Source of the DNA: Fictibacillus enclensis
GTDB taxonomy: Bacteria; Bacillota; Bacilli; Bacillales; Fictibacillaceae
Direction of reading: 5' to 3'
NCBI RefSeq assembly: GCF_001457035.1
Contig: NZ_KQ758622.1
Location: 1 to 64,000, forward strand
Length of the DNA stretch: 64,000 nt
Both the position numbers and the translations under genes were made by a program. Numbering within the stretch: position 1 is the stretch's first letter; each line of letters starts with the position of its first letter. The notes beneath the pieces are model-generated. The model was given only the letters and a program-made list of their open reading frames with translations. It was not told where the DNA came from and did not search any database. Shown one piece after another: positions 1 to 64,000 of this stretch.

Positions 1-48
1 CGATGGTAGTTGGGGGCTTCCCCCTGTTAGAGTAGGACGTTGCCGGGC
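1..48 (+). rRNA. rrf: 5S ribosomal RNA, 3' end (partial)
   Basis: The window opens inside a 5S rRNA. The stretch with GGGGGCTTCCCCC and GAGAGTAGGACG-like bases and the end GCCGGGC matches the 3' third of Bacillus 5S rRNA. It marks the end of an rRNA operon lying to the left. A terminator follows directly. Confidence 0.93.
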
Positions 49-55
49 AAAAATT

Positions 56-88
56 AAGCACTGTTGAGAAATCAGCGGTGCTTTTTTG
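56..88 (+). terminator. rRNA operon terminator
   Basis: Stem AAGCACTG / CGGTGCTT followed by a run of T. It sits eight bases after the mature 5S end. Confidence 0.85.
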
Positions 89-118
89 TTTTGTCCAAAG
101 ATGAAAATGACGTGATAT

Positions 119-244
119 GGAAGTAAATCGTGTCGGACCGCAACTAAATTCCCGATCACCGCAACTAAATCATGTCGAAGCGCAAGTAAGAGAGGCCAAC
201 CCGCAACTAAATCAGGTCGAACCGCAAGTATCCTAGCCACCAGG
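119..244. repeat. 21-bp periodic array A (6 units)
   Basis: Units start at 119, 140, 161, 182, 203 and 224, exactly 21 bp apart. Each begins with a core GCAACTAAAT or a variant (GGAAGTAAAT, GCAAGTAAG, GCAAGTATCC). The other 11 bases are mostly variable. No ORF or hairpin explains the constraint. It starts about 30 bp after the rRNA terminator. Same period as arrays at 10883 and 52751. Confidence 0.85.
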
Positions 245-300
245 GGATCAGCAGAGCCTCAAATCCTCGAACCCTCCCGCGTTCCAGCTTTGCCCTCACC

Positions 301-403
301 AAAAAACCCCTAATTAGTCCTTTTTCTTTCCAAGTATCTTCTCCAAAGAGAGTAAACGGACCACAAAAGAGCATCAACTTAATAAAAAACCCCCTAATTA
401 GTC
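301..403. repeat. Pair of 20-bp direct repeats
   Basis: Bases 301-320 and 384-403 are near-identical copies of AAAAAACCCCTAATTAGTC, differing mainly by one extra C. The core CTAATTAG is palindromic. The 83-bp spacing and lack of a gene suggest a non-coding duplication. No function is apparent. The rest of 245-480 shows no gene. Confidence 0.6.
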
Positions 404-494
404 TCCTTATTTTTTAAAAACCCACTAAAATGGGAGGCAAAGTTGCCCCATCGTCTCTTGTATATATTCAATTTTCTTTTTGGTTAATAAGCTG

Positions 495-619
495 TATAAT
501 CATAGAGGCGGAGGCGAAAGAAACCCTTATTTATCAAGGGATAGGGAGATATCCTCATTAAATGAATGGGTTTGTCGAATTACATACTATATGATAGTAT
601 AAGCATGAAAGCGCTTTAA
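495..619 (+). promoter_or_regulatory. Probable promoter, leader and cre-like site of the permease gene
   Basis: A TATAAT hexamer at 495-500 precedes a leader of about 140 bases. A cre-like palindrome ATGAAAGCGCTTTAA lies at 605-619, one mismatch from the CcpA consensus WTGNAANCGNWNNCW. The -35 hexamer is weak. Short inverted repeats occur in the leader (CCCTTATTTATCAAGGG), but no known riboswitch class was recognised. Confidence 0.45.
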
Positions 620-645
620 TTTGAAAGCAGGGAGGACAACATGAA

Positions 646-2028
646 ATGAAGCAAAAAGAGGAACTTCATCGTGGATTGGAATCAAGACATATTACGCTAA
701 TGTCACTGGGCGCCGCAATTGGTGTCGGGTTATTTTTGGGTTCAGCCAGTGCGATTAAGCTCGCTGGTCCGGCCATTCTTGTAGCCTATACCATTGCAGG
801 AGCCGTTATGTTTCTTATTATGCGTGCACTTGGGGAGATGGCAATTCACAACCCGGTTGCCGGTTCTTTCAGCCGATATGCGAAGGATCACCTCGGGCCG
901 CTCTCCGGCTATATCACCGGGTGGAATTACTGGTTCCTATGGGTCGTTACCTGTATGGCCGAGATTACGGCTGTGGGGATCTATATGGAGAAGTGGTTCC
1001 CGAACGTGCCGAATTGGATTTGGGCACTTGCAGCCCTCGTTATTATGGCTGCGGTAAACTTAATTACCGCCAAAGCATATGGTGAATTTGAATTCTGGTT
1101 TGCCATGATTAAGATTGTTGCCATTATCGCTTTGATTATTTCTGGTTTGGGTATTATTTTCTTTGGGTTTGGAAATCACGGAATTGCGACTGGAATCAGC
1201 AACCTCTGGTCACATGGAGGTTTTGCGCCAAACGGCTTTAAAGGTATCTTGATGTCCATGCAAATGGTCATGTTCGCCTTCCTGGGAATTGAGATGATCG
1301 GTGTAACCGCCGGGGAAGTCAAGAATCCGAAAAAGGTATTGGCACGGGCCATTAACACCGTGTTCTGGAGAATTTTATTATTCTACGTGGGTGCTTTGTT
1401 TGTCATCATGTCCATTTATCCATGGAATGAAATTGGGACAACAGGAAGCCCGTTTGTGCTTACATTTGAGAAAATTGGTATCGCTCAAGCAGCAGGTATT
1501 ATCAACTTTGTAGTGTTAACAGCCGCCCTCTCCAGCTGTAACAGCGGTATTTTCAGTACGGGACGCATGCTGTTTAACCTGGCACAGCAGGAGCAGGCAC
1601 CTAAAGGGCTGAAAAAGATCAGCTCCAAAGGTGTTCCATCAAAGGCCATTTTGCTTTCCGCAGGGGCTTTGCTCATTGGGGTAGTGCTTAACTACTTGTT
1701 CCCGGGTTCAGCCGTTTTTGTATGGATCACAAGTATCTCTACATTCGGTGCAATCTGGACATGGGGAACGATTCTTCTTTCTCAAATGAAGTTCAGAAGG
1801 TCATTGTCAGCGGACGAGCTTAAGGAATTGAAGTTCAAGACGCCATTCTGGCCTTACGGTTCGTATATTGCTTTAGCCTTCTTGCTGATGGTACTCGGAA
1901 TCATGGGATATTTCAAAGATACACGTATTGCGCTCATCGTCGGTCCAATTTGGATCTTGGGGCTTGTAGCCTTTTATTATGGAAAAGGGCTTCATAAAAA
2001 GAATAAAGATGAGACGAAAGTGGCATAA
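646..2028 (+). CDS. Amino-acid permease, APC superfamily (AAT family)
   Basis: A 460-residue integral membrane protein with about 12 predicted hydrophobic segments. It has the N-terminal signature of amino-acid permeases (SLGAAIGVGLFLG at about residues 20-32, the unwound TM1 substrate site) and a conserved ALGEMA motif near residue 62. It resembles YbxG/AapA/ProY-type proton symporters of bacilli for neutral or cationic amino acids. The substrate cannot be read from sequence. The start ATG at 646 follows a GGAGG at 631-635. It stands alone, with a cre-like site in the leader suggesting CcpA control. A hairpin follows. Confidence 0.9.
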   Translation: MKQKEELHRGLESRHITLMSLGAAIGVGLFLGSASAIKLAGPAILVAYTIAGAVMFLIMRALGEMAIHNPVAGSFSRYAKDHLGPLSGYITGWNYWFLWVVTCMAEITAVGIYMEKWFPNVPNWIWALAALVIMAAVNLITAKAYGEFEFWFAMIKIVAIIALIISGLGIIFFGFGNHGIATGISNLWSHGGFAPNGFKGILMSMQMVMFAFLGIEMIGVTAGEVKNPKKVLARAINTVFWRILLFYVGALFVIMSIYPWNEIGTTGSPFVLTFEKIGIAQAAGIINFVVLTAALSSCNSGIFSTGRMLFNLAQQEQAPKGLKKISSKGVPSKAILLSAGALLIGVVLNYLFPGSAVFVWITSISTFGAIWTWGTILLSQMKFRRSLSADELKELKFKTPFWPYGSYIALAFLLMVLGIMGYFKDTRIALIVGPIWILGLVAFYYGKGLHKKNKDETKVA

Positions 2029-2037
2029 TAAGAATCA

Positions 2038-2069
2038 GTTGTATGCCAGCGATTACGCTGGCGTGCAAC
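2038..2069 (+). terminator. Hairpin after the permease gene
   Basis: Stem GTTGTATGCCAGC paired with GCTGGCGTGCAAC (one mismatch), loop of about six bases. It is followed by TTCCTT, not a long T run, so termination may be partial. Confidence 0.6.
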
Positions 2070-2094
2070 TTCCTTAAAAAAAGGGAAAAAAGGG

Positions 2095-2123
2095 TTGCAT
2101 GAAAACGAATTCCATGATATAGT
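2095..2123 (+). promoter_or_regulatory. Sigma-A promoter of the tRNA pair
   Basis: TTGCAT at 2095-2100, spacer of 17, TATAGT at 2118-2123, about 45 bases upstream of tRNA-fMet. Confidence 0.7.
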
Positions 2124-2167
2124 TATTATTGTCGACTCGGACATACAAATGAATTACTTTTTATCAT

Positions 2168-2244
<77 letters not shown>

Positions 2245-2284
2245 ATTTTAATTTCTGGCATCACAGTCAAGAAATATAGCCAAT

Positions 2285-2360
2285 GGACTCGTGGTGTAGC
2301 GGTTAACATGCCTGCCTGTCACGCAGGAGATCGCCGGTTCGATCCCGGTCGGGTCCGCCA
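2285..2360 (+). tRNA. tRNA-Asp (GTC)
   Basis: 76-nt cloverleaf with anticodon GTC inside the CTGCCTGTCACGCAG arm. Acceptor GGACTCG pairs with CGGGTCC (one G-T wobble), with encoded GCCA end. Cotranscribed with the initiator tRNA 40 bases upstream. Confidence 0.96.
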
Positions 2361-2374
2361 TCTTTTAAACGTAA

Positions 2375-2402
2375 ACGAAACAATTTGTTTCGTGTTTTTT
2401 TA
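2375..2402 (+). terminator. tRNA operon terminator
   Basis: Perfect stem ACGAAACA / TGTTTCGT-type hairpin followed by seven or more T. Confidence 0.85.
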
Positions 2403-2453
2403 TGTAAAAATAGGTTTTTTCGGTGAAATAAGATAAACTAATAAAAGACACAT

Positions 2454-2487
2454 AACCCTTAGGATCTCAGATGCCTAGGGTTTTTTC
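2454..2487 (+). terminator. Terminator-like hairpin upstream of thiL
   Basis: AACCCTTAGG pairs with CCTAGGGTT with one bulged T, then TTTTTT. It ends 49 bases before thiL, so it could be a second terminator for the tRNAs or an attenuator in the thiL leader. Confidence 0.55.
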
Positions 2488-2535
2488 ATAAGTTAAAAAT
2501 GTTCAAATCAAATTCGCAAAGGAAAGGTACATACG

Positions 2536-3516
2536 ATGCGGGATGAGTTTGAGTGGATTAAAACAATCAGTCCGGCTGGCCACCGCCAGTCGTCTGTCAT
2601 ACAGGGAATCGGCGATGATGCGGCCCTTGTTCAAGGTTCATCGTGGGATCAGATTGTATGCCTGGACACGATGGTGGAAGGTATCCATTTCACGAGTGAG
2701 ACGATGACCCCTTATCATGTGGGCTATAAGTCACTGGCTGCCAACATCAGTGATATTGCGGCCATGGGCGGTGTTCCGCTCTACTATCTGGTTTCCATTG
2801 CGATTCCGTCTAGCTGGGAGGAAGAGGACCTTTCTCAGGTTTATAAAGGGATGGCTGACTTAGCAGAAGCCTACGATATGGACCTGATTGGCGGGGACAC
2901 GGTTTCGACCAAAGGGCCGCTTGTTTTGTCGGTTACCATCATGGGGCAAGTGGAGCCCGGCAGAAAACTGCTGAGAAGCAATGCCAGGCCGGGTGACGTG
3001 GTGTTTTTATCCGGGCCTGTCGGTGATTCGGCAGGCGGCCTGGATCTGTTGTTGAAACGGTCGTTAACAGGTCCCTTTACCGCGGAAGAAAAACAACTCG
3101 TAAAAGCGCACCAGCTTCCCGAGCCGCATGTGGGGCAGGGACGGATCTTGGCTGCCTCCGACAAACGGGTGTCGCTGAATGACATTAGTGACGGTGTGGC
3201 AAGCGAGGCGAATGAGATTGCCGAAGCGAGCGGTGCAGTTCTTACCCTCTTTCATGACAAGCTTCCCAGGAGTCCGGTTCTCCAGATGTACCCCGAGGAT
3301 CAACAGGATCAATGGATCTTTTTCGGCGGAGAGGACTATAAGCTGATTGGGACGATGTCTCCAAACGACTTTGCACAGGCAGAAGCTGCTTGTAAGAAGG
3401 GGGGATATACGTTAACCGTCATCGGCGAGGTTTCCAGCGGGGAGCCCGGTGTGCGGCTTAAAAAGGGATCACACGTGGAACCACTATTGAAGGCGGGATA
3501 CAATCATTTTTCGTAA
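2536..3516 (+). CDS. thiL: Thiamine-monophosphate kinase ThiL
   Basis: 326 residues, usual family length. ThiL phosphorylates thiamine monophosphate to thiamine pyrophosphate with ATP. The PurM/ThiL-type ATP-binding features are present: GIGDDAAL near residue 25, DTMVEGIHF near residue 45, IGGDT near residue 118 and a C-terminal FGGEDY. First gene of a five-gene operon with tsaE, tsaB, rimI and tsaD, as ydiA-ydiE in B. subtilis. AGGAAAGG precedes the ATG. Confidence 0.96.
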   Translation: MRDEFEWIKTISPAGHRQSSVIQGIGDDAALVQGSSWDQIVCLDTMVEGIHFTSETMTPYHVGYKSLAANISDIAAMGGVPLYYLVSIAIPSSWEEEDLSQVYKGMADLAEAYDMDLIGGDTVSTKGPLVLSVTIMGQVEPGRKLLRSNARPGDVVFLSGPVGDSAGGLDLLLKRSLTGPFTAEEKQLVKAHQLPEPHVGQGRILAASDKRVSLNDISDGVASEANEIAEASGAVLTLFHDKLPRSPVLQMYPEDQQDQWIFFGGEDYKLIGTMSPNDFAQAEAACKKGGYTLTVIGEVSSGEPGVRLKKGSHVEPLLKAGYNHFS

Positions 3517-3530
3517 TAGAGGTGCATCAC

Positions 3531-3986
3531 ATGGAACAGTTAATAATAAGTACAACCTCTCCTGAAGAGACGGCGGAACTGGCGGAAAAGCTCGGAACCC
3601 TGCTTCAGGCCGGTGATGTTCTGACACTCGAAGGAGATTTGGGTGCGGGCAAAACGACCTTTACCAAGGGTTTGGCCAAGGGTCTCGGAGTTAAACGGGT
3701 CGTCAATTCGCCAACCTTCACGATCATTAAAGAATACAATGGGCGCGTGCCTTTTTATCATATGGATGTGTACCGGCTGGAAGACAGTGACGAGGATCTC
3801 GGATTTGAGGAGTATTTTGAAGGCGAAGGAGTAACGGTGGTCGAGTGGGCACAGTTCATTGCCGACCGTCTTCCGGAAGAACGATTAACTATTGATATCC
3901 GGCGTACGGGAGATGAGACAAGGGAATTAAAGTTTACTCCTGACGGTGAACGGTTTATTAAGGTATGTAAGGAGTTAGAAGAATGA
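3531..3986 (+). CDS. tsaE: tRNA t6A biosynthesis ATPase TsaE
   Basis: TsaE is the P-loop ATPase that works with TsaB and TsaD to put threonylcarbamoyl on A37 of ANN-decoding tRNAs. The Walker A GDLGAGKTTF lies near residue 40, and the conserved HMDVYRL and VVEWAQF motifs follow. The start is set at ATG 3531 because the GAGGTG just upstream (3519-3524) is the ribosome site; a longer start at GTG 3522 would sit inside that site. The 3' end overlaps tsaB by four bases, indicating coupling. Confidence 0.95.
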   Translation: MEQLIISTTSPEETAELAEKLGTLLQAGDVLTLEGDLGAGKTTFTKGLAKGLGVKRVVNSPTFTIIKEYNGRVPFYHMDVYRLEDSDEDLGFEEYFEGEGVTVVEWAQFIADRLPEERLTIDIRRTGDETRELKFTPDGERFIKVCKELEE

Positions 3987-4675
3987 AAGCTCTGGCGATC
4001 GACACCTCCAACCTCGTAATGGGAATTGCGGTGCTGGATGGCGAAAAAGTGATCGGTGAATATATTACTAATTTAAAAAAAAATCATTCTGTTCGGGTGA
4101 TGCCGGCGATTCATGACGTCATGAAAGAAGCCAACGTAAAGCCGGCCGAGCTGGACCGGATTATTACAGCGAAAGGGCCGGGCTCCTATACCGGTGTAAG
4201 AATCGGGGTAACCATCGCCAAAACGATGGCCTGGACGCTGAAAAAAGAACTAGTCGGGGTCTCAAGCCTGGAAGTGGTCGCGCAAAACGGCAAGTATTTT
4301 GGCGGGTATGTCTGTCCGCTGTTTGATGCCAGACGCGCCCAGCTGTATACAGGGCTGTATGGCAAAAAAGACGGACAGTTCCAAACGGTAAAGGAGGATC
4401 GTCTGGTGTTGCGGGAGAACTGGTTAAACGAGCTGAAAAAGCTGGATCAGCCGGTTCTGTTTTTAGGGAATGACCTTGATCTACACAAGGAACGGATTTC
4501 CGAGGAGCTTGGCGAACAGGCGGTGTTTGGAAGCGCTGCGGACCACAATCCACGCCCGTCCGAATTGGGTAGAATCGGTATGGAACGCGAGCCGGAACCG
4601 GTTCATCATTTTGTGCCGAGTTACCTTCAGCTTGCAGAAGCGGAAGCCAATTGGCTGGCAGCTCAGAAAAAGTAG
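3983..4675 (+). CDS. tsaB: tRNA t6A biosynthesis protein TsaB
   Basis: 230 residues of the ASKHA fold. TsaB is the inactive partner that dimerises with TsaD in the t6A complex. N-terminal LAIDTS and GPGSYTGVRIG near residue 65 are the family signatures. It overlaps tsaE by four bases (ATGA) and its stop abuts the rimI ribosome site. Confidence 0.95.
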   Translation: MKALAIDTSNLVMGIAVLDGEKVIGEYITNLKKNHSVRVMPAIHDVMKEANVKPAELDRIITAKGPGSYTGVRIGVTIAKTMAWTLKKELVGVSSLEVVAQNGKYFGGYVCPLFDARRAQLYTGLYGKKDGQFQTVKEDRLVLRENWLNELKKLDQPVLFLGNDLDLHKERISEELGEQAVFGSAADHNPRPSELGRIGMEREPEPVHHFVPSYLQLAEAEANWLAAQKK

Positions 4676-4684
4676 GTGCGAAAC

Positions 4685-5134
4685 ATGGAGGAGACGTTCA
4701 CATACAGGTTGGCAACGGTTCATGATCTTCAGGATATTATAGAGATTGAACATGCTTCCTTTACGCTGCCCTGGACGCAGGAGGCGTTTTACAACGAGAT
4801 TGTGCATAATCAATTTGCCTATTATCTTTTGATCGAGGCAGACGGCAGGACGGTTGGTTACTGCGGTGTCTGGGTGATCATTGATGATGCGCATATCACC
4901 AATGTGGCGATCCGTCCCGAATACCGGGGCAGAAAGCTCGGAGAAGCGATTATGCGCCAGGCGATGCATCTGGCCGGAAGGTATGGTGCAGCAAGGCTGA
5001 GCCTTGAGGTTAGAGTGACCAATTATGTGGCACAGAATTTATACCGCAAGCTCGGTTTCCAGGATGGCGGTATCCGAAAAAATTATTACAGCGACAACGG
5101 GGAAGACGCGTTAGTCATGTGGGTGATGCTTTAA
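4685..5134 (+). CDS. rimI: Ribosomal protein bS18-alanine N-acetyltransferase RimI
   Basis: GNAT acetyltransferase of about 149 residues. The acetyl-CoA loop [12 protein letters not shown] is in the middle and a C-terminal LYRKLGF motif is present. RimI acetylates the N-terminus of ribosomal protein S18 in E. coli and lies in the t6A operon in most Firmicutes. Start chosen at ATG 4685 because AGGTG at 4674-4678 gives correct spacing; GTG 4676 lies inside it. The stop overlaps the tsaD start by one base (TAATG). Confidence 0.9.
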
Positions 5135-6150
5135 TGAAACTAGATGAAATCATATTATCAATTGAAACGAGCTGTGACGAAACAGCTGTGGCACTGATCA
5201 AAAACGGCACCGAGATTCTCGCAAATGTTGTGGCTTCACAGATTGAAAGCCATAAACGGTTCGGCGGGGTGGTTCCGGAAATAGCTTCACGCCATCATGT
5301 GGAACAGATGACGGTCGTGACGGAGGAAGCATTACAGCAGGCAGGGCTGACGATGGACGACGTGACCGCTGTGGCGGTAACGGAAGGTCCGGGGCTTGTC
5401 GGAGCGCTTTTGATCGGAGTGAACGCAGCCAAGGCGCTGGCGTTTGCTCATGGTCTGCCGCTGGTGCCGGTGCATCATATTGCGGGTCATATCTATGCTA
5501 ACCGCCTGATCACTGAAATGAAGTTTCCACTCTTGGCCCTTGTAGTTTCAGGAGGGCATACCGAACTTGTTCTGATGAAAGAGCACGGATCATTTGAGGT
5601 GATTGGCGAGACGCGGGACGACGCAGCGGGAGAAGCCTATGACAAAGTAGCTCGTACGCTCAACCTTCCGTATCCGGGAGGTCCGCATATCGATAAGCTC
5701 GCACAAAACGGGGAACCGGTGCTGAAGCTTCCTCGGGCCTGGCTTGAGCCGGATTCGTATGACTTCAGCTTCAGCGGACTTAAATCGGCTGTGATCAATA
5801 CGGTTCATAATGCCGCCCAGCGCGGAGAAACTATCCGACCAGAAGACCTGGCCGCAAGTTTCCAGGCTTCCGTCGTCGAAGTGCTTGTGGAAAAAACCGC
5901 ACGTGCCGCACGGGAATATGACGTCAAGCAAGTGTTGCTGGCTGGTGGTGTAGCGGCGAACCAGGGACTGCGCAAGGCGCTGGCAGAGCGTTTCTCGGAT
6001 CTTCCACAGGAGCTTGTCGTTCCGCCGCTTTACTTATGCACAGATAACGCAGCGATGATTGGTGCTGCGGGCAGTGTAGCTTATCAAAAAGGCAAAAGAG
6101 CCGACTGGGCGCTCAATGGCGTGCCGGGCCTGGATCTGGAAGCTCAATAA
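5134..6150 (+). CDS. tsaD: tRNA threonylcarbamoyltransferase TsaD (Gcp)
   Basis: 338 residues. TsaD transfers threonylcarbamoyl from threonylcarbamoyl-AMP to A37 of tRNA. The Kae1/TsaD signatures are clear: [11 protein letters not shown] at the N-terminus, metal-binding [11 protein letters not shown] near residue 110, and [12 protein letters not shown] and CTDNAAMIG near the C-terminus. Start placed at ATG 5134, which shares one base with the rimI stop; GTG 5119 is less likely. A strong terminator follows. Confidence 0.95.
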
Positions 6151-6156
6151 ATCGAG

Positions 6157-6195
6157 AAAATCCCTTCTTATCAACAGGTAAGAAGGGATTTTATT
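6157..6195 (+). terminator. Terminator of the thiL-tsaD operon
   Basis: AAAATCCCTTCTTA pairs perfectly with TAAGAAGGGATTTT; the 3' arm ends in a T-rich tail. Confidence 0.9.
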
Positions 6196-6211
6196 GTTCT
6201 TTGCTCCTCAT

Positions 6212-6401
6212 TGTGGATGTGGACAAACTTATCCACAGGTCAGACGAATTTGTGTGTAAATAAAATGAAAGCAGAAAAACCACGAATTCCAGCTGTGTAT
6301 AAAATTCTGTGGATAACTATCAATCGACCTGTGGATAATGTGCATAAGTGTGTGAATTGTGGATTTTTCTCCTGTTTTTATGTGTATAAGTATGTGGATA
6401 C
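6212..6401. promoter_or_regulatory. DnaA-box cluster downstream of tsaD
   Basis: Three perfect DnaA boxes: TTATCCACA at 6229-6237 (+) and TGTGGATAA at 6308-6316 and 6330-6338. Five more have one mismatch: 6218-6226, 6294-6302, 6339-6347, 6381-6389 and 6393-6401. All but one point the same way. B. subtilis has a DnaA-box cluster beside the same gene (gcp), one of several chromosomal clusters thought to titrate DnaA and limit initiation, so this is probably its counterpart. Confidence 0.85.
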
Positions 6402-6420
6402 TGTGAATTGTTTAAAAAAT

Positions 6421-6448
6421 AAAACAATGGCACTTGGCCATTGTTTTA
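6421..6448. terminator. Terminator of ydiF, overlapping its stop codon
   Basis: AAAACAATGGC / GCCATTGTTTT with a four-base loop. The stem includes the stop codon of ydiF on the minus strand and has T runs on both strands, so it could act both ways. Confidence 0.8.
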
Positions 6449-8386
6449 ATTCTCTTCTTGAAGTTGTTCCCATTCTTCCATCAACTGTTCCATCTCGGCG
6501 CTCAGTGCCTCGATCTGCTCATTGTGATCCTGCGTTTTTTCATAGTCCTGAAAGATCTCAGGATCGCACAAGGCTTCTTCGTGCTCGGCCTGGCGTGCTT
6601 CAAGGGTTTCAAGAAGGCCTTCAATTTCTTCAATCCTTCTCAGGCGTTTCCGGTCTTCCCGTTTGGCGGCTTTATCCTGACGATAGCTGCCGATGGGTGG
6701 TTCATCTGTTTTGGCGGAAGGGGCAGAGGCTTCCTGGCTTTTTTTCAGGTATTCTTCCCGTTCTCTCGTTTCTGTTTTCTTATCCACATAATAATCGTAG
6801 TCACCGAGATAGTTTGTGATTTGGGTGCGCGACAGTTCGGCGACCTTTGTTGCGATCCTGTTGATAAAGTAACGGTCATGGGAAACAAAGACGATCGTTC
6901 CCGGATAATTGATCAATGCCTGCTCGAGGACTTCCTTGCTGTCGAGGTCCAGGTGGTTCGTCGGTTCGTCCAGAAGAAGCAGATTCGCTTTTTGCATCAT
7001 CAGCTTGGCAAGAGCGAGCCGTGCTTTTTGGCCGCCGCTCAGCTCGTTGACAAGCTTTAGTACATCGTCACCGCTAAACAGAAAGTTTCCGAGAACGGTG
7101 CGAATCTCTTTTTCCGTTTTGTCCGGATATTCATCCCACAGCTCGTTCAGCAGGGTTTTCCGGGAGTTCAGGTTGGCCTGCTCCTGCTCGTAATGGCCGA
7201 TCTTCACATTGGCTCCGTACCGGATGGTGCCGTCAAGGAGTGGCAGCTGTTTTAAAACGGCCTTCAGCAGGGTGGACTTGCCGATACCGTTCGGCCCGAC
7301 AAGCGCTACCGCATCCTGACGGGATACATCGTAATTGATGTTGGTGATGAGCGGCACTCCGTCCTCATAGCCCGTGGCCACATGTTCAAGCTTCAGCACG
7401 TCATTCCCGCTCTGCCGCTCAATATCAAACATGAAGGAAGCCGACTTCTCATCACCGAGCGGCCTGTCCATCACTTCCATACGCTCGAGCTGTTTTCTTC
7501 GGCTTTGCGCACGTTTGGTGGTGGAGGCACGAACCAGGTTTTTCTGGACAAAGTCCTGCAGCTTGGCGATTTCGTCCTGCTGCTTTTCGTACGCCTTCAT
7601 GTCGAGCGCGAGCCGCTCGGCCTTCTGCTCCAGAAACTGCGTGTAGTTTCCTTTGTATTTGAAGGAGCGATGCCGGGTAATTTCATAGACCGTCGTTACG
7701 ATTTTGTCCAGGAAATAACGGTCATGGGATACGAGCAGAATGGCGCCCGGATAGGACTGCAGGTATTGCTCCAGCCAGGAAAGCGTCTCGATGTCCAGAT
7801 GGTTGGTCGGCTCATCAAGGATCAAAAGATCCGGCTTGGTAAGGAGCAGCTTGGCCAGGGCCAGCCGTGTTTTCTGTCCGCCGCTTAAGGTTGCGACAGG
7901 TGTTGCAGGGTCAAAGTCTGCGAACTGAAACCCGTGGAGGACGGTCCGCATTTCCGCTTCGTACTGATAGCCTCCCGCTTCTTTAAATGTGATCTGCAGC
8001 TCGTCATACTCCTTTAGGAGTTTATTGTAGCTGTTTTCGTCTTCAATCAGCGCAGGGTCGCCCATGCGGCTTTCCATGCTGCGCAGCTGTCTTTCCATTT
8101 TACGAAGCGGTTCAAACACACTCAGCATCTCATCCCAGATAGAGAGGCTTGATTCAAGGCCGGTGTGCTGTGCGAGATAGCCCACCTTGACTCCTTTTGG
8201 CATAATAAGCTGTCCGGAGTCATAGGACAGGTCGCCCGTTATGATCTTCAACAGCGTGGATTTGCCCGCTCCGTTTCTTCCAACAAGCGCGATTCTGTCG
8301 CGTGTTTGGACTTCGAGCTTAATATTCGATAAAATAGGGTCAGCCCCAAACGATTTTGTTAAGTCATTCACTTGCAAAATAATCAC
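6446..8386 (-). CDS. ydiF: ABC-F family ATP-binding protein YdiF
   Basis: 646 residues with two ABC ATPase domains and no membrane segments. Walker A GRNGAGKST (about 37) and GPNGIGKST (about 356); ABC signatures LSGGQKTRLALAKLL and LSGGQKARLALAKLM; Walker B LLILDEPTNHLD and LLLLDEPTNHLD. The linker and a long charged coiled-coil tail match the ABC-F ribosome factors. Likely acts on stalled ribosomes. GTG start at 8386 behind GAGGTGA. Transcribed against the thiL operon and away from moaC. Confidence 0.93.
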   Translation of the reverse strand: MIILQVNDLTKSFGADPILSNIKLEVQTRDRIALVGRNGAGKSTLLKIITGDLSYDSGQLIMPKGVKVGYLAQHTGLESSLSIWDEMLSVFEPLRKMERQLRSMESRMGDPALIEDENSYNKLLKEYDELQITFKEAGGYQYEAEMRTVLHGFQFADFDPATPVATLSGGQKTRLALAKLLLTKPDLLILDEPTNHLDIETLSWLEQYLQSYPGAILLVSHDRYFLDKIVTTVYEITRHRSFKYKGNYTQFLEQKAERLALDMKAYEKQQDEIAKLQDFVQKNLVRASTTKRAQSRRKQLERMEVMDRPLGDEKSASFMFDIERQSGNDVLKLEHVATGYEDGVPLITNINYDVSRQDAVALVGPNGIGKSTLLKAVLKQLPLLDGTIRYGANVKIGHYEQEQANLNSRKTLLNELWDEYPDKTEKEIRTVLGNFLFSGDDVLKLVNELSGGQKARLALAKLMMQKANLLLLDEPTNHLDLDSKEVLEQALINYPGTIVFVSHDRYFINRIATKVAELSRTQITNYLGDYDYYVDKKTETREREEYLKKSQEASAPSAKTDEPPIGSYRQDKAAKREDRKRLRRIEEIEGLLETLEARQAEHEEALCDPEIFQDYEKTQDHNEQIEALSAEMEQLMEEWEQLQEEN

Positions 8387-8553
8387 TGTACGTCACCTCA
8401 AATTCCTGTCAACAAAACATCAGGAAACAGACGGGGTGCAAACGACAAAAAATGCACGGGGTTACGCCTGTTTTGCTGTAATCTGTCTACTCTTAGTGTA
8501 GCCTACAAAAGCAAAGCCGGGCAACTAATCAATGTTCAACATATTGTTATATA

Positions 8554-8584
8554 TTGAGAGAAGAAGCAACTGCCATTCTATAAT
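8554..8584 (+). promoter_or_regulatory. Possible moaC promoter
   Basis: TTGAGA at 8554-8559, spacer of 19, perfect TATAAT at 8579-8584. The spacer is long, so the -35 call is uncertain. Confidence 0.4.
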
Positions 8585-8619
8585 AAGATCGTGTATATTT
8601 TAGGAAGAAGGAGTAGGAT

Positions 8620-9105
8620 ATGGGATCTTTTACGCATTTTAACGAACAGGGACGAGCAAAAATGGTGGATATTTCGGACAAGGATGTGACGGTCCGCACC
8701 GCTGTGGCCCACAGCTCGATTTTTGTGAATCCGGAAATCTACACAAAGATCACCGAAGGTTCCTTCAAAAAAGGAGATGTGCTCGCTGTGGCACAGGTGG
8801 CCGGCATCATGGCGGCCAAAAAAACCTCCGACTGGATTCCGATGTGCCATCCGCTCGCTCTTACGGGTGTGGATATTTCCTTTCAGTGGGAAAAAGAGGA
8901 CGAGGGATACCGGCTGCATATTGAAGCAGCGGTGAAAACAAAGGGCAATACCGGGGTTGAAATGGAAGCCTTGACGGCGGCAAGTGCTGCTGCTCTGACC
9001 GTTTATGATATGTGCAAGGCGGTTGATAAAGGAATGGTCATTGGACCGACTTATCTTCAGAGTAAAACCGGGGGAAAAAACGGGGATTTTCAACGTTCCA
9101 AGTAA
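8620..9105 (+). CDS. moaC: Cyclic pyranopterin monophosphate synthase MoaC
   Basis: 161 residues, usual length. MoaC converts 3',8-cyclo-GTP to cyclic pyranopterin monophosphate in molybdenum cofactor synthesis. The family motif [12 protein letters not shown] lies near residue 75 and the catalytic [10 protein letters not shown] segment (Asp and Lys) near residue 130. AAGGAG precedes the ATG. As in B. subtilis it lies between ydiF and rex; the 49-base gap to rex suggests a shared or closely spaced transcript. Confidence 0.96.
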
Positions 9106-9154
9106 AAAATATGATAAACTATAGATAAGCTTTCTGAATTGTGGAGGCTACAAA

Positions 9155-9802
9155 ATGACTCAAGAACAGATAAAGATACCGCAAGCAACCGCGAAGAGAC
9201 TGCCGCTGTATTACCGCTTTTTAAAGAACCTTTCCATTTCCGGAAAGCAGCGTGTATCCTCGGCAGAGCTAAGCGAAGCAGTAAAAGTAGATTCAGCAAC
9301 CATCCGAAGGGATTTTTCCTATTTTGGCGCACTTGGAAAAAAAGGATATGGCTATAACGTGAATTACCTGTTATCCTTTTTCCGGAAAACGCTTAATCAG
9401 GATGAAGTGACGAAGGTTGCCTTGATTGGCGTCGGGAATTTAGGTACCGCTTTCCTTCACTATAACTTTATTAAAAACAACAATACGGTCATCCAGGTCG
9501 CATTTGACGTGGATCCGGACAAGGTTGGTAAGGAAGTAGCGGGAGTTCCGGTTCATTCGATCGACAATATGGTCGATGAGCTCCGGGAAAGTGATGTGGA
9601 GGTGGCCATTTTGACCGTACCGGTCGGTGTTGCCCAGCATACGGCGGACAAGCTGGCTGATGCGGGGATTAAAGGCCTGTTAAATTTCACGCCGGCGCGC
9701 CTGACCTTGCCTCCTGAAATCAGGGTGCACCATATTGACCTGGCTGTGGAATTACAGTCATTGATTTATTTTATGAAGCATTATCCGTCAGATGAAATAT
9801 AG
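9155..9802 (+). CDS. rex: Redox-sensing transcriptional repressor Rex
   Basis: 215 residues. Rex binds NADH through a Rossmann domain and then releases fermentation and respiration promoters. A winged helix at residues 15-65 carries [24 protein letters not shown], the Rossmann loop GVGNLG lies near residue 90, and the C-terminal domain-swap helix is present. GGAGG is 9 bases before the ATG. Confidence 0.96.
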
Positions 9803-9832
9803 AAGTTCAAATTACTTGAAGGAGGAACTGGG

Positions 9833-10021
9833 ATGATTGGAACAGGCAGTGCAATTGTGATTGCAGCGGCAGCATTAGTCATGTTTGGACCGAAAAAGCT
9901 TCCGGAACTCGGACGTGCAGCAGGAAGAACGCTAAGAGAGTTCAAGAATGCCACACAAGGGCTCATGGACGATGATGATAAGAAAGAGAAAGAGTCTTCT
10001 AAAACGCACGAACAGAAGTAG
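9833..10021 (+). CDS. tatA: Twin-arginine translocase subunit TatA/TatE family
   Basis: 62 residues: one N-terminal membrane helix followed by the FGPKKLPELGRAAG amphipathic-helix motif and a charged, lysine-rich tail. TatA forms the protein-conducting assembly for folded twin-arginine substrates. AAGGAGG precedes the ATG. Paired with tatC 17 bases downstream, the equivalent of tatAy-tatCy in B. subtilis. Confidence 0.94.
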   Translation: MIGTGSAIVIAAAALVMFGPKKLPELGRAAGRTLREFKNATQGLMDDDDKKEKESSKTHEQK

Positions 10022-10038
10022 CAGTTAGGATGAACATC

Positions 10039-10809
10039 ATGACAGAAAAAAACATGTCGGTCTATGATCATCTGGGAGAATTAAGAAACCGCATCATCAT
10101 CACGGCGGCTTTCTTTTTTATCTTTATGGTTGTAGGTCTCTTTTTTGCCAAACCCGTCATTGTATACTTGCAAAGTGATCCTGTGGCACAAGACATTCAA
10201 ATGAACGCCTTCAATCTAACGGACCCGCTGAAAGTGTATTTTGATTTTTCATTTATCATTGCACTTCTGCTCACACTTCCTGTAGGGCTCTACCAAATCT
10301 GGGCCTTCATTAGCCCGGGTCTATTTGAGAATGAAAGAAAGGTCACGCTCTCGTACATTCCTATTTCGTTCCTATTGTTCGCGGCCGGCCTGTCTTTTGC
10401 CTATTTCATTCTTTTCCCGATGGTGGTTCACTTCATGTCGAACATTGCCGATTCCCTGAACGTCGAAGGGGAGTACGGGATCAACGAATACTTTTCTTTT
10501 TTATTTGGGCTTATCCTGCCGTTCGGGCTGCTGTTTCAGTTCCCGGTCCTCATCATGTTCCTGACGAGGCTCGGTCTGATCACCCCACAGTTCCTGAGGA
10601 AGATCAGGAAGTTTTCGTATTTCGGCATTCTTGTTATTGCCGGGATCATCAGCCCGCCTGAATTGATTTCACATTTAACCATTACCGTTCCACTGATCAT
10701 TCTGTACGAAATCAGCATCATGATCTCAGCCAACGCCTACAAAAAGAGGCTGAGAGCGGAAGAAGAAGCCAGACTTGATTTGGAGCTGAATGAAACACAT
10801 CCCGACTAA
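10039..10809 (+). CDS. tatC: Twin-arginine translocase subunit TatC
   Basis: 256 residues with six membrane segments. TatC binds the twin-arginine signal peptide. The HLGELRNR motif near the N-terminus, the conserved IWAFISPGLFENERK loop and the FPV(L)IMFLTRLGLI segment are typical. Start at ATG 10039 is preferred because TAGGATGA just upstream is the ribosome site; ATG 10030 would lie inside it. Ends in a terminator that overlaps its 3' end. Confidence 0.95.
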   Translation: MTEKNMSVYDHLGELRNRIIITAAFFFIFMVVGLFFAKPVIVYLQSDPVAQDIQMNAFNLTDPLKVYFDFSFIIALLLTLPVGLYQIWAFISPGLFENERKVTLSYIPISFLLFAAGLSFAYFILFPMVVHFMSNIADSLNVEGEYGINEYFSFLFGLILPFGLLFQFPVLIMFLTRLGLITPQFLRKIRKFSYFGILVIAGIISPPELISHLTITVPLIILYEISIMISANAYKKRLRAEEEARLDLELNETHPD

Positions 10810-10824
10810 AGGGTGTGTTTTTTT
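10794..10824 (+). terminator. Terminator of tatAC
   Basis: AACACATCCC / GGGTGTGTT stem followed by seven T; the left arm includes the last tatC codons. Confidence 0.88.
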
Positions 10825-10882
10825 GTTTTGGTGATCATTGGTGCCTTTGAGGGTAGTTGATATCCGTGGGCGGGCGCTGAGC

Positions 10883-11029
10883 CTTACCGGCGTAAACGCC
10901 TCCCTTACCGGCGTAAACGCCTCCCTTACCGGCGTAAACGCCTCCCTTACCGGCGTAAACGCCTACCTTACCGGCGTAAACGCCTACCTTACCGGCGTAA
11001 ACGCCTACCTTACCGGCGTAAACGCCTAC
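10883..11029. repeat. 21-bp tandem array B (7 units)
   Basis: Seven nearly identical 21-bp units start at 10883, 10904, 10925, 10946, 10967, 10988 and 11009. The core is CTTACCGGCGTAAACGCCT followed by CC in units 1-3 and AC in units 4-7. Within each unit GGCG-TAAA-CGCC can form a small hairpin. A frame is open through it because 21 is a multiple of three, but no good ribosome site supports translation. It begins about 60 bp after the tatC terminator. Confidence 0.92.
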
Positions 11030-11055
11030 CTGGTCTCATCTGTACCGTTTTTACT

Positions 11056-11135
11056 GCTGGACAAGGAACGCCTCGGCAGCGATCCATCGCACGAAGAAAA
11101 TGTGGTGTTCATTTTCGAGGAGTCTCGCACCTTGC
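11056..11135 (-). repeat. Interspersed repeat, truncated minus-strand copy
   Basis: The reverse complement of this segment matches 60014-60092 at roughly nine bases in ten, sharing GCGAGACTCCTCGAAAATGA and CGTTCCTTGTCC-like blocks. Only the left half of the longer copy is present. It abuts 21-bp array B. The rest of 11136-11300 shows no gene. Confidence 0.75.
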
Positions 11136-11319
11136 ACTTCAATCAACCGCATGGGGGCATTTTACCAATCCAAAACTCCTCGCTGTAAAATAGGATAGAG
11201 AAGTGAACGTGTCGATCATGGTCGAAAAGGGAATACTTAGAAAATAGCCCTTATAAATGGACACCTAGAGCGGGTTTACTGATAATGAAAGATAAATCAG
11301 AAGAAGAGAAGGAGATAGG

Positions 11320-12789
11320 ATGACACAAGAAAAAGTAAATGCAGTCGGGTGGAAGTTGGAAAATACTTACGCTGAATTGCCGAAAGCATTTTTCTCCATC
11401 ATCAAGGTAAAACCGGTGGATTCACCTGAGATGGTTGTTTTGAACCACTCGCTGGCGGAGTCTCTCGGTTTAAACGCCAAGGTGGTTGAGGGCGAGGAAG
11501 GGGTTCAGGTATTTGCCGGAAATGAGGTTCCAGAAGGATCAGTGCCGCTGGCTCAAGCTTATGCCGGGCATCAGTTTGGGAATTTTACGATGCTTGGGGA
11601 CGGACGGGCTCTCCTGATCGGAGAACAAATGACGCCAGACGGGAAGCGATATGATATCCAGCTGAAGGGTTCCGGACGGACGCCCTACTCCCGGGGAGGC
11701 GATGGACGGGCCGCGCTTGGGCCGATGCTTCGTGAATATATCATTTCGGAAGCGATGCACGGGCTTGGCATCCCGACGACCCGCAGTTTGGCGGTTGTTA
11801 CGTCGGGAGAGCCGATTTACCGTGAAAGCCAATTGACCGGAGCGATTATGACCCGCGTAGCAGCATCTCATCTTCGGGTAGGAACGTTCGAATACGGTGC
11901 GAATTTTGCCGAAAAGGAAGATTTGAAAGCGTTGGCCGATTATGCGATTGAACGGCACTATCCGGAAATCAAAAAAGATAAAAATCCGTATGTGTCTCTG
12001 CTTCGTGAAGTGCAGAAGCGCCAAGCGGCACTCATCGCCAAATGGCAGATGATCGGATTTATTCACGGGGTGATGAATACCGATAACATGACGATCAGCG
12101 GGGAGACGATTGATTACGGCCCATGCGCGTTTATGGATACGTATAATCCGGCAACCGTCTTCAGTTCAATCGATGTGCAGGGCCGCTACGCGTACGGCAA
12201 TCAGCCGCCGATCGCCGGTTGGAACATTACCCGCTTTGCGGAAGCTCTTTTGCCGTTGTTCCACGACAACCAGGAGAAGGCGATTCAGCTCGCACAGGAC
12301 GTGCTTTCGGAATATCCTCTCGCGTTTAATACCGCTTGGGTGAAGGGGATGAGGTGCAAGCTTGGTTTGTTTAATGAAGAGGAAGCGGATGAAGCTTTGA
12401 TTCTCGATCTGCTGAAAATCATGCACAAAGAAAAGGCAGATTATACGAACACATTCCGCGCCCTTACTCTTGATGACCGAAAGTTCTCTCTGTTTGTGTA
12501 CCAGGACTTTCAGGAATGGGAGAAGCGCTGGCAAGAGCGGCGCAAAAGGCAGCCGGAATCCCAAAAAGAATCGAAAGACCTGATGTGCAAGCATAACCCT
12601 GCCATCATTCCACGAAATCATAGGGTGGAAGAGGCGCTTAAAGCGGCAGAAGAAGGAAATCTGAGTGTAATGGAGAAATTAGTATCTGTACTGAAAGATC
12701 CGTATGCTTATTCGAAAGAGCAGGAAGAATACAGTGCACCGCCGCCTCCATCCGAGGCCATGAGTTACCAAACGTTTTGCGGAACATGA
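11320..12789 (+). CDS. selO: Protein adenylyltransferase SelO (YdiU family)
   Basis: 489 residues of the SelO/UPF0061 pseudokinase family, which moves AMP from ATP to Ser, Thr or Tyr of target proteins. Family motifs in order: [10 protein letters not shown] near residue 80, [23 protein letters not shown] with the nucleotide-binding Lys near 115, and HGVMNTDNM near 250. AAGGAGATAGG precedes the ATG. It separates tatC from ydiK/ydiL, which are closer together in B. subtilis, so it is an insertion relative to that order. A terminator follows. Confidence 0.93.
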
Positions 12790-12794
12790 AGATA

Positions 12795-12838
12795 AAAAAA
12801 TCCGGCTGAGAAATGAACGTCCAGCCGGATTTCTTTTT
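12795..12838. terminator. Convergent terminator between selO and ydiK
   Basis: AAATCCGGCTG / CAGCCGGATTT stem with T runs on both strands; serves both convergent genes. Confidence 0.88.
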
Positions 12839-13037
12839 ACTTCTTGTATTTTTTTATGTGACGGTGCAGCCGGTAGTATTTGATCGCGTTGGCGAAATCA
12901 AATGTGGCCACGAGCATGGTAATGAGTGTCCAGATTCCGGTGACGCCGTATTCCGACGAATAGTGGATGGCGAGCCAGGTGAATAGGACACCCATAACCG
13001 TGTACAACCCGCTCATAAAAAATGGTGATGTTCTCAT
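12837..13037 (-). CDS. ydiK: Small membrane protein YdiK (DUF4305-like)
   Basis: 66 residues with two membrane helices and a very basic tail (HRHIKKYKK). Position directly behind the ydiL homologue matches B. subtilis ydiK. Its start touches the ydiL stop, so they are cotranscribed. Function unknown. Confidence 0.85.
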   Translation of the reverse strand: MRTSPFFMSGLYTVMGVLFTWLAIHYSSEYGVTGIWTLITMLVATFDFANAIKYYRLHRHIKKYKK

Positions 13038-13750
13038 TAGAAAAGTCCCCCAATAATCATCTGCATTTTCTCGGCCTTATCCTGTAAGTCATTGATCTTG
13101 TCAGCGAATATCACCTGCACAAGCATCACGAGTGTATTCATGGAGACATGGGCGACAATGGGAACAAGCAACCGTTTTGTTTTTACATACAAAAAAGCAA
13201 AGACAAAGCCCATGGCTGTATAAACGAGCAGGTGGGTAAAGTCGAAGTGAACAGCTGCGAAAATTAGGGAGCTAATGATAGCAGCAATGACAAAGTTAAA
13301 CCGTCTATACAGACTGCCAAAAATAATCTTACGGAAAATAATTTCTTCCAAAATCGGTCCAGCAATGGACGTTACGATCATAAAGTAGGGAGTCGCCTTG
13401 GCAATCTTGACAAGCATCTCGGTGTTCTCCGATCCCTGCTTGATGCCAAACACATTGATTTCAATGATGCCGGCAACAATCTGTGCGCCGTAGGCGAGGA
13501 AAATCCCCCCGATGGCCCACCCGACTGCTGATGCCCCTGAAACGCGGCCGCCCCGAAGCGCCGGGTCTTTCATGTCAGGAATGAGCAGCAAGAGCACAAT
13601 TACGAGGGCAACGAGAAAGCTGATGGTTCCCCAAAGGCCGGCCCAGTGTTCCCGCGGAACGTTCAGCGAGTTTAAGATCGGGTAGCCGACGTAGCCCGAA
13701 AGCTGCATCAGGATATAAGTCAGTACGATCCATAAATAGCGCTTCGTCAA
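13037..13750 (-). CDS. ydiL: CPBP family intramembrane metalloprotease YdiL
   Basis: 237 residues with about seven membrane segments. CPBP (Abi/Rce1-type) motifs are visible: ILEEIIFRKIIFG near residue 150 with the catalytic EE-R, FAAVHFD near 185, and HVSMN near 215. Start is TTG 13750, eight bases after AAAGGAGA. Same order as B. subtilis ydiL-ydiK. Substrate unknown. Confidence 0.9.
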   Translation of the reverse strand: MTKRYLWIVLTYILMQLSGYVGYPILNSLNVPREHWAGLWGTISFLVALVIVLLLLIPDMKDPALRGGRVSGASAVGWAIGGIFLAYGAQIVAGIIEINVFGIKQGSENTEMLVKIAKATPYFMIVTSIAGPILEEIIFRKIIFGSLYRRFNFVIAAIISSLIFAAVHFDFTHLLVYTAMGFVFAFLYVKTKRLLVPIVAHVSMNTLVMLVQVIFADKINDLQDKAEKMQMIIGGLF

Positions 13751-13890
13751 TGTAGAATTTCTCCTTTAATCAAGTTCAGTTGGGTCATGTTTTCAGCATG
13801 CCCATGTATCTCTTTATTCTAACATAGATTGCTTGAAAACATGGCATGATACCCCTTTCAGAAAATTTTCGAGAATTTTTAAGGTCATGC

Positions 13891-13919
13891 TTGCAAAGTG
13901 GAAAAAAATTATTTAATAT
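13891..13919 (+). promoter_or_regulatory. groE promoter
   Basis: TTGCAA at 13891-13896, 17-bp spacer, TAATAT at 13914-13919; just upstream of CIRCE. Confidence 0.85.
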
Positions 13920-13930
13920 AGGAAATGGAG

Positions 13931-13957
13931 TTAGCACTCAGTAAATCAGAGTGCTAA
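13931..13957 (+). promoter_or_regulatory. CIRCE operator (HrcA)
   Basis: Perfect TTAGCACTC-N9-GAGTGCTAA inverted repeat. HrcA bound here represses groESL until heat shock. Confidence 0.97.
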
Positions 13958-13998
13958 TAATAATAAAACTTTCTAATATTTTGAGGAGGGTGTTTCAC

Positions 13999-14283
13999 TT
14001 GTTAAAGCCACTAGGTGATCGCATTGTGATTGAGCTTGTAGAAGGTGAAGAAAAGACTGCAAGCGGGATCGTACTACCAGACTCTGCAAAGGAAAAGCCG
14101 CAAGAAGGCAAAGTTGTTGCAGTAGGTACAGGCCGCGTAACTGAGCAAGGAGAACGCGTAGCACTAGAAGTCTCTCAAGGAGATTCTATCATCTTTTCAA
14201 AATACGCAGGAACTGAAGTGAAGTATCAAGGTAAAGAGTACCTTATCCTTCGTGAAACGGATGTATTGGCTGTAATCGGCTAA
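13999..14283 (+). CDS. groES: Co-chaperonin GroES
   Basis: 94 residues. GroES caps the GroEL ring. Starts [19 protein letters not shown], contains the mobile-loop [14 protein letters not shown] and ends DVLAVIG. The start is TTG at 13999, eight bases after AGGAGGG at 13984-13990; a longer upstream frame exists but runs into CIRCE and lacks a ribosome site. First gene of groESL. Confidence 0.97.
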
Positions 14284-14352
14284 TACCGGCATAACAACAG
14301 AACAGCTACATAGGTAGCTTTTAAAAATTCAACTATTTATAGGAGGGTTTAA

Positions 14353-15997
<1,645 letters not shown>

Positions 15998-16046
15998 AAA
16001 CATCTTAAAGCCCTGATATTTGAGGGGTTTGAAGGTGTTAAATTGC

Positions 16047-16068
16047 AAATGCTCATACTTTTGCTCAT
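16047..16068 (+). repeat. Arm-like repeat, copy 1
   Basis: A 22-mer with two TGCTCAT half-sites spaced 12 bp apart. It matches 22795-22816 in 21 of 22 bases. It lies just inside the left attachment copy of the first element and may be an integrase arm-binding site. Confidence 0.55.
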
Positions 16069-16089
16069 AGCAGCATGAATACAAAGTTT

Positions 16090-17253
16090 TTAGAGAAGGT
16101 CTTTCATCAGTTTGCTAAACTGGTGGGAGGCCTTTTCTTCCATATTAGAGGTCATATGGGCGTAAATATTCATTGTGGTGTTTATATCGGTATGCCCTAA
16201 GCGATTTTGAATCTCCTTTACTCCGACACCAGCTTCAATTAATAATGAAGTATGTGTGTGTCTAAATGAGTGAGGAGTGATATTTTTTGTGATGCCTGCT
16301 TTTTTTAATAAACGCTTTAACCGAATTTCCACAACTTTTCTAAGTTGAGGATGACCGTCATTTCGTGCAAATATAAATTGATTATCAACATATACGGAGC
16401 CATATTGTAATTTCATTTCTTTTTGTTGGATTTCATGGCGTTTAAGCATTTTTACGAGTCGATCATCAATCCGAATTGTACGAATTGAACCTACCGTTTT
16501 GGGCGAAAGTAATTGATATTTAGTTATATTATTACTCGGATTATATAGTGTTTTGGTTACTCGAAGGGCTCCTTTTTCATAATTAACATCATTCCATTTT
16601 AAAGCAAGCAATTCGCTTATACGTAATCCTGTTTAGGAGAGGGTGGTAAATATTAAAGAATCCAAATCCAAACCTTCCATATCACAAAGGCGCAGGAACA
16701 GCGCAAGTTCTTCTTTCTCTAAAAACTTCATCTCTTTTTCTTGATTCTCAATTTCCTCTACTTCTATACGCTGCTTTGGTAACTGAATATTTTCTGTAGG
16801 ATTAATCTTGATAAATTCTAACGCAACAGCATGCTTAAATATCAAACGGCCGCACGCATGGATGCCACTTAAATAATTTTTGCTGTACTGCTCGGAAAGT
16901 TCGATTATCCGTTTTTGATAATCCCTTCTTGTTATCTTGTTAAGCGGATATGGCCCCCATACTGAAGTGAAGTGCTTCAATTCTTTACTGCGTGCTCTTA
17001 CGCTGCTTACTTTGGCATTTTGACCATAAGCCTTTATCCAATCATCAGTAAAAGATTGAAACGTCATTTTTGATTCCTTTATATATGTTCCAGCCTCTAC
17101 CTCCGCTTCCAAAGCCCGTGCAGCAGAGACTGCTTCCTTTTTGGTGGGAAATCCTGATTTTGTCTTCTGTTTTTGAACTTTGGTCAATGGATCGATACCG
17201 AGGGAAATCGTATATGACCACTTGCCGTTACTACTTTTTCGAAAATATGCCAT
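16090..17253 (-). pseudogene. int: Tyrosine integrase, interrupted by one in-frame stop
   Basis: One reading frame of 387 codons broken by a single TAA at codon 207 (16633-16635), in FTTLS-stop-TGLRISELL where related proteins usually have a Tyr. N-terminal Arm and SAM-like domains lie before it; the catalytic domain follows with Arg 211, H-x-x-R in TPHSFRHTHTS (about 328-331) and nucleophile Tyr in MNIYAHM (about 364). Everything else is intact, so inactivation looks recent, or the base is a sequencing error. It sits next to attachment copy 1, as expected for the integrase of the youngest element. Confidence 0.9.
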
Positions 17254-17254
17254 G

Positions 17255-18190
17255 CTATTTATCTCCTTTTTTCCGTTTTTCTTTCTTTAACCTATTATTA
17301 TATGCCATCTCACAACTAGAACGTTTACGACCTGGGAGGGCTGAACAAAAACGCTGTCTCTGATGGGTGACTTCAAAGGGATGACCATAATTTTCGCAAA
17401 TTTTCATCTCCGCTTTATTCTCCATGAATAGATTTAAATAAAAATAAGCTGCATCAAATAAATCCATAAATACTGTTATAGGAATGTTGCTTTTCATCTT
17501 ATAGGAGAAGAGCGATTTTTCTTCTGTTTTTTCATGCAACATTCGTCTTGCATGGTCATCCACAAATTCTCCCTTTCTGGGAGCCGTTGGTAGTGTCGAA
17601 TAATCATCTGTAAGAAGCGCTTTTAGGTAAGAAAATACTTTTTGAAACTGGTGGACTTCGTGAAAAAAATCTTGAAGGGACATCCACATGATATTGATAT
17701 CTACCTTTTGTGGTTTTTCCTCCAAGATAGATTGAGTTATTCCAGTCGGAAGACCCCACGTATTACAAAAGTTCATTATATCTGAGAAAGTTGAAAAAGG
17801 GTTTTTTGCTAACTCTGTGTAAAGCGTTCTTCCATATGACTTCAAATCATATTCTGTAGTCAATAATCCATTGGAGAAAATTTGCTTATTGAAATCTTCG
17901 GTTGTTTTTAATTTTGATACTGCCTTTTTTGCAACTATAAAAGACGCTTTGTTTTTAAAGACTTTTAGATTATCCTCAGCGTTAATCTTTTCAATTAGTC
18001 CATTTTTATTTTCACCGTACAACGCTTTACTATTAAAGAAAGTATGATCCTTTAAAAGTGGAATTATGATTTCATTAGAAAAGCTACTGGAACAACTTTT
18101 GTGGCCATCACTGGTGAAGTAGTAAAAAATCATTTGTTCCCACTCCCTCCACTCGCTGAACAAAGACGAATTGTGGAGAAGATTGAACAA
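17255..18190 (-). CDS. Unknown protein with damaged zinc-ribbon-like tail; N-terminus uncertain
   Basis: 311 codons, one base from the integrase start. The last 50 residues carry a pattern common in Firmicute hypothetical proteins (HQRQRFCS, PGRKRSSCEMAYNNRLKK). The usual first C-x-x-C reads C265-E-N-Y268, so one ligand is lost, while C282 and C293 remain. The first 40 or so codons lie antisense to an HsdS fragment, so the true N-terminus is probably shorter or was lost at a junction. No ribosome site is obvious. Could be a pseudogene. Confidence 0.55.
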   Translation of the reverse strand: MFNLLHNSSLFSEWREWEQMIFYYFTSDGHKSCSSSFSNEIIIPLLKDHTFFNSKALYGENKNGLIEKINAEDNLKVFKNKASFIVAKKAVSKLKTTEDFNKQIFSNGLLTTEYDLKSYGRTLYTELAKNPFSTFSDIMNFCNTWGLPTGITQSILEEKPQKVDINIMWMSLQDFFHEVHQFQKVFSYLKALLTDDYSTLPTAPRKGEFVDDHARRMLHEKTEEKSLFSYKMKSNIPITVFMDLFDAAYFYLNLFMENKAEMKICENYGHPFEVTHQRQRFCSALPGRKRSSCEMAYNNRLKKEKRKKGDK

Positions 18191-18241
18191 TTATTACCTT
18201 ATACAAAACAATTGGTAAAAAAGGTGACCGCGTCCGGGTAA
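18056..18241 (+). pseudogene. Type I restriction specificity subunit (HsdS), C-terminal relic
   Basis: A plus-strand frame open from 18056 to a stop at 18239-18241 reads about 61 residues with KATGTTFVAITGEVV and FPLPPLAEQRRIVEKIEQLL, the hallmark end of an HsdS target-recognition domain and its helical spacer. There is no start codon, HsdM or HsdR. It marks an older restriction system deleted from this element. Confidence 0.82.
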
Positions 18242-18297
18242 CACGTGAAAAATCGCATAATTCGATAGGGGGGTACCCCTAAAATGCCCAAATAAAG

Positions 18298-18362
18298 CCG
18301 CATAGCCTTGTAAACCTTGATATTTAAGGGTTTGCGGGTTGTGTGGCTATTTTTATTTTGTC
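18298..18362 (+). terminator. Large terminator-like hairpin
   Basis: AGCC/GGCT outer stem with a nested AAACCTT / AAGGGTTT hairpin, then TTTTTATTTTG. It separates the HsdS relic from the helicase gene. The inner arm resembles the CTTGATATTT-AAGGG motif near the att sites. Confidence 0.65.
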
Positions 18363-18590
18363 TAAAAGTATAGGTTTTTGATATAAATATCATTTTAAAT
18401 TTTTATCTATAGAAAATGACAAAATTTATTCATTTTTTCAAGCAATCAGAGAGGAACGTTTTGAGAACTGGAATTCAACATTAATAATCTAATTAGATCA
18501 ATCAGTAATACAATGATATGTCTAAATGAGTGTCATGAGAGTGTAGTAATTTTTTAGTCTAAATTTGAAAAAACAACAGACTTACTATAT

Positions 18591-18601
18591 GAATGGTATA
18601 A
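18591..18601 (+). promoter_or_regulatory. Extended -10 promoter of the helicase gene
   Basis: TGGTATAAT at 18593-18601 is a perfect extended -10 element 25 bases before the start codon. No good -35 hexamer, which such promoters can lack. The preceding 18363-18590 holds no gene. Confidence 0.65.
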
Positions 18602-18625
18602 TTAGGAATAAATAAGGAGGATTAT

Positions 18626-21145
18626 ATGGTTAACTTTAAAAAGCGACTTACTAAACAAAAAATTGAAAAGAAAATCCGTCCTGATGAAATTTATTCTACT
18701 CTTGATAGATCTAGCGATAAAGGGCCATTACGTCCAGTACAGGAAAAAATACTTGACAAGTGGTTTACGGATTTTCAAGGCAAAAAAGATGTTATATTGA
18801 AGTTACATACAGGTCAAGGTAAAACGTTAGTTGGGTTACTTATGCTTCAATCAAAGTTAAATCAAGAAAAAGGTCCTGCTTTATACCTTTGCCATAATAA
18901 TCAATTAGTAGAACAAACTTGTAAACAGGCTGAAAGTTTTGGAATTGGTTATACAACTGTTGATAGGGAAATTCCTGATGAATTCATAGATGGAAAGACT
19001 ATTTTAATAACATCAGTTCAAAAGCTTTTCAATGGTGAAACCAAATTTGGTCTGGGTAACAAATCAATCTCTGTCTCTACTGTATTAATGGATGATGCAC
19101 ATGCATGTATAGAGGTAATAAAAAATGCCTGTAAAATTGTATTAAAGCAAGACTCGCATGCTTATCATGAAATTTTCTCATTGTTTTCCACGGAATTACA
19201 GAACCAAGGGGCGGGAACATATGCTGATATTACTCGAAAAAGTTATGATTCACTAACAGCTGTCCCTTATTGGGTTTGGCAAGATATGCATACAGAGGTA
19301 TCTGACATATTGTCAAAATACAGTAACCAAAAAGATATTAGGTTTACATGGCCGATAATTAAGGACATGATTAAAGATTGCCAATGTATTATTTCAGGAC
19401 AAAGCTTGGAAATTATTCCTTATGTAACTCCACTATATATGTTCGGGTCTTACCATAAAGCTGAACATAGAATTTTTATGTCTGCAACAATTACCGATGA
19501 TTCTTTCTTTATTAAAGGGCTAGGAATATCATCAGATACAATTCGTAATCCTTTGGTATTACCAGACGAAGGGTGGTCTGGTGAGAAAATGATATTAATT
19601 CCATCTTTAATTGATTCCTCATTAAATAGAACGGAGATAGTCAACATTTTTGCAAAACCATCAAAGAAGAGAAAATTCGGGGTTGTAGCCTTAGTACCAA
19701 GTTTTAATTCAACTAAAGACTGGAAGGAATACGGAGCTACCATAGCTACAAGAGAGATTATTGTTGATGAAATAGGAAAGCTCAAAGAAAAGAATTTCGA
19801 AAAAACCTTAGTAATAGCTAATAGATACGATGGAATTGATTTACCTGACAGTTCCTGCAGAGTGTTAGTGTTTGATTCAAGGCCATATTTTGAGTCGTTA
19901 TATGACAGGTATCTTGAGGAATGCCGTGGAAATAGTGATATTGTTTCAATAAAGCTTGCTCAGACAATTGAACAAGGACTTGGTAGAGCTGTCAGAGGAG
20001 AAAAGGATTATTGTGCAATAATTATTACTGGTACTGAGTTAGTTCGTGCAATTCGTAGTAAGAAATCAAGGGGATATTTTTCACTACAAACAAGGACACA
20101 AATAGAAATCGGCCTCGAAATAGCTGAATTTTCCAAAGAAGAGATAAGAGAAGGTGATGAGCCTAAAAAATCATTTTTAGGACTTTTAAAACAGTCACTG
20201 GGACGAGATGAAGGGTGGAAGGAATTTTATACTGAAAAAATGGATGAGATTCAACCTGATAGTAAAACCTCTAATATGTTAGAAATAATAGAGTTTGAAA
20301 ATTTAGCTGAAGAAAAATATTCAAGAGGAGATTTCCAAGGGGCTGTTCAAACAATCCAGAAATTAATCGATAACCATGTTACAACCGATGAGGAAAGAGG
20401 ATGGTATTTACAAGAAATGGCTAGACTTATATACCCTTCTTCAAAAATGACTTCAAATAAATTTCAAGTTAGTGCGCACAGGAAAAATACATTTCTTTTA
20501 AAACCAAAGGAAGGTATGGAGGTTCAAAAAATATCATCCATTAGTTTAAAGAGAATAGAAAATATATCTCAATGGATTCACTCATTTGATAATTTTGATG
20601 AACTTTATCTGGAATTGGATGATATTCTAAGTAAATTGAAATTTGGAGTGAATGCCGATCGGTTTGAGCAGGCATTTGATGAGCTTGCAAAAGTCTTGGG
20701 ATTTCCAAGTCAAAGGCCTGACAAAGAATGGAAAGAAGGACCAGATAATATATGGAAAACAGGGGATAACAAATACCTTCTGGTCGAATGTAAGAATAAT
20801 GTGGACGTAACAAGAAATGAAATTAATAAAGATGAAACGGGACAAATTAACAATGCTTGTGCATGGTTTGAAAAGGTATATGGGGACGTACTTGTTAAAA
20901 ATATTATTATAATTTCGACTAAAAACGTTTCTAAGGCTGCGGGATTCAATAAATCAGTACAAGTGATGAGAGAAAATAAATTAAGATTATTAACCGATAA
21001 TGTTAGGAAGTTTTACCTAGAATTTAAGGGACTAGACCTAGATAATTTATCTGAAAAGAGAATTCAGGAATTATTGGTTAGGTTTAAATTGACAAGTGAT
21101 GATTTAATGTCCGATGTATATTCAGAGGAGCCAAGACTACATTAA
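18626..21145 (+). CDS. SF2 helicase fused to a PD-(D/E)xK-like nuclease
   Basis: 839 residues. Helicase part: Walker A HTGQGKT at 61-67, DDAH box at 156-159, MSATITD (motif III) near 288, QGLGRAVRG (motif VI) from 450; the DDAH and motif VI styles recall Rad3/DinG-type enzymes, though no Fe-S cysteine cluster is evident. A helical linker follows (about 500-650). The C-terminal domain (about 665-790) has an early Glu helix, GPD near 706 and ECK at 721-723, the restriction-endonuclease fold signature. AAGGAGG precedes the ATG. A+T rich compared with the core genes. Followed by an HNH gene; together a candidate defence module. I do not recognise a named system. Confidence 0.8.
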   Translation: MVNFKKRLTKQKIEKKIRPDEIYSTLDRSSDKGPLRPVQEKILDKWFTDFQGKKDVILKLHTGQGKTLVGLLMLQSKLNQEKGPALYLCHNNQLVEQTCKQAESFGIGYTTVDREIPDEFIDGKTILITSVQKLFNGETKFGLGNKSISVSTVLMDDAHACIEVIKNACKIVLKQDSHAYHEIFSLFSTELQNQGAGTYADITRKSYDSLTAVPYWVWQDMHTEVSDILSKYSNQKDIRFTWPIIKDMIKDCQCIISGQSLEIIPYVTPLYMFGSYHKAEHRIFMSATITDDSFFIKGLGISSDTIRNPLVLPDEGWSGEKMILIPSLIDSSLNRTEIVNIFAKPSKKRKFGVVALVPSFNSTKDWKEYGATIATREIIVDEIGKLKEKNFEKTLVIANRYDGIDLPDSSCRVLVFDSRPYFESLYDRYLEECRGNSDIVSIKLAQTIEQGLGRAVRGEKDYCAIIITGTELVRAIRSKKSRGYFSLQTRTQIEIGLEIAEFSKEEIREGDEPKKSFLGLLKQSLGRDEGWKEFYTEKMDEIQPDSKTSNMLEIIEFENLAEEKYSRGDFQGAVQTIQKLIDNHVTTDEERGWYLQEMARLIYPSSKMTSNKFQVSAHRKNTFLLKPKEGMEVQKISSISLKRIENISQWIHSFDNFDELYLELDDILSKLKFGVNADRFEQAFDELAKVLGFPSQRPDKEWKEGPDNIWKTGDNKYLLVECKNNVDVTRNEINKDETGQINNACAWFEKVYGDVLVKNIIIISTKNVSKAAGFNKSVQVMRENKLRLLTDNVRKFYLEFKGLDLDNLSEKRIQELLVRFKLTSDDLMSDVYSEEPRLH

Positions 21146-21162
21146 ACAATCATATTAGAACC

Positions 21163-21187
21163 GGCTGCTTATGCAGCCTTTTTTTAC
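21163..21187 (+). terminator. Terminator between helicase and HNH genes
   Basis: GGCTGC-TTAT-GCAGCC followed by seven T. It lies in the 69-base gap between two same-strand genes, so the HNH gene depends on read-through or its own promoter. Confidence 0.88.
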
Positions 21188-21214
21188 TATTTTAGGAAAT
21201 TTGGAGATGGTTAC

Positions 21215-22192
21215 ATGGAATCAACAATCTATTCCCCATTTGAAGATTTGCACTTTGATTATGATAAATGTTTTCTGTGTGGAGGAGAACCAGATTCACA
21301 AGAGCATGTTTATCCAAAATGGCTGCAGAGAAAGTATGATCTTTGGAATAAAAGAATTTATTTCCGAAATAGAACTAGTATACAATATAAAGATTTAAAA
21401 ATCCCTTGTTGTAAAAACTGCAATAATAAATCTTTATCTCAATTAGAAAATAAAATTAATGAAGCAGTTAATGGAGGATATGAAAAGTTTAAGAACTTAG
21501 ACGAATTAACAATAATGCAATGGGTTTCGAAAGTATACTACGGAAAGTTATTTAAAAAGTTGAATCTATTAATTGACAGAAAAAATAAAGACTTTGGGAC
21601 AATGGTAAATAAAGAACAAATTTTTTCTTATAGGGGCTTACATGAATTTTTACAATCATTACGTAAGCCAATAGAATTTACTGGCGATATTCCTTGGTCT
21701 GTACAGGTTTTTCAAGTACATAATGACTCCAGACTTGAAGATTATGAATATATAGATACGATTTTTATAACAGGCTGTATTCGTATAGGGGATATTGGAA
21801 TTGTATATAGTTTTGGAGACTGGGGATATGCAAAGTTAGGTAATAGTAAAATACTAAATGACTTCATAGATTTAATAATTCATCCTATACAGCTACAAGA
21901 AATAGCGGCAAGGTTTTCATATGCTCGTTCAAAGGTGAATTTTGAAAATCTTTCCCTCATAGTTATGGATGAATCAAGACTCACATATATTGGAACAAAA
22001 CCAAATATACAACTTACATTCAATCATAAAGAGTATTTTATGTTTTTGCAATTTTTCTTTGTTAATTTCGGAAATTCTGTGAAATTGATTTATGATGAAA
22101 CACAAGAGTCTATAACTAGTTTTCTCTTTGAAAATAACCAAGCAAGAGTATTAGATGAAAATGGCCAGCTAAAATGTTACAAAAGAACATAA
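21215..22192 (+). CDS. HNH-like endonuclease domain protein
   Basis: 325 residues. The N-terminal 75 residues have an HNH/treble-clef layout: C19-x-x-C22, E30-H31 with P34 (EHVYPKWL), then C66-x-x-C69-N70. The remaining 250 residues have no motif that I recognise; a C-terminal half of mixed strands could sense a ligand. GGAGATGG precedes the ATG. Immediately downstream of the helicase-nuclease, same base composition, both probably acting on nucleic acid. Nuclease activity is inferred from the motif only. Confidence 0.75.
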   Translation: MESTIYSPFEDLHFDYDKCFLCGGEPDSQEHVYPKWLQRKYDLWNKRIYFRNRTSIQYKDLKIPCCKNCNNKSLSQLENKINEAVNGGYEKFKNLDELTIMQWVSKVYYGKLFKKLNLLIDRKNKDFGTMVNKEQIFSYRGLHEFLQSLRKPIEFTGDIPWSVQVFQVHNDSRLEDYEYIDTIFITGCIRIGDIGIVYSFGDWGYAKLGNSKILNDFIDLIIHPIQLQEIAARFSYARSKVNFENLSLIVMDESRLTYIGTKPNIQLTFNHKEYFMFLQFFFVNFGNSVKLIYDETQESITSFLFENNQARVLDENGQLKCYKRT

Positions 22193-22393
22193 TCTGATAA
22201 ACATTTAATTCCACTTTTCACTAAACGATTAGAAGTGTTGTAAATTAATAAATAAAATGATTTAGAGGATAAAGGATGAATAGTGCAATTCTAGTTGCTA
22301 ATGATACTAAGGCAGTTTATTGTAATAATTGGCCTTTTTCCATATTCTAAAAAATAGTTCTCGCTTAATTTATCCATCGGATATATAATAAAT

Positions 22394-22464
22394 ATGCTCG
22401 TGGTGTAATGGCAGCATTCTCGACTACGAATTGAGAGGTGACGGTTCGAATCCGTTCGGGTCCA
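22394..22464 (+). tRNA. tRNA-Arg(ACG)-like gene, acceptor stem incomplete
   Basis: 71-nt cloverleaf-like sequence: anticodon arm CTCGA-CTACGAA-TTGAG with anticodon ACG after U33, T arm ACGG-TTCGAAT-CCGT, D arm GTGT/GCAT. The last four acceptor pairs form (CTCG with CGGG) but the first three (ATG against TCC) do not. No CCA is encoded. A terminator follows at once, so it is probably transcribed. Either an element-borne tRNA that has begun to decay or a tRNA-derived att remnant. Confidence 0.6.
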
Positions 22465-22476
22465 CTCAAGGTGGTA

Positions 22477-22506
22477 AAAAGCACAGTCACTGACTGGGCT
22501 TTTTTT
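22477..22506 (+). terminator. Terminator after the tRNA-like gene
   Basis: AAAGC(A)CAGTCA / TGACTG(G)GCTTT stem then TTTTTTT. The 22507-22919 stretch holds no convincing gene; 22795-22816 is a near copy of 16047-16068. Confidence 0.8.
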
Positions 22507-22794
22507 ATGCAAAATACTTTTTTTTTGAATACAACCATGTGGATCTCCTTTATTAAGGCTATTTTTGTTAGATGTTTGTCCTCCTGATATTTTCTTTTTA
22601 TTAGAAATTATTAATGTCAAACTAAAAAAGTATCGGTATTGTACTCATTATTGGATTGCTTCTCGGGGGATCAAGGTAAAAAGGTCAAATCTGTTTGAAA
22701 AGGTATGTAGAGGGATAAGAATTGGTCTTTTTCAACAGTGAAGGAGTTCATTTGCGGGAGAAGAGGGGCGACGAGAGGAAGTTGTGATTCATTA

Positions 22795-22816
22795 AAATGC
22801 TCATAATTTTGCTCAT
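22795..22816 (+). repeat. Arm-like repeat, copy 2
   Basis: 21 of 22 bases match 16047-16068. It lies just inside the right attachment copy (22920), so the pair brackets the first element. Confidence 0.55.
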
Positions 22817-22919
22817 TGAATTTTTTTGTTTGGTTAAGGATTATTTTAGAAGAACGCTATGAACCCTTCTTATCAAGGCTTTTTATGATGCTATCTTTGC
22901 CCATTTCATCTCCTGATGA

Positions 22920-22938
22920 ATGGGCGGCATGATGTAAT
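22920..22938 (+). repeat. Attachment-site copy 2
   Basis: Exact copy of the groEL-end 19-mer. It is preceded by GCCCATTTCATC-TCCT-GATGAATGGGC-type inverted repeat sequence (22899 onward), as expected of core-type integrase sites. An integrase fragment follows. Confidence 0.88.
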
Positions 22939-23022
22939 TTAACGCTCGAAAACCTTGTTATATCAGGGCTTAAGCGTGTTACATTAGGTCTTTCACCTAA
23001 AAAAATCACATTTTAATAACAT

Positions 23023-23242
23023 TTATTTTGAATTCCCCATTTTGAGGATGTTTCCGAAAGTCTGATGGACTTTTTGAGAAGCATCCTCTTTCATTTTATC
23101 TGTTACATGGGTGTAAATCTTCATGGTCGTTTTCATGTCATCGTGACCAACTCTTCTCATGATGGTGGTAATGTCGACTCCAGCTTCAGCTAACATACTT
23201 ATATGTGTGTGTCTGAATATATGAGGTGTTGCATGTTTCTTT
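23023..23242 (-). pseudogene. int: Tyrosine integrase, C-terminal fragment (element 2)
   Basis: The minus strand reads ATPHIFRHTHISMLAEAGVD, then RRVGHDDMKTTMKIYTHVTDKMKEDASQK to a stop at 23023-23025. It holds H-x-x-R and the Tyr of a catalytic domain; the rest is deleted. It is different enough from the first integrase to be another subfamily. Confidence 0.85.
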
Positions 23243-23566
23243 ATGGATGTCTTCTCTAAAAGGATTGATAAAGTAATTAATCAAGAAATAAAGCATACTA
23301 AAGATGAAGGTATGAGTACAGAAGCTATGACTAGAGATAATGCTATCATACGAGTTTATGATGGTGGGAAGTATATTCAATTGGCTTTTTATATGGATGA
23401 TCCAGATCGTGAACTTACTCCATATTATTATTATGAAAAGTTTGGAGATTCGTATGAAGAAATGAGTGGGATGCCAGGAAGTGGAGAAGGTGATCGTTTG
23501 GGATTTTATAAGAAAGCACCAGATTATGAAGAAGTTAAGGGAAAAGAAACAAAGTTAAAAGAGTAG
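23243..23566 (+). CDS. Small unknown protein, chimeric or truncated; paralogue of 29073-29291
   Basis: 107 codons beginning exactly where the integrase fragment ends. The N-terminal 28 residues are basic and helical. From about residue 29 (RDNAIIRVYDGGKYIQLAFY) it is homologous to a decayed copy at 29073-29291, sharing GDSYxxMSGMP and KxPDYEExKGKE. An internal ATG at 23306 may be the real start. Unknown family; acidic, soluble. The copies show that two neighbouring elements shared cargo. Confidence 0.5.
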   Translation: MDVFSKRIDKVINQEIKHTKDEGMSTEAMTRDNAIIRVYDGGKYIQLAFYMDDPDRELTPYYYYEKFGDSYEEMSGMPGSGEGDRLGFYKKAPDYEEVKGKETKLKE

Positions 23567-23849
23567 ACCAAATGTTGTCTACTCTCTTATTGTTTTTATG
23601 CTGTTAAATGATAATAAAGTTAATTAAAATCGCAAACACACTCAATTGTCAAGGATGGTTGTAAAGCACGATCTCTGTTATGACCATAAGAAGACTTTTC
23701 TTGAAATCAAATAGCCATCACAAACCTTTTTCAACATTATTCTTTATCGGAGGCATCCAGTTAACAGTGGCAAATAATGAATACCGTTTTAGATATTTGA
23801 TTATTAAACGCTAATCTTGCGATTAAATGTGTGAAGTCAAGGGTTTGGC
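23567..23849. other. Gene-free spacer
   Basis: A+T-rich stretch between the small unknown ORF and the membrane-protein gene. A CTCAATTGTCAAGG-type phrase here has a partial echo near 28970, but no ORF, RNA or clear hairpin was seen. Confidence 0.4.
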
Positions 23850-24695
23850 TTATTGTCTTGTTTCCCCAGCACTGTTTTGAATTAAATCCTGCTTTTTAAT
23901 AAGGTAATTCTTATATTTAAAATAAGGGCTATTAATTTGGGGAGATTCTGGAGCTTTTTCTTGTTCTCGAATTAGGATAATAGAAACTAAATAAGACATT
24001 AAAAAACCGATGTATGTTGTATTGAAAATAATTCCAACAATGTATTCAATAAAAGGTATATAGGTCAACGGTTGATCCAATACAACAGTTTGTAATGAAT
24101 AAAACGGTGTTAATCCTTTATAGGTAACAAAAATAAACTGGAATAACATATCGTCATCTTGCATTAACTGAGTGTGTTCATGGTCTGTAAAAAATTTAAA
24201 AACATCGTTATGCTCAAAGTAAAAAGACCCAAAAGAAAAGCCTAGAAAGAACAGGACTAAAATTAAGAGACCGATAAAATTTAAAATTTGAAATGATATC
24301 GATTTAAAACTATCCATTGTATGCTTCATTAAGACAAAGGATAATAACAAAGGCGTTAAGACACAAAATATTAACACAATAATATTGCTTTTTGTTTCAA
24401 ATAATAGGCTTATAAATAGTGCAAAAAAATAAACTATTATGTAAACCTTACAAATGTAGAAAAATGATCGTGCTAAGATTCCTCCAGGTGTAGGCTTTGT
24501 TAGAAATAAACACACTCCATAAATTAAAATAAAAATTACAGTTAGAGCCCCAAATCGCCCTAAAGAATGATGTTTTTCGGGCAAAAAAACCATGCATGCT
24601 AATGTTATTAAAAACACCAATAGAATGAATTGATTCCTTGAACGAATTAGTAACAACTTACGATAAGTATTGGGTTGTTTCAAAGAGATAACCAA
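23850..24695 (-). CDS. Unknown integral membrane protein
   Basis: 281 residues with about six hydrophobic segments: around 26-44, 48-66, 80-100, 105-125, 135-155 and 225-245. Basic N-terminus, polar C-terminal tail. The first start in frame is TTG 24695 and has a poor ribosome site; the frame is open further upstream through the 43-aa gene without ATG. Translation may be coupled to that gene. No family recognised. Confidence 0.65.
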   Translation of the reverse strand: MVISLKQPNTYRKLLLIRSRNQFILLVFLITLACMVFLPEKHHSLGRFGALTVIFILIYGVCLFLTKPTPGGILARSFFYICKVYIIVYFFALFISLLFETKSNIIVLIFCVLTPLLLSFVLMKHTMDSFKSISFQILNFIGLLILVLFFLGFSFGSFYFEHNDVFKFFTDHEHTQLMQDDDMLFQFIFVTYKGLTPFYSLQTVVLDQPLTYIPFIEYIVGIIFNTTYIGFLMSYLVSIILIREQEKAPESPQINSPYFKYKNYLIKKQDLIQNSAGETRQ

Positions 24696-24706
24696 TGGAT
24701 CTTTTT

Positions 24707-24838
24707 TTAAACTATAGTTGCCAAACGAAAATTTCTGAATTTTTTTATTTTTAACTTTCTTACTTTGACATACAGTGTATAAATCATTGAAATCAATGAA
24801 AATACTCCCATGATTCCAATCAATAAGTACAGCAGCAT
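24707..24838 (-). CDS. Small membrane protein, 43 residues
   Basis: ATG at 24838 behind GGAGGG. Begins MLLYLLIGIMGVFSLI, one membrane helix, then a basic tail (KVRKLKIKKFR). Stops 11 bases before the larger membrane-protein start. It looks like the first gene of a two-gene unit. Too short for usual ORF callers. Confidence 0.6.
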   Translation of the reverse strand: MLLYLLIGIMGVFSLISMIYTLYVKVRKLKIKKFRNFRLATIV

Positions 24839-24941
24839 ACTAACCCTCCAAATTTGTGAAGTTCTAAAAATTACTTACAGCACATGTTAAGGAAAAATAT
24901 TTTAGATATAACTATTTAACCCTTTCTAATAAGAAAAATCT

Positions 24942-25175
24942 TTAAAAAATATTTTGGCATGCAGCTGTAAACGCTAGAATATAGTTGACAGATTCTGCTA
25001 CGAGATCAAGCCATTCATCTGGAAAGTCATTTTGAAGAATGGCACTAGCGTGTCTCCATTTATGAACTACATAGTTATCCAAAATAAATTTGGGAAAATT
25101 TTCAATTGCCCTTTTGCTATTCACCTCCTTTGCACGTAGGATTATTTTACCATATATCCATTGTATGGAAAGCAA
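24942..25175 (-). CDS. Unknown 77-residue protein, possibly a truncated gene
   Basis: The frame contains an excellent ribosome site AAGGAGGTGA at about residues 15-18, so translation probably starts near there, not at TTG 25175. The likely protein carries HKWRHASAILQNDFPDEWLDL, a helical segment that recalls the N-termini of some type II restriction enzymes, and ends abruptly. No clear start follows the site. Possibly the stump of a longer gene. Confidence 0.4.
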   Translation of the reverse strand: MLSIQWIYGKIILRAKEVNSKRAIENFPKFILDNYVVHKWRHASAILQNDFPDEWLDLVAESVNYILAFTAACQNIF

Positions 25176-25589
25176 TTTAGCAAGCTGTTTTCTGAGTAAA
25201 ATACGTTTTTGAAAGTCATATCAAATAGGAATACCTTGGTTTATAATTAATGTAATATCTTGTTATAAAAGGGGGTTGGTAGACATAAACTTTAAGGAAA
25301 TTAAAAGGTAAAAGTTAAATAATGATAAAGGAGATATAAAACCCTGTTCCAAAAATTCACCTGAATATTATGAAGTAGAACTTTTTAAAGAAATGACCAA
25401 TGTCATGCGGCAGTATCTAAAAAAGAAGCTAATAGTATTGTAATGTATGTGCTGGAAAAGGATTGTTTACTTAATAGATGTGTTTAAATTTTATTGAAAA
25501 TTCATGAAATTTTAATAATATCCACCTGATTTTAACTTTTTATGGTATCATTTACTAAAATGATAAAAAGTGGGTGGGGATGAGATTAA
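25176..25589. other. Degenerate spacer
   Basis: No intact gene. A plus-strand frame around 25345-25441 reads about 32 residues (NSPEYYEVELFKEMTNVM) behind AAAGGAGA but lacks a standard start; it may be a gene remnant. Confidence 0.35.
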
Positions 25590-26243
25590 ATGGTGAGAAT
25601 TGAGGAAATAATTAATCCAGATACAAAACTTTATCATGCTACAACTAGTAATTACGTAAAATCGTTGTTTGATGGTATTCAAATTAGTAAATGTGATACC
25701 CAAACCGATTTTGGGCAAGGATTTTATTTAACTACAAACTTGAAGCAAGCAAAAAAGTGGGCATTTACAAAAGAAAATGAGCATAATAGAACTGAAGAAA
25801 AAAAGCAAATAAAGCAAAGAACTTCATACGCTAATTATGTTAAAGGCGTGATTGTAGTTTATAATATGCGACTACAGGGAATTACACCCTTCGAATTTAA
25901 TACTCATGTGTTCCCAACAGCTGATTTAAGATGGGGAGATTTTGTTTACCGAAACCGATCATTCATCGACCATCCGCAATTTAACAATAGAAATAAAGAT
26001 ATAGATATCGTATATGGCCCTTTAGCAGACGGCAACGGACTTATGGGAATGATAGATGATGTCGATAACGGCGAAATGGAAGTGCCGGATTTTTACAATA
26101 ATATATTGAGTGAACATTACGTGCTTAATGGTTTTGACCAGTTATCAGTTCACACCCCTCGAGCTATTGAAACTTTATTATGGAAAGAGGTGATCTTACC
26201 ACATGAGCTTAGACGAAAACAAAAAACAAGAATACGTGGATAG
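25590..26243 (+). CDS. DUF3990-like ADP-ribosyltransferase-type protein (putative toxin)
   Basis: 217 residues. The opening LYHATTSNYVKSL and QTDFGQGFYLTTNLKQAKKWA match the DUF3990 pattern, an ART-like fold with His (near 16) and Tyr (near 47) in the NAD-binding positions. It overlaps the following 76-codon gene by 41 bases, a layout typical of toxin-antitoxin pairs; in other Firmicutes such proteins lie beside a small DUF3791-type partner. GTGGGGATGAG lies upstream of the ATG. Toxic activity is inferred. Confidence 0.72.
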   Translation: MVRIEEIINPDTKLYHATTSNYVKSLFDGIQISKCDTQTDFGQGFYLTTNLKQAKKWAFTKENEHNRTEEKKQIKQRTSYANYVKGVIVVYNMRLQGITPFEFNTHVFPTADLRWGDFVYRNRSFIDHPQFNNRNKDIDIVYGPLADGNGLMGMIDDVDNGEMEVPDFYNNILSEHYVLNGFDQLSVHTPRAIETLLWKEVILPHELRRKQKTRIRG

Positions 26244-26433
26244 ATTTACTGAAAAAATATTAGAAATATTAATTTACGAACATGGTGTTAAAAAAGAAGA
26301 AGCCATCGAACTTCTTGATGATTCAATTTATTTCGAAATGTTAGATGATAACTTCAATTTCGTTTTGCACCATTCACCAAAATATTGGGCTAAAAAAGCC
26401 TTGGAATTTCAGAGGCAAGTAGAATATGCATAG
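26203..26433 (+). CDS. Small acidic partner of the DUF3990-like protein (putative antitoxin)
   Basis: 76 residues, helical and acidic (KKEEAIELLDDSIYFEMLDD). GAGGTGA at 26188-26194 gives correct spacing to ATG 26203. Overlaps the upstream gene. The length and the sequence EYVDRFTEKILEILIYEHGV are compatible with DUF3791-type partners; the assignment is by context. Confidence 0.65.
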   Translation: MSLDENKKQEYVDRFTEKILEILIYEHGVKKEEAIELLDDSIYFEMLDDNFNFVLHHSPKYWAKKALEFQRQVEYA

Positions 26434-26465
26434 AGCATAATACTTTAGTTTCAGCTACTTTTAAA

Positions 26466-26640
26466 CTAAACACTCTTACTATTCTGCTTAGAGGCCTCAT
26501 CCCACTGTTCATAGTATTTTTGATAATTCCCATATAAGCTATGAAGAGCGCCTTGAAGTTCCGCTGGGAGATTCGGCTCACCAGCTATCTGATGAGTGGA
26601 CGGCACATGTGTAATTAAAGTTATTAAAGTAATGACTTCT
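26466..26640 (-). pseudogene. C-terminal remnant of an unknown gene
   Basis: Minus-strand frame reads THVPSTHQIAGEPNLPAELQ and further to a stop at 26466-26468 with no start codon in range. Family not recognised. Probably a deletion leftover within element 2. Confidence 0.4.
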
Positions 26641-26738
26641 TACACTGTTAACAGTTCAAATAGAGAATATGTCAAAGGAGCTTGGAATTTACCAAGCTCC
26701 TTAATTTATATCCTATTTGGCTAAACCATTATAAAAAA

Positions 26739-27451
26739 TTAATCATCAAGGTATTTCCACCTATCTGCTTCTTCTGCATCACTTTGTAACATTCGTCTTT
26801 TAAGGTTATATTTCTTAGATTTTATAAATTTTTTTCTTGATTCATCCCATTCACAAAGTTCTATGTCAATACCCACCTTAATGTATCTCCACCATGGATT
26901 TTGAGTTTCATCAAACCAGAAGTGGTCTGGAAGCTTCTCTTTCAACCCGGCATCTCTTAATTTCTTATCTTCCTAGTTAGTAATAACCGCTCCAATAAGT
27001 TTATCAATCATATGTTCATGGATATATTTAACATATGGTTCTTGTCTATAATCGAGGAATCTTATAAATTGCTTGATAGGCACTACATGCTCATGAACAA
27101 GTATATTTGATAGTTTTTTTCAGGTATAGATTTTCCATTATTACTTACAACCATGTTTGTATACAATGTTATGGCTTCTTTAGACCAGAATTGACATCCT
27201 TTGTATTTACCAAGGTCTTTGGTCCAATCTCTTGCTACAGTTTCAAAGAGGTCCCGTTTTGCTTTGGGGGTTAATCCACTGGCGGCTAAGGTGTGAGAAA
27301 CATCTTTAATCATATCATCTCTACTTCTTTTATTTTCTACTACTGAGATCCCACCATTAGCCAATTGAACCCCTGTATATTCCCATTCATCAAGTTCATC
27401 TTCTTCATTTATTATTAAATCTTGATTTTCAATTTCTTTATCCATAAACAT
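26739..27451 (-). pseudogene. Unknown element gene with a frameshift and an in-frame stop
   Basis: Two frames join into one protein of about 237 residues. The N-terminal 110 codons (from ATG 27451, KSRDDMIKD-like acidic start) run to an A-rich run near 27120, where a one-base shift is needed to continue as KLSNILVHEHVVPIKQFIRF. An in-frame TAG at about 26975 then precedes EDKKLRDAGLKEKLPDHFWF and the tail to 26739. Two independent lesions make sequencing error alone unlikely. Family not recognised. Confidence 0.7.
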
Positions 27452-27789
27452 CCTCCGAAATTTTCCTTTTTTAATACAAGATGATAACCACCCTATATTT
27501 CTAAAATTCTAAATTAAATGAGGAGATTATCGAAAGAGAACAGGTTGAATATGTCTTCGATTGTTGTGTTATCCTCAAAACAATATTAGGGTCATTTATC
27601 TCTAAGTACGTTTTATTGCCCATCTTTCTTCTATTATATATCGAAATGAATGGGCGGCATGATTGTAATAACCGCTAGTTCATAAGGAGTTGTGCTCTGA
27701 ATGAGAAATTTAAATGACTATCTCCTTAAAGGAATTAGATTTTTATTATTGGTTTGTTTGAAATTTAACTTTTGTGATTTTCTTTCAGC
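27452..27789. other. Spacer containing attachment copy 3
   Basis: No gene. The right end of element 2: GCCCAT (27618-27623) and ATGGGC (27650-27655) form an inverted pair around the attachment core. Confidence 0.4.
27650..27669 (+). repeat. Attachment-site copy 3
   Basis: Groups with the other groEL-end copies; one extra T (ATGATTGTAAT). No integrase remains next to it, so its element lost that end. Confidence 0.8.
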
Positions 27790-28824
27790 TTAATTAGTTG
27801 AAAAAATTTTATGGAATTTTCCTTTTTTACTCATAGCTCCTGAATGAAATACATAGGAATATGGTGAATTATTTATTTCATTATTGATAGAATATCTATA
27901 GTTTATGTAACTGCATCCTAAACCAATCATTCCACCTACAGTCGTTCCAACTAAAGGTGATAATTCCTTTAAATTTGAGTATATATTTCCAACAAGAGTA
28001 AATAAGACTGGATCTTTTAAGTTAATCAATGATTTTAATGAATCAAATTTAAATAAAATCTTTTTCTCTTTTAGTAATCGACTAATTAGAAGAATATTCA
28101 ATTCAATATCTTCTTTAAACTCTTGAATAACTTCTTCTAATTCATAATTTGTTTCCGTCTGACTAACTCTTGTTGTGTAATCTCTTAATATGGATTTAAA
28201 TCTAAGTAATTCTTCTTTTCTTTCCTTTTTAAAGGAGATAATTTCGTTTATTGAAACATCAGAGGTAGGGACAGGAAGACAATTTAGTAATCTTAACTCT
28301 CCAACTTTTTTTCTATCCTCTTTAGATTTTAATCCATATATTAACCTTTCTTGAGTTACATAGTTGGTTGCTGGAATGTAAGATTTATCTATAGCCATGT
28401 GTTTTGCTAAGATTCCGAGATAACAATCACTTACTATCTTAGGGATTTCATACCATTTATCCCCTTTTATTCTATCCAATCCATTCTGTTGAAAGAATTC
28501 CTCGATTACATGACTGAATTTTGAGGAATATACTTCTGACGTTCGAACAGTTCGATTCATTTTAAGTTGAAATTGTTTAGAGGATAATAAATTAATTACT
28601 TCTTCTTCAAACAAATTTTTATTCGTACTCTCAGAAAAGAATCTCTCAGGTGAAAGCATTTCATATTCATTATTTTCCTCTAATTGTTGAATTATATAAT
28701 CTTTTTTATTTATTAAATCATAAGGGACAATTGATGCTATTTTTTCTGAGTAAAGCAACATTTTTTTCAGCCAATTATCATTAGGCAAAGAAATTGAAGG
28801 ATAGTACAAATATTTAAAACTCAT
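27790..28824 (-). CDS. Unknown protein, possibly DUF6236-like
   Basis: 344 residues with AGGAGAGG before ATG 28824. Begins SFKYLYYPSISLPNDNWLKKMLLYSEKIASIVP; middle is helical and charged; near the C-terminus there is a glycine-rich hydrophobic stretch (LVGTTVGGMIGLGCSYINYR). Layout recalls DUF6236 proteins found in phage and defence loci; the match is from memory and weak. The only intact gene between attachment copies 3 and 4. Confidence 0.55.
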   Translation of the reverse strand: MSFKYLYYPSISLPNDNWLKKMLLYSEKIASIVPYDLINKKDYIIQQLEENNEYEMLSPERFFSESTNKNLFEEEVINLLSSKQFQLKMNRTVRTSEVYSSKFSHVIEEFFQQNGLDRIKGDKWYEIPKIVSDCYLGILAKHMAIDKSYIPATNYVTQERLIYGLKSKEDRKKVGELRLLNCLPVPTSDVSINEIISFKKERKEELLRFKSILRDYTTRVSQTETNYELEEVIQEFKEDIELNILLISRLLKEKKILFKFDSLKSLINLKDPVLFTLVGNIYSNLKELSPLVGTTVGGMIGLGCSYINYRYSINNEINNSPYSYVFHSGAMSKKGKFHKIFSTN

Positions 28825-29072
28825 AAAATCCTCTCCTTATATATCTTAAATCTAGTATATAGGTAATTGTTGGTAATGGCTATGTGATTTAGTTCACTTT
28901 TTGTAATAATGAGCAAAATTAATGGTTCTAGTTGTTCTTTTGCACTTTCGTCCTTGCCATCCCTTAAGTGTCAAGGCCGGTTATAACTTGGTTTTACGTA
29001 ATTTTGGTGATTATTCACAGATGGTTTGTGTATTTAAAATATCTTTATTATAGCTGATAAATGTCAATAAAA
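28825..29072. other. Gene-free spacer
   Basis: A+T-rich, no ORF or RNA recognised. Confidence 0.35.
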
Positions 29073-29291
29073 AGAGACAATGCTAAAATACGTGTATATG
29101 ATGACGGTAAGTATATTTGCTTATTATTCTTCATATTACTCTCATAAACCATCTTATAATTATTACCAAAAGTGGGGGATTCTTATAAGAGTATGAGCGG
29201 AATGCCAAGCAGTGGGAAGGATGATGTATTAGGATTGTCTAAAAAGAAACCTGATTATGAAGAACAAAAAGGAAAAGAAGTAGATATTGAA
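29073..29291 (+). pseudogene. Decayed paralogue of the small ORF at 23243-23566
   Basis: Reads RDNAKIRVYDDGKYI, then stops, then resumes as GDSYKSMSGMPSSGKDDVLG and KKPDYEEQKGKE. Clear homology to the other copy, with internal stop codons and a frameshift. Confidence 0.7.
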
Positions 29292-29410
29292 GTCTTTCCT
29301 GTTCCATTTTCACCGATGAATATCTTTACTTCTTGATCAAGGTGTATTTTTAGACTTTTGTAACCAAATAATCCCTTAATCTCAACTGATAAAATCGCAT
29401 CTCTTTGCAT
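29292..29410 (-). pseudogene. AAA ATPase, N-terminal stub
   Basis: ATG 29410 follows AAGGGGG. The protein reads QRDAILSVEIKGLFGYKSL, then VKIFIGENGTGKTS, the Walker A of OLD/RecF-like AAA ATPases common in defence systems (Septu-, retron- or Gabija-like). It is cut off right after Walker A by the junction with the pseudogene at 29291. Confidence 0.65.
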
Positions 29411-29816
29411 AAACATCCCCCTTAATGCAAATGGTTTATAACGGTTAAAAATGCTAAGTTTTTAAGGCTTAAAGAAGTGAAGTATCCAAGTCTTTACTAG
29501 TTACTATTTCTATTTTCAAACAAGTGTAGCAAACCTCAGTAAAGGGCTGCTTACGATTAATTGTTCAACTCAATAAAAGAGTGCTAACTTTTATCGCTTC
29601 CCATTGAATAAAGCCCCTTTTTTCATTGAAAATACACCTTTTATGTAATAACTATATAAAAGGGTTTTCTCATTGTCTCGTTTTAAGGAGTCTGATTATT
29701 ATGTTAGGTCTTTTATGTCCAAGAAAATGAAGGTCGTAGTTGTGTAATGGGGAAAATTTTTTAACTGTATCCTTTTTAGAGTACAGGAACGAAAAACAGC
29801 AAAATCCAACTAAAAG
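29411..29816. other. Spacer before attachment copy 4
   Basis: No gene. Includes CATTGAATAAAGCCCC and other A+T-rich sequence without a clear fold. Confidence 0.35.
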
Positions 29817-29835
29817 ATGGGCGGCATGATGTAAT
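29817..29835 (+). repeat. Attachment-site copy 4
   Basis: Exact copy of the groEL-end 19-mer. A degenerate integrase related to the first one follows, with the same short gap. Confidence 0.88.
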
Positions 29836-29936
29836 TAAGGTTTTAAAACCTTGTTATACCAACGTCTAAAATGAATATATGCTTTTCTTGTCCTCGTTTT
29901 ATAAAAAACAAGGCATCCTATGACAAAAAAATAACT

Positions 29937-30440
29937 AAAGAGAAGGTCTTTCATCAGTTTACTACACTGTTGGGAGGCCTTTTCTTCCATATTGGCGGTC
30001 ATATGGGCGTAAATGTTCATTGTTGTATTGATATCTGTATGACCTAATCGCTGCTGGACTTCTTTAATTCACACCCCGGCTTCTATTAATAAAGAAGTAT
30101 GAGTATGTCTGAAGGAATGGGGAGTTATGTTTTTTTCTATACCTGATTTTCTTCAGCAGTCGTTAGAGCCTAGTTTCAATTACTTTTCTTAATTGTGGAT
30201 GTCCATCATCCCTGGCAAATATAAACCCATTATCATAGTAAATGTGGTTGTTTTTCAATTTAATCTCATTTTGTTTTATCCGGTGCTTTTTTAATAAATT
30301 CACTAGGGTTCATCAATCTTAAGACTTCGGACGGATCCCTTTGTTTTGGGAGTAAGTTATTGGAGCTTTCAAAATTATTATTTGGATTATATAAAGTTTT
30401 AGTAACCCTTAAAGTTCCTTTTTTATCGTTTTATTTAAAA
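29937..30440 (-). pseudogene. int: Tyrosine integrase catalytic domain, degenerate (element 4)
   Basis: Minus-strand fragments parallel the first integrase closely: MNIYAHMTANMEEKASQQCS and KLMKDLL, HTHTSLL-like and TKTLYNPNNNF-like pieces appear in different frames. The stop after KDLL is lost and the N-terminal half is gone. An old, dead relative of the 16090-17253 gene. Confidence 0.8.
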
Positions 30441-30580
30441 CCTAAAGACGGAAAAGCAATCGCTTCATATAAAAATACAAGGCTGATGCTACACATAGTG
30501 TAAATTTTAACTAACAAAAGGTTATTGTGTTTTTATGTAGTGTAACCTAATTAAGACTTTTTCTAGAAAGGATGATCATC

Positions 30581-31204
30581 ATGGCTATGAACACAACAGA
30601 ACAATCTCTATCGGTACAACAAGCAATTGAAACACGCCATAGCATTCGCAAATATAAGCAGGAGCCTATTCCTCAGCAAGACCTAAATAAGATTTTTGAG
30701 TTGGTCCGCTTATCCCCAAGTGCATGGAACCTTCAACCATGGCGTTTCCATGTAGTGACGGATAACGATCTAAAGGAAAAGTTGGAAGCAGCAGCTTATG
30801 GTCAAAAACAAGTGACTTCAGCACCCGCGGTTGTTGTGGTTACAAGTGATATGGAGGATGTACTTGCAAATATTGCTGACACTGTACATCCGGGACTTCC
30901 TCCAGAGCGCAAGCAGGAAGAAGTGGCCAATCTGTCAGGATTTTTCAATGGTATGACGGTGGAAGATCGTGCTCAATGGGGATTAACCCAAACAAATATT
31001 GCTTTCGGGTTCTTAATGCTTGCCGTTCAAGGATATGGATATTCAAGCAACCCTATGCTGGGCTTTGATCAGGATAAAGTAAGAGAGCTCCTGAATCTTC
31101 CCGGGCATGTCAAATTGGCAGGCATTCTACCCATTGGTAAAGCAGATTCTGAAGGATATCCGCATCATCGTTTTGACTTAGAAAAAATCGCTACATTCCA
31201 TTAA
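30581..31204 (+). CDS. Nitroreductase family protein (YdgI/YodC type)
   Basis: 207 residues, usual length. FMN-binding motifs: RHSIRKY near residue 18 and LVRLSPSAWNLQPWRF near 42; a C-terminal LAGILPIGK loop. Such NAD(P)H-dependent enzymes reduce quinones or nitro compounds. Start ATG 30581 fits AAAGGATGAT as ribosome site; ATG 30572 lies inside it. Two direct TAGTGTAA motifs (30499 and 30536 region) upstream may be operator halves. Followed by a terminator. Confidence 0.88.
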   Translation: MAMNTTEQSLSVQQAIETRHSIRKYKQEPIPQQDLNKIFELVRLSPSAWNLQPWRFHVVTDNDLKEKLEAAAYGQKQVTSAPAVVVVTSDMEDVLANIADTVHPGLPPERKQEEVANLSGFFNGMTVEDRAQWGLTQTNIAFGFLMLAVQGYGYSSNPMLGFDQDKVRELLNLPGHVKLAGILPIGKADSEGYPHHRFDLEKIATFH

Positions 31205-31220
31205 CTATACAGGATGCACT

Positions 31221-31248
31221 GGAGGGCTATAAAGTCCTCCTTTTTTAT
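31221..31248 (+). terminator. Terminator of the nitroreductase gene
   Basis: GGAGG(GC)/CCTCC hairpin followed by TTTTTTATTT. Confidence 0.75.
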
Positions 31249-31305
31249 TTCAAGACATCGACCGTCACGCCACTAAAGAAGTAACGCCAGTCGACTCTTA
31301 AATGC

Positions 31306-31530
31306 CTAATAGTGTGCTTTTATTAACAAGCTAAACAGCCTTGTAGTAGTAAGTACGGAGTACCAGGTTTCTTCAACAAAAGGACTCTGACCCATTGCGT
31401 TAACATAACTGGCCTCCACCCTTGGATAGGCATAACGAAGGAATGAGAGGGCATTGACCCGTTGAGACATGGGATGGAAAGCCTCCCGAGGAGGCGTGGA
31501 GATGTACATTACATGGTAGAATATGGATAA
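31306..31530 (+). other. Structured non-coding segment, possible insertion-sequence end
   Basis: Contains a perfect GCCTCC-CGA-GGAGGC hairpin (about 31481-31495), GGGCATTGACCCGTTGAGAC and TTGGATAGGCATAACGAAGG. Such phrases recall the non-coding left end of IS110-type elements in bacilli, but no transposase follows: an ATG near 31524 opens only a 16-codon frame. The minus-strand ORF here looks spurious. Family assignment uncertain. Confidence 0.35.
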
Positions 31531-31572
31531 GGAAACTTACTCAAAGGTGCCTGAACTGATCCGAAATTAAAA

Positions 31573-31686
31573 TTAGAGGCTTCTCATTAGTTGAGCAAAC
31601 TTTTGGGAAGCTTCTTTTTTTCTGTCTTTGGGAATGTGTAAATAAACCTGTGTTGTAGTTTCATCTTCTGTATGACCAAGTCGATA
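31573..31686 (-). pseudogene. int: Tyrosine integrase, C-terminal fragment (fifth)
   Basis: Minus strand reads RLGHTEDETTTQVYLHIPKD and RKKEASQKFAQLMRSL to a stop at 31573-31575; it carries the catalytic Tyr (QVYLH). No groEL-type attachment copy is next to it, so it may belong to another element. Confidence 0.8.
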
Positions 31687-32060
31687 GAATCAGGAAAATA
31701 AAAATGCCTATGGACATTCTTGTGCTTTAGCTAAACAGACGGTCAAGATATGTATGATTATTTAAAAAATGACCACTCCTCTATAACAAGGAAGTGGTCA
31801 TTATTTTTTTGAAACAAAAATATAGACTTTTTGCTCAAAAGAAACAATGTTCTTTAGTAATGTACGGTAAACCGCACCATAAATAACGGTAAACTCCAAG
31901 CATGTTTACTAATTATCCCCAGGACTATTCAAAGAAAAATCACATGCAGTTTTGGTGATACAGAATATAAAAACGGTGATACGAAGCGTCTTTACTATCT
32001 CGGGCTGATAAAGCTTCATCCATATCTAAAGAAAACGGGCGGAATCAGGTAATCTAAACA
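31687..32060. other. Remnant-rich spacer
   Basis: No intact gene. A plus-strand frame ending at 32052 reads KNGDTKRLYYLGLIKLHPYL without a start and is probably a gene end left by deletion. Confidence 0.35.
31768..31811. terminator. Terminator-like hairpin
   Basis: AATGACCACT / AGTGGTCATT perfect 10-bp stem followed by a T run. No intact gene precedes it. Confidence 0.7.
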
Positions 32061-32097
32061 AAAAAGCGGCTATCGAAAAAAGATAGCCCTTTTTGTT
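32061..32097. terminator. Terminator of the SDR gene (both strands)
   Basis: GGCTATC / GATAGCC stem with A and T runs on both sides; on the minus strand it ends the SDR transcript. Confidence 0.78.
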
Positions 32098-32125
32098 TGA
32101 ATTTTTTCTTAAGAATTAGCTTAAT

Positions 32126-32926
32126 TTATATACTCGCAACCGAACCGCCATCTACCCGAAGGTTTACACCATTAATAAAGGAAGCCTGTTCGGAAGCAAG
32201 ATAAACAACAGCAGACGCTGCTTCATCAACTGTTCCAGGCCGTTTTACTTCGACATGTGGACGGTTTTCCTTTAAAAATTGTTGAGTAGCTTCTTCATAG
32301 GTTATATTCAGCTGCTTCGCATTATCTTTTAATAGATTTTCCAGCATTGGTGTCATGATAAATGCTGGTGATACAGTATTCACCAGAATTCCCTGTGCGG
32401 CATACGCCTTTGATAAGCTCTTTGAAAAATTGATAATGGCTGCCTTTGAAGCATTATAATGAGGCATAAACGAATCAGGCTGAAGCCCAGATTCCGATGA
32501 AATATTAATGATGCGTCCATATCCGGTTTTTTTCATAAAAGGGATAACTGCTTTGGTTACGCGGACCGTCCCAAATACATTCACATCAAAAATATGCTGC
32601 CAGGCCTCTATATCTAATGTTTCAAAATCATCAAATCCACTGGCTATTCCTGCATTATTTACGAGTATATCGATTGATTTGAAACGGTCGATTGCAGAGG
32701 AGACCAGATGTTCCACATCAGATTGTTTCGTCAAATCCGCCTGAACGGCAAGCACATTGCCTCCCAGCTTTTCAATTTCCGCTGCTGTTTCTCTTAATGC
32801 TCCTTCACCGCGGCCACAAATTACAACATTGGTGCCTTCCTTGGCAAACGCTATGGCAATTGCTTTTCCGATACCTTTACTGCCGCCTGTCACGATTGCC
32901 GTTTTATCTTTTAATCCCAGGTTCAC
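32126..32926 (-). CDS. SDR family NAD(P)-dependent oxidoreductase
   Basis: 266 residues. Classical short-chain dehydrogenase: TGGSKGIGKA (cofactor loop, near 14), LVNNAG near 88, Ser near 143 with YNASK (Tyr and Lys near 157-161), and a VDGG end. The substrate is not evident. ATG 32926 follows AAAGGATTTGATTTAAAG weakly. Stands 311 bases after the oxidoreductase operon on the same strand, with a terminator between. Confidence 0.9.
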   Translation of the reverse strand: MNLGLKDKTAIVTGGSKGIGKAIAIAFAKEGTNVVICGRGEGALRETAAEIEKLGGNVLAVQADLTKQSDVEHLVSSAIDRFKSIDILVNNAGIASGFDDFETLDIEAWQHIFDVNVFGTVRVTKAVIPFMKKTGYGRIINISSESGLQPDSFMPHYNASKAAIINFSKSLSKAYAAQGILVNTVSPAFIMTPMLENLLKDNAKQLNITYEEATQQFLKENRPHVEVKRPGTVDEAASAVVYLASEQASFINGVNLRVDGGSVASI

Positions 32927-33035
32927 TTTAAATCAAATCCTTTCTATGGGCGTCTATTGTTGATTATATATTAACAATAACTTCTAGTCATAAACAAATG
33001 AACTTGCTTATTTCCTGCTCTAATACTCAATAAAA

Positions 33036-33068
33036 GAGGGAAACCACTAAGAGGGTTTCCCTTTAAAA
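33036..33068. terminator. Terminator of the luciferase-like operon
   Basis: AGGGAAACC / GGTTTCCCT stem with T-rich tail on the minus strand. Confidence 0.75.
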
Positions 33069-33237
33069 GTTCTTTATTTCAACTCCAGAACGGAAGGTAA
33101 ATGGTTTAAAAGCAGCTTCATATTTTGGATTCATCTTTGTTTACATCAAGTTGGTTAAAGGGTTTTGCTATTTAGCAAATGGATAACATAGACACATTAT
33201 AAGCTTGCCATAGGGATCGGCCAGTTTTGACCTATTT

Positions 33238-34257
33238 TCACTGAGTAATTTCTGCCAATATTTCATAGGAATGGAGGCGTGCCTTATGATCGTAAACCTG
33301 GGCGATTGCCATGATTTCATCGGCTTGACTTTCAGCCAGAAACTTTTCCAGCTTTTCTTTTACGATTTGAGGACTGCCGACAATCGAAGTTCCTAATTGA
33401 TTCTCAAGGGCAGCTATTTCATAGTCGCTCGCTATATCATTAATATTATCCACTGGCGGCGGCAATGGGACGTCCTTTCCGCGCATCAAATTCAAGAACT
33501 GCTGCTGCAATGTTGTAGCGAGCCGCTCAGCTTCTTGATCTGTGTCGGCCGCAATGATGTTTAGCCCTACCATTGCATGCGGCTTGTCCAGTACTTTAGA
33601 AGGCTTAAATGAACGGCGGTACAGCTGGATAGCCGGGAGTGTGTTATGCGGCGAGAAATGGCTCGCAAATGCAAACGGCAGTCCAAGCTCTCCTGCCAGC
33701 TGGGCACTGTATCCGCTCGAACCTAACAGCCAAATAGGTATGTTTAATCCCTCACCCGGAATTGCTTTAACATGACTATATTCTTGTGCAAGGGAAGGGT
33801 CAAAATAATTCCGGAGCTCAGCCAACTGCTCAGGGAAATCTTCTCCTGAACTTCTCAAGTCACGTCTTAATGCATGTGCGGTAAGCTGATCAGTGCCTGG
33901 TGCACGGCCCAAGCCAAGATCAATACGTCCTGGATATAATGACTCCAGAGTACCAAATTGCTCAGCAATAACAAGAGGTGCATGATTCGGCAGCATAATG
34001 CCGCCTGAACCTACCCGGATTTTTGATGTACCTGCTGCAACATGGGAAATCACTACCGATGTTGCAGAGCTGGCGATAAAAGGCATATTATGATGCTCAG
34101 CGAGCCAATATCGGTTAAACCCCAGCTTTTCAGCGAGCCGGGCCAGCTCCAAAGTATTGCGAAAAGAATCAGCCGGCGTACTTCCATCTGCAATTGGAGA
34201 GAGATCCAGGACCGAGAATGGAATATCCGTAATTTGTTTTATATCATTTTCAGGCAT
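33238..34257 (-). CDS. LLM class flavin-dependent oxidoreductase
   Basis: 339 residues of the luciferase-like monooxygenase family 1: FSVLDLSPI at the N-terminus, [11 protein letters not shown] near 57, [14 protein letters not shown] near 122, and [14 protein letters not shown] near the end. FMN-dependent TIM barrel. About four residues in ten match the neighbour at 34413, so the pair is a duplication. Ribosome site AAAGAAAGAAGATGAG. Substrate unknown. Confidence 0.9.
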
Positions 34258-34412
34258 ATGCTCATCTTCTTTCTTTAAAAATTTCGGTTCAAACCTATAA
34301 AAGAATTTACAGGTTGTTTCTTTGTTTTCTTTTACTGTTTCAATCTAAATCACATTAATTTAACTGATTTAATATCTGCAGAAACTACATCTTTTATTAG
34401 ACTAGACACTGT

Positions 34413-35420
34413 TTAATTTACTGCAGCCTGAGCCAAAATTTCATAAGAGCGCAGCCGTGCCTTATGATCAAAAATCTCTGTATGAGCCATAATTTCATCA
34501 GCATCAGTCTTTTCTATTAACTCATGGAGCTGCTGCTTCACACCTGCAGGGTCCCCGATGATGGAAGTGAAAAGCTGTTCTTCAACCGCCCTGCGTTCAT
34601 TATCGTTCCAAAGCTCGTCCATATTATCAACAGGTGGCAAAATTGGCGAAGGCTGTCCGCGGGTTAACAAAAGAAATTTTTGATACATCGAAGTGGCAAG
34701 CCTTTGTGCTTCCTGTTTCTCATCTGCAGCCACCACTTGAACGGCTAACAGTACATAAGGCTCCTCCAAAAATTGAGAGGGACGAAAATAATCCCGGTAC
34801 AGTTTTATGGCCTCCATCATGTTACCTGGAGCAAAATGTCCCGCGAAAGAGAATGGTAACCCAAGTATTCCAGCCAATTGTGCACTATATAACCCTGAAC
34901 CTAGCAGCCAAATTGGCACATTTGTTTTTTCGCCGGGTATGGCGTGAAAGCGAAATGAACCATTCTTAGTTGCTGTTCCTGTACCATAAAGATAGGCGAT
35001 AAGCTCTTCAAGCCTGGCATCAAATTCAGGTTCACCGGCAACCCGCTGCCGCAATACATTTGCTGTATATTGGTCGGTGCCAGGTGCCCGTCCCAATCCA
35101 AGGTCGATCCGGCCAGGGAAGAAGGTTTCTAATGTACCAAATTGCTCAGCCACGGAAAGAGGAGAATAATGGGAAAGCAGCATTGCGCCTGATCCAATAC
35201 GCATTTTTTCCGTGACAGAGGCTACTCGTCCAATTACGATCGGGGATGCTGAACTCGCCATTCCTGCCCAATTATGATGTTCAGCAAGCCAAAACCGTTT
35301 ATATCCCCACTGCTCTGTTTTCTTTGCTAGATCAAGCGTGTTTTGAAGGGAAAGTTCGGCTGATCCTCCCTCGACAATTGGGGAGGGATCTAGTACTGAA
35401 AGTTCTATTTTCTTTGTCAT
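34413..35420 (-). CDS. LLM class flavin-dependent oxidoreductase
   Basis: 335 residues, paralogue of the previous gene ([36 protein letters not shown]). The start is set at the tandem ATGs 35423/35420 behind GGAGGAAGA; the longer frame to 35507 has no ribosome site. Middle gene of the regulator-LLM-LLM-LLM unit. Confidence 0.9.
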   Translation of the reverse strand: MTKKIELSVLDPSPIVEGGSAELSLQNTLDLAKKTEQWGYKRFWLAEHHNWAGMASSASPIVIGRVASVTEKMRIGSGAMLLSHYSPLSVAEQFGTLETFFPGRIDLGLGRAPGTDQYTANVLRQRVAGEPEFDARLEELIAYLYGTGTATKNGSFRFHAIPGEKTNVPIWLLGSGLYSAQLAGILGLPFSFAGHFAPGNMMEAIKLYRDYFRPSQFLEEPYVLLAVQVVAADEKQEAQRLATSMYQKFLLLTRGQPSPILPPVDNMDELWNDNERRAVEEQLFTSIIGDPAGVKQQLHELIEKTDADEIMAHTEIFDHKARLRSYEILAQAAVN

Positions 35421-35451
35421 CATTCTTCCTCCTTTTATACAATTTAATTTT

Positions 35452-36404
35452 TTAAAGCTGGCCTGTACCTTTATGGGTTGGAAAGTGGGGTAAAACAAAT
35501 TCTCCAAGTTCCTGGATTACTTCCTCTGGAGGGCGATTGGAAAAATACAGAACAAACGCCAAATGGTTGACCCCAATCGATTGAAACTGTTGAAGTAGAT
35601 CAACTAAACGGTTTCTTCCCACGGAATAGCCTAAGGGTATGGGGACAGGCATTTCATCGGGATTATCCGATAAATCGATAAACAAGCTTTGAGAGAAGGG
35701 TTTAAAATCTCCTTCAGTTAAAGCACGATAATCCTGGATAAGCTGCGCCTGTTGAATAATGCTCCTAGGGTATTGAAGCCACCCATCCCCATTCCTGGCT
35801 ATCCAATTGATAGACTGTTTGCTAAATCCAGTCACCATGGTCGGAATCGAAGATACAGGCTTTGGGATTAACCCATATCTGTACCATCGATCAGCCCGGC
35901 GTGGCTGTGGATTGTCGGCTGATCCTCTTTTAACAGCCGGTCGAGAATTTCGAAATTTTCTTTAAATAACGGACCGCTTTCTTGCTTAGATATCCCTAAA
36001 GCTGTAAAGTCTTTTTCCCTGTCCCCTGATCCCACTCCCATAATCAATCGGCCTGGAAACAATTGATCGATTGATGCCGCTTCCTTGGCTACCCTGACGG
36101 GGTGGCGCAAAGGGAGAACTACACTTCCTGTCACTAACGCAATGTGCTTCGTATAGGCGGCAAGATACGTCAAATAAATCCATAAATCGTACTTTTGGCC
36201 GTTATCATCAATATTCAAATTCTGCATCGTAATATCACGGAGCCATAATGAAGCAAAGCCATATTCCTCAATTTTACGGGCAAGCTCCAGCTGATTCTCC
36301 ATAATCGGATTTTTAGACATCCTGGCAGTCGGGAGGACAAATCCAAGTGTCATTTTGTCTTTTTGGTACATGCTGCAATAGGCACGATGATTTTGAAAAC
36401 TCAC
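35452..36404 (-). pseudogene. Third LLM class oxidoreductase, frameshifted
   Basis: Two frames: 35868-36404 (178 codons: FVLPTARMSKNPIME, RLIMGVGSGDREKDF) and 35452-35838 plus about ten upstream codons (LIPKPVSSIPTMVTG, then IGVNHLAFVLYFS). One single-base shift near 35870, after the codons for DGTDMG, restores a full-length protein of about 315 residues of the TIGR03571-type subfamily. GGAGGACC precedes ATG 36404. Confidence 0.85.
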
Positions 36405-36425
36405 TCTTGGTCCTCCTTAAAAAGG

Positions 36426-36767
36426 TTATATTTTTAAGCCTATATACTTTTCAAACTGTTTAATGGTTTCCTCATTGCGTCGATAATAAGTCCATTGTCC
36501 GATTCGTTTCATTTCAACCAGACCGCTTTGCAATAGGATAGACAAATACTGGGAGGTAGTGGATTGTGATAGTCCTACTTTGCTGCGAATATCACTAACA
36601 CAAACCCCGCCATCAAAGCCTTTTTCTTTGATGACATGGGCCTGCGGGGAAAAATTATTATTAGGTTCTTTCAACATTTGCAGAATATTTACTCTTATTT
36701 GATTTGACAGAGCCTTGAAAATTTCAACTGCCTGTTCGTCATTTATCATATTTGATTCCCGATTCAA
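36426..36767 (-). CDS. ArsR-family winged-helix regulator
   Basis: 113 residues. The helix-turn-helix KVGLSQSTTSQYLSILLQSGLV (about 63-84) and the wing RIGQWTYYRR are typical ArsR. No metal-type CxC pair; there is one Cys near 55, so a redox or organic signal is possible. Start could be TTG 36767 or ATG 36749. It ends 21 bases before the oxidoreductase genes and probably controls them. Confidence 0.85.
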   Translation of the reverse strand: MNRESNMINDEQAVEIFKALSNQIRVNILQMLKEPNNNFSPQAHVIKEKGFDGGVCVSDIRSKVGLSQSTTSQYLSILLQSGLVEMKRIGQWTYYRRNEETIKQFEKYIGLKI

Positions 36768-36906
36768 CGGTGCCCGCCCCTTTCTGATCTTATTAAAATC
36801 TATTTTGCTTAAGATGTGTTTAAACTAATCGAACAAAAGGATATTGATAATTTGCAATATCTCTATATTATTTTCCTTTATACCCAAAATCAAACTTTAT
36901 GCTTTA

Positions 36907-37180
36907 GACAGCGCTAGAAAACGGCTTTAAAGGAACTACACAAATTAGCTTAGAGAACAGGTGGCGGAGAGATGAGGATTATTTTGCCCATCTTTTAAAT
37001 GGAGTGGGTTGGTATATAGCTTTGGAAAATCAAGACTTTAGAAGGGGATAGGTGAAGAAACTTCTGATGATGATGTTATAGATGACGATACAATTTCTAT
37101 GGATTCTGTTACTTCGTTTTGGGATCCTTGTAAACAAGGTTTTGATGCAGTCCGCTTCGACCTCATTTTTTAAAAGATAA
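36907..37180 (+). pseudogene. Decayed ORF fragments
   Basis: One frame reads ENGFKGTTQISLENRWRRDE and YFAHLLNGVGWYIALENQDF, another reads ETSDDDVIDDDTISMDS and KQGFDAVRFDLIF. No start or ribosome site. Probably a relic of a single gene; family not recognised. Confidence 0.35.
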
Positions 37181-37379
37181 AGACATTTTGTGAACTAGTT
37201 GTAATTTAACAACTTATAATAAGAGCATTCCTTGTAATGAGAAATGCTTTTTAATTTTGCCAAAAATAAAAAATATAATAATTAGTAATAATGTAATTAA
37301 ATTTCGATATTAATTTATTGTAAAACGATAAATTAAGTGTTAAAGTCATTTTATTATAAAGTCAGTGAGGTGTATTTTT

Positions 37380-37862
37380 GTGAAACAAGTTACGACCTTC
37401 TTTTTAAAGTTAGCTGTTATTTTTATCGGAATCCCAGTTCTTGCATTGTGTATATTTTTGGTGCCTAAGTTTGGGAATTTTGCAGGAGAATTATATCCTA
37501 ATATTGCTTTTATGAAAACTCTCGTTTTAATCGATATGTACGCGGCAGCGATACCTTTTTACTTCGCTCTGTATCAAACTTTTAAACTTCTTAGCTATAT
37601 TGATAAGAGCCAAGCTTTCTCGGAATTATCGGTAAAGGCTTTAAAGAAGATAAAATATTGTGCCATCACAATCAGTGCATTGTACCTGCTAGGTATGCCA
37701 CTCTACTATCTCGTGGCGAAAAGAGTTGACCCTCCAAGTATCATGCCAATCGGATTGGTTATTATTTTCTCTTCTATGGTTATCGCCGTTTTTGCTGCTG
37801 TTCTGCAAAGTCTTTTACAAGAAGCTATTAATATAAAATCAGAAAATGATTTAACGGTTTAA
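37380..37862 (+). CDS. DUF2975 membrane protein (YoaS-like)
   Basis: 160 residues with four membrane helices. Start GTG 37380 is preferred since GAGGTG at 37367-37372 is its ribosome site. Followed after 10 bases by a small XRE regulator, the yoaS-yozG arrangement of B. subtilis. Function unknown. Confidence 0.85.
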   Translation: MKQVTTFFLKLAVIFIGIPVLALCIFLVPKFGNFAGELYPNIAFMKTLVLIDMYAAAIPFYFALYQTFKLLSYIDKSQAFSELSVKALKKIKYCAITISALYLLGMPLYYLVAKRVDPPSIMPIGLVIIFSSMVIAVFAAVLQSLLQEAINIKSENDLTV

Positions 37863-37872
37863 GGTGTGGAAA

Positions 37873-38091
37873 ATGGCAATTATTATTAATATTGATGTTA
37901 TGTTAGCAAAACGAAAAATGACCGTAACGGAGCTTGCAGAGAGGGTTGGAATGACCATGGCGAATATTTCCATTCTGAAAAATGGGAAAGCAAAAGCAGT
38001 TCGTTTTTCAACATTAGAAGCGATATGTAAGACGTTGGATTGTCAGCCAGGTGATATTTTGGAATACAAAAGCGACGAAGCCACTCATTAA
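37873..38091 (+). CDS. Small XRE/Cro-type HTH regulator (YozG-like)
   Basis: 72 residues, nearly all a helix-turn-helix (TVTELAERVGMTMANISILKN). Typical of the small regulators paired with DUF2975 membrane proteins; ends with CQPGDILEY. Start ATG 37873 behind AAGGTGTGG. Confidence 0.87.
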   Translation: MAIIINIDVMLAKRKMTVTELAERVGMTMANISILKNGKAKAVRFSTLEAICKTLDCQPGDILEYKSDEATH

Positions 38092-38140
38092 CAACAGACA
38101 ACAAATTTGTTTAAAGAGTTTTTTCGAATAAAGAAAAATA

Positions 38141-38176
38141 GACCATCAAATAGATTGCCATTTGATGGTCATTTTT
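38141..38176 (+). terminator. Terminator of the DUF2975-HTH pair
   Basis: GACCATCAAA / TTTGATGGTC perfect stem, then ATTTTTAT. Confidence 0.82.
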
Positions 38177-38199
38177 ATATGCATTTTTAAGTTTTATGA

Positions 38200-38232
38200 A
38201 AGAACCAATTACCTAAGGAATTGGTTCTTTGT
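38200..38232 (-). terminator. Terminator of ansR
   Basis: AAGAACCAATT / AATTGGTTCTT perfect 11-bp stem just past the ansR stop. Confidence 0.75.
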
Positions 38233-38238
38233 CGTTGT

Positions 38239-38601
38239 TTATGTTGACTTATCTTCCAATTGCCGCTTGGCTCTGATAAACGCAATAAATTGCTGCAGTT
38301 CTTCTTTAGAAAGGGAGAGGCCATCGACAGACAGATTTAAAGCAGACAGATCCGTTAATTCCATGCATGTGACAGATGAATCCTCATCCAACTGAGGATC
38401 TTGGTGATCGACTCTGCCCAGAATGTAATCAGTGGAGGTGTCAAATAAGTCAGCTATTAATGCGAGGGCTTCCAATGAAGGGCGGCGGTGCCCCGATTCG
38501 TAGCCTGCATATGTACTTTTGGCAATGCCGAGCCGATCAGCCGTATACTGCAGCGACCATTTTTTGCCCTTCCGTAATGTCGTTAATCTAGTTAAAATCA
38601 T
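38239..38601 (-). CDS. ansR: XRE-family repressor AnsR
   Basis: 120 residues. N-terminal helix-turn-helix WSLQYTADRLGIAKSTYAGYE (about 15-36), C-terminal oligomerisation part. Divergent from ansAB with 199 bases between. In B. subtilis AnsR represses ansAB until aspartate or asparagine is present; near-identical palindromes in the intergenic region support the same role and self-regulation. Confidence 0.9.
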   Translation of the reverse strand: MILTRLTTLRKGKKWSLQYTADRLGIAKSTYAGYESGHRRPSLEALALIADLFDTSTDYILGRVDHQDPQLDEDSSVTCMELTDLSALNLSVDGLSLSKEELQQFIAFIRAKRQLEDKST

Positions 38602-38636
38602 CGTTTAACTCCCTAACTCCTCTATGATTTCGTTTA

Positions 38637-38740
38637 TTATAGCACAGTTAAAAATAAAAAGTACGCGTAATGCGTAAAATGGTATTGATTTCCCACGTAA
38701 TCATTACTATAATTGCGTATGTAGTACGCGAAACGCATAT
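38637..38740 (+). promoter_or_regulatory. ansAB promoter with two AnsR operator-like palindromes
   Basis: TTGATT at 38685-38690, 17-bp spacer, TATAAT at 38708-38713. TACGCGTAATGCGTA (38662-38676) and TACGCGAAACGCATA (38725-38739) are related sites, one upstream and one just after the start point. On the minus strand TGCTATAAT (38637-38645) is an extended -10 for ansR, so the first site covers both promoters. Confidence 0.75.
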
Positions 38741-38800
38741 TAAAGAAGAAGTTAAACACTCGTTTAATTTTCATAGAAATGGCTTTAAGGAGGGGTTATA

Positions 38801-39790
38801 TTGAAGAAGTTGATGCTGCTTACGACTGGCGGGACCATTGCCTCGCTCGAAGGGGAGAATGGGCTGGTTCCTGAGATGACAGCCGACGATATTTTAAGTC
38901 ATTTGCCGGGATTCAATTTACTCTGCCAGATTGATAGTAAGGCTTTGATTAATATTGATAGTACCAATATGCAGCCGGAATATTGGGTTGAAATGGCAAA
39001 GGCGGTTTATGAGCATTACGAGGAGTATGACGGTTTTGTGATCACGCATGGCACAGACACCATGGCATATACTTCAGCTGCACTCTCCTATATGCTGCAA
39101 GATCTCGAAAAACCAGTGGTGGTTACCGGGTCCCAAATCCCGATTTCTTTTAAGAAAACCGACGCGAAACGAAATATTGCGGATGCCGTGCGCTTTGCTT
39201 GTGAGGAGATCGGTGGCGTATATGTGGTTTTTGACGGAAGAGTCATTCAGGGAACAAGGGCCATCAAGTTGAGAACGAAGAGCTATGATTCGTTTGAAAG
39301 TATTAACTATCCTTATATTGCTTCTATCTATAAAGATCATATTGAGTACAGCAAGCCTGTTCATTCATTAGAAAATAAGAAAATTAAGCTGGATACTTCT
39401 CTTTGCACAGATGTTTCGTTGGTTAAGTTATTTCCTGGAATTAAGCCGGAATTCTTTGATTGCCTGAAAAATCAATGTCAGGGGATTGTGATCGAAAGTT
39501 ATGGAAGCGGTGGCATTCCCTTTCAGGGAAGAAACATATTGGAAAAATTGGACGAGCTGATTGAGTGTGGGATCTCTGTTGTCATTACGACACAGTGTTT
39601 AGAAGAAGGGGAGGATATTGAACTTTATGAAGTAGGGCGTAAAGTTAATCAAAATGTCATTATCCGTTCCCGGAATATGAATACAGAGGCCATCGTTCCC
39701 AAGCTGATGTGGGTACTCGGCAAGACGCAGGATCCGCAAAAGGTGAAGGAATTGATGGAAACACCCATTGCAGATGATATTACACTTTAA
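38801..39790 (+). CDS. ansA: L-asparaginase (type I)
   Basis: 329 residues. Hydrolyses asparagine to aspartate and ammonia in the cytoplasm. The catalytic [11 protein letters not shown] is near residue 8 and HGTDTMAYT near 85. No signal peptide. Start is TTG 38801 behind AAGGAGGGG. Twenty bases before ansB. Confidence 0.95.
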
Positions 39791-39810
39791 ATCAATAAGG
39801 AGCAGGGTTA

Positions 39811-41244
39811 ATGATAAAAAGCGAGATCGCATACCGAATTGAAAAAGACTTTCTCGGTGAGAAGGAAATTCCTGCAGATGTTTATTATGGAATCCAAACG
39901 TTACGCGCTGTAGATAATTTTCAAATCACTGGCTACAGAATTCATAAAGAAATGATTCATGCGCTGGCAATGGTGAAGAAAGCGGCCGCCCTGGCCAATA
40001 TGGATGTTCATCGTCTATACGAAGGACTTGGCAAGCCAATCGTTCAAGCTTCTGATGAAATTTTGGAGGGACACTGGCACGAGTATTTTATCGTCGATCC
40101 GATCCAGGGTGGTGCCGGTACTTCGATGAACATGAATGCAAATGAAGTCATCGCCAACCGTGCGCTTGAACTGCTTGGTCATCATAAAGGTGACTATTTA
40201 AAACTAAGCCCGAACACTCATGTGAATATGTCGCAATCAACCAACGATGTATTTCCAACAGCCATTCATATTTCAACCCTTAAATTGCTGGAGAAGCTGC
40301 TTGTTACGATGAATGATATGCTGGAGGTCTTCAGGAAGAAAGCGGTACAGTTCGACCACGTGATAAAAATGGGGCGAACCCATCTGCAGGATGCCGTGCC
40401 AATTCGCCTTGGCCAGGAATTTGAAGCGTACAGCCGAGTATTGGAACGCGACATTAAGCGGATTAAACAGACGCGCGAGCATCTTTACGAAGTTAATATG
40501 GGAGCGACAGCTGTAGGGACAGGCTTAAATGCCGATCCACAGTATATAAAACATGTGGTAAGGCACCTTTCTGAAATTAGCGGACTGCCTCTTGTCGGGG
40601 CCGAGCACCTGGTGGATGCCACACAGAACACGGATGCTTACACAGAAGTTTCAGCCGCATTGAAGGTCTGCATGATGAATATGTCCAAAATTGCGAACGA
40701 CTTACGCTTGATGGCCTCCGGCCCGCGTGCAGGACTTGGTGAAATTACTTTGCCGTCGCGTCAGCCCGGATCCTCCATTATGCCTGGAAAAGTGAACCCG
40801 GTTATGGCGGAGCTCATTAACCAAGTGGCTTTTCAGGTCATCGGTAACGACCATACAATTTGCTCGGCATCTGAAGCGGGACAGCTTGAATTAAACGTCA
40901 TGGAGCCTGTGCTCGTTTTTAACCTTCTTCAGTCCATCAGCATCATGAACAATGCGTTCCGAAGCTTTACAGATTTTTGCCTGTCCGGAATTGAGGCAAA
41001 TGAAGACCGGATGAAAGAATATGTGGAACGAAGCGTGGGAATCATTACAGCCGTAAATCCGCACTTGGGATACGAAGCTTGTGCGCGTATTGCACGGGAA
41101 GCCATTTTAAAAGGGAAATCCGTACGAGAGCTTTGCCTTCTGTATGATGTTCTAACAGAGGAAGAACTCGATTTGATTTTAAACCCGTATGAAATGACAA
41201 ACCCTGGTATAGCCGGTGGTGCTCTTCTCGATAAAATCACTTGA
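39811..41244 (+). CDS. ansB: Aspartate ammonia-lyase
   Basis: 477 residues. Converts aspartate to fumarate and ammonia. The fumarase/aspartase signature GSSIMPGKVNP is near residue 322, with the TNDVFPTA and TGLNADP active-site loops. AAGGAGCAGGG precedes ATG. Cotranscribed with ansA. Confidence 0.95.
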   Translation: MIKSEIAYRIEKDFLGEKEIPADVYYGIQTLRAVDNFQITGYRIHKEMIHALAMVKKAAALANMDVHRLYEGLGKPIVQASDEILEGHWHEYFIVDPIQGGAGTSMNMNANEVIANRALELLGHHKGDYLKLSPNTHVNMSQSTNDVFPTAIHISTLKLLEKLLVTMNDMLEVFRKKAVQFDHVIKMGRTHLQDAVPIRLGQEFEAYSRVLERDIKRIKQTREHLYEVNMGATAVGTGLNADPQYIKHVVRHLSEISGLPLVGAEHLVDATQNTDAYTEVSAALKVCMMNMSKIANDLRLMASGPRAGLGEITLPSRQPGSSIMPGKVNPVMAELINQVAFQVIGNDHTICSASEAGQLELNVMEPVLVFNLLQSISIMNNAFRSFTDFCLSGIEANEDRMKEYVERSVGIITAVNPHLGYEACARIAREAILKGKSVRELCLLYDVLTEEELDLILNPYEMTNPGIAGGALLDKIT

Positions 41245-41283
41245 TCAAGTGGTTTACATTGATTTGAACAGTTGGTCATATAA

Positions 41284-41338
41284 AATCGTTGAATCCATTT
41301 TTAAAAAGAGAAGATGTACCAAAATAGATTCAACGATT
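41284..41338. terminator. Long-loop hairpin after ansB
   Basis: AATCGTTGAATC and GATTCAACGATT are perfect 12-bp inverted repeats separated by 31 bases. No T run follows; it could be a weak terminator or a protein site. Confidence 0.5.
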
Positions 41339-41421
41339 CTGATTAAATTTATTTTTTTCAAAAGCTAGCTTTATTCCTAAAGACAGAATATCAATACGGA
41401 GATCTTCCTCTTCACTGAGAA

Positions 41422-42306
41422 TTAAGTTCTTGTTGCGCTTACAGCTTTACTTTGAACGCTGGCTAAGACAGCTCCAAAAATGGTAATAAGGCCTCCTATG
41501 CATGTGAATCCAGATATTTGTTCCTGTAATAAAAGAACACCCAATAATACAGTCCAAACCGGAAGTAAGTTAATATAGGGTGCTGCACGACCTGCACCAA
41601 TAATTTTCACACCTGCGTTCCACGCAAAATATGCGATGACAGACGCAAAGGTACTCACATAAATAATACAGATCCATGCATTTTTAGTCATATGAATCAA
41701 GCTTGAATCAACGGTGCCAATACAACTAATCGCACTAAAAAGAGTACCGTAAAAGGCAGATCCAGCAGTCAAAGTCAGCGCATCAATCTTTCTTCCGTAT
41801 TTTTTACCCAGAACCGTATACATTCCCCAGGCTACACAGGATAAAAGGATTTCAATTTCTCCAAGAAGGGATCCTTCAGAAGATGTTGTTTGTCTGCCTT
41901 GAATCAGCAGAATAACGCCAATTATGGATATGATCGCTCCTATCCATGCTTTTGTTTTAATTTTTTCTTTAAGAAAAAATGGGGTAAAAACCAAGATGGT
42001 AATTGGAATACCAGCTGAGATCATTCCTGCTTGTGATGCACTAATGGATCTTAATCCCAAATAATTCAAGGTTGAAAAGGCGAATATACCTAAGAATCCT
42101 AATATCAAAAATTCCTTCCATCTCAAAAAGATAGGAAGTTTACTTTTATTAATAGCGAGTAATCCCCAAAGTATAAGGGTTGAAATTGCCCAGCGTATTG
42201 TATTCAATAACGTTGCTGGTAACGCTGAGCCTAAATAACGACCACAAATATAGTTGCCCGCCCAAAAAAAAGTAGCTACAACTAATAAGATAATTCCTTT
42301 TTTCAT
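41422..42306 (-). CDS. EamA/DMT superfamily transporter
   Basis: 294 residues with about ten membrane helices in two EamA repeats (first about 5-135, second about 150-285). Typical drug/metabolite exporter; substrate unknown. AAAGGATATAAATA precedes ATG 42306. Confidence 0.88.
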   Translation of the reverse strand: MKKGIILLVVATFFWAGNYICGRYLGSALPATLLNTIRWAISTLILWGLLAINKSKLPIFLRWKEFLILGFLGIFAFSTLNYLGLRSISASQAGMISAGIPITILVFTPFFLKEKIKTKAWIGAIISIIGVILLIQGRQTTSSEGSLLGEIEILLSCVAWGMYTVLGKKYGRKIDALTLTAGSAFYGTLFSAISCIGTVDSSLIHMTKNAWICIIYVSTFASVIAYFAWNAGVKIIGAGRAAPYINLLPVWTVLLGVLLLQEQISGFTCIGGLITIFGAVLASVQSKAVSATRT

Positions 42307-42371
42307 TATTTATATCCTTTCCCACTACTGTCCTGGCATAGAACGTTTTAAAAATTATTATGGAGAAGATA

Positions 42372-42569
42372 TCAGTTGTTTGTCAATGACTTATATAGAA
42401 TTGGCAAGATAGCTCCGCCTGACTTATAAACATCAGGCAGTGTATAAGGATTTGGAAAACCTTCAACCGTTTGTTTTTCATTTATCATGTTATTCACTTT
42501 GGCATTCTCAAAATTTAACGTGTCTTCCGCGTTGTTTGGAACGATTATTGGATGGCTGCGAAACGACAT
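42372..42569 (-). CDS. Small hypothetical protein
   Basis: 65 residues, hydrophilic, with a repeated polar start (SFRSHPIIVPNNAEDTL) and GFPNPYTLPDVYKSGGAI. GGAGATTAGGG is correctly placed before ATG 42569. Not recognised; may be sporulation related, but that is a guess. Confidence 0.5.
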   Translation of the reverse strand: MSFRSHPIIVPNNAEDTLNFENAKVNNMINEKQTVEGFPNPYTLPDVYKSGGAILPILYKSLTNN

Positions 42570-42643
42570 GCCCTAATCTCCACATTATGTAGCCAAGCAG
42601 TTTTATCAGTTGCTGCCGGGTAAAGGCGATAAAGGATAAATAG

Positions 42644-42690
42644 AAAGAGGCTTCCTAAAAGTTCGGTAACTTTTAACGAAGCCTCTTTTC
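42644..42690 (-). terminator. Terminator of the PPOX-family gene
   Basis: AAAGAGGCTTC / GAAGCCTCTTTT with an inner AAAAGTT / AACTTTT stem. Confidence 0.75.
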
Positions 42691-42715
42691 TGAGGACGGG
42701 GAAGGATTACTGTTG

Positions 42716-43204
42716 TTATTTATCCAATTCAACCGTTTCATTAACATCTGCCGATTCAGCATTTTGCCCTGTTATTCGTTTAAACATAAACGCGATTCTC
42801 TTCGTTAAACTGCCGGTTTCCCAATATTCGGCTGCTTCTGTTTTAATTTTAATCAAGACAATGTTGGGATCATCATAAGTGGTTTGCATAATTTTGTCAT
42901 AAGCGAATCCCCACAATTCCTTCTTCTTATCTAAATCCTCAACGATTTCCGCTCTTCCACGGATGGAAACATAGGATTTACCTGCATAAGCTACATTAAC
43001 CTCTTGATTGTGTAGAATTTCATCATATTTATTCGTCTCTTTTTTAGTGAAAAACCATAGGTCACCATCAAACTCTACTTCTTGTGTTTTCATTGGCCGA
43101 GAAACAAGGCCTTCTTCCGTTAGCGTAGTCAGCATGGCCGTGTCTATGTCTTTGATTAATTCTCTTACGGTTTCCAGTTCTTTTTGGTCCATCATGTTAG
43201 ACAT
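42716..43204 (-). CDS. Pyridoxamine 5'-phosphate oxidase-like stress protein
   Basis: 162 residues of the general stress protein 26 (YdaG-like) split-barrel family: MLTTLTEEGLVSRPM near 25, DLWFFTKKETNKYDEI, NVAYAGKSYVSIRG. Probably a flavin-binding protein of unknown substrate. Start ATG 43204 follows GAGGTGAGGG; the upstream in-frame extension reads a membrane-like segment (IGIGFIFGLVLVIGH) with no start and is likely unrelated. Confidence 0.85.
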   Translation of the reverse strand: MSNMMDQKELETVRELIKDIDTAMLTTLTEEGLVSRPMKTQEVEFDGDLWFFTKKETNKYDEILHNQEVNVAYAGKSYVSIRGRAEIVEDLDKKKELWGFAYDKIMQTTYDDPNIVLIKIKTEAAEYWETGSLTKRIAFMFKRITGQNAESADVNETVELDK

Positions 43205-43323
43205 TTCCCTCACCTCGTTAAAGTTTAATAGAGGTATATTACCCTTTACATCAACTTTTACTCTGGTATGGCCGATGACTAAAACCAACCCAAATATGAA
43301 ACCAATTCCTATCCAACCTATTG

Positions 43324-43572
43324 TTATTCAGGCATTTTCCGCGCCGTAACTGCCAGCCTGTCCCAAGCGTTGATGACGACGATCTGCATAATGATTTCGG
43401 ACATTTGCTTTTCATCAAAATATCGTGCAGCTTCCTTGTAGACATCATCAGGAACATGTGACTCTGCGACGTGGGTTACAGCTTCTGTCAAAGCAAGAAC
43501 CGTCCGTTCTTCCCGAGTAAAATAGGGAGTCTCCCTCCAAGCATTTAATGCATAGATCCTTTGCTCAGACAT
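43324..43572 (-). pseudogene. Carboxymuconolactone decarboxylase family, N-terminally truncated
   Basis: 82 codons equal the C-terminal half of AhpD/CMD-type proteins (EQRIYALNAWRET, FTREERTVLALTEAVT, VINAWDRLAV). The N-terminal half with the C-x-x-C redox pair is missing and the upstream DNA does not encode it. A start ATG exists but no ribosome site is convincing, so it is probably dead. Confidence 0.7.
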
Positions 43573-43605
43573 AAAGTAAAATCAAAAAAGGATGATTTTA
43601 TCTTT

Positions 43606-43995
43606 ATGATGAATTTCAATAGCCTCTGTAATCAATATGGAAAAATATTTAATGAAAATGTTGAAGTGAAAAACGGGATATGTTCTGTATCTATAGCCAG
43701 GAATTTATATGTAACGATTCAAGGAAGACCAAGTAAGGGGGAGTTGCATGCCGGGTTCTCATTTGAATCATTGGATTTTGAAGGAAATGCGTTAAACTTG
43801 GGAGAAGTTGTGGTTTTGGAAGAAGAAATACCGGAGTTTACAAGGCAGCTTGTTAATAAAGGGTTTATCATTAGCGCTCTGCACAATCATTGGCTGTTTA
43901 CCAAACCGACCATCCTTTATATTCACTTTCAATCGGTTGAACCGCCGTTGACTTTTGCGCAGAAAGCAGCGGAGGCACTTGCTGTTTTAAAGTAG
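43606..43995 (+). CDS. DUF1259 domain protein (LppY/LpqO-like)
   Basis: 129 residues: a single DUF1259 domain with TIQGRPSKGELHAGFSFES, NALNLGEVVVLEEE, ALHNHWLF and YIHFQSVEPP. The family usually has two such domains and a signal peptide; here only the last is left and no signal peptide is seen, so it may be a shortened gene. Function unknown. Confidence 0.7.
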   Translation: MMNFNSLCNQYGKIFNENVEVKNGICSVSIARNLYVTIQGRPSKGELHAGFSFESLDFEGNALNLGEVVVLEEEIPEFTRQLVNKGFIISALHNHWLFTKPTILYIHFQSVEPPLTFAQKAAEALAVLK

Positions 43996-44208
43996 TGAAG
44001 TCCAAAAGGACATGTAGAACAGGGTTAATGACCATAAGTTGTTACGTAATGGCTAAGAAGAACTTTTTGCTTCATGTTTGAGCTTTCTCTATCACCCATT
44101 TCTCTAATGACTTTTATACCCATCCGGCGATCAGCAGGACTGGAAAGAATGTGTGTGCAAAATATACAATAGCCCAACGTGTAAGCCGGGCTATTGTATA
44201 TTTTTTTG
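43996..44208. other. Gene-free spacer with a minus-strand hairpin
   Basis: ACAATAGCCCAACG-TGTAAGC-CGGGCTATTGT (44166-44197) then T run: a bidirectional terminator for the small gene at 44209. No ORF. Confidence 0.55.
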
Positions 44209-44355
44209 TTACCTTACCGTAACCTCTTCATCCACAAAACGGGTACCAGTAAATGCACCTCTTTGGTCACTCGGTTTTTCTATGGTTGGGACATAATCCT
44301 CTGATTTCTTATTTGAGGCAATGATTCGTTTGCTGCCAAGAGTTTTATGTTCCAT
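44209..44355 (-). CDS. Small hypothetical protein, 48 residues
   Basis: ATG 44355 follows GGGGGA. Begins MEHKTLGSKRIIASNKK, hydrophilic. Ends just before a terminator. Not recognised. Confidence 0.5.
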   Translation of the reverse strand: MEHKTLGSKRIIASNKKSEDYVPTIEKPSDQRGAFTGTRFVDEEVTVR

Positions 44356-44455
44356 TTTTAGATTCCCCCAGTAATTTTTTTGAATAAACATTACCAAAAA
44401 GGCGGAAATATTGCATATTTTAGGTCGAATATCAAAAAGCCGATAATAAAACGTC

Positions 44456-44641
44456 CTATTGATTACCTGACTGTTGTTGCTGACCTTGTCCCTGCATCCC
44501 AGATCCCATTCCCATCATATTAGAAGCGAGGGGCACAATATTTTTCATTTTCCCACCATTCCCGCTCATCATTTGATAAGCAGCAATACCAACTCCAACG
44601 GAAGCAATAATGGGTAAGATACTGTTTAGATTTGTTTTCAT
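44456..44641 (-). CDS. Small Met/Gln-rich hypothetical protein
   Basis: 61 residues: a hydrophobic helix (ILPIIASVGVGIAAYQM) and a low-complexity tail (GMGSGMQGQGQQQQ). Resembles small spore-associated proteins of bacilli in style. CGAGGTG precedes ATG 44641. Confidence 0.6.
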   Translation of the reverse strand: MKTNLNSILPIIASVGVGIAAYQMMSGNGGKMKNIVPLASNMMGMGSGMQGQGQQQQSGNQ

Positions 44642-44821
44642 CTACAACACCTCGTTTTGGGAATTAGTTCATTTCTGAACCAATACTATTTTGTCTTAAA
44701 TAAATTGTTTAAATTAAGGAGATTGTTACCAAAGCCGTTTAACGAATTAGATTAAATCTCAATTGATGCATAATTTTATTGGAACTCCTCATCCTAAAAA
44801 TGAAGGAAGGGAGTGAACGTA

Positions 44822-45328
44822 TTGAATAAGAAACACAGATTTATTCAGCTCATGATGGTCATTATCTTGACAGCTGCTTTATCAGCCTGTATGAATCGAA
44901 ACGATAATAATCAGCAGGGTATGGAGAATCGTAACAAAAGTATGAGGAACATAAGCACGAATGAAAATACAGGCGACAATGAGAACCGAGGCAACCGACT
45001 GGACATTGCAAATGAGGCAGCTGATGAAGTTGTCAAGCTGCCGGAAGTACGCCGGGCCAATGTAATCGTTACAGATAACAACGCTTATGTGGCAGCTGTT
45101 CTGGAGGATGGCACCAATGGCAAGCTGACAAAGGATACCGAGAAAAAAATAGCAGATAGAGTAAAAAGCACAGATCCGGATATCAACAACGTATTTGTGT
45201 CCACTAACCCTGACTTTGTGGACCGTGTTCAAAAGTACGTGGACGATGTTCAGGCCGGAAAACCGGTCAAAGGGTTCTTTGATGAATTCAGCGAGATGGT
45301 TCAAAGATTATTCCCAACCCAAAGATAA
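44822..45328 (+). CDS. YhcN/YlaJ-family sporulation lipoprotein
   Basis: 168 residues. A lipoprotein signal peptide ends in LSAC (lipobox) near residue 24; a YhcN/YlaJ domain follows (ANEAADEVVKLPEVRRANVIV, DPDINNVFVSTNPDFVDRV). Such proteins sit in the forespore or spore membrane and help germination. Start TTG 44822 is favoured by AAGGGAG at 44807-44813. Confidence 0.85.
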   Translation: MNKKHRFIQLMMVIILTAALSACMNRNDNNQQGMENRNKSMRNISTNENTGDNENRGNRLDIANEAADEVVKLPEVRRANVIVTDNNAYVAAVLEDGTNGKLTKDTEKKIADRVKSTDPDINNVFVSTNPDFVDRVQKYVDDVQAGKPVKGFFDEFSEMVQRLFPTQR

Positions 45329-45357
45329 GTTTTTAAAAAGTTTGAATTACAAATGAG

Positions 45358-45388
45358 GACAAGAGCACAGCGCTCTTGCCTTTTTTTG
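45358..45388 (+). terminator. Terminator of the lipoprotein gene
   Basis: CAAGAGC / GCTCTTG stem then TTTTTTT. Confidence 0.85.
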
Positions 45389-45447
45389 TTAAATCTATTC
45401 TTTTGTCTTTGCAGCTTTACCAGCTTATATTTCATTGAGCATGAAAT

Positions 45448-45504
45448 AAAAAAACCCTATAGAGCACCCTTTTTAAGGTGTTGCTCCATAGGATTTGTTG
45501 TCTG
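45448..45504 (-). terminator. Terminator of the ECF S-component gene
   Basis: CCTATGGAGCA pairs with TGCTCTATAGG (minus strand), with an inner ACACCTT/AAGGGTG stem and a final T run. Confidence 0.8.
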
Positions 45505-45511
45505 CTTTGAT

Positions 45512-46030
45512 CTATATCACTCTCTGCTTGATCCTCGCCACAAGCGGCACAACAATAATACCAGCAATGACAACCTGCAGGAAGTTGCCTGGAATGGAAC
45601 CAAACGGCTGGATCCAGTTGTGGTAAAGGATGACTTCGGCAAAATAGTAGCCGACGATTTTGATGACAAGGGCTGTGACAACTGCAAGTGTGTTGACCAG
45701 TACTTTGTTGCCGGGCACTTTTTCGGAGATGAGTCCCGCTACATAGCCCATCGCTCCTACGATCACGAAGGTGAACGGTGCCCATATCGTCCATGGAGAA
45801 AGCAAATCATATAAGCCCATTCCGAAGGCACCTGCAACGGCGCCTGTTTTTCTGCCAAACACAAAGGCGGCGATAAACAGTGGAACGTTGCCCAGGTGGA
45901 TTAATCCACCGTTCCCCATGATGGGAAGCTTTATGTTAATAAACACGGTTGCCACATAGGTCAAACCGATGAAAAGTGCATTGATGACTAATGCTCTTGT
46001 TCTAGTCGCTCTTACTGCTGTAGTACTCAC
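45512..46030 (-). CDS. ECF transporter S component
   Basis: 172 residues with six membrane helices. LPIMGNGGLIHLGNVPLFIA and FGRKTGAVAGAFGMGLYDLL are typical of vitamin-binding S components that share an EcfAAT module encoded elsewhere. The vitamin cannot be named. ATG 46030 behind AAAGAGGTTAC. Confidence 0.85.
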   Translation of the reverse strand: MSTTAVRATRTRALVINALFIGLTYVATVFINIKLPIMGNGGLIHLGNVPLFIAAFVFGRKTGAVAGAFGMGLYDLLSPWTIWAPFTFVIVGAMGYVAGLISEKVPGNKVLVNTLAVVTALVIKIVGYYFAEVILYHNWIQPFGSIPGNFLQVVIAGIIVVPLVARIKQRVI

Positions 46031-46046
46031 AATAGTAACCTCTTTC

Positions 46047-46060
46047 GTTGAACGAATATT
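46047..46060. promoter_or_regulatory. 14-bp palindrome upstream of the S-component gene
   Basis: AACGAATATTCGTT is a perfect palindrome directly upstream of the ECF S gene; a likely operator for an unidentified regulator. Confidence 0.45.
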
Positions 46061-46220
46061 CGTTATGAATTAGTATTACCCACTCATCTATTATATCCAC
46101 CTGTGACGTTTTAGAAAATAGTGAAATGAAATAAACCATAAGTTTGTTAAAATAGAGACGTATGAAGGAGTTAATCACGCATTTTTAATAGAAAAGTTTT
46201 TACCAAAGGAGGGGGTTGCG

Positions 46221-47984
46221 CTGTTACAGCTGCTGCCTTTAATGCTTGAGCGGGCGGGGGTTCTCGTGATGGTGGCTTTTTTGCTTTCCAGATTGAGATC
46301 ATTCCGGCAAATCGTTCACCAAGAGCATAATCGAAAAGAAAAGATGCTTCTGATCCTGATATTTGGCGCTTTTGGTGTCATCAGCAACTATACCGGGATT
46401 GAGATAAATAATGGAGCCATTGTGTCTCAGACCTGGCAGGCGGATGTGGATTATGACGCGGCCATTGCCAACACGCGCATCATGGGGGTGGCGATTGGCG
46501 GATTGCTGGGAGGGCCCATCGTCGGTCTGGGTGTTGGATTAATTGCCGGTCTCCACCGTTTGACGCTCGGCGGGTTTACGGCTGGAGCCTGTGCGATTTC
46601 CACCATTCTGGCAGGATTGATCACAGGTTGGCTTGGCCGCCGTTTTGGCATTATCGGCAGGAACCGCTCACCGTGGGGAGCTGTAGCGGTTGGGATTTTA
46701 ATGGAGATCATCCAGATGGGCGTGATTCTGCTGATCGCAAGGCCGTTTGAAGCGGCGTCTCATTTGGTTGAGGTGATAGCCATACCGATGATTACGATCA
46801 ATGGGCTTGGAACGCTGATTTTTATTATGATCATTCAAAGCATTTTAATGGAGGAAGAGCGTACGCGTGCGCTTCAAACCCATAATGCGCTTCAAATTGC
46901 TCAGCAAACGCTTCCTTTTTTCCGTCAGGGGTTAAATTTTCATTCCTGCGGGGAAGCAGCGAAAATTATTTTGAAAGCAACCAAGGCGGATGCCATATCG
47001 ATCACAGATAAGGAACAGGTGCTGGCTCATACCGGAGCGGCGTCGGACCATCACCAGCCGGGTCAGAACATGGCAACCCTGTTGACGAAAAAGGTCATAG
47101 AAAACGGGAAGATCTTGATTGCCAGGTCAACAGAGGAAATCCAATGCTATCGTGAAAATTGTCCATTGCAGGCCGCGATCGTGGTTCCTTTACAGGTTCG
47201 GGATGAAACCGTGGGCTCACTGAAGCTGTACTTTGAGGACGCGGAAAAGCTAGATCAGGTGGAACAGGAGCTGGCAGAAGGCTTAAGTAAGCTGTTTTCC
47301 ACTCAGCTGGAATTGGCCGAGGCAGAGTGGCAACAGAAGTTATTGAAGGATGCTGAGGTGAAAGCCTTGCAGGCGCAAGTGCACCCGCATTTTCTGTTTA
47401 ATGCCATCAATACCATTTCAAGCCTTGTCCGGACGGATGCACCAAAAGCAAGGAAACTCTTAATTCAGCTTGGTGTGTTCTTTCGCAGTAACCTTCAGGG
47501 AGCACGGCATTTGTTGATTCCATTGGAAAAGGAAATTGAACATGTGGACGCCTATCTGTCGCTCGAGCAAGCGCGTTTTCCGGGCAAATACGAAGTGGAG
47601 TTTGATATCGAGCCACAGCTGAACCACGTATTAATCCCGCCATTTACGCTGCAGCCTTTGGTAGAGAATGCGATCCGCCATGCGTTTTCAAGCAAGAAAC
47701 AGGGAAACGTAAAGGTTACCGCTTATATGGATCAAGACAAAATGATATTAACAACAGAAGACAATGGCAAGGGCATTCCTGCCGACCTGATCCAATCGCT
47801 CGGAAAGGAGTCGGTTCAATCCGCAGAGGGAACCGGGACCGCGCTTTGGAACATTCGGAAGCGGATCCAAGAGATCTACGGATTGGAGGGTTCTTTTTTG
47901 ATTGAAAGTGAACAGGATGCAGGCACAAAGGTGACCATGACCCTGCCGTTAACCCAAAACAAGTGGAGTGAGAATGATGTTTAA
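46221..47984 (+). CDS. lytS: Sensor histidine kinase LytS
   Basis: 587 residues if started at CTG 46221. Order: 5TM-LYT membrane sensor (about 1-200), GAF-like domain (about 215-360), His kinase with QAQVHPHFLFNAINTI near 385 and ATPase with NGKG. The AAGGAGGGGG at 46206-46215 points to CTG 46221, and the resulting LQLLPLMLERAG start fits other LytS proteins; ATG 46242 has no ribosome site. Followed by overlapping lytT and then cstA, so a pyruvate-type signal is likely, as for BtsS/LytS relatives. Confidence 0.92.
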   Translation: MLQLLPLMLERAGVLVMVAFLLSRLRSFRQIVHQEHNRKEKMLLILIFGAFGVISNYTGIEINNGAIVSQTWQADVDYDAAIANTRIMGVAIGGLLGGPIVGLGVGLIAGLHRLTLGGFTAGACAISTILAGLITGWLGRRFGIIGRNRSPWGAVAVGILMEIIQMGVILLIARPFEAASHLVEVIAIPMITINGLGTLIFIMIIQSILMEEERTRALQTHNALQIAQQTLPFFRQGLNFHSCGEAAKIILKATKADAISITDKEQVLAHTGAASDHHQPGQNMATLLTKKVIENGKILIARSTEEIQCYRENCPLQAAIVVPLQVRDETVGSLKLYFEDAEKLDQVEQELAEGLSKLFSTQLELAEAEWQQKLLKDAEVKALQAQVHPHFLFNAINTISSLVRTDAPKARKLLIQLGVFFRSNLQGARHLLIPLEKEIEHVDAYLSLEQARFPGKYEVEFDIEPQLNHVLIPPFTLQPLVENAIRHAFSSKKQGNVKVTAYMDQDKMILTTEDNGKGIPADLIQSLGKESVQSAEGTGTALWNIRKRIQEIYGLEGSFLIESEQDAGTKVTMTLPLTQNKWSENDV

Positions 47985-48723
47985 GGCATTTATCGTTGAT
48001 GATGAGCCGTTAGCCAGAGATGAACTGGAGTATCTATTAAAAAGGAGCAAGCAAGTTGAGATTGTGGGACAAGGAGATTCCATCGAAAGCTCGTTAAGAC
48101 AACTTCAAGAACTGCCGGTTGATGTGATTTTTTTGGACATCCAGCTGGCGAATGAAAGCGGGCTGGATTTGGCAGAAAACATCATGGACCTTGATCCGCG
48201 TCCGGAAATTGTGTTTGCAACTGCGTATGATGAGTACGCGCTGAAAGCCTTTGATCTGCAAGCCATTGACTACATCATGAAGCCGTTTGATGAAACGAGG
48301 GTCCAAAAGACAGTGGAAAAAGTGGCTAAGGTGATCAAGGGGAAAGAAAACCGGACAAGCCCTTCTCCTGAGCAAGGGGGGACCACCGGAAAACAAACGG
48401 ACAAGCTGGCAGTGACCGTTGATGAGCGGATCGTGCTGATTGCTGTTTCTGACATTGTATCGATCGGAGCGGTTGAAGGAAAAACGGTGATTGTCACCGA
48501 TCAGCAACGGTACGAGGTGAATGAGCCGTTGGTCACCTATGAGAGAAAGCTGCAGCAGAACTCCATCATACGCGTGCATCGCGGATACCTGGTGAACCTG
48601 GATAAAATTGTGGAGATCCAGCCGTGGTTTAACTCCACCTATAACCTGATTATGAAGGACGGGGAGAAGATACCGGTCAGCCGGACGTTTACAAAGAATT
48701 TAAAAGAGCATTTTGGCTTTTAA
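47977..48723 (+). CDS. lytT: LytTR response regulator LytT
   Basis: 248 residues. Receiver domain (FIVDDEPLARDEL, phospho-Asp in VIFLDIQLANESG near 54, KPFDE) and C-terminal LytTR DNA-binding domain (IIRVHRGYLVNLDKI). Starts at one of two ATGs (47974/47977) that overlap the lytS stop, so translation is coupled. Probably activates the downstream cstA. Confidence 0.93.
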   Translation: MFKAFIVDDEPLARDELEYLLKRSKQVEIVGQGDSIESSLRQLQELPVDVIFLDIQLANESGLDLAENIMDLDPRPEIVFATAYDEYALKAFDLQAIDYIMKPFDETRVQKTVEKVAKVIKGKENRTSPSPEQGGTTGKQTDKLAVTVDERIVLIAVSDIVSIGAVEGKTVIVTDQQRYEVNEPLVTYERKLQQNSIIRVHRGYLVNLDKIVEIQPWFNSTYNLIMKDGEKIPVSRTFTKNLKEHFGF

Positions 48724-48791
48724 GGATGCAATTCAGCGACTGGATCATGTCATTCAGCTCCTTGTTTTTGCATTTTAAAATGAAAACCCTC

Positions 48792-48805
48792 TGTGAACGC
48801 TTTCA
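48792..48805 (+). promoter_or_regulatory. cre site upstream of cstA
   Basis: TGTGAACGCTTTCA, one mismatch from TGWAANCGNTNWCA. Suggests CcpA control of the carrier. Confidence 0.7.
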
Positions 48806-48856
48806 TTTAGTAAGATGAAGGATACATAAATGAAACGAGGCAGAGGGGGAGAAAAA

Positions 48857-50653
48857 ATGAATGCGGTTTCAATTGTTATCGGATCCATTTGTATATTAAT
48901 GATTGCATATCGGTTATATGGAACGTTCATGGCTGCAAAGGTCATGAAATTAAATGATGCTACGCCTACCCCGGCACACGAATTAAATGATGGTAAGGAT
49001 TATATTCCAACCAATAAATGGGTAACGTTCGGACATCACTTTGCAGCGATTGCAGCTGCCGGACCACTGGTTGGCCCTATTCTTGCGGCACAATTCGGCT
49101 ACCTTCCAGGGTTGCTTTGGCTATTGATTGGTGCGGTACTGGGCGGAGCTGTCCATGATGTGGTAGTATTATTTGCTTCCATGCGCAAAAAAGGGAAATC
49201 GCTTTCGGAAGTGGCCAAAGATGAACTCGGTCCTGTAGCTGGTTTTTGTACAGGCCTTGCGATGCTCTTTATCATTACAATCACAATGGCAGGACTGTCC
49301 ATGGTGGTTCTTCATGCGCTTGAAAACAACCCATGGGGCACGTTTGCTGTCGGCATCACCATTCCCATCGCGATGGGAGTAGGGATTGTTTATAAGAAAA
49401 CCGGCAACTTGAAAGTCACGTCAACGATCGGATTTATTTTACTGATGGCCGGTGTCTTTATGGGCCCTCAAATCCAAGAGACCGCCCTGGGCGATTGGCT
49501 GACACTTGATACGAAAGTATTGGCGATCATTTTGCCGATCTATGCTTTCTTTGCGGCAGCACTGCCGGTATGGCTGCTGCTTGCACCACGGGATTACTTG
49601 AGCAGTTTTATGAAAATTGGTGTATTCATTGCCTTGATTATCGGTGTCTTTATTATTAATCCATCGATTGAGTTTCCGGCTTTTACAAAGTTCATTGATG
49701 GCGGTGGCCCGATTTTAGCGGGTCCGGTGTGGCCGTTTATCTCGATTACGATTGCTTGCGGAGCGATCTCCGGATTTCACGCGTTTGTCGGCTCAGGTAC
49801 GACACCTAAGATGCTTGATAAATGGTCGGATATTAAGGTCGTTGGCTTTGGCGGAATGCTTGTGGAATGCCTGGTGGCCATCATGGCCTTGATCGCAGCA
49901 ACTGCGCTTCACCCGGCGGACTATTTTGCGATCAACTCCACGCCTGAGGTATTTAAAACATTAGGAATGGATGTTGTGAATTTGCCAGAACTCAGCCGTG
50001 AAATCGGTCTGGATCTGGAAGGCAGAACAGGCGGAGCGGTAACGCTTGCGGTCGGGATGACCTATATCTTTACCGGAATTCCCTGGTTTGCCAAGCTGTC
50101 CGCTTATTTCTTTCAGTTCGTGGTTATGTTTGAAGCGGTATTCATCTTAACAGCAATTGATGCAGGAACACGTGTCTCCCGCTACTTGATCCAGGATTTC
50201 TTTGGTGAATTTTATAAGCCGCTGAAGAAGACAGACTGGCTTCCGGGTTCCATTATCGCCAGTGCTCTTGCCTGCTTCATGTGGGGCTATCTTCTGTACT
50301 CCGGAGATATTGGCTCGATTTGGGCACTCTTCGGGGTATCCAACCAGATGATGGCCTCCATTGGATTGATTATTGGAGGAACCGTTATTTTGAAAGTAGC
50401 CGACAAGAGACGATACATGCTCACGTGCCTTGTTCCACTGGCCTATCTCTTTGTTACCGTCAATTATGCCGGTTACTGGATGGTCAAAAATGTTTACCTT
50501 AACCCGGATAACCCGGGCTACAATATGCTGAATGCTGTACTTTCTGTGATCATGCTGATCCTCGGAGTTATCATTATGGTGGCAGCGATTAAAAAATGGC
50601 TGGAGATGTGGAACTCCCCAAGCCGACAGCTGGAGGATGCCAAATCGGCATAG
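48857..50653 (+). CDS. cstA: CstA-type carbon starvation / pyruvate transporter
   Basis: 598 residues with about 16 membrane helices. Family motifs FGHHFAAIAAAGPLVGPILAA, HDVVVLFASMR and GISGFHAFVGSGTTP-like (SGFHAFVGSGTTPKM) are present. CstA/BtsT proteins take up pyruvate (E. coli) and peptides were also proposed. Start ATG 48857 follows GGGGGAGA; ATG 48830 lacks a site. Directly behind lytST, mirroring BtsSR control of btsT, and with a cre site. Confidence 0.93.
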   Translation: MNAVSIVIGSICILMIAYRLYGTFMAAKVMKLNDATPTPAHELNDGKDYIPTNKWVTFGHHFAAIAAAGPLVGPILAAQFGYLPGLLWLLIGAVLGGAVHDVVVLFASMRKKGKSLSEVAKDELGPVAGFCTGLAMLFIITITMAGLSMVVLHALENNPWGTFAVGITIPIAMGVGIVYKKTGNLKVTSTIGFILLMAGVFMGPQIQETALGDWLTLDTKVLAIILPIYAFFAAALPVWLLLAPRDYLSSFMKIGVFIALIIGVFIINPSIEFPAFTKFIDGGGPILAGPVWPFISITIACGAISGFHAFVGSGTTPKMLDKWSDIKVVGFGGMLVECLVAIMALIAATALHPADYFAINSTPEVFKTLGMDVVNLPELSREIGLDLEGRTGGAVTLAVGMTYIFTGIPWFAKLSAYFFQFVVMFEAVFILTAIDAGTRVSRYLIQDFFGEFYKPLKKTDWLPGSIIASALACFMWGYLLYSGDIGSIWALFGVSNQMMASIGLIIGGTVILKVADKRRYMLTCLVPLAYLFVTVNYAGYWMVKNVYLNPDNPGYNMLNAVLSVIMLILGVIIMVAAIKKWLEMWNSPSRQLEDAKSA

Positions 50654-50668
50654 AATGTAAAATGATTG

Positions 50669-50704
50669 AAAGCCGCCAAAATTGTATGGCGGCTTTTAAT
50701 TTTG
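50669..50704. terminator. Terminator of cstA
   Basis: AAAGCCGCC / GGCGGCTTT stem then TTAATTTT. Confidence 0.85.
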
Positions 50705-50744
50705 GACTCAATAATCCCACACCATTGATAGATTTTTTCATAGA

Positions 50745-50921
50745 TTAGTAGTAAGACCAATCAGGGAACACCCCTCCTTTGATTGGTCCCAAACGATTGT
50801 TGTCAACTATACGTACTGGTGGCTGTAATAGATAAAAAATGAAAGGGAAGAAATGCTCTTTTTTTACATAACTTGCAACAGGAATATGGTCATTTGATTC
50901 ATAACCGTCTTGTCCTCCCAT
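50745..50921 (-). CDS. Small hypothetical protein, 58 residues
   Basis: ATG 50921 follows GGGGGAAGG. Begins GGQDGYESNDHIPVASYVKK and ends FPDWSYY. The ribosome site and a terminator on both sides (50669-50704 reads in this direction too) support a gene. The longer frame to 51020 is not needed. Not recognised. Confidence 0.45.
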   Translation of the reverse strand: MGGQDGYESNDHIPVASYVKKEHFFPFIFYLLQPPVRIVDNNRLGPIKGGVFPDWSYY

Positions 50922-50954
50922 TCGCCTTCCCCCATTGTTAACGATTAAAAGATT

Positions 50955-50990
50955 AAAACCGCCGAAATTCGATTTGGTGGTTTTTTTATT
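50955..50990 (+). terminator. Terminator-like hairpin
   Basis: AAACCGCC / GGTGGTTT with T run. No plus-strand gene precedes it directly; similar in sequence to the cstA terminator. Confidence 0.55.
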
Positions 50991-51073
50991 ATTTTTCAGA
51001 AAAAAATATAGTGAAGTCATGGTTAACTATTGATAATATATTGTTATAAGAGATGGGAAAAGGGGGTAAACGA

Positions 51074-51829
51074 ATGATCAAGGAAAAGCGAATTAACAAG
51101 ATAAAGAACTATGTTTCGAAGCATGACTCGGTTTCACTTGACGAGTTGGTTTCAATTTTTGACGTATCCAAAAATACAATCAGGCGTGATATTCAAGTGC
51201 TGGTTGACCGCGGAAAACTAAAAAAGGTATATGGCGGGGTGACTGTTAACCATAAGACACTTGAATCCATTCAGGATCGAAAAAAACGGAATAAAGATCA
51301 AAAAGCATCGATTGTTAAAGAGGCGTCAAGGTTTGTGGAAGACGGAGATAGTATTTTTATCGATTCAGGAACGACAACCATTGAAATGTTTGAATACATT
51401 AAGGACCGAAATCTGTTGATTTTTACAAACAGTATAGAGCTGGTGGTTCGTGCCCTGCCTTATAAGGAATTGAATGTCATGTTAATCGGAGGCATGCTGG
51501 ATCGTAAAACCGACTCGTTCGGCGATCCGCGGAATCTGGATCTGTTGAGCAATTACAACATCAAGAAAGCCTTTATGGCCTCGACCGGAATCTCACTCTC
51601 CAACGGTGTAACGAATGCTTCGCCACTGGAAAGCCAATTGAAAAAGGAAATCGTGCATAGGAGCTCGGAAGTCTTCCTATTGGTTGATCATGATAAATTT
51701 GATAAGTACGGGCTGATTACCTACTGTGGGTTGGACGAGATCGATTATATCCTTACCGATGTAGCTCCCGATACAGCCTATACCGAGTACGCAGGCAAGA
51801 ATAACATCCAACTTGTTGTTTCCCATTAA
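51074..51829 (+). CDS. DeoR-family repressor, IolR-like (copy 1)
   Basis: 251 residues. N-terminal helix-turn-helix VSLDELVSIFDVSKNTIRRDI (about 18-38), sugar-phosphate-sensing C-terminal domain with FIDSGTTTIEMF and MASTGISLSNGVTN. Same layout and length as B. subtilis IolR, which senses 2-deoxy-5-keto-gluconate 6-phosphate. Start ATG 51074 behind AAGGGGGT. Tandem paralogue of the next gene, with roughly two residues in three identical. Confidence 0.85.
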   Translation: MIKEKRINKIKNYVSKHDSVSLDELVSIFDVSKNTIRRDIQVLVDRGKLKKVYGGVTVNHKTLESIQDRKKRNKDQKASIVKEASRFVEDGDSIFIDSGTTTIEMFEYIKDRNLLIFTNSIELVVRALPYKELNVMLIGGMLDRKTDSFGDPRNLDLLSNYNIKKAFMASTGISLSNGVTNASPLESQLKKEIVHRSSEVFLLVDHDKFDKYGLITYCGLDEIDYILTDVAPDTAYTEYAGKNNIQLVVSH

Positions 51830-51864
51830 AATTCCTTAAAAAACCATGAAGTTTTGAGCATTTG

Positions 51865-51893
51865 TTGGTAATATATATTTAGAATGGTATGAT
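51865..51893 (+). promoter_or_regulatory. Promoter of the second IolR-like gene with operator-like site
   Basis: TTGGTA at 51865-51870, 17-bp spacer, TATGAT at 51888-51893 with TG one base upstream. The TTGTTGGTAAT over the -35 is the complement of the ACCAACA motif seen at iol promoters, so autoregulation is likely. Confidence 0.6.
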
Positions 51894-51943
51894 GACATGT
51901 AAGCGATTAAAAAAGTACAGGTACGAATTTAAGGTGGAATGAC

Positions 51944-52699
51944 ATGATTAAAGATAAGCGAATAAAAAAGATCAAAGAATATGTCATGGAACATGAGTCT
52001 GCTTCTTTGGACGAATTGGTTACAGTTTTTGATGTGTCCAAAAACACGATCAGACGTGATGTACAGGAATTAGTGGATAACGGGGAGCTCAAAAAAGTGT
52101 ATGGCGGGGTTTCTGCCATCCATAAAAAATTGGAGTCTTTCCAGGACAGGCAAGTCCGGAATCTGAAGGAAAAGGTACTTATCTCCGAAAAAGCATCCAG
52201 TTTTATTGAAGATGGTGACTTTATCTTTCTGGATTCCGGAACGACAACCATTGAAATGTTTAATTTTCTAAAGGAAAAAAACTTGACCATTTTTACGAAC
52301 AGCATTGATTTTATCGTTCGTGCGCTTCCGTATGAGAATTTAAATGTCATCTCAATGGGGGGAATGGTGGACCGTAAAACCAATTCATTTGTTAACCCGC
52401 GAAATATGGACTTATTAAAAGATTACAACATCAAGAAAGCATTTATGGCATCCACCGGAATCTCACTATTAAATGGTGTGACCAATGCATCACCGAATGA
52501 AAGTGAATTGAAAAAAATCGTCGTGAACCGCAGCTCAGAGGTCTACTTATTGGTCGACCACAATAAATTCGATAAATACGGATTAATGACGTACTGTGGT
52601 TTGGATGAAGTTGATTATATCGTTACCGACAGGGCACCCGAAGAGAATTATCAAGAATTTGCGAAACAGAATAACATCCAATTTGTCATTGCCGATTAA
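51944..52699 (+). CDS. iolR: DeoR-family repressor, IolR-like (copy 2)
   Basis: 251 residues, close paralogue of the preceding gene (DELVTVFDVSKNTIRRDVQ, FLDSGTTTIEMF, MASTGISLLNGVTN). Nearest to the iol genes, so it is the better candidate for the iol repressor; the other copy may respond to a related compound. AGGTGG precedes ATG. Confidence 0.82.
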   Translation: MIKDKRIKKIKEYVMEHESASLDELVTVFDVSKNTIRRDVQELVDNGELKKVYGGVSAIHKKLESFQDRQVRNLKEKVLISEKASSFIEDGDFIFLDSGTTTIEMFNFLKEKNLTIFTNSIDFIVRALPYENLNVISMGGMVDRKTNSFVNPRNMDLLKDYNIKKAFMASTGISLLNGVTNASPNESELKKIVVNRSSEVYLLVDHNKFDKYGLMTYCGLDEVDYIVTDRAPEENYQEFAKQNNIQFVIAD

Positions 52700-52706
52700 G
52701 GATAGG

Positions 52707-52739
52707 AATCAGGAGACTCTAGTTTTCCTGATTTTTTTT
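52707..52739 (+). terminator. Terminator of the repressor genes
   Basis: AATCAGGA / TCCTGATT stem then eight T. Confidence 0.87.
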
Positions 52740-52750
52740 GTGATGGGTTT

Positions 52751-52876
52751 GGTGTGTAACGATTCAAAAACGGTGAGTAAAGTTTGAATTTCGGTGAGTA
52801 ATATCACCGAAATGGTGAGTAAGCAGCGTATTCCCGTGAATAAACGCTTTAGATTGGTGAGTAAGCTCCAAATCTC
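52751..52876. repeat. 21-bp periodic array C (6 units)
   Basis: Units start at 52751, 52772, 52793, 52814, 52835 and 52856, exactly 21 bp apart. Each opens with GGTGAGTAA (variants GGTGTGTAA, CGTGAATAA); the other 12 bases of each unit differ. It begins 12 bases after the terminator and ends 22 bases before the iolH -35. Confidence 0.9.
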
Positions 52877-52897
52877 AGTTCAACAAATAAAAAAGTC

Positions 52898-53008
52898 TTG
52901 ATTGAACATCCGTTTACTATTAATATGGATTTAAAGATAATCAAAAGTTAACCAACACATTATTAAATGTTGGTCTGACTTATCCAAATGCAAACAGAAA
53001 GCGCTTCC
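52898..53008 (+). promoter_or_regulatory. iolH promoter, IolR operator-like sites and cre-like site
   Basis: TTGATT at 52898-52903, 17-bp spacer, TAATAT at 52921-52926. Downstream: AATCAAAAGT (52939), TAACCAACAC (52949) and the mirror TGTTGGT (52970), giving ACCAACA-N10-TGTTGGT. AGAAAGCGCTTCC near 52996 resembles cre. Confidence 0.7.
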
Positions 53009-53063
53009 GGTTTTTTTAAATAAGGATATGCTTTTTGCCTACCAAAGAAAGGGGAATTTTTGA

Positions 53064-53927
53064 ATGCGTTTAGCTTATGATCCGTCACACTACCGTGATA
53101 ACACCAATTTAAAAGATACGATTGATGCAGTGGCCCGATTAGGGTACGAATGGGTAGAGTTATCTCCGCGCAAAGATTTTATTTGGTTTTATGAATATCC
53201 GAAGGTAGACAAGCAGCTGATTAAAGACCTGAAACGATACTGCTCGGATGCAGGTGTGAAAATCTCTTCCGTACTTCCTGTACAGCAATGGTCTTCACCA
53301 AACGAAGAAGAGCGCCAGGTGGCCGTGAGAAATTGGAAGCGCTGTATTGAAATCACTTCTGACTTGGGCGTCGATTTAATGAACACTGAATTTAGCGGAG
53401 ACAAGAGCCGCCCGGTTGAAAGTGAAGGCGCTTTTGTAAAGTCAATGTACGAGTTAATGCCTTTTTTTGAAAAAGAGGGAATCAAGCTTAACTTACAATC
53501 TCATCCTCATGATTTTATTGAGCTGAACACCGAAGCCATCCGCATGATCCGTGCGCTTGATAAGGATTGGATTAAGCTGGTTTATTCTGTTGCTCACGCG
53601 TTCTTTTATGATGATGGAATTGGAGATGTTGAACAGCACCTGGAGGAAGCAGGCGGTTTGCTCGCCCATGTTCTTATTGCGGACACGCTTAATCACAAAG
53701 CGGCATTTGGATTGCGCTATATTATTAACCCGCCAAATGCGAATGTTACCATTCATCAGCACTTGAACCCTGGTCAGGGAGAAGTAAACTTTGACGCCTT
53801 ATATCGTAAATTAAGAGAAATGAAGTTTGATGGCATTGTAACGAATTCCGTTTTTGCCTATCCTGATAAGCCTGAATGGTCGAACGAAATGACCTTAAAA
53901 TCGATCAGAGAAGGATTACATATCTAA
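53064..53927 (+). CDS. iolH: IolH, sugar-phosphate isomerase/epimerase family
   Basis: 287 residues, TIM barrel of the AP-endonuclease-2-like family. [11 protein letters not shown] at the N-terminus, [10 protein letters not shown] near 153 and [13 protein letters not shown] near 232 (metal ligands). The sequence is close to B. subtilis IolH, whose exact reaction is not established. AAAGGGG before ATG. First structural iol gene here. Confidence 0.9.
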
Positions 53928-53940
53928 TCTGACATTCAAG

Positions 53941-53970
53941 CCTTTCCTTTTTTAAAGGAAAGGTTTTTTA
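53941..53970 (+). terminator. Terminator of iolH
   Basis: CCTTTCC / GGAAAGG stem then TTTTTTA. Confidence 0.85.
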
Positions 53971-54021
53971 TTGTTATTCCGTGATCAAAGTTATTGACGA
54001 AGTTATCAAATAATATTAAAG

Positions 54022-54044
54022 TATAATCATAATATAACCAAAAT
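54022..54044 (+). promoter_or_regulatory. Tautomerase-gene promoter element and IolR-like box
   Basis: TATAAT at 54022-54027 and TAACCAAAAT at 54035-54044, the same decamer found at the iolA promoter. Suggests common control. Confidence 0.55.
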
Positions 54045-54089
54045 GTACTCAAAATTATGATGGTCTACTAAAACAGGAGGTTAGAAAAC

Positions 54090-54479
54090 ATGCCGTTAGT
54101 TCGATTCGATGTAATAGAAGGCCGGGATGATCAAGCGTTAAAACAGTTATTGGATGCTTCCCATAAAGCGATGGTTCAAGCGTTTGGTGTACCTGAACGG
54201 GACCGCTATCAGATTGTCGCCCAGCATTCTCCCAATGAAATGATCATTGAAGATACGGGATTGGGATTTGAAAGAAGCTGTGATGTGGTGGTTGTCAGTA
54301 TGACCAGCAGCCAAAGAAGCGATAAGCAAAAGAAAGCTTTTTATGACCTTTTGGTAAAGGAACTGGGAGAAAGCTGCGGAATTGCACCAAATGACATTAT
54401 GGTTTCCATTGTGACGAACGGAGCGGCGGACTGGAGCTTTGGCTTTGGAGAGGCTCAGTTTTTAACCGGAAGATTATAA
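54090..54479 (+). CDS. Tautomerase family protein
   Basis: 129 residues. Pro follows the initiator Met (MPLVRFDV), the catalytic base of 4-oxalocrotonate tautomerase-like enzymes; resembles B. subtilis YrdN. AGGAGG precedes ATG. Lies between iolH and iolA under an IolR-like box, hinting that it helps ketone isomerisation in inositol or related catabolism; that is inference. Confidence 0.85.
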
Positions 54480-54514
54480 CCGTCTAAATTATCAAAAAAC
54501 AACACCGAAAACGG

Positions 54515-54575
54515 TTGACTGAAAGCGCTTTTAGTATTAACATTGAATCAAAGATAACCAAAATATCACCAACAG
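54515..54575 (+). promoter_or_regulatory. iolABCD promoter with cre and phased IolR-like boxes
   Basis: TTGACT at 54515-54520, 17-bp spacer, TAACAT at 54538-54543. cre TGAAAGCGCTTTTA (54520-54533, one mismatch) fills the spacer. Then AATCAAAGAT (54546), TAACCAAAAT (54555) and TCACCAACAG (54566), about one helical turn apart. Confidence 0.78.
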
Positions 54576-54652
54576 ATGATAATAATGTGATTTTGATTTA
54601 CCCTTAAAAGGCAAATCACACTCTCAGGAGTGATAATAGAGGAGGAAAAAGC

Positions 54653-56128
54653 ATGGCTGAAGTATTAACACAAGTAGAAAAGTTGAAAAACTACATAAAC
54701 GGGGAGTGGGTGGAAAGCAAAGCCACTCAATACGAGGATGTATACGATCCTGCTAAAAAAGAAGTAATTGCCCGGGTTCCTATTTCTACGAAAGAAGAGG
54801 TTGATCACGCAATCGAAGTGGCTGCCGAAGCTTTTCAAAGCTGGAAGGCAGTTCCGGTGCAAAAGCGTGCACGCATTCTTTTTAACTTCCAACAGCTGCT
54901 TCAAAAAAATAAAGATGAGCTGGCTCGAATCATCACCATTGAAAATGGTAAGAACCTGACCGAAGCACTCGGTGAAGTAGGACGAGGAATTGAGAACGTG
55001 GAATTTGCAGCTGGCGCTCCGACACTCATGATGGGTGATTCACTTGCAACGATCGCAGTCGATGTGGAAATCACAAATTATCGTTATCCAATTGGGGTTG
55101 TTGGAGGAATTACACCTTTTAACTTCCCGATGATGGTGCCATGCTGGATGTTCCCAATGGCGATTGCTGTAGGTAACACTTTTGTACTAAAGCCGTCTGA
55201 AAGAACTCCACTGCTTGCTAATCGTTTAGCAGAGTTGTTTGAAGAAGCAGGGCTTCCAAAGGGCGTGTTCAACATCGTCCACGGTGCGCATGATGTGGTA
55301 AATGGTTTGCTGGATCATCCAGAAGTAAAGGCCATTTCTTTCGTAGGCTCCCAGCCTGTCGGCGAGTATGTCTACAAGCGCGGAAGCGAAAAGCTTAAGC
55401 GTGTTCAAGCTCTAACCGGTGCGAAGAACCACTCTGTTGTATTAAATGATGCAGATCTTGAGCTTGCGGCATCCAACGTGTTTGCTTCCGCTTTTGGCTC
55501 TGCCGGTGAGCGCTGCATGGCGTGTTCAGTCGTAACGGTAGAAGAAGGAATTGCGGATGCTTTCCTCGATAAATTGGTTGAAAAAGCAAAAACCGTTAAA
55601 ATCGGCCACGGCCTGGATGAAGAAGTATTCCTTGGACCAGTGATCCGTGAACAAAATCAACAGCGTACATTAGGCTATATCCAAAAAGGTGTTGAAGAGG
55701 GTGCAAAGCTCGTATGCGATGGCCGCAATAATGCACCTGAAGAAGGATATTTTGTTGGGCCAACGATTTTTGATGATGTAACAACGGATATGTCCATCTG
55801 GAAAGATGAAATTTTTGCTCCGGTATTGTCCATTGTCCGTGTGAAGAACTTGAAGGAAGCAGTGGAAACGGCCAACCAATCCGAGTTTGCCAACGGTGCC
55901 TGTCTCTACACATCCAATGCTTCAGCAATCCGTTACTTCCGTGAAAACATCGACGCAGGTATGCTTGGAATTAACCTGGGCGTGCCAGCTCCAATGGCAT
56001 TCTTCCCATTCTCAGGATGGAAGTCTTCCTTCTACGGAACACTTCCTGCCAATGGAAAAGACAGCGTTGAGTTTTACACACGCAAAAAAGTAGTGACTGC
56101 CAATTATAAAGCACCATCATTTGAATGA
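54653..56128 (+). CDS. iolA: Methylmalonate-semialdehyde dehydrogenase IolA
   Basis: 491 residues, aldehyde dehydrogenase fold. Oxidises malonate semialdehyde to acetyl-CoA at the end of inositol breakdown. [15 protein letters not shown] (NAD loop, near 226) and catalytic Cys in AGERCMACS near 283. AGAGGAGG before ATG. First gene of iolABCD. Confidence 0.96.
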
Positions 56129-56151
56129 GATCCAACCATTAGATAACAGCG

Positions 56152-56182
56152 ATTATCCTGATGTCCCCTGCATCAGGATAAT
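56152..56182 (+). other. Stem-loop between iolA and iolB
   Basis: Perfect 12-bp stem ATTATCCTGATG / CATCAGGATAAT with a 7-base loop, no T run after it. May protect or process the mRNA. Confidence 0.7.
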
Positions 56183-56212
56183 GGTTTTACATAGACAGGA
56201 GGAGATGGCAAA

Positions 56213-57031
56213 GTGAGTCAATTGCTTCGTAAACCACAGCAAAAAGAGATATCAGAAGGAGTTACTGTCGTTCAGGAAGTCAACAGTGAAACCTCTCAAT
56301 TGGAATATGTTGGTGTGAAAGTCGTAGACCTTGCTCCAGGACGTTCCTATAAGGAAAACTTGAGCAACACTGAATGCTGCATTGTTGCCTTAACAGGAAA
56401 AATAAATGTTTCTGATTCCGAGCAGGTTTTTGAAAATCTGGGTACGAGAGAAAGTGTCTTTGAAAAGAAACCGACCGACAGCGTCTATGTATCCAATGAC
56501 CGTACATTTGAAGTAATGGCTGTAACGCAGGCCCGCATCGTTCTTTGCTACTCGCCTTCCAGCCAGTCCTTGCCGACAAAGCTCATTAAGGCAGATGACA
56601 ACAGTATAGAAAATCGTGGAAAATACAGCAATAAACGTCTGGTGCATAATATTCTGCCCGATTCCGACCCATCCGCAAACAGCCTTTTGGTTGTAGAAGT
56701 CTATACGGAAAGCGGAAACTGGTCGAGTTATCCTCCGCATAAACATGATCAGGACAATTTGCCTCATGAATCCTTTTTGGAAGAGACCTACTACCATGAA
56801 ATGAATCCAAGACAAGGATTTGTATTCCAGCGTGTTTATACCGATGATCGCTCCATTGATGAAACGATGGCTGCAGAGAATGGTGATGTTGTCGTTGTAC
56901 CGGCCGGCTACCATCCAGTTGGGGTGCCCGATGGTTATGAATCGTATTACTTAAATGTGATGGCAGGGCCATCCCGTTCGTGGAAGTTCCATAACGAACC
57001 AGCACATGAGTGGATTTTAAACCGTAAATAA
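56213..57031 (+). CDS. iolB: 5-deoxy-glucuronate isomerase IolB
   Basis: 272 residues, double-stranded beta-helix (KduI/IolB family). Isomerises 5-deoxy-glucuronate. Metal-binding residues in YPPHKHD near 182 and EETYYHEMNP near 192. GTG start 56213 behind AGGAGGAG. Confidence 0.95.
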   Translation: MSQLLRKPQQKEISEGVTVVQEVNSETSQLEYVGVKVVDLAPGRSYKENLSNTECCIVALTGKINVSDSEQVFENLGTRESVFEKKPTDSVYVSNDRTFEVMAVTQARIVLCYSPSSQSLPTKLIKADDNSIENRGKYSNKRLVHNILPDSDPSANSLLVVEVYTESGNWSSYPPHKHDQDNLPHESFLEETYYHEMNPRQGFVFQRVYTDDRSIDETMAAENGDVVVVPAGYHPVGVPDGYESYYLNVMAGPSRSWKFHNEPAHEWILNRK

Positions 57032-57048
57032 GAGGAGCTGTGGCAGAG

Positions 57049-58047
57049 ATGAATATTCAATTTAATCCGGATCGGGAATTTGATCTTATTGCGATTGGCC
57101 GTGCCTGCATCGATTTGAACGCAGTGGAGTACAACCGGGCAATGGAAGAAACGATGACATTCAAGAAGTACGTTGGGGGATCACCGGCAAACATTGCGAT
57201 CGGATCTTCCAAGCTTGGACTAAAGGCCGGATTTATCGGCAAGCTTGCGGACGATCAGCATGGCCGTTTTATTGAACAATATATGCGCAGTCTTGGCGTT
57301 GACACCTCCAACATGGTGGTGGATGAGGAAGGCCATAAAACAGGGCTGGCTTTTACAGAGATTAAGAGTCCGGAAGAATGCAGCATTCTTATGTATCGTG
57401 ATGATGTAGCGGACCTTTACCTGGAGCCATCAGAGGTATCCGAAGACTATATTAAAAAGGCAAAAGTGCTCTTGGTTTCCGGGACCGCCCTTGCGAAAAG
57501 CCCTTCTCGTGAAGCCGTTTTGAAAGCGGTTCAATTAGCGAGAAAAAATCATGTGAAGGTTATTTTTGAACTGGACTATCGCGGTTATACATGGAAATCC
57601 CTTGAAGAAACATCCGTTTACTATACGCTGGTAGCCCAACAGTCCGATGTGGTTGTAGGTACACGAGATGAATTTGATGTCATGGAAAACGTGACGGAAG
57701 GCAATAACGAAGCCACAATTAAACAGTTGTTTAATTATTCTCCGGAACTGGTTGTGATCAAGCATGGCGTCGAAGGATCTTATGCCTACACCAAAAATGG
57801 TGAAAGCTTCAGAGGGCAAGCGTATTTAACGAAAGTATTGAAAACATTTGGAGCAGGCGATTCTTATGCATCTGCCTTCTTATATGCCTTGATCTCGGGC
57901 AAGGGTATTGAAACCGCACTAAAATACGGCAGTGCCTCGGCAGCGATTGTAGTGAGCAAGCACAGTTCTTCAGAAGCGATGCCAACTGTTGCTGAAATCG
58001 AACAGTTGATTGCGGAACGAACAGAAACAGCAGATCAATTACGTTAG
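57049..58047 (+). CDS. iolC: 5-dehydro-2-deoxygluconokinase IolC
   Basis: 332 residues of the PfkB family. Phosphorylates 5-keto-2-deoxygluconate; the product induces iol. GGSPANIAIGSSKLG near 40 and catalytic FGAGDSYASAFLY near 268. Start ATG 57049 is 10 bases from GAGGAG; GTG 57040 is too close. Confidence 0.95.
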   Translation: MNIQFNPDREFDLIAIGRACIDLNAVEYNRAMEETMTFKKYVGGSPANIAIGSSKLGLKAGFIGKLADDQHGRFIEQYMRSLGVDTSNMVVDEEGHKTGLAFTEIKSPEECSILMYRDDVADLYLEPSEVSEDYIKKAKVLLVSGTALAKSPSREAVLKAVQLARKNHVKVIFELDYRGYTWKSLEETSVYYTLVAQQSDVVVGTRDEFDVMENVTEGNNEATIKQLFNYSPELVVIKHGVEGSYAYTKNGESFRGQAYLTKVLKTFGAGDSYASAFLYALISGKGIETALKYGSASAAIVVSKHSSSEAMPTVAEIEQLIAERTETADQLR

Positions 58048-58060
58048 GGGTTTGATGGAC

Positions 58061-59971
58061 ATGGGGAAAGTGAGATTAACAACCGCTCAAGCGTTAATTA
58101 AATTTTTAAACCAGCAATATATCCATATTGATGGAAAGGAATTTCCTTTCGTGGAAGGTGTATTTGCGATTTTTGGACATGGAAACGTGCTCGGGATCGG
58201 CCAGGCCCTTGAACAGGATCCTGGACACCTGAAAGTCTTTCAGGGAAAAAATGAACAGGGAATGGCTCTTGCCGCCATGGCCTACAGCAAACAAATGCTT
58301 CGACAAAAAATCTATGCGGTGACAACCTCGGTTGGCCCAGGTTCTGCAAACCTGGTAACCGCTGCCGCAACAGCGCTTGCCAACAATATTCCTGTATTGC
58401 TTTTGCCGGCCGATACGTTCGCCACTCGTCAGCCGGATCCGGTGTTGCAGCAGGTGGAACAGGAATACAGTGCGGCAGTGACCACGAACGATGCTTTAAA
58501 GCCGGTTTCAAGATATTGGGACCGTATTACCCGGCCGGAACAGCTAATGTCCAGCCTGCTTCGTGCCTTTGAAGTCATGACCGATCCTGGAAAATCCGGT
58601 CCTGCAACGATTTGTATTGCTCAGGATGTGGAAGGCGAAGCGTATGACTATGACGAGAAATTCTTTGAAAAGCGTGTTCACTATGTGGATCGCAAGGCAC
58701 CGGTGGATCGTGAGCTCCAAGGAGCAGCACAGCTGATCAAAAACAGCAAAAAGCCTGTTATTCTTGTGGGCGGTGGAGCGAAATATTCACAAGCCAAAAA
58801 TATTCTCGTCGAGCTTTCTGAAAAACACAATATCCCGCTCGTAGAAACGCAAGCAGGTAAGGCAACGGTGGGGTCAGACTTCAGAAATAATCTCGGCGGA
58901 ATGGGAATTACAGGTACACTCGCGGCCAATAAAGCCGCGCGCGAATCCGATTTGATTATCGGGATCGGTACAAGATATACCGATTTCGCCACATCTTCAA
59001 AAACGGCATTCGATTTTGAAAAGAGCAAGTTTTTGAACATCAACGTCAGCCGCCTGCAGGCGTATAAGCTGGATGCTTTCCAGGTTGTAGCCGATGCAAA
59101 ATTGACCCTTGAGCAATTGGTACCTTTATTGGAAGGCTATGAGACCCAGTTTGGCAGGGAAATCGCCGAGCTGAAAGAGGAATGGCTGACCGAGCGAAAA
59201 CGGCTGAGCGAAGTCACCTTCACCCGTGAAAACTTCGAGCCGGAAGTGAAAAACAACTTTACTCAGGACGTATTCAACGAATATGCGGATGCTCTGAATA
59301 CCGAGCTTGCTCAAACAACAGCATTATTGGCTGTAAATGATACGGTCGCACCGGATAGTGTTATCATCACGTCAGCTGGATCACTTCCCGGAGATGTACA
59401 GCGGATTTGGAATCCGACTGTAGAAAATACGTATAACGTAGAGTACGGCTACTCCTGCATGGGATATGAAGTATCCGGAGCACTCGGAGCTAAACTGGCC
59501 ACTCCAAATCAGGAAGTCTATTCCCTTGTGGGTGACGGAAGCTTTCTGTTGATGCACTCTGAATTCATTACCGCCATTCAATACAACCAAAAGGTGAACA
59601 TTGTCCTGTTTGATAACTCCGGATGGGGTTGCATTAATAACCTGCAAATGGAAAACGGAAGCGACAGTTTCTACACTGAATTCAGAACACATAATAATGA
59701 GATTTTAAACATTGATTATGCAAAAGTAGCCGAGGGTTACGGTGCGAAGACATACAGTGTGAACACAGTAGATGGCCTGAAGGCTGCGTTGGAAGATGCA
59801 AAGCAACAAGAAGTATCAACACTCATTGATATCAAAGTATTGCCAAAAACCATGACCGACGGCTACGAAAGCTGGTGGAATGTCGGCGTAGCCGAAGTCT
59901 CTCACAAAGACAGCATCCAGAAAGCCTTTGACGCCCGAAAGCAGAAATTGGAGCTTGCTAAGCAGTATTAA
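58061..59971 (+). CDS. iolD: 3D-trihydroxycyclohexane-1,2-dione hydrolase IolD
   Basis: 636 residues, thiamine-diphosphate enzyme that opens the ring of trihydroxycyclohexanedione. N-terminal Pyr domain with FGHGNVLGIGQAL and the catalytic Glu in GKNEQGMA; C-terminal ThDP motif GDGSFLLMHSE near 495 with GCINNLQ. Start at ATG 58061 (GKVRLTTAQALIKFL, as in B. subtilis); AGGGG lies 10 bases upstream. The frame is open to 58010 inside iolC. Confidence 0.95.
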   Translation: MGKVRLTTAQALIKFLNQQYIHIDGKEFPFVEGVFAIFGHGNVLGIGQALEQDPGHLKVFQGKNEQGMALAAMAYSKQMLRQKIYAVTTSVGPGSANLVTAAATALANNIPVLLLPADTFATRQPDPVLQQVEQEYSAAVTTNDALKPVSRYWDRITRPEQLMSSLLRAFEVMTDPGKSGPATICIAQDVEGEAYDYDEKFFEKRVHYVDRKAPVDRELQGAAQLIKNSKKPVILVGGGAKYSQAKNILVELSEKHNIPLVETQAGKATVGSDFRNNLGGMGITGTLAANKAARESDLIIGIGTRYTDFATSSKTAFDFEKSKFLNINVSRLQAYKLDAFQVVADAKLTLEQLVPLLEGYETQFGREIAELKEEWLTERKRLSEVTFTRENFEPEVKNNFTQDVFNEYADALNTELAQTTALLAVNDTVAPDSVIITSAGSLPGDVQRIWNPTVENTYNVEYGYSCMGYEVSGALGAKLATPNQEVYSLVGDGSFLLMHSEFITAIQYNQKVNIVLFDNSGWGCINNLQMENGSDSFYTEFRTHNNEILNIDYAKVAEGYGAKTYSVNTVDGLKAALEDAKQQEVSTLIDIKVLPKTMTDGYESWWNVGVAEVSHKDSIQKAFDARKQKLELAKQY

Positions 59972-60013
59972 TAATTAAGTTTCGGATTCTTCATCGAAAA
60001 GTTGGTTGTAGTG

Positions 60014-60180
60014 TAAGATGCGAGACTCCTCGAAAATGAACTTCACATTTTCTCCGTGCGATGTCTCGCTGCCGAAGTGTTCCTTGTCCTGCAGGAAATG
60101 CGGGACAGGTGAGACTAGGTAGGCGTTTATGCCGGTCACAGGCTCACCGCACGCCCCGAGGAAAGCGAGCAGCCACTAAC
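60014..60180 (+). repeat. Interspersed structured repeat, long copy, in the iolD-iolJ gap
   Basis: About 165 bp. Left half GCGAGACTCCTCGAAAATGA to GTTCCTTGTCC matches 11056-11135 reversed. Right half has GGACAGGTGAGAC, GGCTCACCGCACGCCCCGAG and GAAAGCGAGCAGCC, phrases met in intergenic repeats of many bacilli. GCGAGACTCCTCG and CGAGGAAAGCGAGC can pair at its ends. No ORF. Confidence 0.78.
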
Positions 60181-60222
60181 TTCAATAGCTTCGAAGAAAT
60201 CAGATGAAAGGGGTGGAATAAG

Positions 60223-61089
60223 ATGATTACAACAACACGATTGGTTCCTATGAAAGAAATGCTGGAGACAGCGAAAAAAGAACACTACGCAGTGGGACAA
60301 TTCAACATCAACAGCTTTCAATGGGCGGAAGCGATGCTCGAAGCGGCGGAAGAAGAACAATCTCCTATTATCGTAGCCTCGTCCGACAGACTCGTCGATT
60401 ATTTGGGTGGATTCAAAACCATAGCCACCATGATTAATAGAATCGTAGAGGAAAAGAACATCTCTGTACCGGTTGCGCTGCATCTGGACCATGGAAAAAG
60501 TGTGGAACGGTGTAAGGAAGCTATTGATGCTGGATACACATCTGTGATGATCGATGGTTCGCATTTTCCGATCGAGGAAAACATCGAGATGACGAAGCAG
60601 GTTACCGATTATGCCCGCAAGTATGGCGTTTCCGTGGAAGCGGAAGTCGGTACTGTGGGCGGTAACGAGGATGGACTGATCGGCGGCATCAACTATGCCG
60701 ATCCGCAGGAATGCTTAAGGCTGGTTCAGGAAACAGGCGTTGATGCGCTGGCAGCGGCACTTGGTTCTGTTCACGGCCCTTACCAGGGAGAGCCAAAACT
60801 GGGATATGACGTAATGCTTGAGATTTCAGAGCTGACCAATGTTCCGCTCGTGCTGCATGGAGGTTCAGGCATCCCATTGCATCAAATCCATAAAGCCATT
60901 GATTTGGGCCACGCCAAAATCAACGTGAACACAGAATGTCTCCAAGCATGGACAAAGGCCGTTCGTCAGGTACTTGATAATGATAAAGAACTCTATGATG
61001 CCAAGGCCATCCTTACACCGGGGAAAGAAGCCGTGAAAGAAACGGTAAAGACCAAGATCAGGGAATTTAAGTCAGACCAGAAAGCATAA
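60223..61089 (+). CDS. iolJ: Class II aldolase IolJ (6-phospho-5-dehydro-2-deoxygluconate aldolase)
   Basis: 288 residues of the class II fructose-bisphosphate aldolase family. Cleaves 2-deoxy-5-keto-gluconate 6-phosphate to dihydroxyacetone phosphate and malonate semialdehyde. Zn ligands in ALHLDHGKS near 86 and GGSGIPLHQI near 212. AAAGGGGTGG before ATG. Separated from iolD by a repeat element. Confidence 0.93.
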   Translation: MITTTRLVPMKEMLETAKKEHYAVGQFNINSFQWAEAMLEAAEEEQSPIIVASSDRLVDYLGGFKTIATMINRIVEEKNISVPVALHLDHGKSVERCKEAIDAGYTSVMIDGSHFPIEENIEMTKQVTDYARKYGVSVEAEVGTVGGNEDGLIGGINYADPQECLRLVQETGVDALAAALGSVHGPYQGEPKLGYDVMLEISELTNVPLVLHGGSGIPLHQIHKAIDLGHAKINVNTECLQAWTKAVRQVLDNDKELYDAKAILTPGKEAVKETVKTKIREFKSDQKA

Positions 61090-61093
61090 ATAG

Positions 61094-61121
61094 AACCGGG
61101 CAGTTGTTGCCCGGTTTTTTC
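61094..61121 (+). terminator. Terminator of the iol operon
   Basis: AACCGGGCA / TGCCCGGTT stem then TTTTTC. Confidence 0.9.
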
Positions 61122-61153
61122 TTAGACATTTTTCGGAAAATGGAAGTGGTACG

Positions 61154-62374
61154 GTGGATACAAACAAATCAAGCGGCAGGAAGTCTTTGTTTATTGTTGT
61201 TTCTTTTTTATTATGGTTTCCGCAATTTCTTTACGTTCCGATTTTCGCTCCCTATATGGAGTCGCTTGGCGGAAAATACACGTTCATTGGAATTATTCTG
61301 AGCAGCTACGGGATCACGCAGCTTCTGCTTCGGCTGCCGATAGGTATTTTTTCGGATGTGAAAAAGGTACGGAAACCGTTTGTTATTTTCGGGATGTTAG
61401 CGAGCATGCTCAGCTGTCTTATTTTTCTTGTAACCGATCATTTGGGCTGGATTTTGGTGGCCCGTGCCCTTGCTGGGGTTGCAGCTGCGACATGGGTTGC
61501 ATTTACCGTCTTGTATCCGCGTTATTTTGCCGATCATGAAGTCCATCGTGCCATGGGAAGCATTTCTTTTGTTGTTGTCCTCGCGCAGTTTTTAGGGATG
61601 GGTTTCAGCGGATACATAGCGAGCGAGTGGGGATGGAAAGCTCCTTTTTGGATTGCTGTGTGTTTCAGCATCATCGGTGTGATTCTTTCTTTTTTTATTT
61701 TTGAACAAAAGGCAGGCATCGAAAGGCAACCACTAAAGGTCAAGGAATTAGCGAGGGTGGTAAAAGAACCCTCCTTATTAAAAGTCGCCATCTTATCTAT
61801 TTTGACCCATAGCATTATTTTTTCGACCATGTTTGGATTCACCTCCAACTATGCCCTGCACATTGGCTTTCACACCAGTGAGCTGACGTTTATCGTATTG
61901 GCGTTTATGATTCCGCATGCGATAGCCACTCTTTTCATGGGAAAGGTCCTTGTTCCGCTTTTGGGAGAGTGGAAAGCATTAAAAGTCGCCTATCTTCTAA
62001 CCACCGTGTTTACAATTCTAATTCCACTTGTTCAGACCAGAGGATTATTCCTGATGGTTCAAGTGTTCAGCGGTTTTTCCCTGGGATTAATCTTTCCGCT
62101 ATTGTTAGGAATGTCGATCCAGAACATTGTACCCGAAAAACGAGCAACCGCGATGGGTGCTTACCAGGCGCTTTATGCCATAGGAATCTTTGCAGGACCT
62201 TTTTTTGCAGGAATTATTAACTCACTGCTGGGGATTCAAGCTGGATTTTACTTTGTAGGAGTTTTGGGCGCGGTGGCTACTTTCCTTGTTACTTTTTGGG
62301 GCAGGGGGCATAACACATCGGTCGTCAAAAACCATGTGGAAAAACCTGTCCAACAATTGAAACAGCAGCCGTAG
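61154..62374 (+). CDS. MFS transporter
   Basis: 406 residues with 12 membrane helices; the A-type motif is in RLPIGIFSDVKKVRKP near 70. Start GTG 61154. Lies between iolJ and an AraC regulator; it may import an inositol-related sugar or export a product, unproven. Confidence 0.87.
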   Translation: MDTNKSSGRKSLFIVVSFLLWFPQFLYVPIFAPYMESLGGKYTFIGIILSSYGITQLLLRLPIGIFSDVKKVRKPFVIFGMLASMLSCLIFLVTDHLGWILVARALAGVAAATWVAFTVLYPRYFADHEVHRAMGSISFVVVLAQFLGMGFSGYIASEWGWKAPFWIAVCFSIIGVILSFFIFEQKAGIERQPLKVKELARVVKEPSLLKVAILSILTHSIIFSTMFGFTSNYALHIGFHTSELTFIVLAFMIPHAIATLFMGKVLVPLLGEWKALKVAYLLTTVFTILIPLVQTRGLFLMVQVFSGFSLGLIFPLLLGMSIQNIVPEKRATAMGAYQALYAIGIFAGPFFAGIINSLLGIQAGFYFVGVLGAVATFLVTFWGRGHNTSVVKNHVEKPVQQLKQQP

Positions 62375-62410
62375 GTGGAGGGTTACAAACTTTGAAAAGG
62401 AGTGATTACA

Positions 62411-63319
62411 ATGGACTTAAACAACTATTTATCTGGTAAAATCTCTCTGAATTACTTTATTCATCGTTTAAACCAAAATGGGGCCTCTTTTCACATTCAT
62501 TACTGGGGGGTCATGCCAAATCACTATGACACTCAATGGCATAAACATTCTTTTTTTGAAGTCGTTTATGTCATTAAGGGGGAAGGAGTTTATATTGAAG
62601 ATGATCTCACCTATCCTCTTCAAGAGAACACACTTTTCTTGTCCAGGCCTGAAGTTTTACATCAAATAAAAAGTAAAAAAGGATTGTCTTTATTATATGT
62701 AGCCTTCGATTTGATTGATTCAGAGTCGAGTGAGAGCTGGATTAAGATCATGGAGACAGCCAAGCAATCCTCCAACATCATTTTATATGATGTAGAGGAG
62801 ACGGAAACCGCGCTGTTATGGAGATCCTTACTTTTACGTGCAACAAACCGCCATCATGAGTTTTTTGAAGAAATGCTTTCGAATACTGCCTATGGTCTGA
62901 TCCTCTCCATACTGCAGGACTTTGTGCCATTATTGAATAAAAGTCATCCTAAACAGGACTATGAACAGTATTCTGCACTCCTTACTCAAGCGCAATTATA
63001 TATCCATGACAATCTGTCCAATTCCTTGAGGCTTACGGAAGTAGCAAAGCATTTGCACATTTCGGGCAGACATTTATCGCGGATTTTTGTTGCGGAGTTA
63101 GGCGTGAGTTTCTCTAAATATGTTCAAGATGAGCGGATCAAGAAAGCCATGGTCCTGCTGAAAAGATCAAAGTTATCCATAAAAGAAATTTCTGAGGAAA
63201 CAGGTTTTATGAATGTTCACTATTTTACCCGAGTATTTAGCGAAATGATGCAAACATCGCCGGGAAAATTCCGCTCATTGTATTTTGATAAATATACAAC
63301 TACATTTTCGGAAGGCTGA
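62411..63319 (+). CDS. AraC-family transcriptional regulator
   Basis: 302 residues: N-terminal cupin-like sensor (WHKHSFFEVVYVIKGEG) and C-terminal double helix-turn-helix (LRLTEVAKHLHISGRHLSRIF, then IKEISEETGFMNVHYFTRVF). Start ATG 62411 behind AAGGAG; GTG 62402 is inside the spacing. Likely activates the neighbouring sugar genes. Confidence 0.9.
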   Translation: MDLNNYLSGKISLNYFIHRLNQNGASFHIHYWGVMPNHYDTQWHKHSFFEVVYVIKGEGVYIEDDLTYPLQENTLFLSRPEVLHQIKSKKGLSLLYVAFDLIDSESSESWIKIMETAKQSSNIILYDVEETETALLWRSLLLRATNRHHEFFEEMLSNTAYGLILSILQDFVPLLNKSHPKQDYEQYSALLTQAQLYIHDNLSNSLRLTEVAKHLHISGRHLSRIFVAELGVSFSKYVQDERIKKAMVLLKRSKLSIKEISEETGFMNVHYFTRVFSEMMQTSPGKFRSLYFDKYTTTFSEG

Positions 63320-63321
63320 TT

Positions 63322-63350
63322 CATCCCCAAGCTCGTGGGGGTGTTTTTTT
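63322..63350 (+). terminator. Terminator of the AraC gene
   Basis: CATCCCC / GGGGGTG stem then TTTTTTT. Confidence 0.85.
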
Positions 63351-63411
63351 GTTACGTAAATAAAAGATGTCCTTATAGTATAAAACCATGTCTTGATAAT
63401 TTAAATACGGT

Positions 63412-63505
63412 TATGAAAGCGTTTTATATAATGATAATCATCACATAGACGAGGGAGACATAAAGATTTCATGGCTTCCAAAAAAAGCTTATGAAAGCGG
63501 ATTCT
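63412..63505 (+). promoter_or_regulatory. Two cre-like sites before the isomerase gene
   Basis: ATGAAAGCGGATTCT at 63491-63505 fits the cre consensus WTGNAANCGNWNNCW fully; ATGAAAGCGTTTTAT at about 63413-63427 has one mismatch. Strong catabolite control is expected. Confidence 0.72.
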
Positions 63506-63578
63506 TAAAAACGTAGATTTTGGACGATGTCTTCAAAATGTACAAGAATACGTCTTCCAGGAAAGGAGCAGACAGAAT

Positions 63579-64000
63579 TTGAAATTATCTTTTGTAACAG
63601 ATAGCCTGGGCCATTTGCCTTTTGAAGAGATGCTGGATACATTGGCTGAACTGAAAGTTGATACCATCGAGATGACAACGGGAGGATGGTCACCGGCTCC
63701 CCATTTGCGTCTGGATGAATTGCTGGAAAGCGATGTGAAAAGAAGTGAGTTCCTGAGTGAGTTAGAAAAGCGGAACATCACGCTTTGTGCATTAAATTGT
63801 TCCGGAAACCCATTAGATCCGGGTGAACTTGGCAAGGAACATCGGGAAATCACGGAAAAAACAATGGAATTAGCGGGGCTGCTTGGTGTTAAGAAGGTTA
63901 TTATGATGAGCGGCCTTCCAGCTGGTAGCCCTGAGGATAAGATTCCAAACTGGATTACCTATACCGTAAGCTGGCCGCCTGTATTAAAAGATATTCTGGA
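63579..64000 (+). CDS. Sugar phosphate isomerase/epimerase (partial, runs off the window)
   Basis: The first 140 codons of a TIM-barrel protein of the xylose-isomerase-like family (KLSFVTDSLGHLPFEEMLD, IEMTTGGWSPAPH, LCALNCSGNPLDPGELG, VIMMSGLPAGSPEDK). Start TTG 63579 behind AAAGGAG. First gene of a unit continuing right, with cre sites upstream. Reaction unknown. Confidence 0.87.
   Translation, partial: MKLSFVTDSLGHLPFEEMLDTLAELKVDTIEMTTGGWSPAPHLRLDELLESDVKRSEFLSELEKRNITLCALNCSGNPLDPGELGKEHREITEKTMELAGLLGVKKVIMMSGLPAGSPEDKIPNWITYTVSWPPVLKDIL

Follow-up and report, generated by a model that had tools for sequence, protein, structure and literature searches.

An ordered array of DnaA boxes behind tsaD in Fictibacillus enclensis, probably inherited from before the split of Bacilli and Clostridia

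What does a dense group of predicted DnaA boxes do between the 3' ends of two convergent genes? We consider this question for a stretch of 64,000 nucleotides from Fictibacillus enclensis (here called the window, always at its full length), where such a group occupies positions 6212-6401. We think it probable, at roughly two chances in three, that this cluster is the orthologue of the Bacillus subtilis gcp/ydiF cluster with an ancestry before the Bacilli-Clostridia split, and that DnaA assembles on it in an ordered way close to oriC, so that DnaA, chiefly in its ATP form, is sequestered once the fork has passed. The parts of the locus are as follows, with layout positions counted from the first box of a central tandem pair.

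5134..6150, plus strand: tsaD (gcp), from the ORF list, TIGR03723 (NCBIfam) at 442 bits, cut-off 296; last gene of thiL-tsaE-tsaB-rimI-tsaD
6157..6192, plus strand: intrinsic terminator of tsaD, a 16-pair stem and T-rich tail, -22.8 kcal/mol, z -6.1
6218..6226, minus strand: predicted DnaA box TTGTCCACA, position -112
6229..6237, plus strand: predicted DnaA box TTATCCACA, position -101, the sole box on the tsaD strand
6251..6263, minus strand: two overlapping weak boxes TTACACACA / TTATTTACA, positions -79/-75; an exact box stands there in relatives L005 and L010
6294..6302, minus strand: predicted DnaA box TTATACACA, position -36
6308..6316, minus strand: predicted DnaA box TTATCCACA, position -22 (Bacilli)
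6330..6338, minus strand: predicted DnaA box TTATCCACA, position 0, first of the head-to-tail tandem pair
6339..6347, minus strand: predicted DnaA box TTATGCACA, position +9, second of the tandem pair
6381..6389, minus strand: predicted DnaA box TTATACACA, position +51
6393..6401, minus strand: predicted DnaA box GTATCCACA, position +63
6402..6410, minus strand: degenerate box CAATTCACA, position +72, two mismatches; a box with at most one mismatch is found at this +72/+73 place in relatives L005-L007, L023, L027 and L028
6420..6448, minus strand: intrinsic terminator of ydiF, -17.6 kcal/mol, z -5.7, a hairpin on both strands
6446..8386, minus strand: ydiF-like ABC-F protein, NF000355 at 482.7 bits, cut-off 380, convergent with tsaD

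In the gene row that ends with tsaD, the name of tsaB was checked by an NCBIfam-type profile test, unlike those of thiL, tsaE and rimI, which we presume from their sequences. At 10838-11188 the window also holds an ORF of direct repeats (SLTGVNA/YLTGVNA units) that resembles a short tandem repeat array.

Counting TTATNCACA, exact or with one mismatch, as a box, we found six exact and four one-mismatch boxes in 6212-6401, a content far beyond chance. The preliminary description had reported eight boxes in 190 bp, three of them perfect, and this was borne out: eight stronger boxes start at 6218-, 6229+, 6294-, 6308-, 6330-, 6339-, 6381- and 6393-, those at 6229, 6308 and 6330 being perfect TTATCCACA, and two weaker one-mismatch boxes (6251-, 6255-) bring the total to ten. 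A density equal to that of random sequence of the same composition, which the same description had named as telling against its reading, was not what we saw, since 2000 dinucleotide shuffles of these 190 bp gave at most two exact boxes (mean 0.05) and at most four of both kinds together (mean 0.72). Within the window no other 190 bp held more than three boxes, six of the ten exact boxes fall inside the cluster, and nine of the ten within 4801-6788. Across the whole genome TTATNCACA occurs 178 times vs. 100 for its reversed control, and exact same-strand boxes at most 30 bp apart mark four genome sites, the cluster among them, vs. none for the control.

Further exact boxes occur near the cluster, at 4801 in the rimI-like gene, at 6780 in ydiF and at 6034-6042 inside tsaD, where the box coincides with the codons of a conserved Leu-Cys-Thr (LCTDNA) and thus may exist owing to the protein. 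RNA of 6205-6350 folds better than its shuffles (z -3.85), probably because a 13-nt inverted repeat joins box 6229 with box 6330.

The available portion of a study of DnaA binding in B. subtilis (PMC4447404) places region no. 4 of its in vitro table 'downstream of gcp; downstream of ydiF' and ranks it with the strongest DnaA-binding sites there; its figures are ten boxes, a Kd of 0.15 uM (ATP) or 0.33 uM (ADP), and 16-fold more DNA recovered with ATP-DnaA at 55 nM. The F. enclensis cluster has the same place, with tsaD (gcp) and ydiF converging on it by their 3' ends, one terminator per gene, the same proximity to oriC and a like number of boxes (about ten within 300 bp; here 190 bp suffice). 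That it is the counterpart of the gcp cluster, as proposed from a first inspection, is therefore supported by the TIGR03723 match identifying TsaD (= Gcp), by the convergent ABC-F neighbour and by the matching location; judged from published location and box number, the two probably differ in nothing essential. In B. subtilis this is one of six clusters outside oriC, and the covered parts of two reviews (PMC13220808, PMC5295017) have the loss of all six together leading to early initiation.

Since the cluster lies between two convergent genes that are each terminated, neither gene is read from it, and few transcripts should run through. We accordingly rejected the idea that it controls tsaD or ydiF transcription in F. 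enclensis. The wider proposal, that DnaA bound at the cluster regulates transcription of some neighbour, can point to other B. subtilis clusters acting in promoters (PMC8203912, as far as its available text goes) and to the loci outside Bacilli, where the next ORF points away from tsaD in 44 of 55 cases and a promoter role is possible. We nevertheless hold it to be very unlikely, because 57 of 65 Bacilli loci have a convergent ORF as the next one after tsaD, because outside Bacilli the next gene varies with the lineage (among five tested, a Mur ligase, LGT, radical SAM twice and AMP-binding), and because the direct DnaA targets named in the covered part of the same paper include ywlC, yydA, trmE and sda, so that other strong clusters are represented, with gcp and ydiF not in the list.

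How far is the cluster inherited? Our sample of the order comprised 40 genomes (our own plus 39 relatives of its genus, family and order), all 40 with tsaD. The cluster lay at most 700 bp past the tsaD stop in 34 of them and further past it, by 0.75-6.9 kb, in five (L020, L025, L253, L254 and L255), while in the last (L038) the contig stops 43 bp after the tsaD stop; it is thus present in 39 of 39 readable genomes. For the phylum, 80 + 80 tsaD loci were fetched, the second 80 mostly one per family. A cluster (score of at least 2.3) occurred at most 600 bp 3' of tsaD in 106 of the 196 loci with at least 250 bp downstream, vs. none of the 196 in any of 20 shuffles and none of 116 coding stretches. 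With the range widened to 3.6 kb, positives numbered 69 of 89 loci on the Bacilli side and 56 of the 111 others, mostly Clostridia (L085 is the same as L169 and L091 the same as L212, and they entered these counts twice, before de-duplication). The synteny that the preliminary description had suggested looking for in other Bacillaceae therefore holds, and well beyond that family. Positive loci include Paenibacillus, Brevibacillus, Planococcus, Macrococcus, Jeotgalicoccus, Kroppenstedtia, Alkaliphilus, Thermincola, Thermovorax and Peptococcaceae.

Within the same 3.6 kb behind tsaD there was no cluster at 55 of the 111 non-Bacilli loci, some of which end at a contig edge. The nine loci outside Bacillota all lacked it behind tsaD (L087, L094, L095, L101, L103, L110, L116, L118 and L121), as did sampled Lactobacillales (L059, L061, L063, L067, L072, L074 and L077), Shouchella (L062) and, among others, four Lachnospiraceae loci (L090, L092, L096 and L105). 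The array is thus dispensable, being missing from sampled lineages; ydiF still stands next to tsaD in L062 and L072 although the array is gone. We also considered that the cluster might be bound to ydiF, and rejected this, since outside Bacilli it is found after tsaD without ydiF. In Paenibacillus-like loci, conversely, it lies 2.5-3.2 kb off tsaD and adjoins ydiF, so neither gene is strictly required. Relative to the literature searched, mostly open-access, this depth of conservation and the box layout are new, the window copy itself being of a known cluster type; the search for box spacing or for tsaD-linked clusters beyond Bacillus covered few subscription papers, with Okumura 2012 outside its scope, and returned no earlier report.

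The boxes are conserved in arrangement as well as in place. On the strand against tsaD, the Bacilli layout runs at about -113, -89, -80, -36, -22, 0, +9, +52, +64 and +73; that of the window runs at -112, -79/-75, -36, -22, 0, +9, +51, +63 plus a degenerate box at +72, the single box on the other strand lying at -101; and the fullest non-Bacilli cases (L216 and L222), renumbered from their tandem pair, run at -89, -80, -35, 0, +9, +53, +65 and +74. Nearly all boxes thus face against tsaD, with a gapless head-to-tail tandem pair at the centre and other boxes spaced about 43-45 bp from one another. Among the 55 non-Bacilli clusters left after de-duplication, same-strand distances of 9, 12, 21, 42-44, 54, 89 and 98 bp were enriched (9 bp in 49 vs. 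10.3 expected, 89 bp in 16 vs. 4.5 expected), as were 9, 12, 22, 31, 43, 86 and 95 bp among the 65 clusters of the Bacilli side. The triple of the left part of the array, '- 11/12 + 21/22 -', can in some genomes be seen upstream of dnaA too (oriC layout).

With the window layout as a template, the other 65 clusters on the Bacilli side, six of them from the window's own genus, gave a summed fit of 329, vs. a mean of 250 and a maximum of 265 for 200 gap permutations and 233 for the mirror image. The corresponding sum for 50 non-Bacilli clusters (five of the 55 were dropped for having fewer than four boxes on the strand) was 199, vs. a mean of 179 and a maximum of 194 for 200 permutations and 185 for the mirror. 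This non-Bacilli fit is clear for the sum and, individually, for some families (L160, L216, L222 and L153); against single Clostridia clusters the template was often at chance level, with p_rand above 0.1 in 20 of the best 30 of 50, and many of the Clostridia clusters are abridged to 9-12 or 12-9 triples and do not reach significance one by one. A leave-one-out joint alignment, with 20 permutations each, scored 0.433 vs. a permutation maximum of 0.323 for the 65 Bacilli clusters and 0.427 vs. 0.375 for the 50 non-Bacilli ones. All of these statistics take sequences that are kin by descent, so the spacing matches are not independent events.

Box order, strand and spacing are kept across relatives while the spacer sequence is near chance. 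In ungapped comparison of the window with four Bacilli clusters of other genera, identity was 0.49-0.59 in box columns and 0.28-0.35 in spacers, where 0.26-0.27 is expected. Compared in the same way with Clostridia, boxes gave 0.35-0.43 and spacers 0.25-0.36 (expectation 0.25-0.27), with shifts of 1-2 bp blurring the box columns, so that the claim of diverged spacers rests on the Bacilli pairs. Displaced copies 2-7 kb away retain the spacing. That the boxes built up by chance, or are inherited without function, would agree with the mild effect of single-cluster deletions in B. subtilis (according to the part of a review available, PMC5295017), but given the box density, and spacing kept between spacers at chance identity, we regard this explanation as practically negligible.

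The exact tandem pair TTATNCACATTATNCACA was found in 122 of 249 Bacillota genomes, its reversed control scoring 0 in every row. Among 110 listed pairs in 82 genomes, a count that leaves out 38 pair-bearing genomes whose tsaD position is missing from the tsaD listing, 54 lie at most 4 kb 3' of tsaD (49 of them at most 600 bp), every one of the 54 being oriented against tsaD. At pairs away from tsaD (L233-L237, L240 and L244) the layout 0, 9, 21, 53 recurs, in some with 98, 141 and 153 added. Such moved arrays belong to some families (f47, part of f35), lie about 20 kb off tsaD in L240 and L244, and have apparently been relocated as a unit.

The genome has two more clusters, upstream of tsaC (about 1501-1700 of L139, G000:C3:183563) and upstream of rlmH (about 1283-1560 of L138, C3:42372). 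We take tsaC to be B. subtilis ywlC and rlmH to be yydA, and the clusters to match those at ywlC and yydA, which are of high affinity in B. subtilis. They share box type and genome with the tsaD cluster and differ from it in standing upstream of their genes and in having other spacings. The tsaC cluster was found in 13 of 30 genomes and the rlmH cluster in 13 of 29, without exception in genomes of the Bacilli side; the 15 Clostridia-side genomes of this survey had been chosen for carrying the tsaD cluster, so for that side it shows only that the tsaC and rlmH clusters are absent from those genomes. The clusters adjoin RNA-modification genes (tsaD, tsaC and rlmH, plus trmE in B. subtilis), two of which serve the same t6A pathway. 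A separate site (about 1476-1553 of L136, G000:C1:1300378-1300412) carries three exact tandem boxes beside a 153-aa protein, for which no NCBIfam match was found.

Spacing of 0, +9 and about +52 is also present in six phage contig stretches from IMG/VR (L322-L327), without tsaD or ydiF; L327 has +64, +85, +97 and +118 in addition. Among the neighbours in the four stretches scanned are DNA methyltransferases, ParA/ParB-like proteins, an antirepressor and an endolysin-like protein. These arrays may be phage-borne DnaA traps or origins.

Turning to how the tsaD array would work, we observe the array itself, its flanking terminators, its inheritance, its spacing and its position. By analogy with the B. 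subtilis papers, DnaA of F. enclensis would bind it with high affinity and a preference for the ATP form, and its removal along with other clusters would favor early initiation. DnaA, with DnaA-ATP first, would fill the ordered boxes cooperatively as a defined oligomer, the spacing encoding that specific oligomer. Being close to oriC, the site would be copied by the fork soon after initiation, doubling the number of traps, and the two arrays would then compete with the two new origins for DnaA, drawing it from them and delaying the next initiation in F. enclensis. In 12 Bacilli the distance from tsaD to dnaA amounts to 5.6-16.7% of the chromosome (median 8.8%), tsaD lying on one arm or the other; in 15 other genomes it is 10.1-26.6% (median 16.7%). 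Conserved genes tend toward the origin in general, so this position is consistent with the model and not decisive.

The preliminary description had the cluster buffering DnaA, which sums up the B. subtilis literature fairly and is too weak for an anatomy with conserved box spacing, because plain buffering would need none. That a pure sink has no need of fixed geometry argues against simple titration, as does the report in the available part of a 2026 review (PMC13220808) that a ten-fold excess of DnaA in B. subtilis brings no over-initiation.

Because spacing matters for E. coli datA (PMC4585315, portion available), the main rival is a catalytic control site like datA or DARS, at which an ordered complex speeds ATP hydrolysis or nucleotide exchange and so changes the state of DnaA. 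The tsaD cluster resembles datA as a non-coding DnaA-box cluster near oriC with a presumed negative control, and its spacing is under constraint by the distance, template and alignment tests, with diverged spacers; the strong ATP preference in B. subtilis (PMC4447404) fits as well, and how B. subtilis controls the nucleotide state of DnaA is, in the covered text of the 2026 review, unknown. However, datA consists of five boxes and an IHF site and its hydrolysis depends on IHF, whereas B. subtilis is without IHF (PMC13220808); no sequence kinship is expected; the literature, so far as covered, reports no such activity; and cooperative binding alone would also give a fixed geometry. DARS1 and DARS2 are likewise small non-coding groups of DnaA boxes in a set arrangement, but they have a three-box core, with Fis/IHF at DARS2, and they reactivate DnaA; this positive action is opposite in sign to that of the B. 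subtilis clusters as a group, whose removal leads to early initiation. We think catalytic control unlikely.

A bound array might instead serve chromosome architecture, for example as a bridge to oriC through DnaA-DnaA contacts. Tandem pairs and boxes oriented on a single strand fit an oligomer, and oriC loops in B. subtilis (PMC5295017, as far as available), but the B. subtilis reviews, in the parts covered, treat the clusters as binding sites only, and we rate this role as highly improbable.

Ordered assembly with sequestration of DnaA remains our preferred reading, and it leaves room for a bolder proposal that we put forward tentatively, as doubtful yet tenable. The array could be an ancestral Bacillota counterpart of datA/DARS, a geometry-coded assembly behind tsaD that predates the Bacilli-Clostridia split and alters DnaA activity beyond the free amount, and the look-alike arrays that some phages of these hosts carry could interfere with host initiation. 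For B. subtilis, the 2026 review (PMC13220808, portion available) states that datA and DARS are absent and that the existence of any regulators of the DnaA ATP/ADP balance is unknown; a layout kept across Bacilli and Clostridia makes the tsaD array a concrete candidate for such a regulator. Among the clusters outside oriC that we tested, the one at tsaD is the old one, those at tsaC and rlmH looking younger, and its conserved layout offers a defined target for mutation.

Follow-up and report, generated by a model that had tools for sequence, protein, structure and literature searches.

The helicase-nuclease gene studied here is best read as a stand-alone abortive-infection gene of the Hna type (hereafter hna), and the HNH gene behind it as a separate mobile nuclease that hna does not need, both being cargo of a 6.9-kb element inserted at the 3' end of groEL by a tyrosine recombinase that is now interrupted; we give this reading a probability of about 0.93. 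The window refers to the whole 64,000-nucleotide stretch of Fictibacillus enclensis DNA that was analysed. A preliminary description of the window had proposed that an SF2 helicase fused to a C-terminal PD-(D/E)xK-like nuclease domain and the neighbouring HNH protein make up a two-gene defence system without a name. It was right about the two reading frames, which are both open on the forward strand (18626..21145, 839 residues, and 21215..22192, 325 residues), and it was also right to see in the fusion protein a mobile-element-borne defence gene whose motifs are conserved. The larger claim, that of an unnamed pair, does not hold for the reasons set out below.

The identity of the 839-residue protein follows from sequence comparisons. 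Its top PADLOC profile is PDC-S28 (1060.7 bits, residues 1-832), and the Hna protein encoded on S. meliloti pSymA, when run likewise, also has PDC-S28 as its top PADLOC profile (1012.8 bits). A phmmer search of the PDB matched a single sequence, present under 10uj, 9ykj and 9yhn (941 bits, 4.9e-282), and the alignment runs end to end, from residues 1-830 of the query to residues 1-836 of S. meliloti Hna, at about 49% identity; 10UJ and 9YKJ were deposited by Hooper et al. 2026 as the Hna monomer and dimer (PMC13381803). A tblastn search with the helicase-nuclease led to a 49.7% identical protein on pSymA. Because the PDB match covers the full length and PDC-S28 is the best profile for the pSymA protein as well, the 839-residue protein is, judged from its sequence, a Bacillus-type copy of Hna, a known abortive-infection family for which PDC-S28 serves as a candidate label. 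The assignment to SF2 helicases made beforehand agrees with the Pfam matches (ResIII 3.6e-14, DEAD 4.1e-11, Helicase_C_2 2.5e-6).

The conservation of individual residues points the same way. In the numbering of the 839-residue protein, the Walker A motif lies at 62-67 (TGQGKT), the DDAH motif at 156-159 and the nuclease residues at P706, D707, E721 and K723. Among 59 aligned homologues, Q39, T62, G63, G65, K66, T67, D156, D157 and H159 are invariant and R36 is kept in 57; the GPD and ECK motifs had been placed correctly in the preliminary description, and G705, P706, D707, E721 and K723 are likewise invariant, the variable C722 being the one exception. Several of these positions have been mutated in S. 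meliloti Hna, namely those of the nuclease (P712A/D713A/E727A and K729A), of the ATP site (R36A/Q39A) and of the dimer interface (T30A/D31A/P34A) (PMC13381803). In the PDB alignment, P712, D713, E727 and K729 of S. meliloti Hna fall on P706, D707, E721 and K723, and R36 and Q39 of its ATP site are R36 and Q39 here too. In the dimerisation loop of HEL1, D31 and P34 are identical in both proteins and T30 is replaced by serine, which is the commonest residue at position 30 among the aligned Hna homologues.

The gene lies in a short element whose borders can be read from the repeats. The 21-bp end of groEL (GAATGGGCGGCATGATGTAAT, 15977..15997, forward strand) recurs exactly at 22918..22938, as a direct repeat at the distal end of the hna element, and its 18-bp core is found again at 29817-29834; with three copies of the groEL-end repeat, two elements stand in tandem. 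The first one (15998-22938, 6.9 kb) contains a tyrosine recombinase gene, the integrase of the element (16090..17253, reverse strand; Arm-DNA-bind_4, Phage_int_SAM_3 and Phage_integrase), a gene for a 311-residue protein with no family match (17255..18190, reverse strand), hna, the HNH gene and a tRNA-Arg (ACG) gene (22394..22465, forward strand). The integrase is split by a single in-frame stop at 16633-16635, the remaining frame being open, so that the word "intact" in the preliminary description fits the cargo and not the mobility gene. We also considered the tRNA-Arg as the attachment site and rejected it, since its 3' end is not repeated at the other border, where the 21-bp repeat of the groEL end is found instead; this tRNA gene, which had no DNA match in the 33 relatives searched, is possibly a cargo tRNA. 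The second element extends from 22939 to about 29834 and holds an integrase remnant, a DUF4467 protein and a pair made of a DUF3990 protein and a small protein. This pair, at 25590-26433, consists of an ADP-ribosyltransferase-like DUF3990 gene and a 76-residue partner, and matches the PADLOC candidate PDC-M13. At 29255-29416, a stub of 53 residues has the start of an ATPase with a Walker A-like motif (GENGTGKTS) and is probably the AAA relic mentioned in the preliminary description.

The product of the HNH gene is best described as an HNH_5-like, free-standing, nuclease-like protein that is not a component of Hna. The N-terminus of the 325-residue protein looks like an HNH domain of the zinc-binding type (CFLC, EHVYPKW, PCCKNCNN), and the signature CFxC...EHxxPxW...PCCxxCN is invariant in the family alignment, yet the protein matched no model in Pfam, PADLOC or NCBIfam; HNH_5 (PF14279) was matched by four of the seven aligned family members (best 4.6e-4), to which the window member does not belong. 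The HNH call of the preliminary description is plausible, and weaker than its calls of the helicase and nuclease motifs. An AlphaFold model built from five sequences reached a mean pLDDT of 67.5, a Foldseek search of this model against the PDB and viral models gave nothing with E below 0.001, and VIA-align gave nothing above Z 6.3; as no structural match was convincing, we claim no fold for this protein. The gene starts 69 bp past hna on the same strand, so co-expression by readthrough is possible. In the gap, 3' of hna and 5' of the HNH gene, lies a strong intrinsic terminator (21163..21185, forward strand; GGCTGC-TTAT-GCAGCC followed by TTTTTTT), the predicted fold of which has an energy of -12.2 kcal/mol and a z of -4.6, equalled by no shuffle.

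Whether the two genes belong together is a question that their distribution across genomes can address. Besides the one studied here, we counted 72 Hna loci, or 71 once one genome seen twice was dropped, and downstream sequence of at least 1.1 kb was present in 67 of the 72. By tblastn and by a profile HMM built from its relatives, the HNH family was found in none of the 71 other Hna loci, and the nearest Hna relatives (78%, 66%, 64% and 64% identity) all lack it. In the order, this genome alone among 397 has a convincing HNH relative, two further matches being marginal, and in the phylum the family occurs in two of 398 genomes, the second locus having no Hna beside it. Elsewhere the HNH family is scattered: plasmid-borne relatives have varied surroundings (transposases, DNA polymerases, metabolic genes and others), and in four viral contigs the gene lies between terL and portal, ahead of portal and capsid, next to portal and capsid genes, or upstream of terL (L077, L079, L076 and L078, respectively). 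Phage homing-type nucleases typically adjoin terminase and structural genes (PMC10448857). As for the helicase, a scan of IMG/VR returned no match, and the phage collection gave one, a Salmonella record of 501 kb. From the scattered contexts of its relatives, we infer that the HNH gene, most likely a bystander to hna, codes for a nuclease, homing-type or solitary, that moves independently.

These data weigh heavily against the idea of a two-gene variant of Hna, in which the HNH protein would be an accessory of Hna in this lineage, perhaps one that attacks double-stranded DNA, a substrate that Hna is unable to degrade. One may argue in its favor that the genes are adjacent, open, on the same strand, 69 bp apart and on one element; against it stand the lack of the HNH gene at the 71 other Hna loci, those of the closest Hna relatives included, the HNH relatives that live away from Hna, the terminator between the two genes and the publication of Hna as a single-effector system (PMC13381803), so that we regard such a variant as very improbable. 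On the co-occurrence data, the terminator and the match to Hna, we reject the unnamed helicase-nuclease plus HNH system of the preliminary description: its fusion protein is Hna/PDC-S28, a published single-protein system, and the homologues of its two members do not occur together.

A serious, though less likely, alternative is that the HNH gene is a second and independent defence gene on the same element, a solitary restriction-type nuclease. Such a role would suit a hotspot with other defence-like cargo, and some relatives are found in company of this kind, that of genome G574 near a DUF4238 gene and a further HNH gene, and that of Bradyrhizobium near an exonuclease/AAA pair; however, neither the 325-residue protein nor the G574 relative has a PADLOC match, and for several relatives the surroundings are phage structural modules, a setting that fits homing-type nucleases better (PMC10448857). 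There is hardly any room for the view that the helicase itself serves in housekeeping or repair, as helicases of the DinG/XPD kind do, and has no part in defence. DinG-family models do match the 839-residue protein weakly, and the Hna paper notes a similarity to ExoDinG (PMC13381803), but the scores of these models lie at 20 to 50 bits and that of PDC-S28 at 1060, hna is distributed sporadically (one of seven genomes of the genus; relatives in 11 of 397 of the order), and it is carried by a mobile element. We keep to Hna as a stand-alone gene with a probable bystander nuclease: as the helicase is the known Hna and the HNH gene looks like a bystander, what the small integrated element carries is a defence gene of an ordinary sort. 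It adds a new family member in Bacillota, and no new defence system.

The 3' end of groEL is a recurrent and tandemly occupied insertion hotspot with defence cargo in this family. Of 34 family genomes, 33 contain the groEL-end motif, frequently in more than one copy. In genome G005, less than about 80 bp past the groEL end, the sequence matches the window from 31543 onward, a junction resembling an empty site, and in genome G003 the groEL site holds the gene of a large, NTPase-like protein (judged by reading alone). In a genome of another genus of the family (G029, locus L111, G029:C1:27500-40000), a distant Hna-like gene of about 24% identity (G029:C1:30353-32755) starts about 300 bp past the groEL end; with this distant relative directly after groEL, Hna-type genes have reached the site more than once. 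A stretch of 92 bp upstream of hna (18429-18519) is 88% identical to positions 6544-6635 of locus L116, which lie close to where another groEL-site element, that of G003, has its att end, and this shared sequence suggests recombination between groEL-site elements. Our literature search for a described groEL integration site in Bacillus gave nothing specific.

Hna, named SMa2245 in a 2025 follow-up (PMC12445080), has been characterised in S. meliloti as an abortive-infection protein that is the single effector of its system (PMC13381803; PMC12445080), and about 2% of the bacterial genomes sequenced are said to contain it (PMC13381803); its discovery is credited to Sather et al. 2023 (Cell Host Microbe), as cited in PMC12445080. 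Abortive phage resistance has been published for S. meliloti Hna, together with a model in which ATP holds an inactive dimer that phage SSB opens, releasing a 3'-5' single-stranded DNA exonuclease. This scheme is the best one to transfer to the 839-residue protein, for which full-length homology and the conservation of functionally tested residues are the basis from which activity, trigger and abortive outcome in the host are predicted. In the uninfected cell, by analogy with the S. meliloti orthologue, the protein would be kept as an auto-inhibited dimer with ATP bound; the dimer would be broken by a phage factor, for instance a phage single-stranded-DNA-binding protein, the freed C-terminal PD-(D/E)xK nuclease would degrade single-stranded DNA from 3' to 5', and phage replication would be halted with the sacrifice of the cell. 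A well-conserved Hna is placed in a mobile element of Bacillota, where it offers a convenient Gram-positive orthologue for asking how general the SSB-triggered mechanism is.

Among known systems, the HNH protein comes closest to HNH_5 and the free-standing homing-type HNH nucleases of phages, with which its family has in common the cysteine- and histidine-containing signature and, for relatives in viral contigs, a place between terL and portal; the window member differs in falling below the Pfam model and in sitting in a genomic element rather than a phage. The closest known system to the helicase-nuclease is S. meliloti Hna: it resembles this protein over the full length, shares the order HEL1-HEL2-NUC and the catalytic and nucleotide-binding residues, and keeps the dimer loop except for T30, here a serine. 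The setting differs too, S. meliloti Hna being encoded on pSymA and the 839-residue protein on an element at the groEL site of a Bacillota chromosome.
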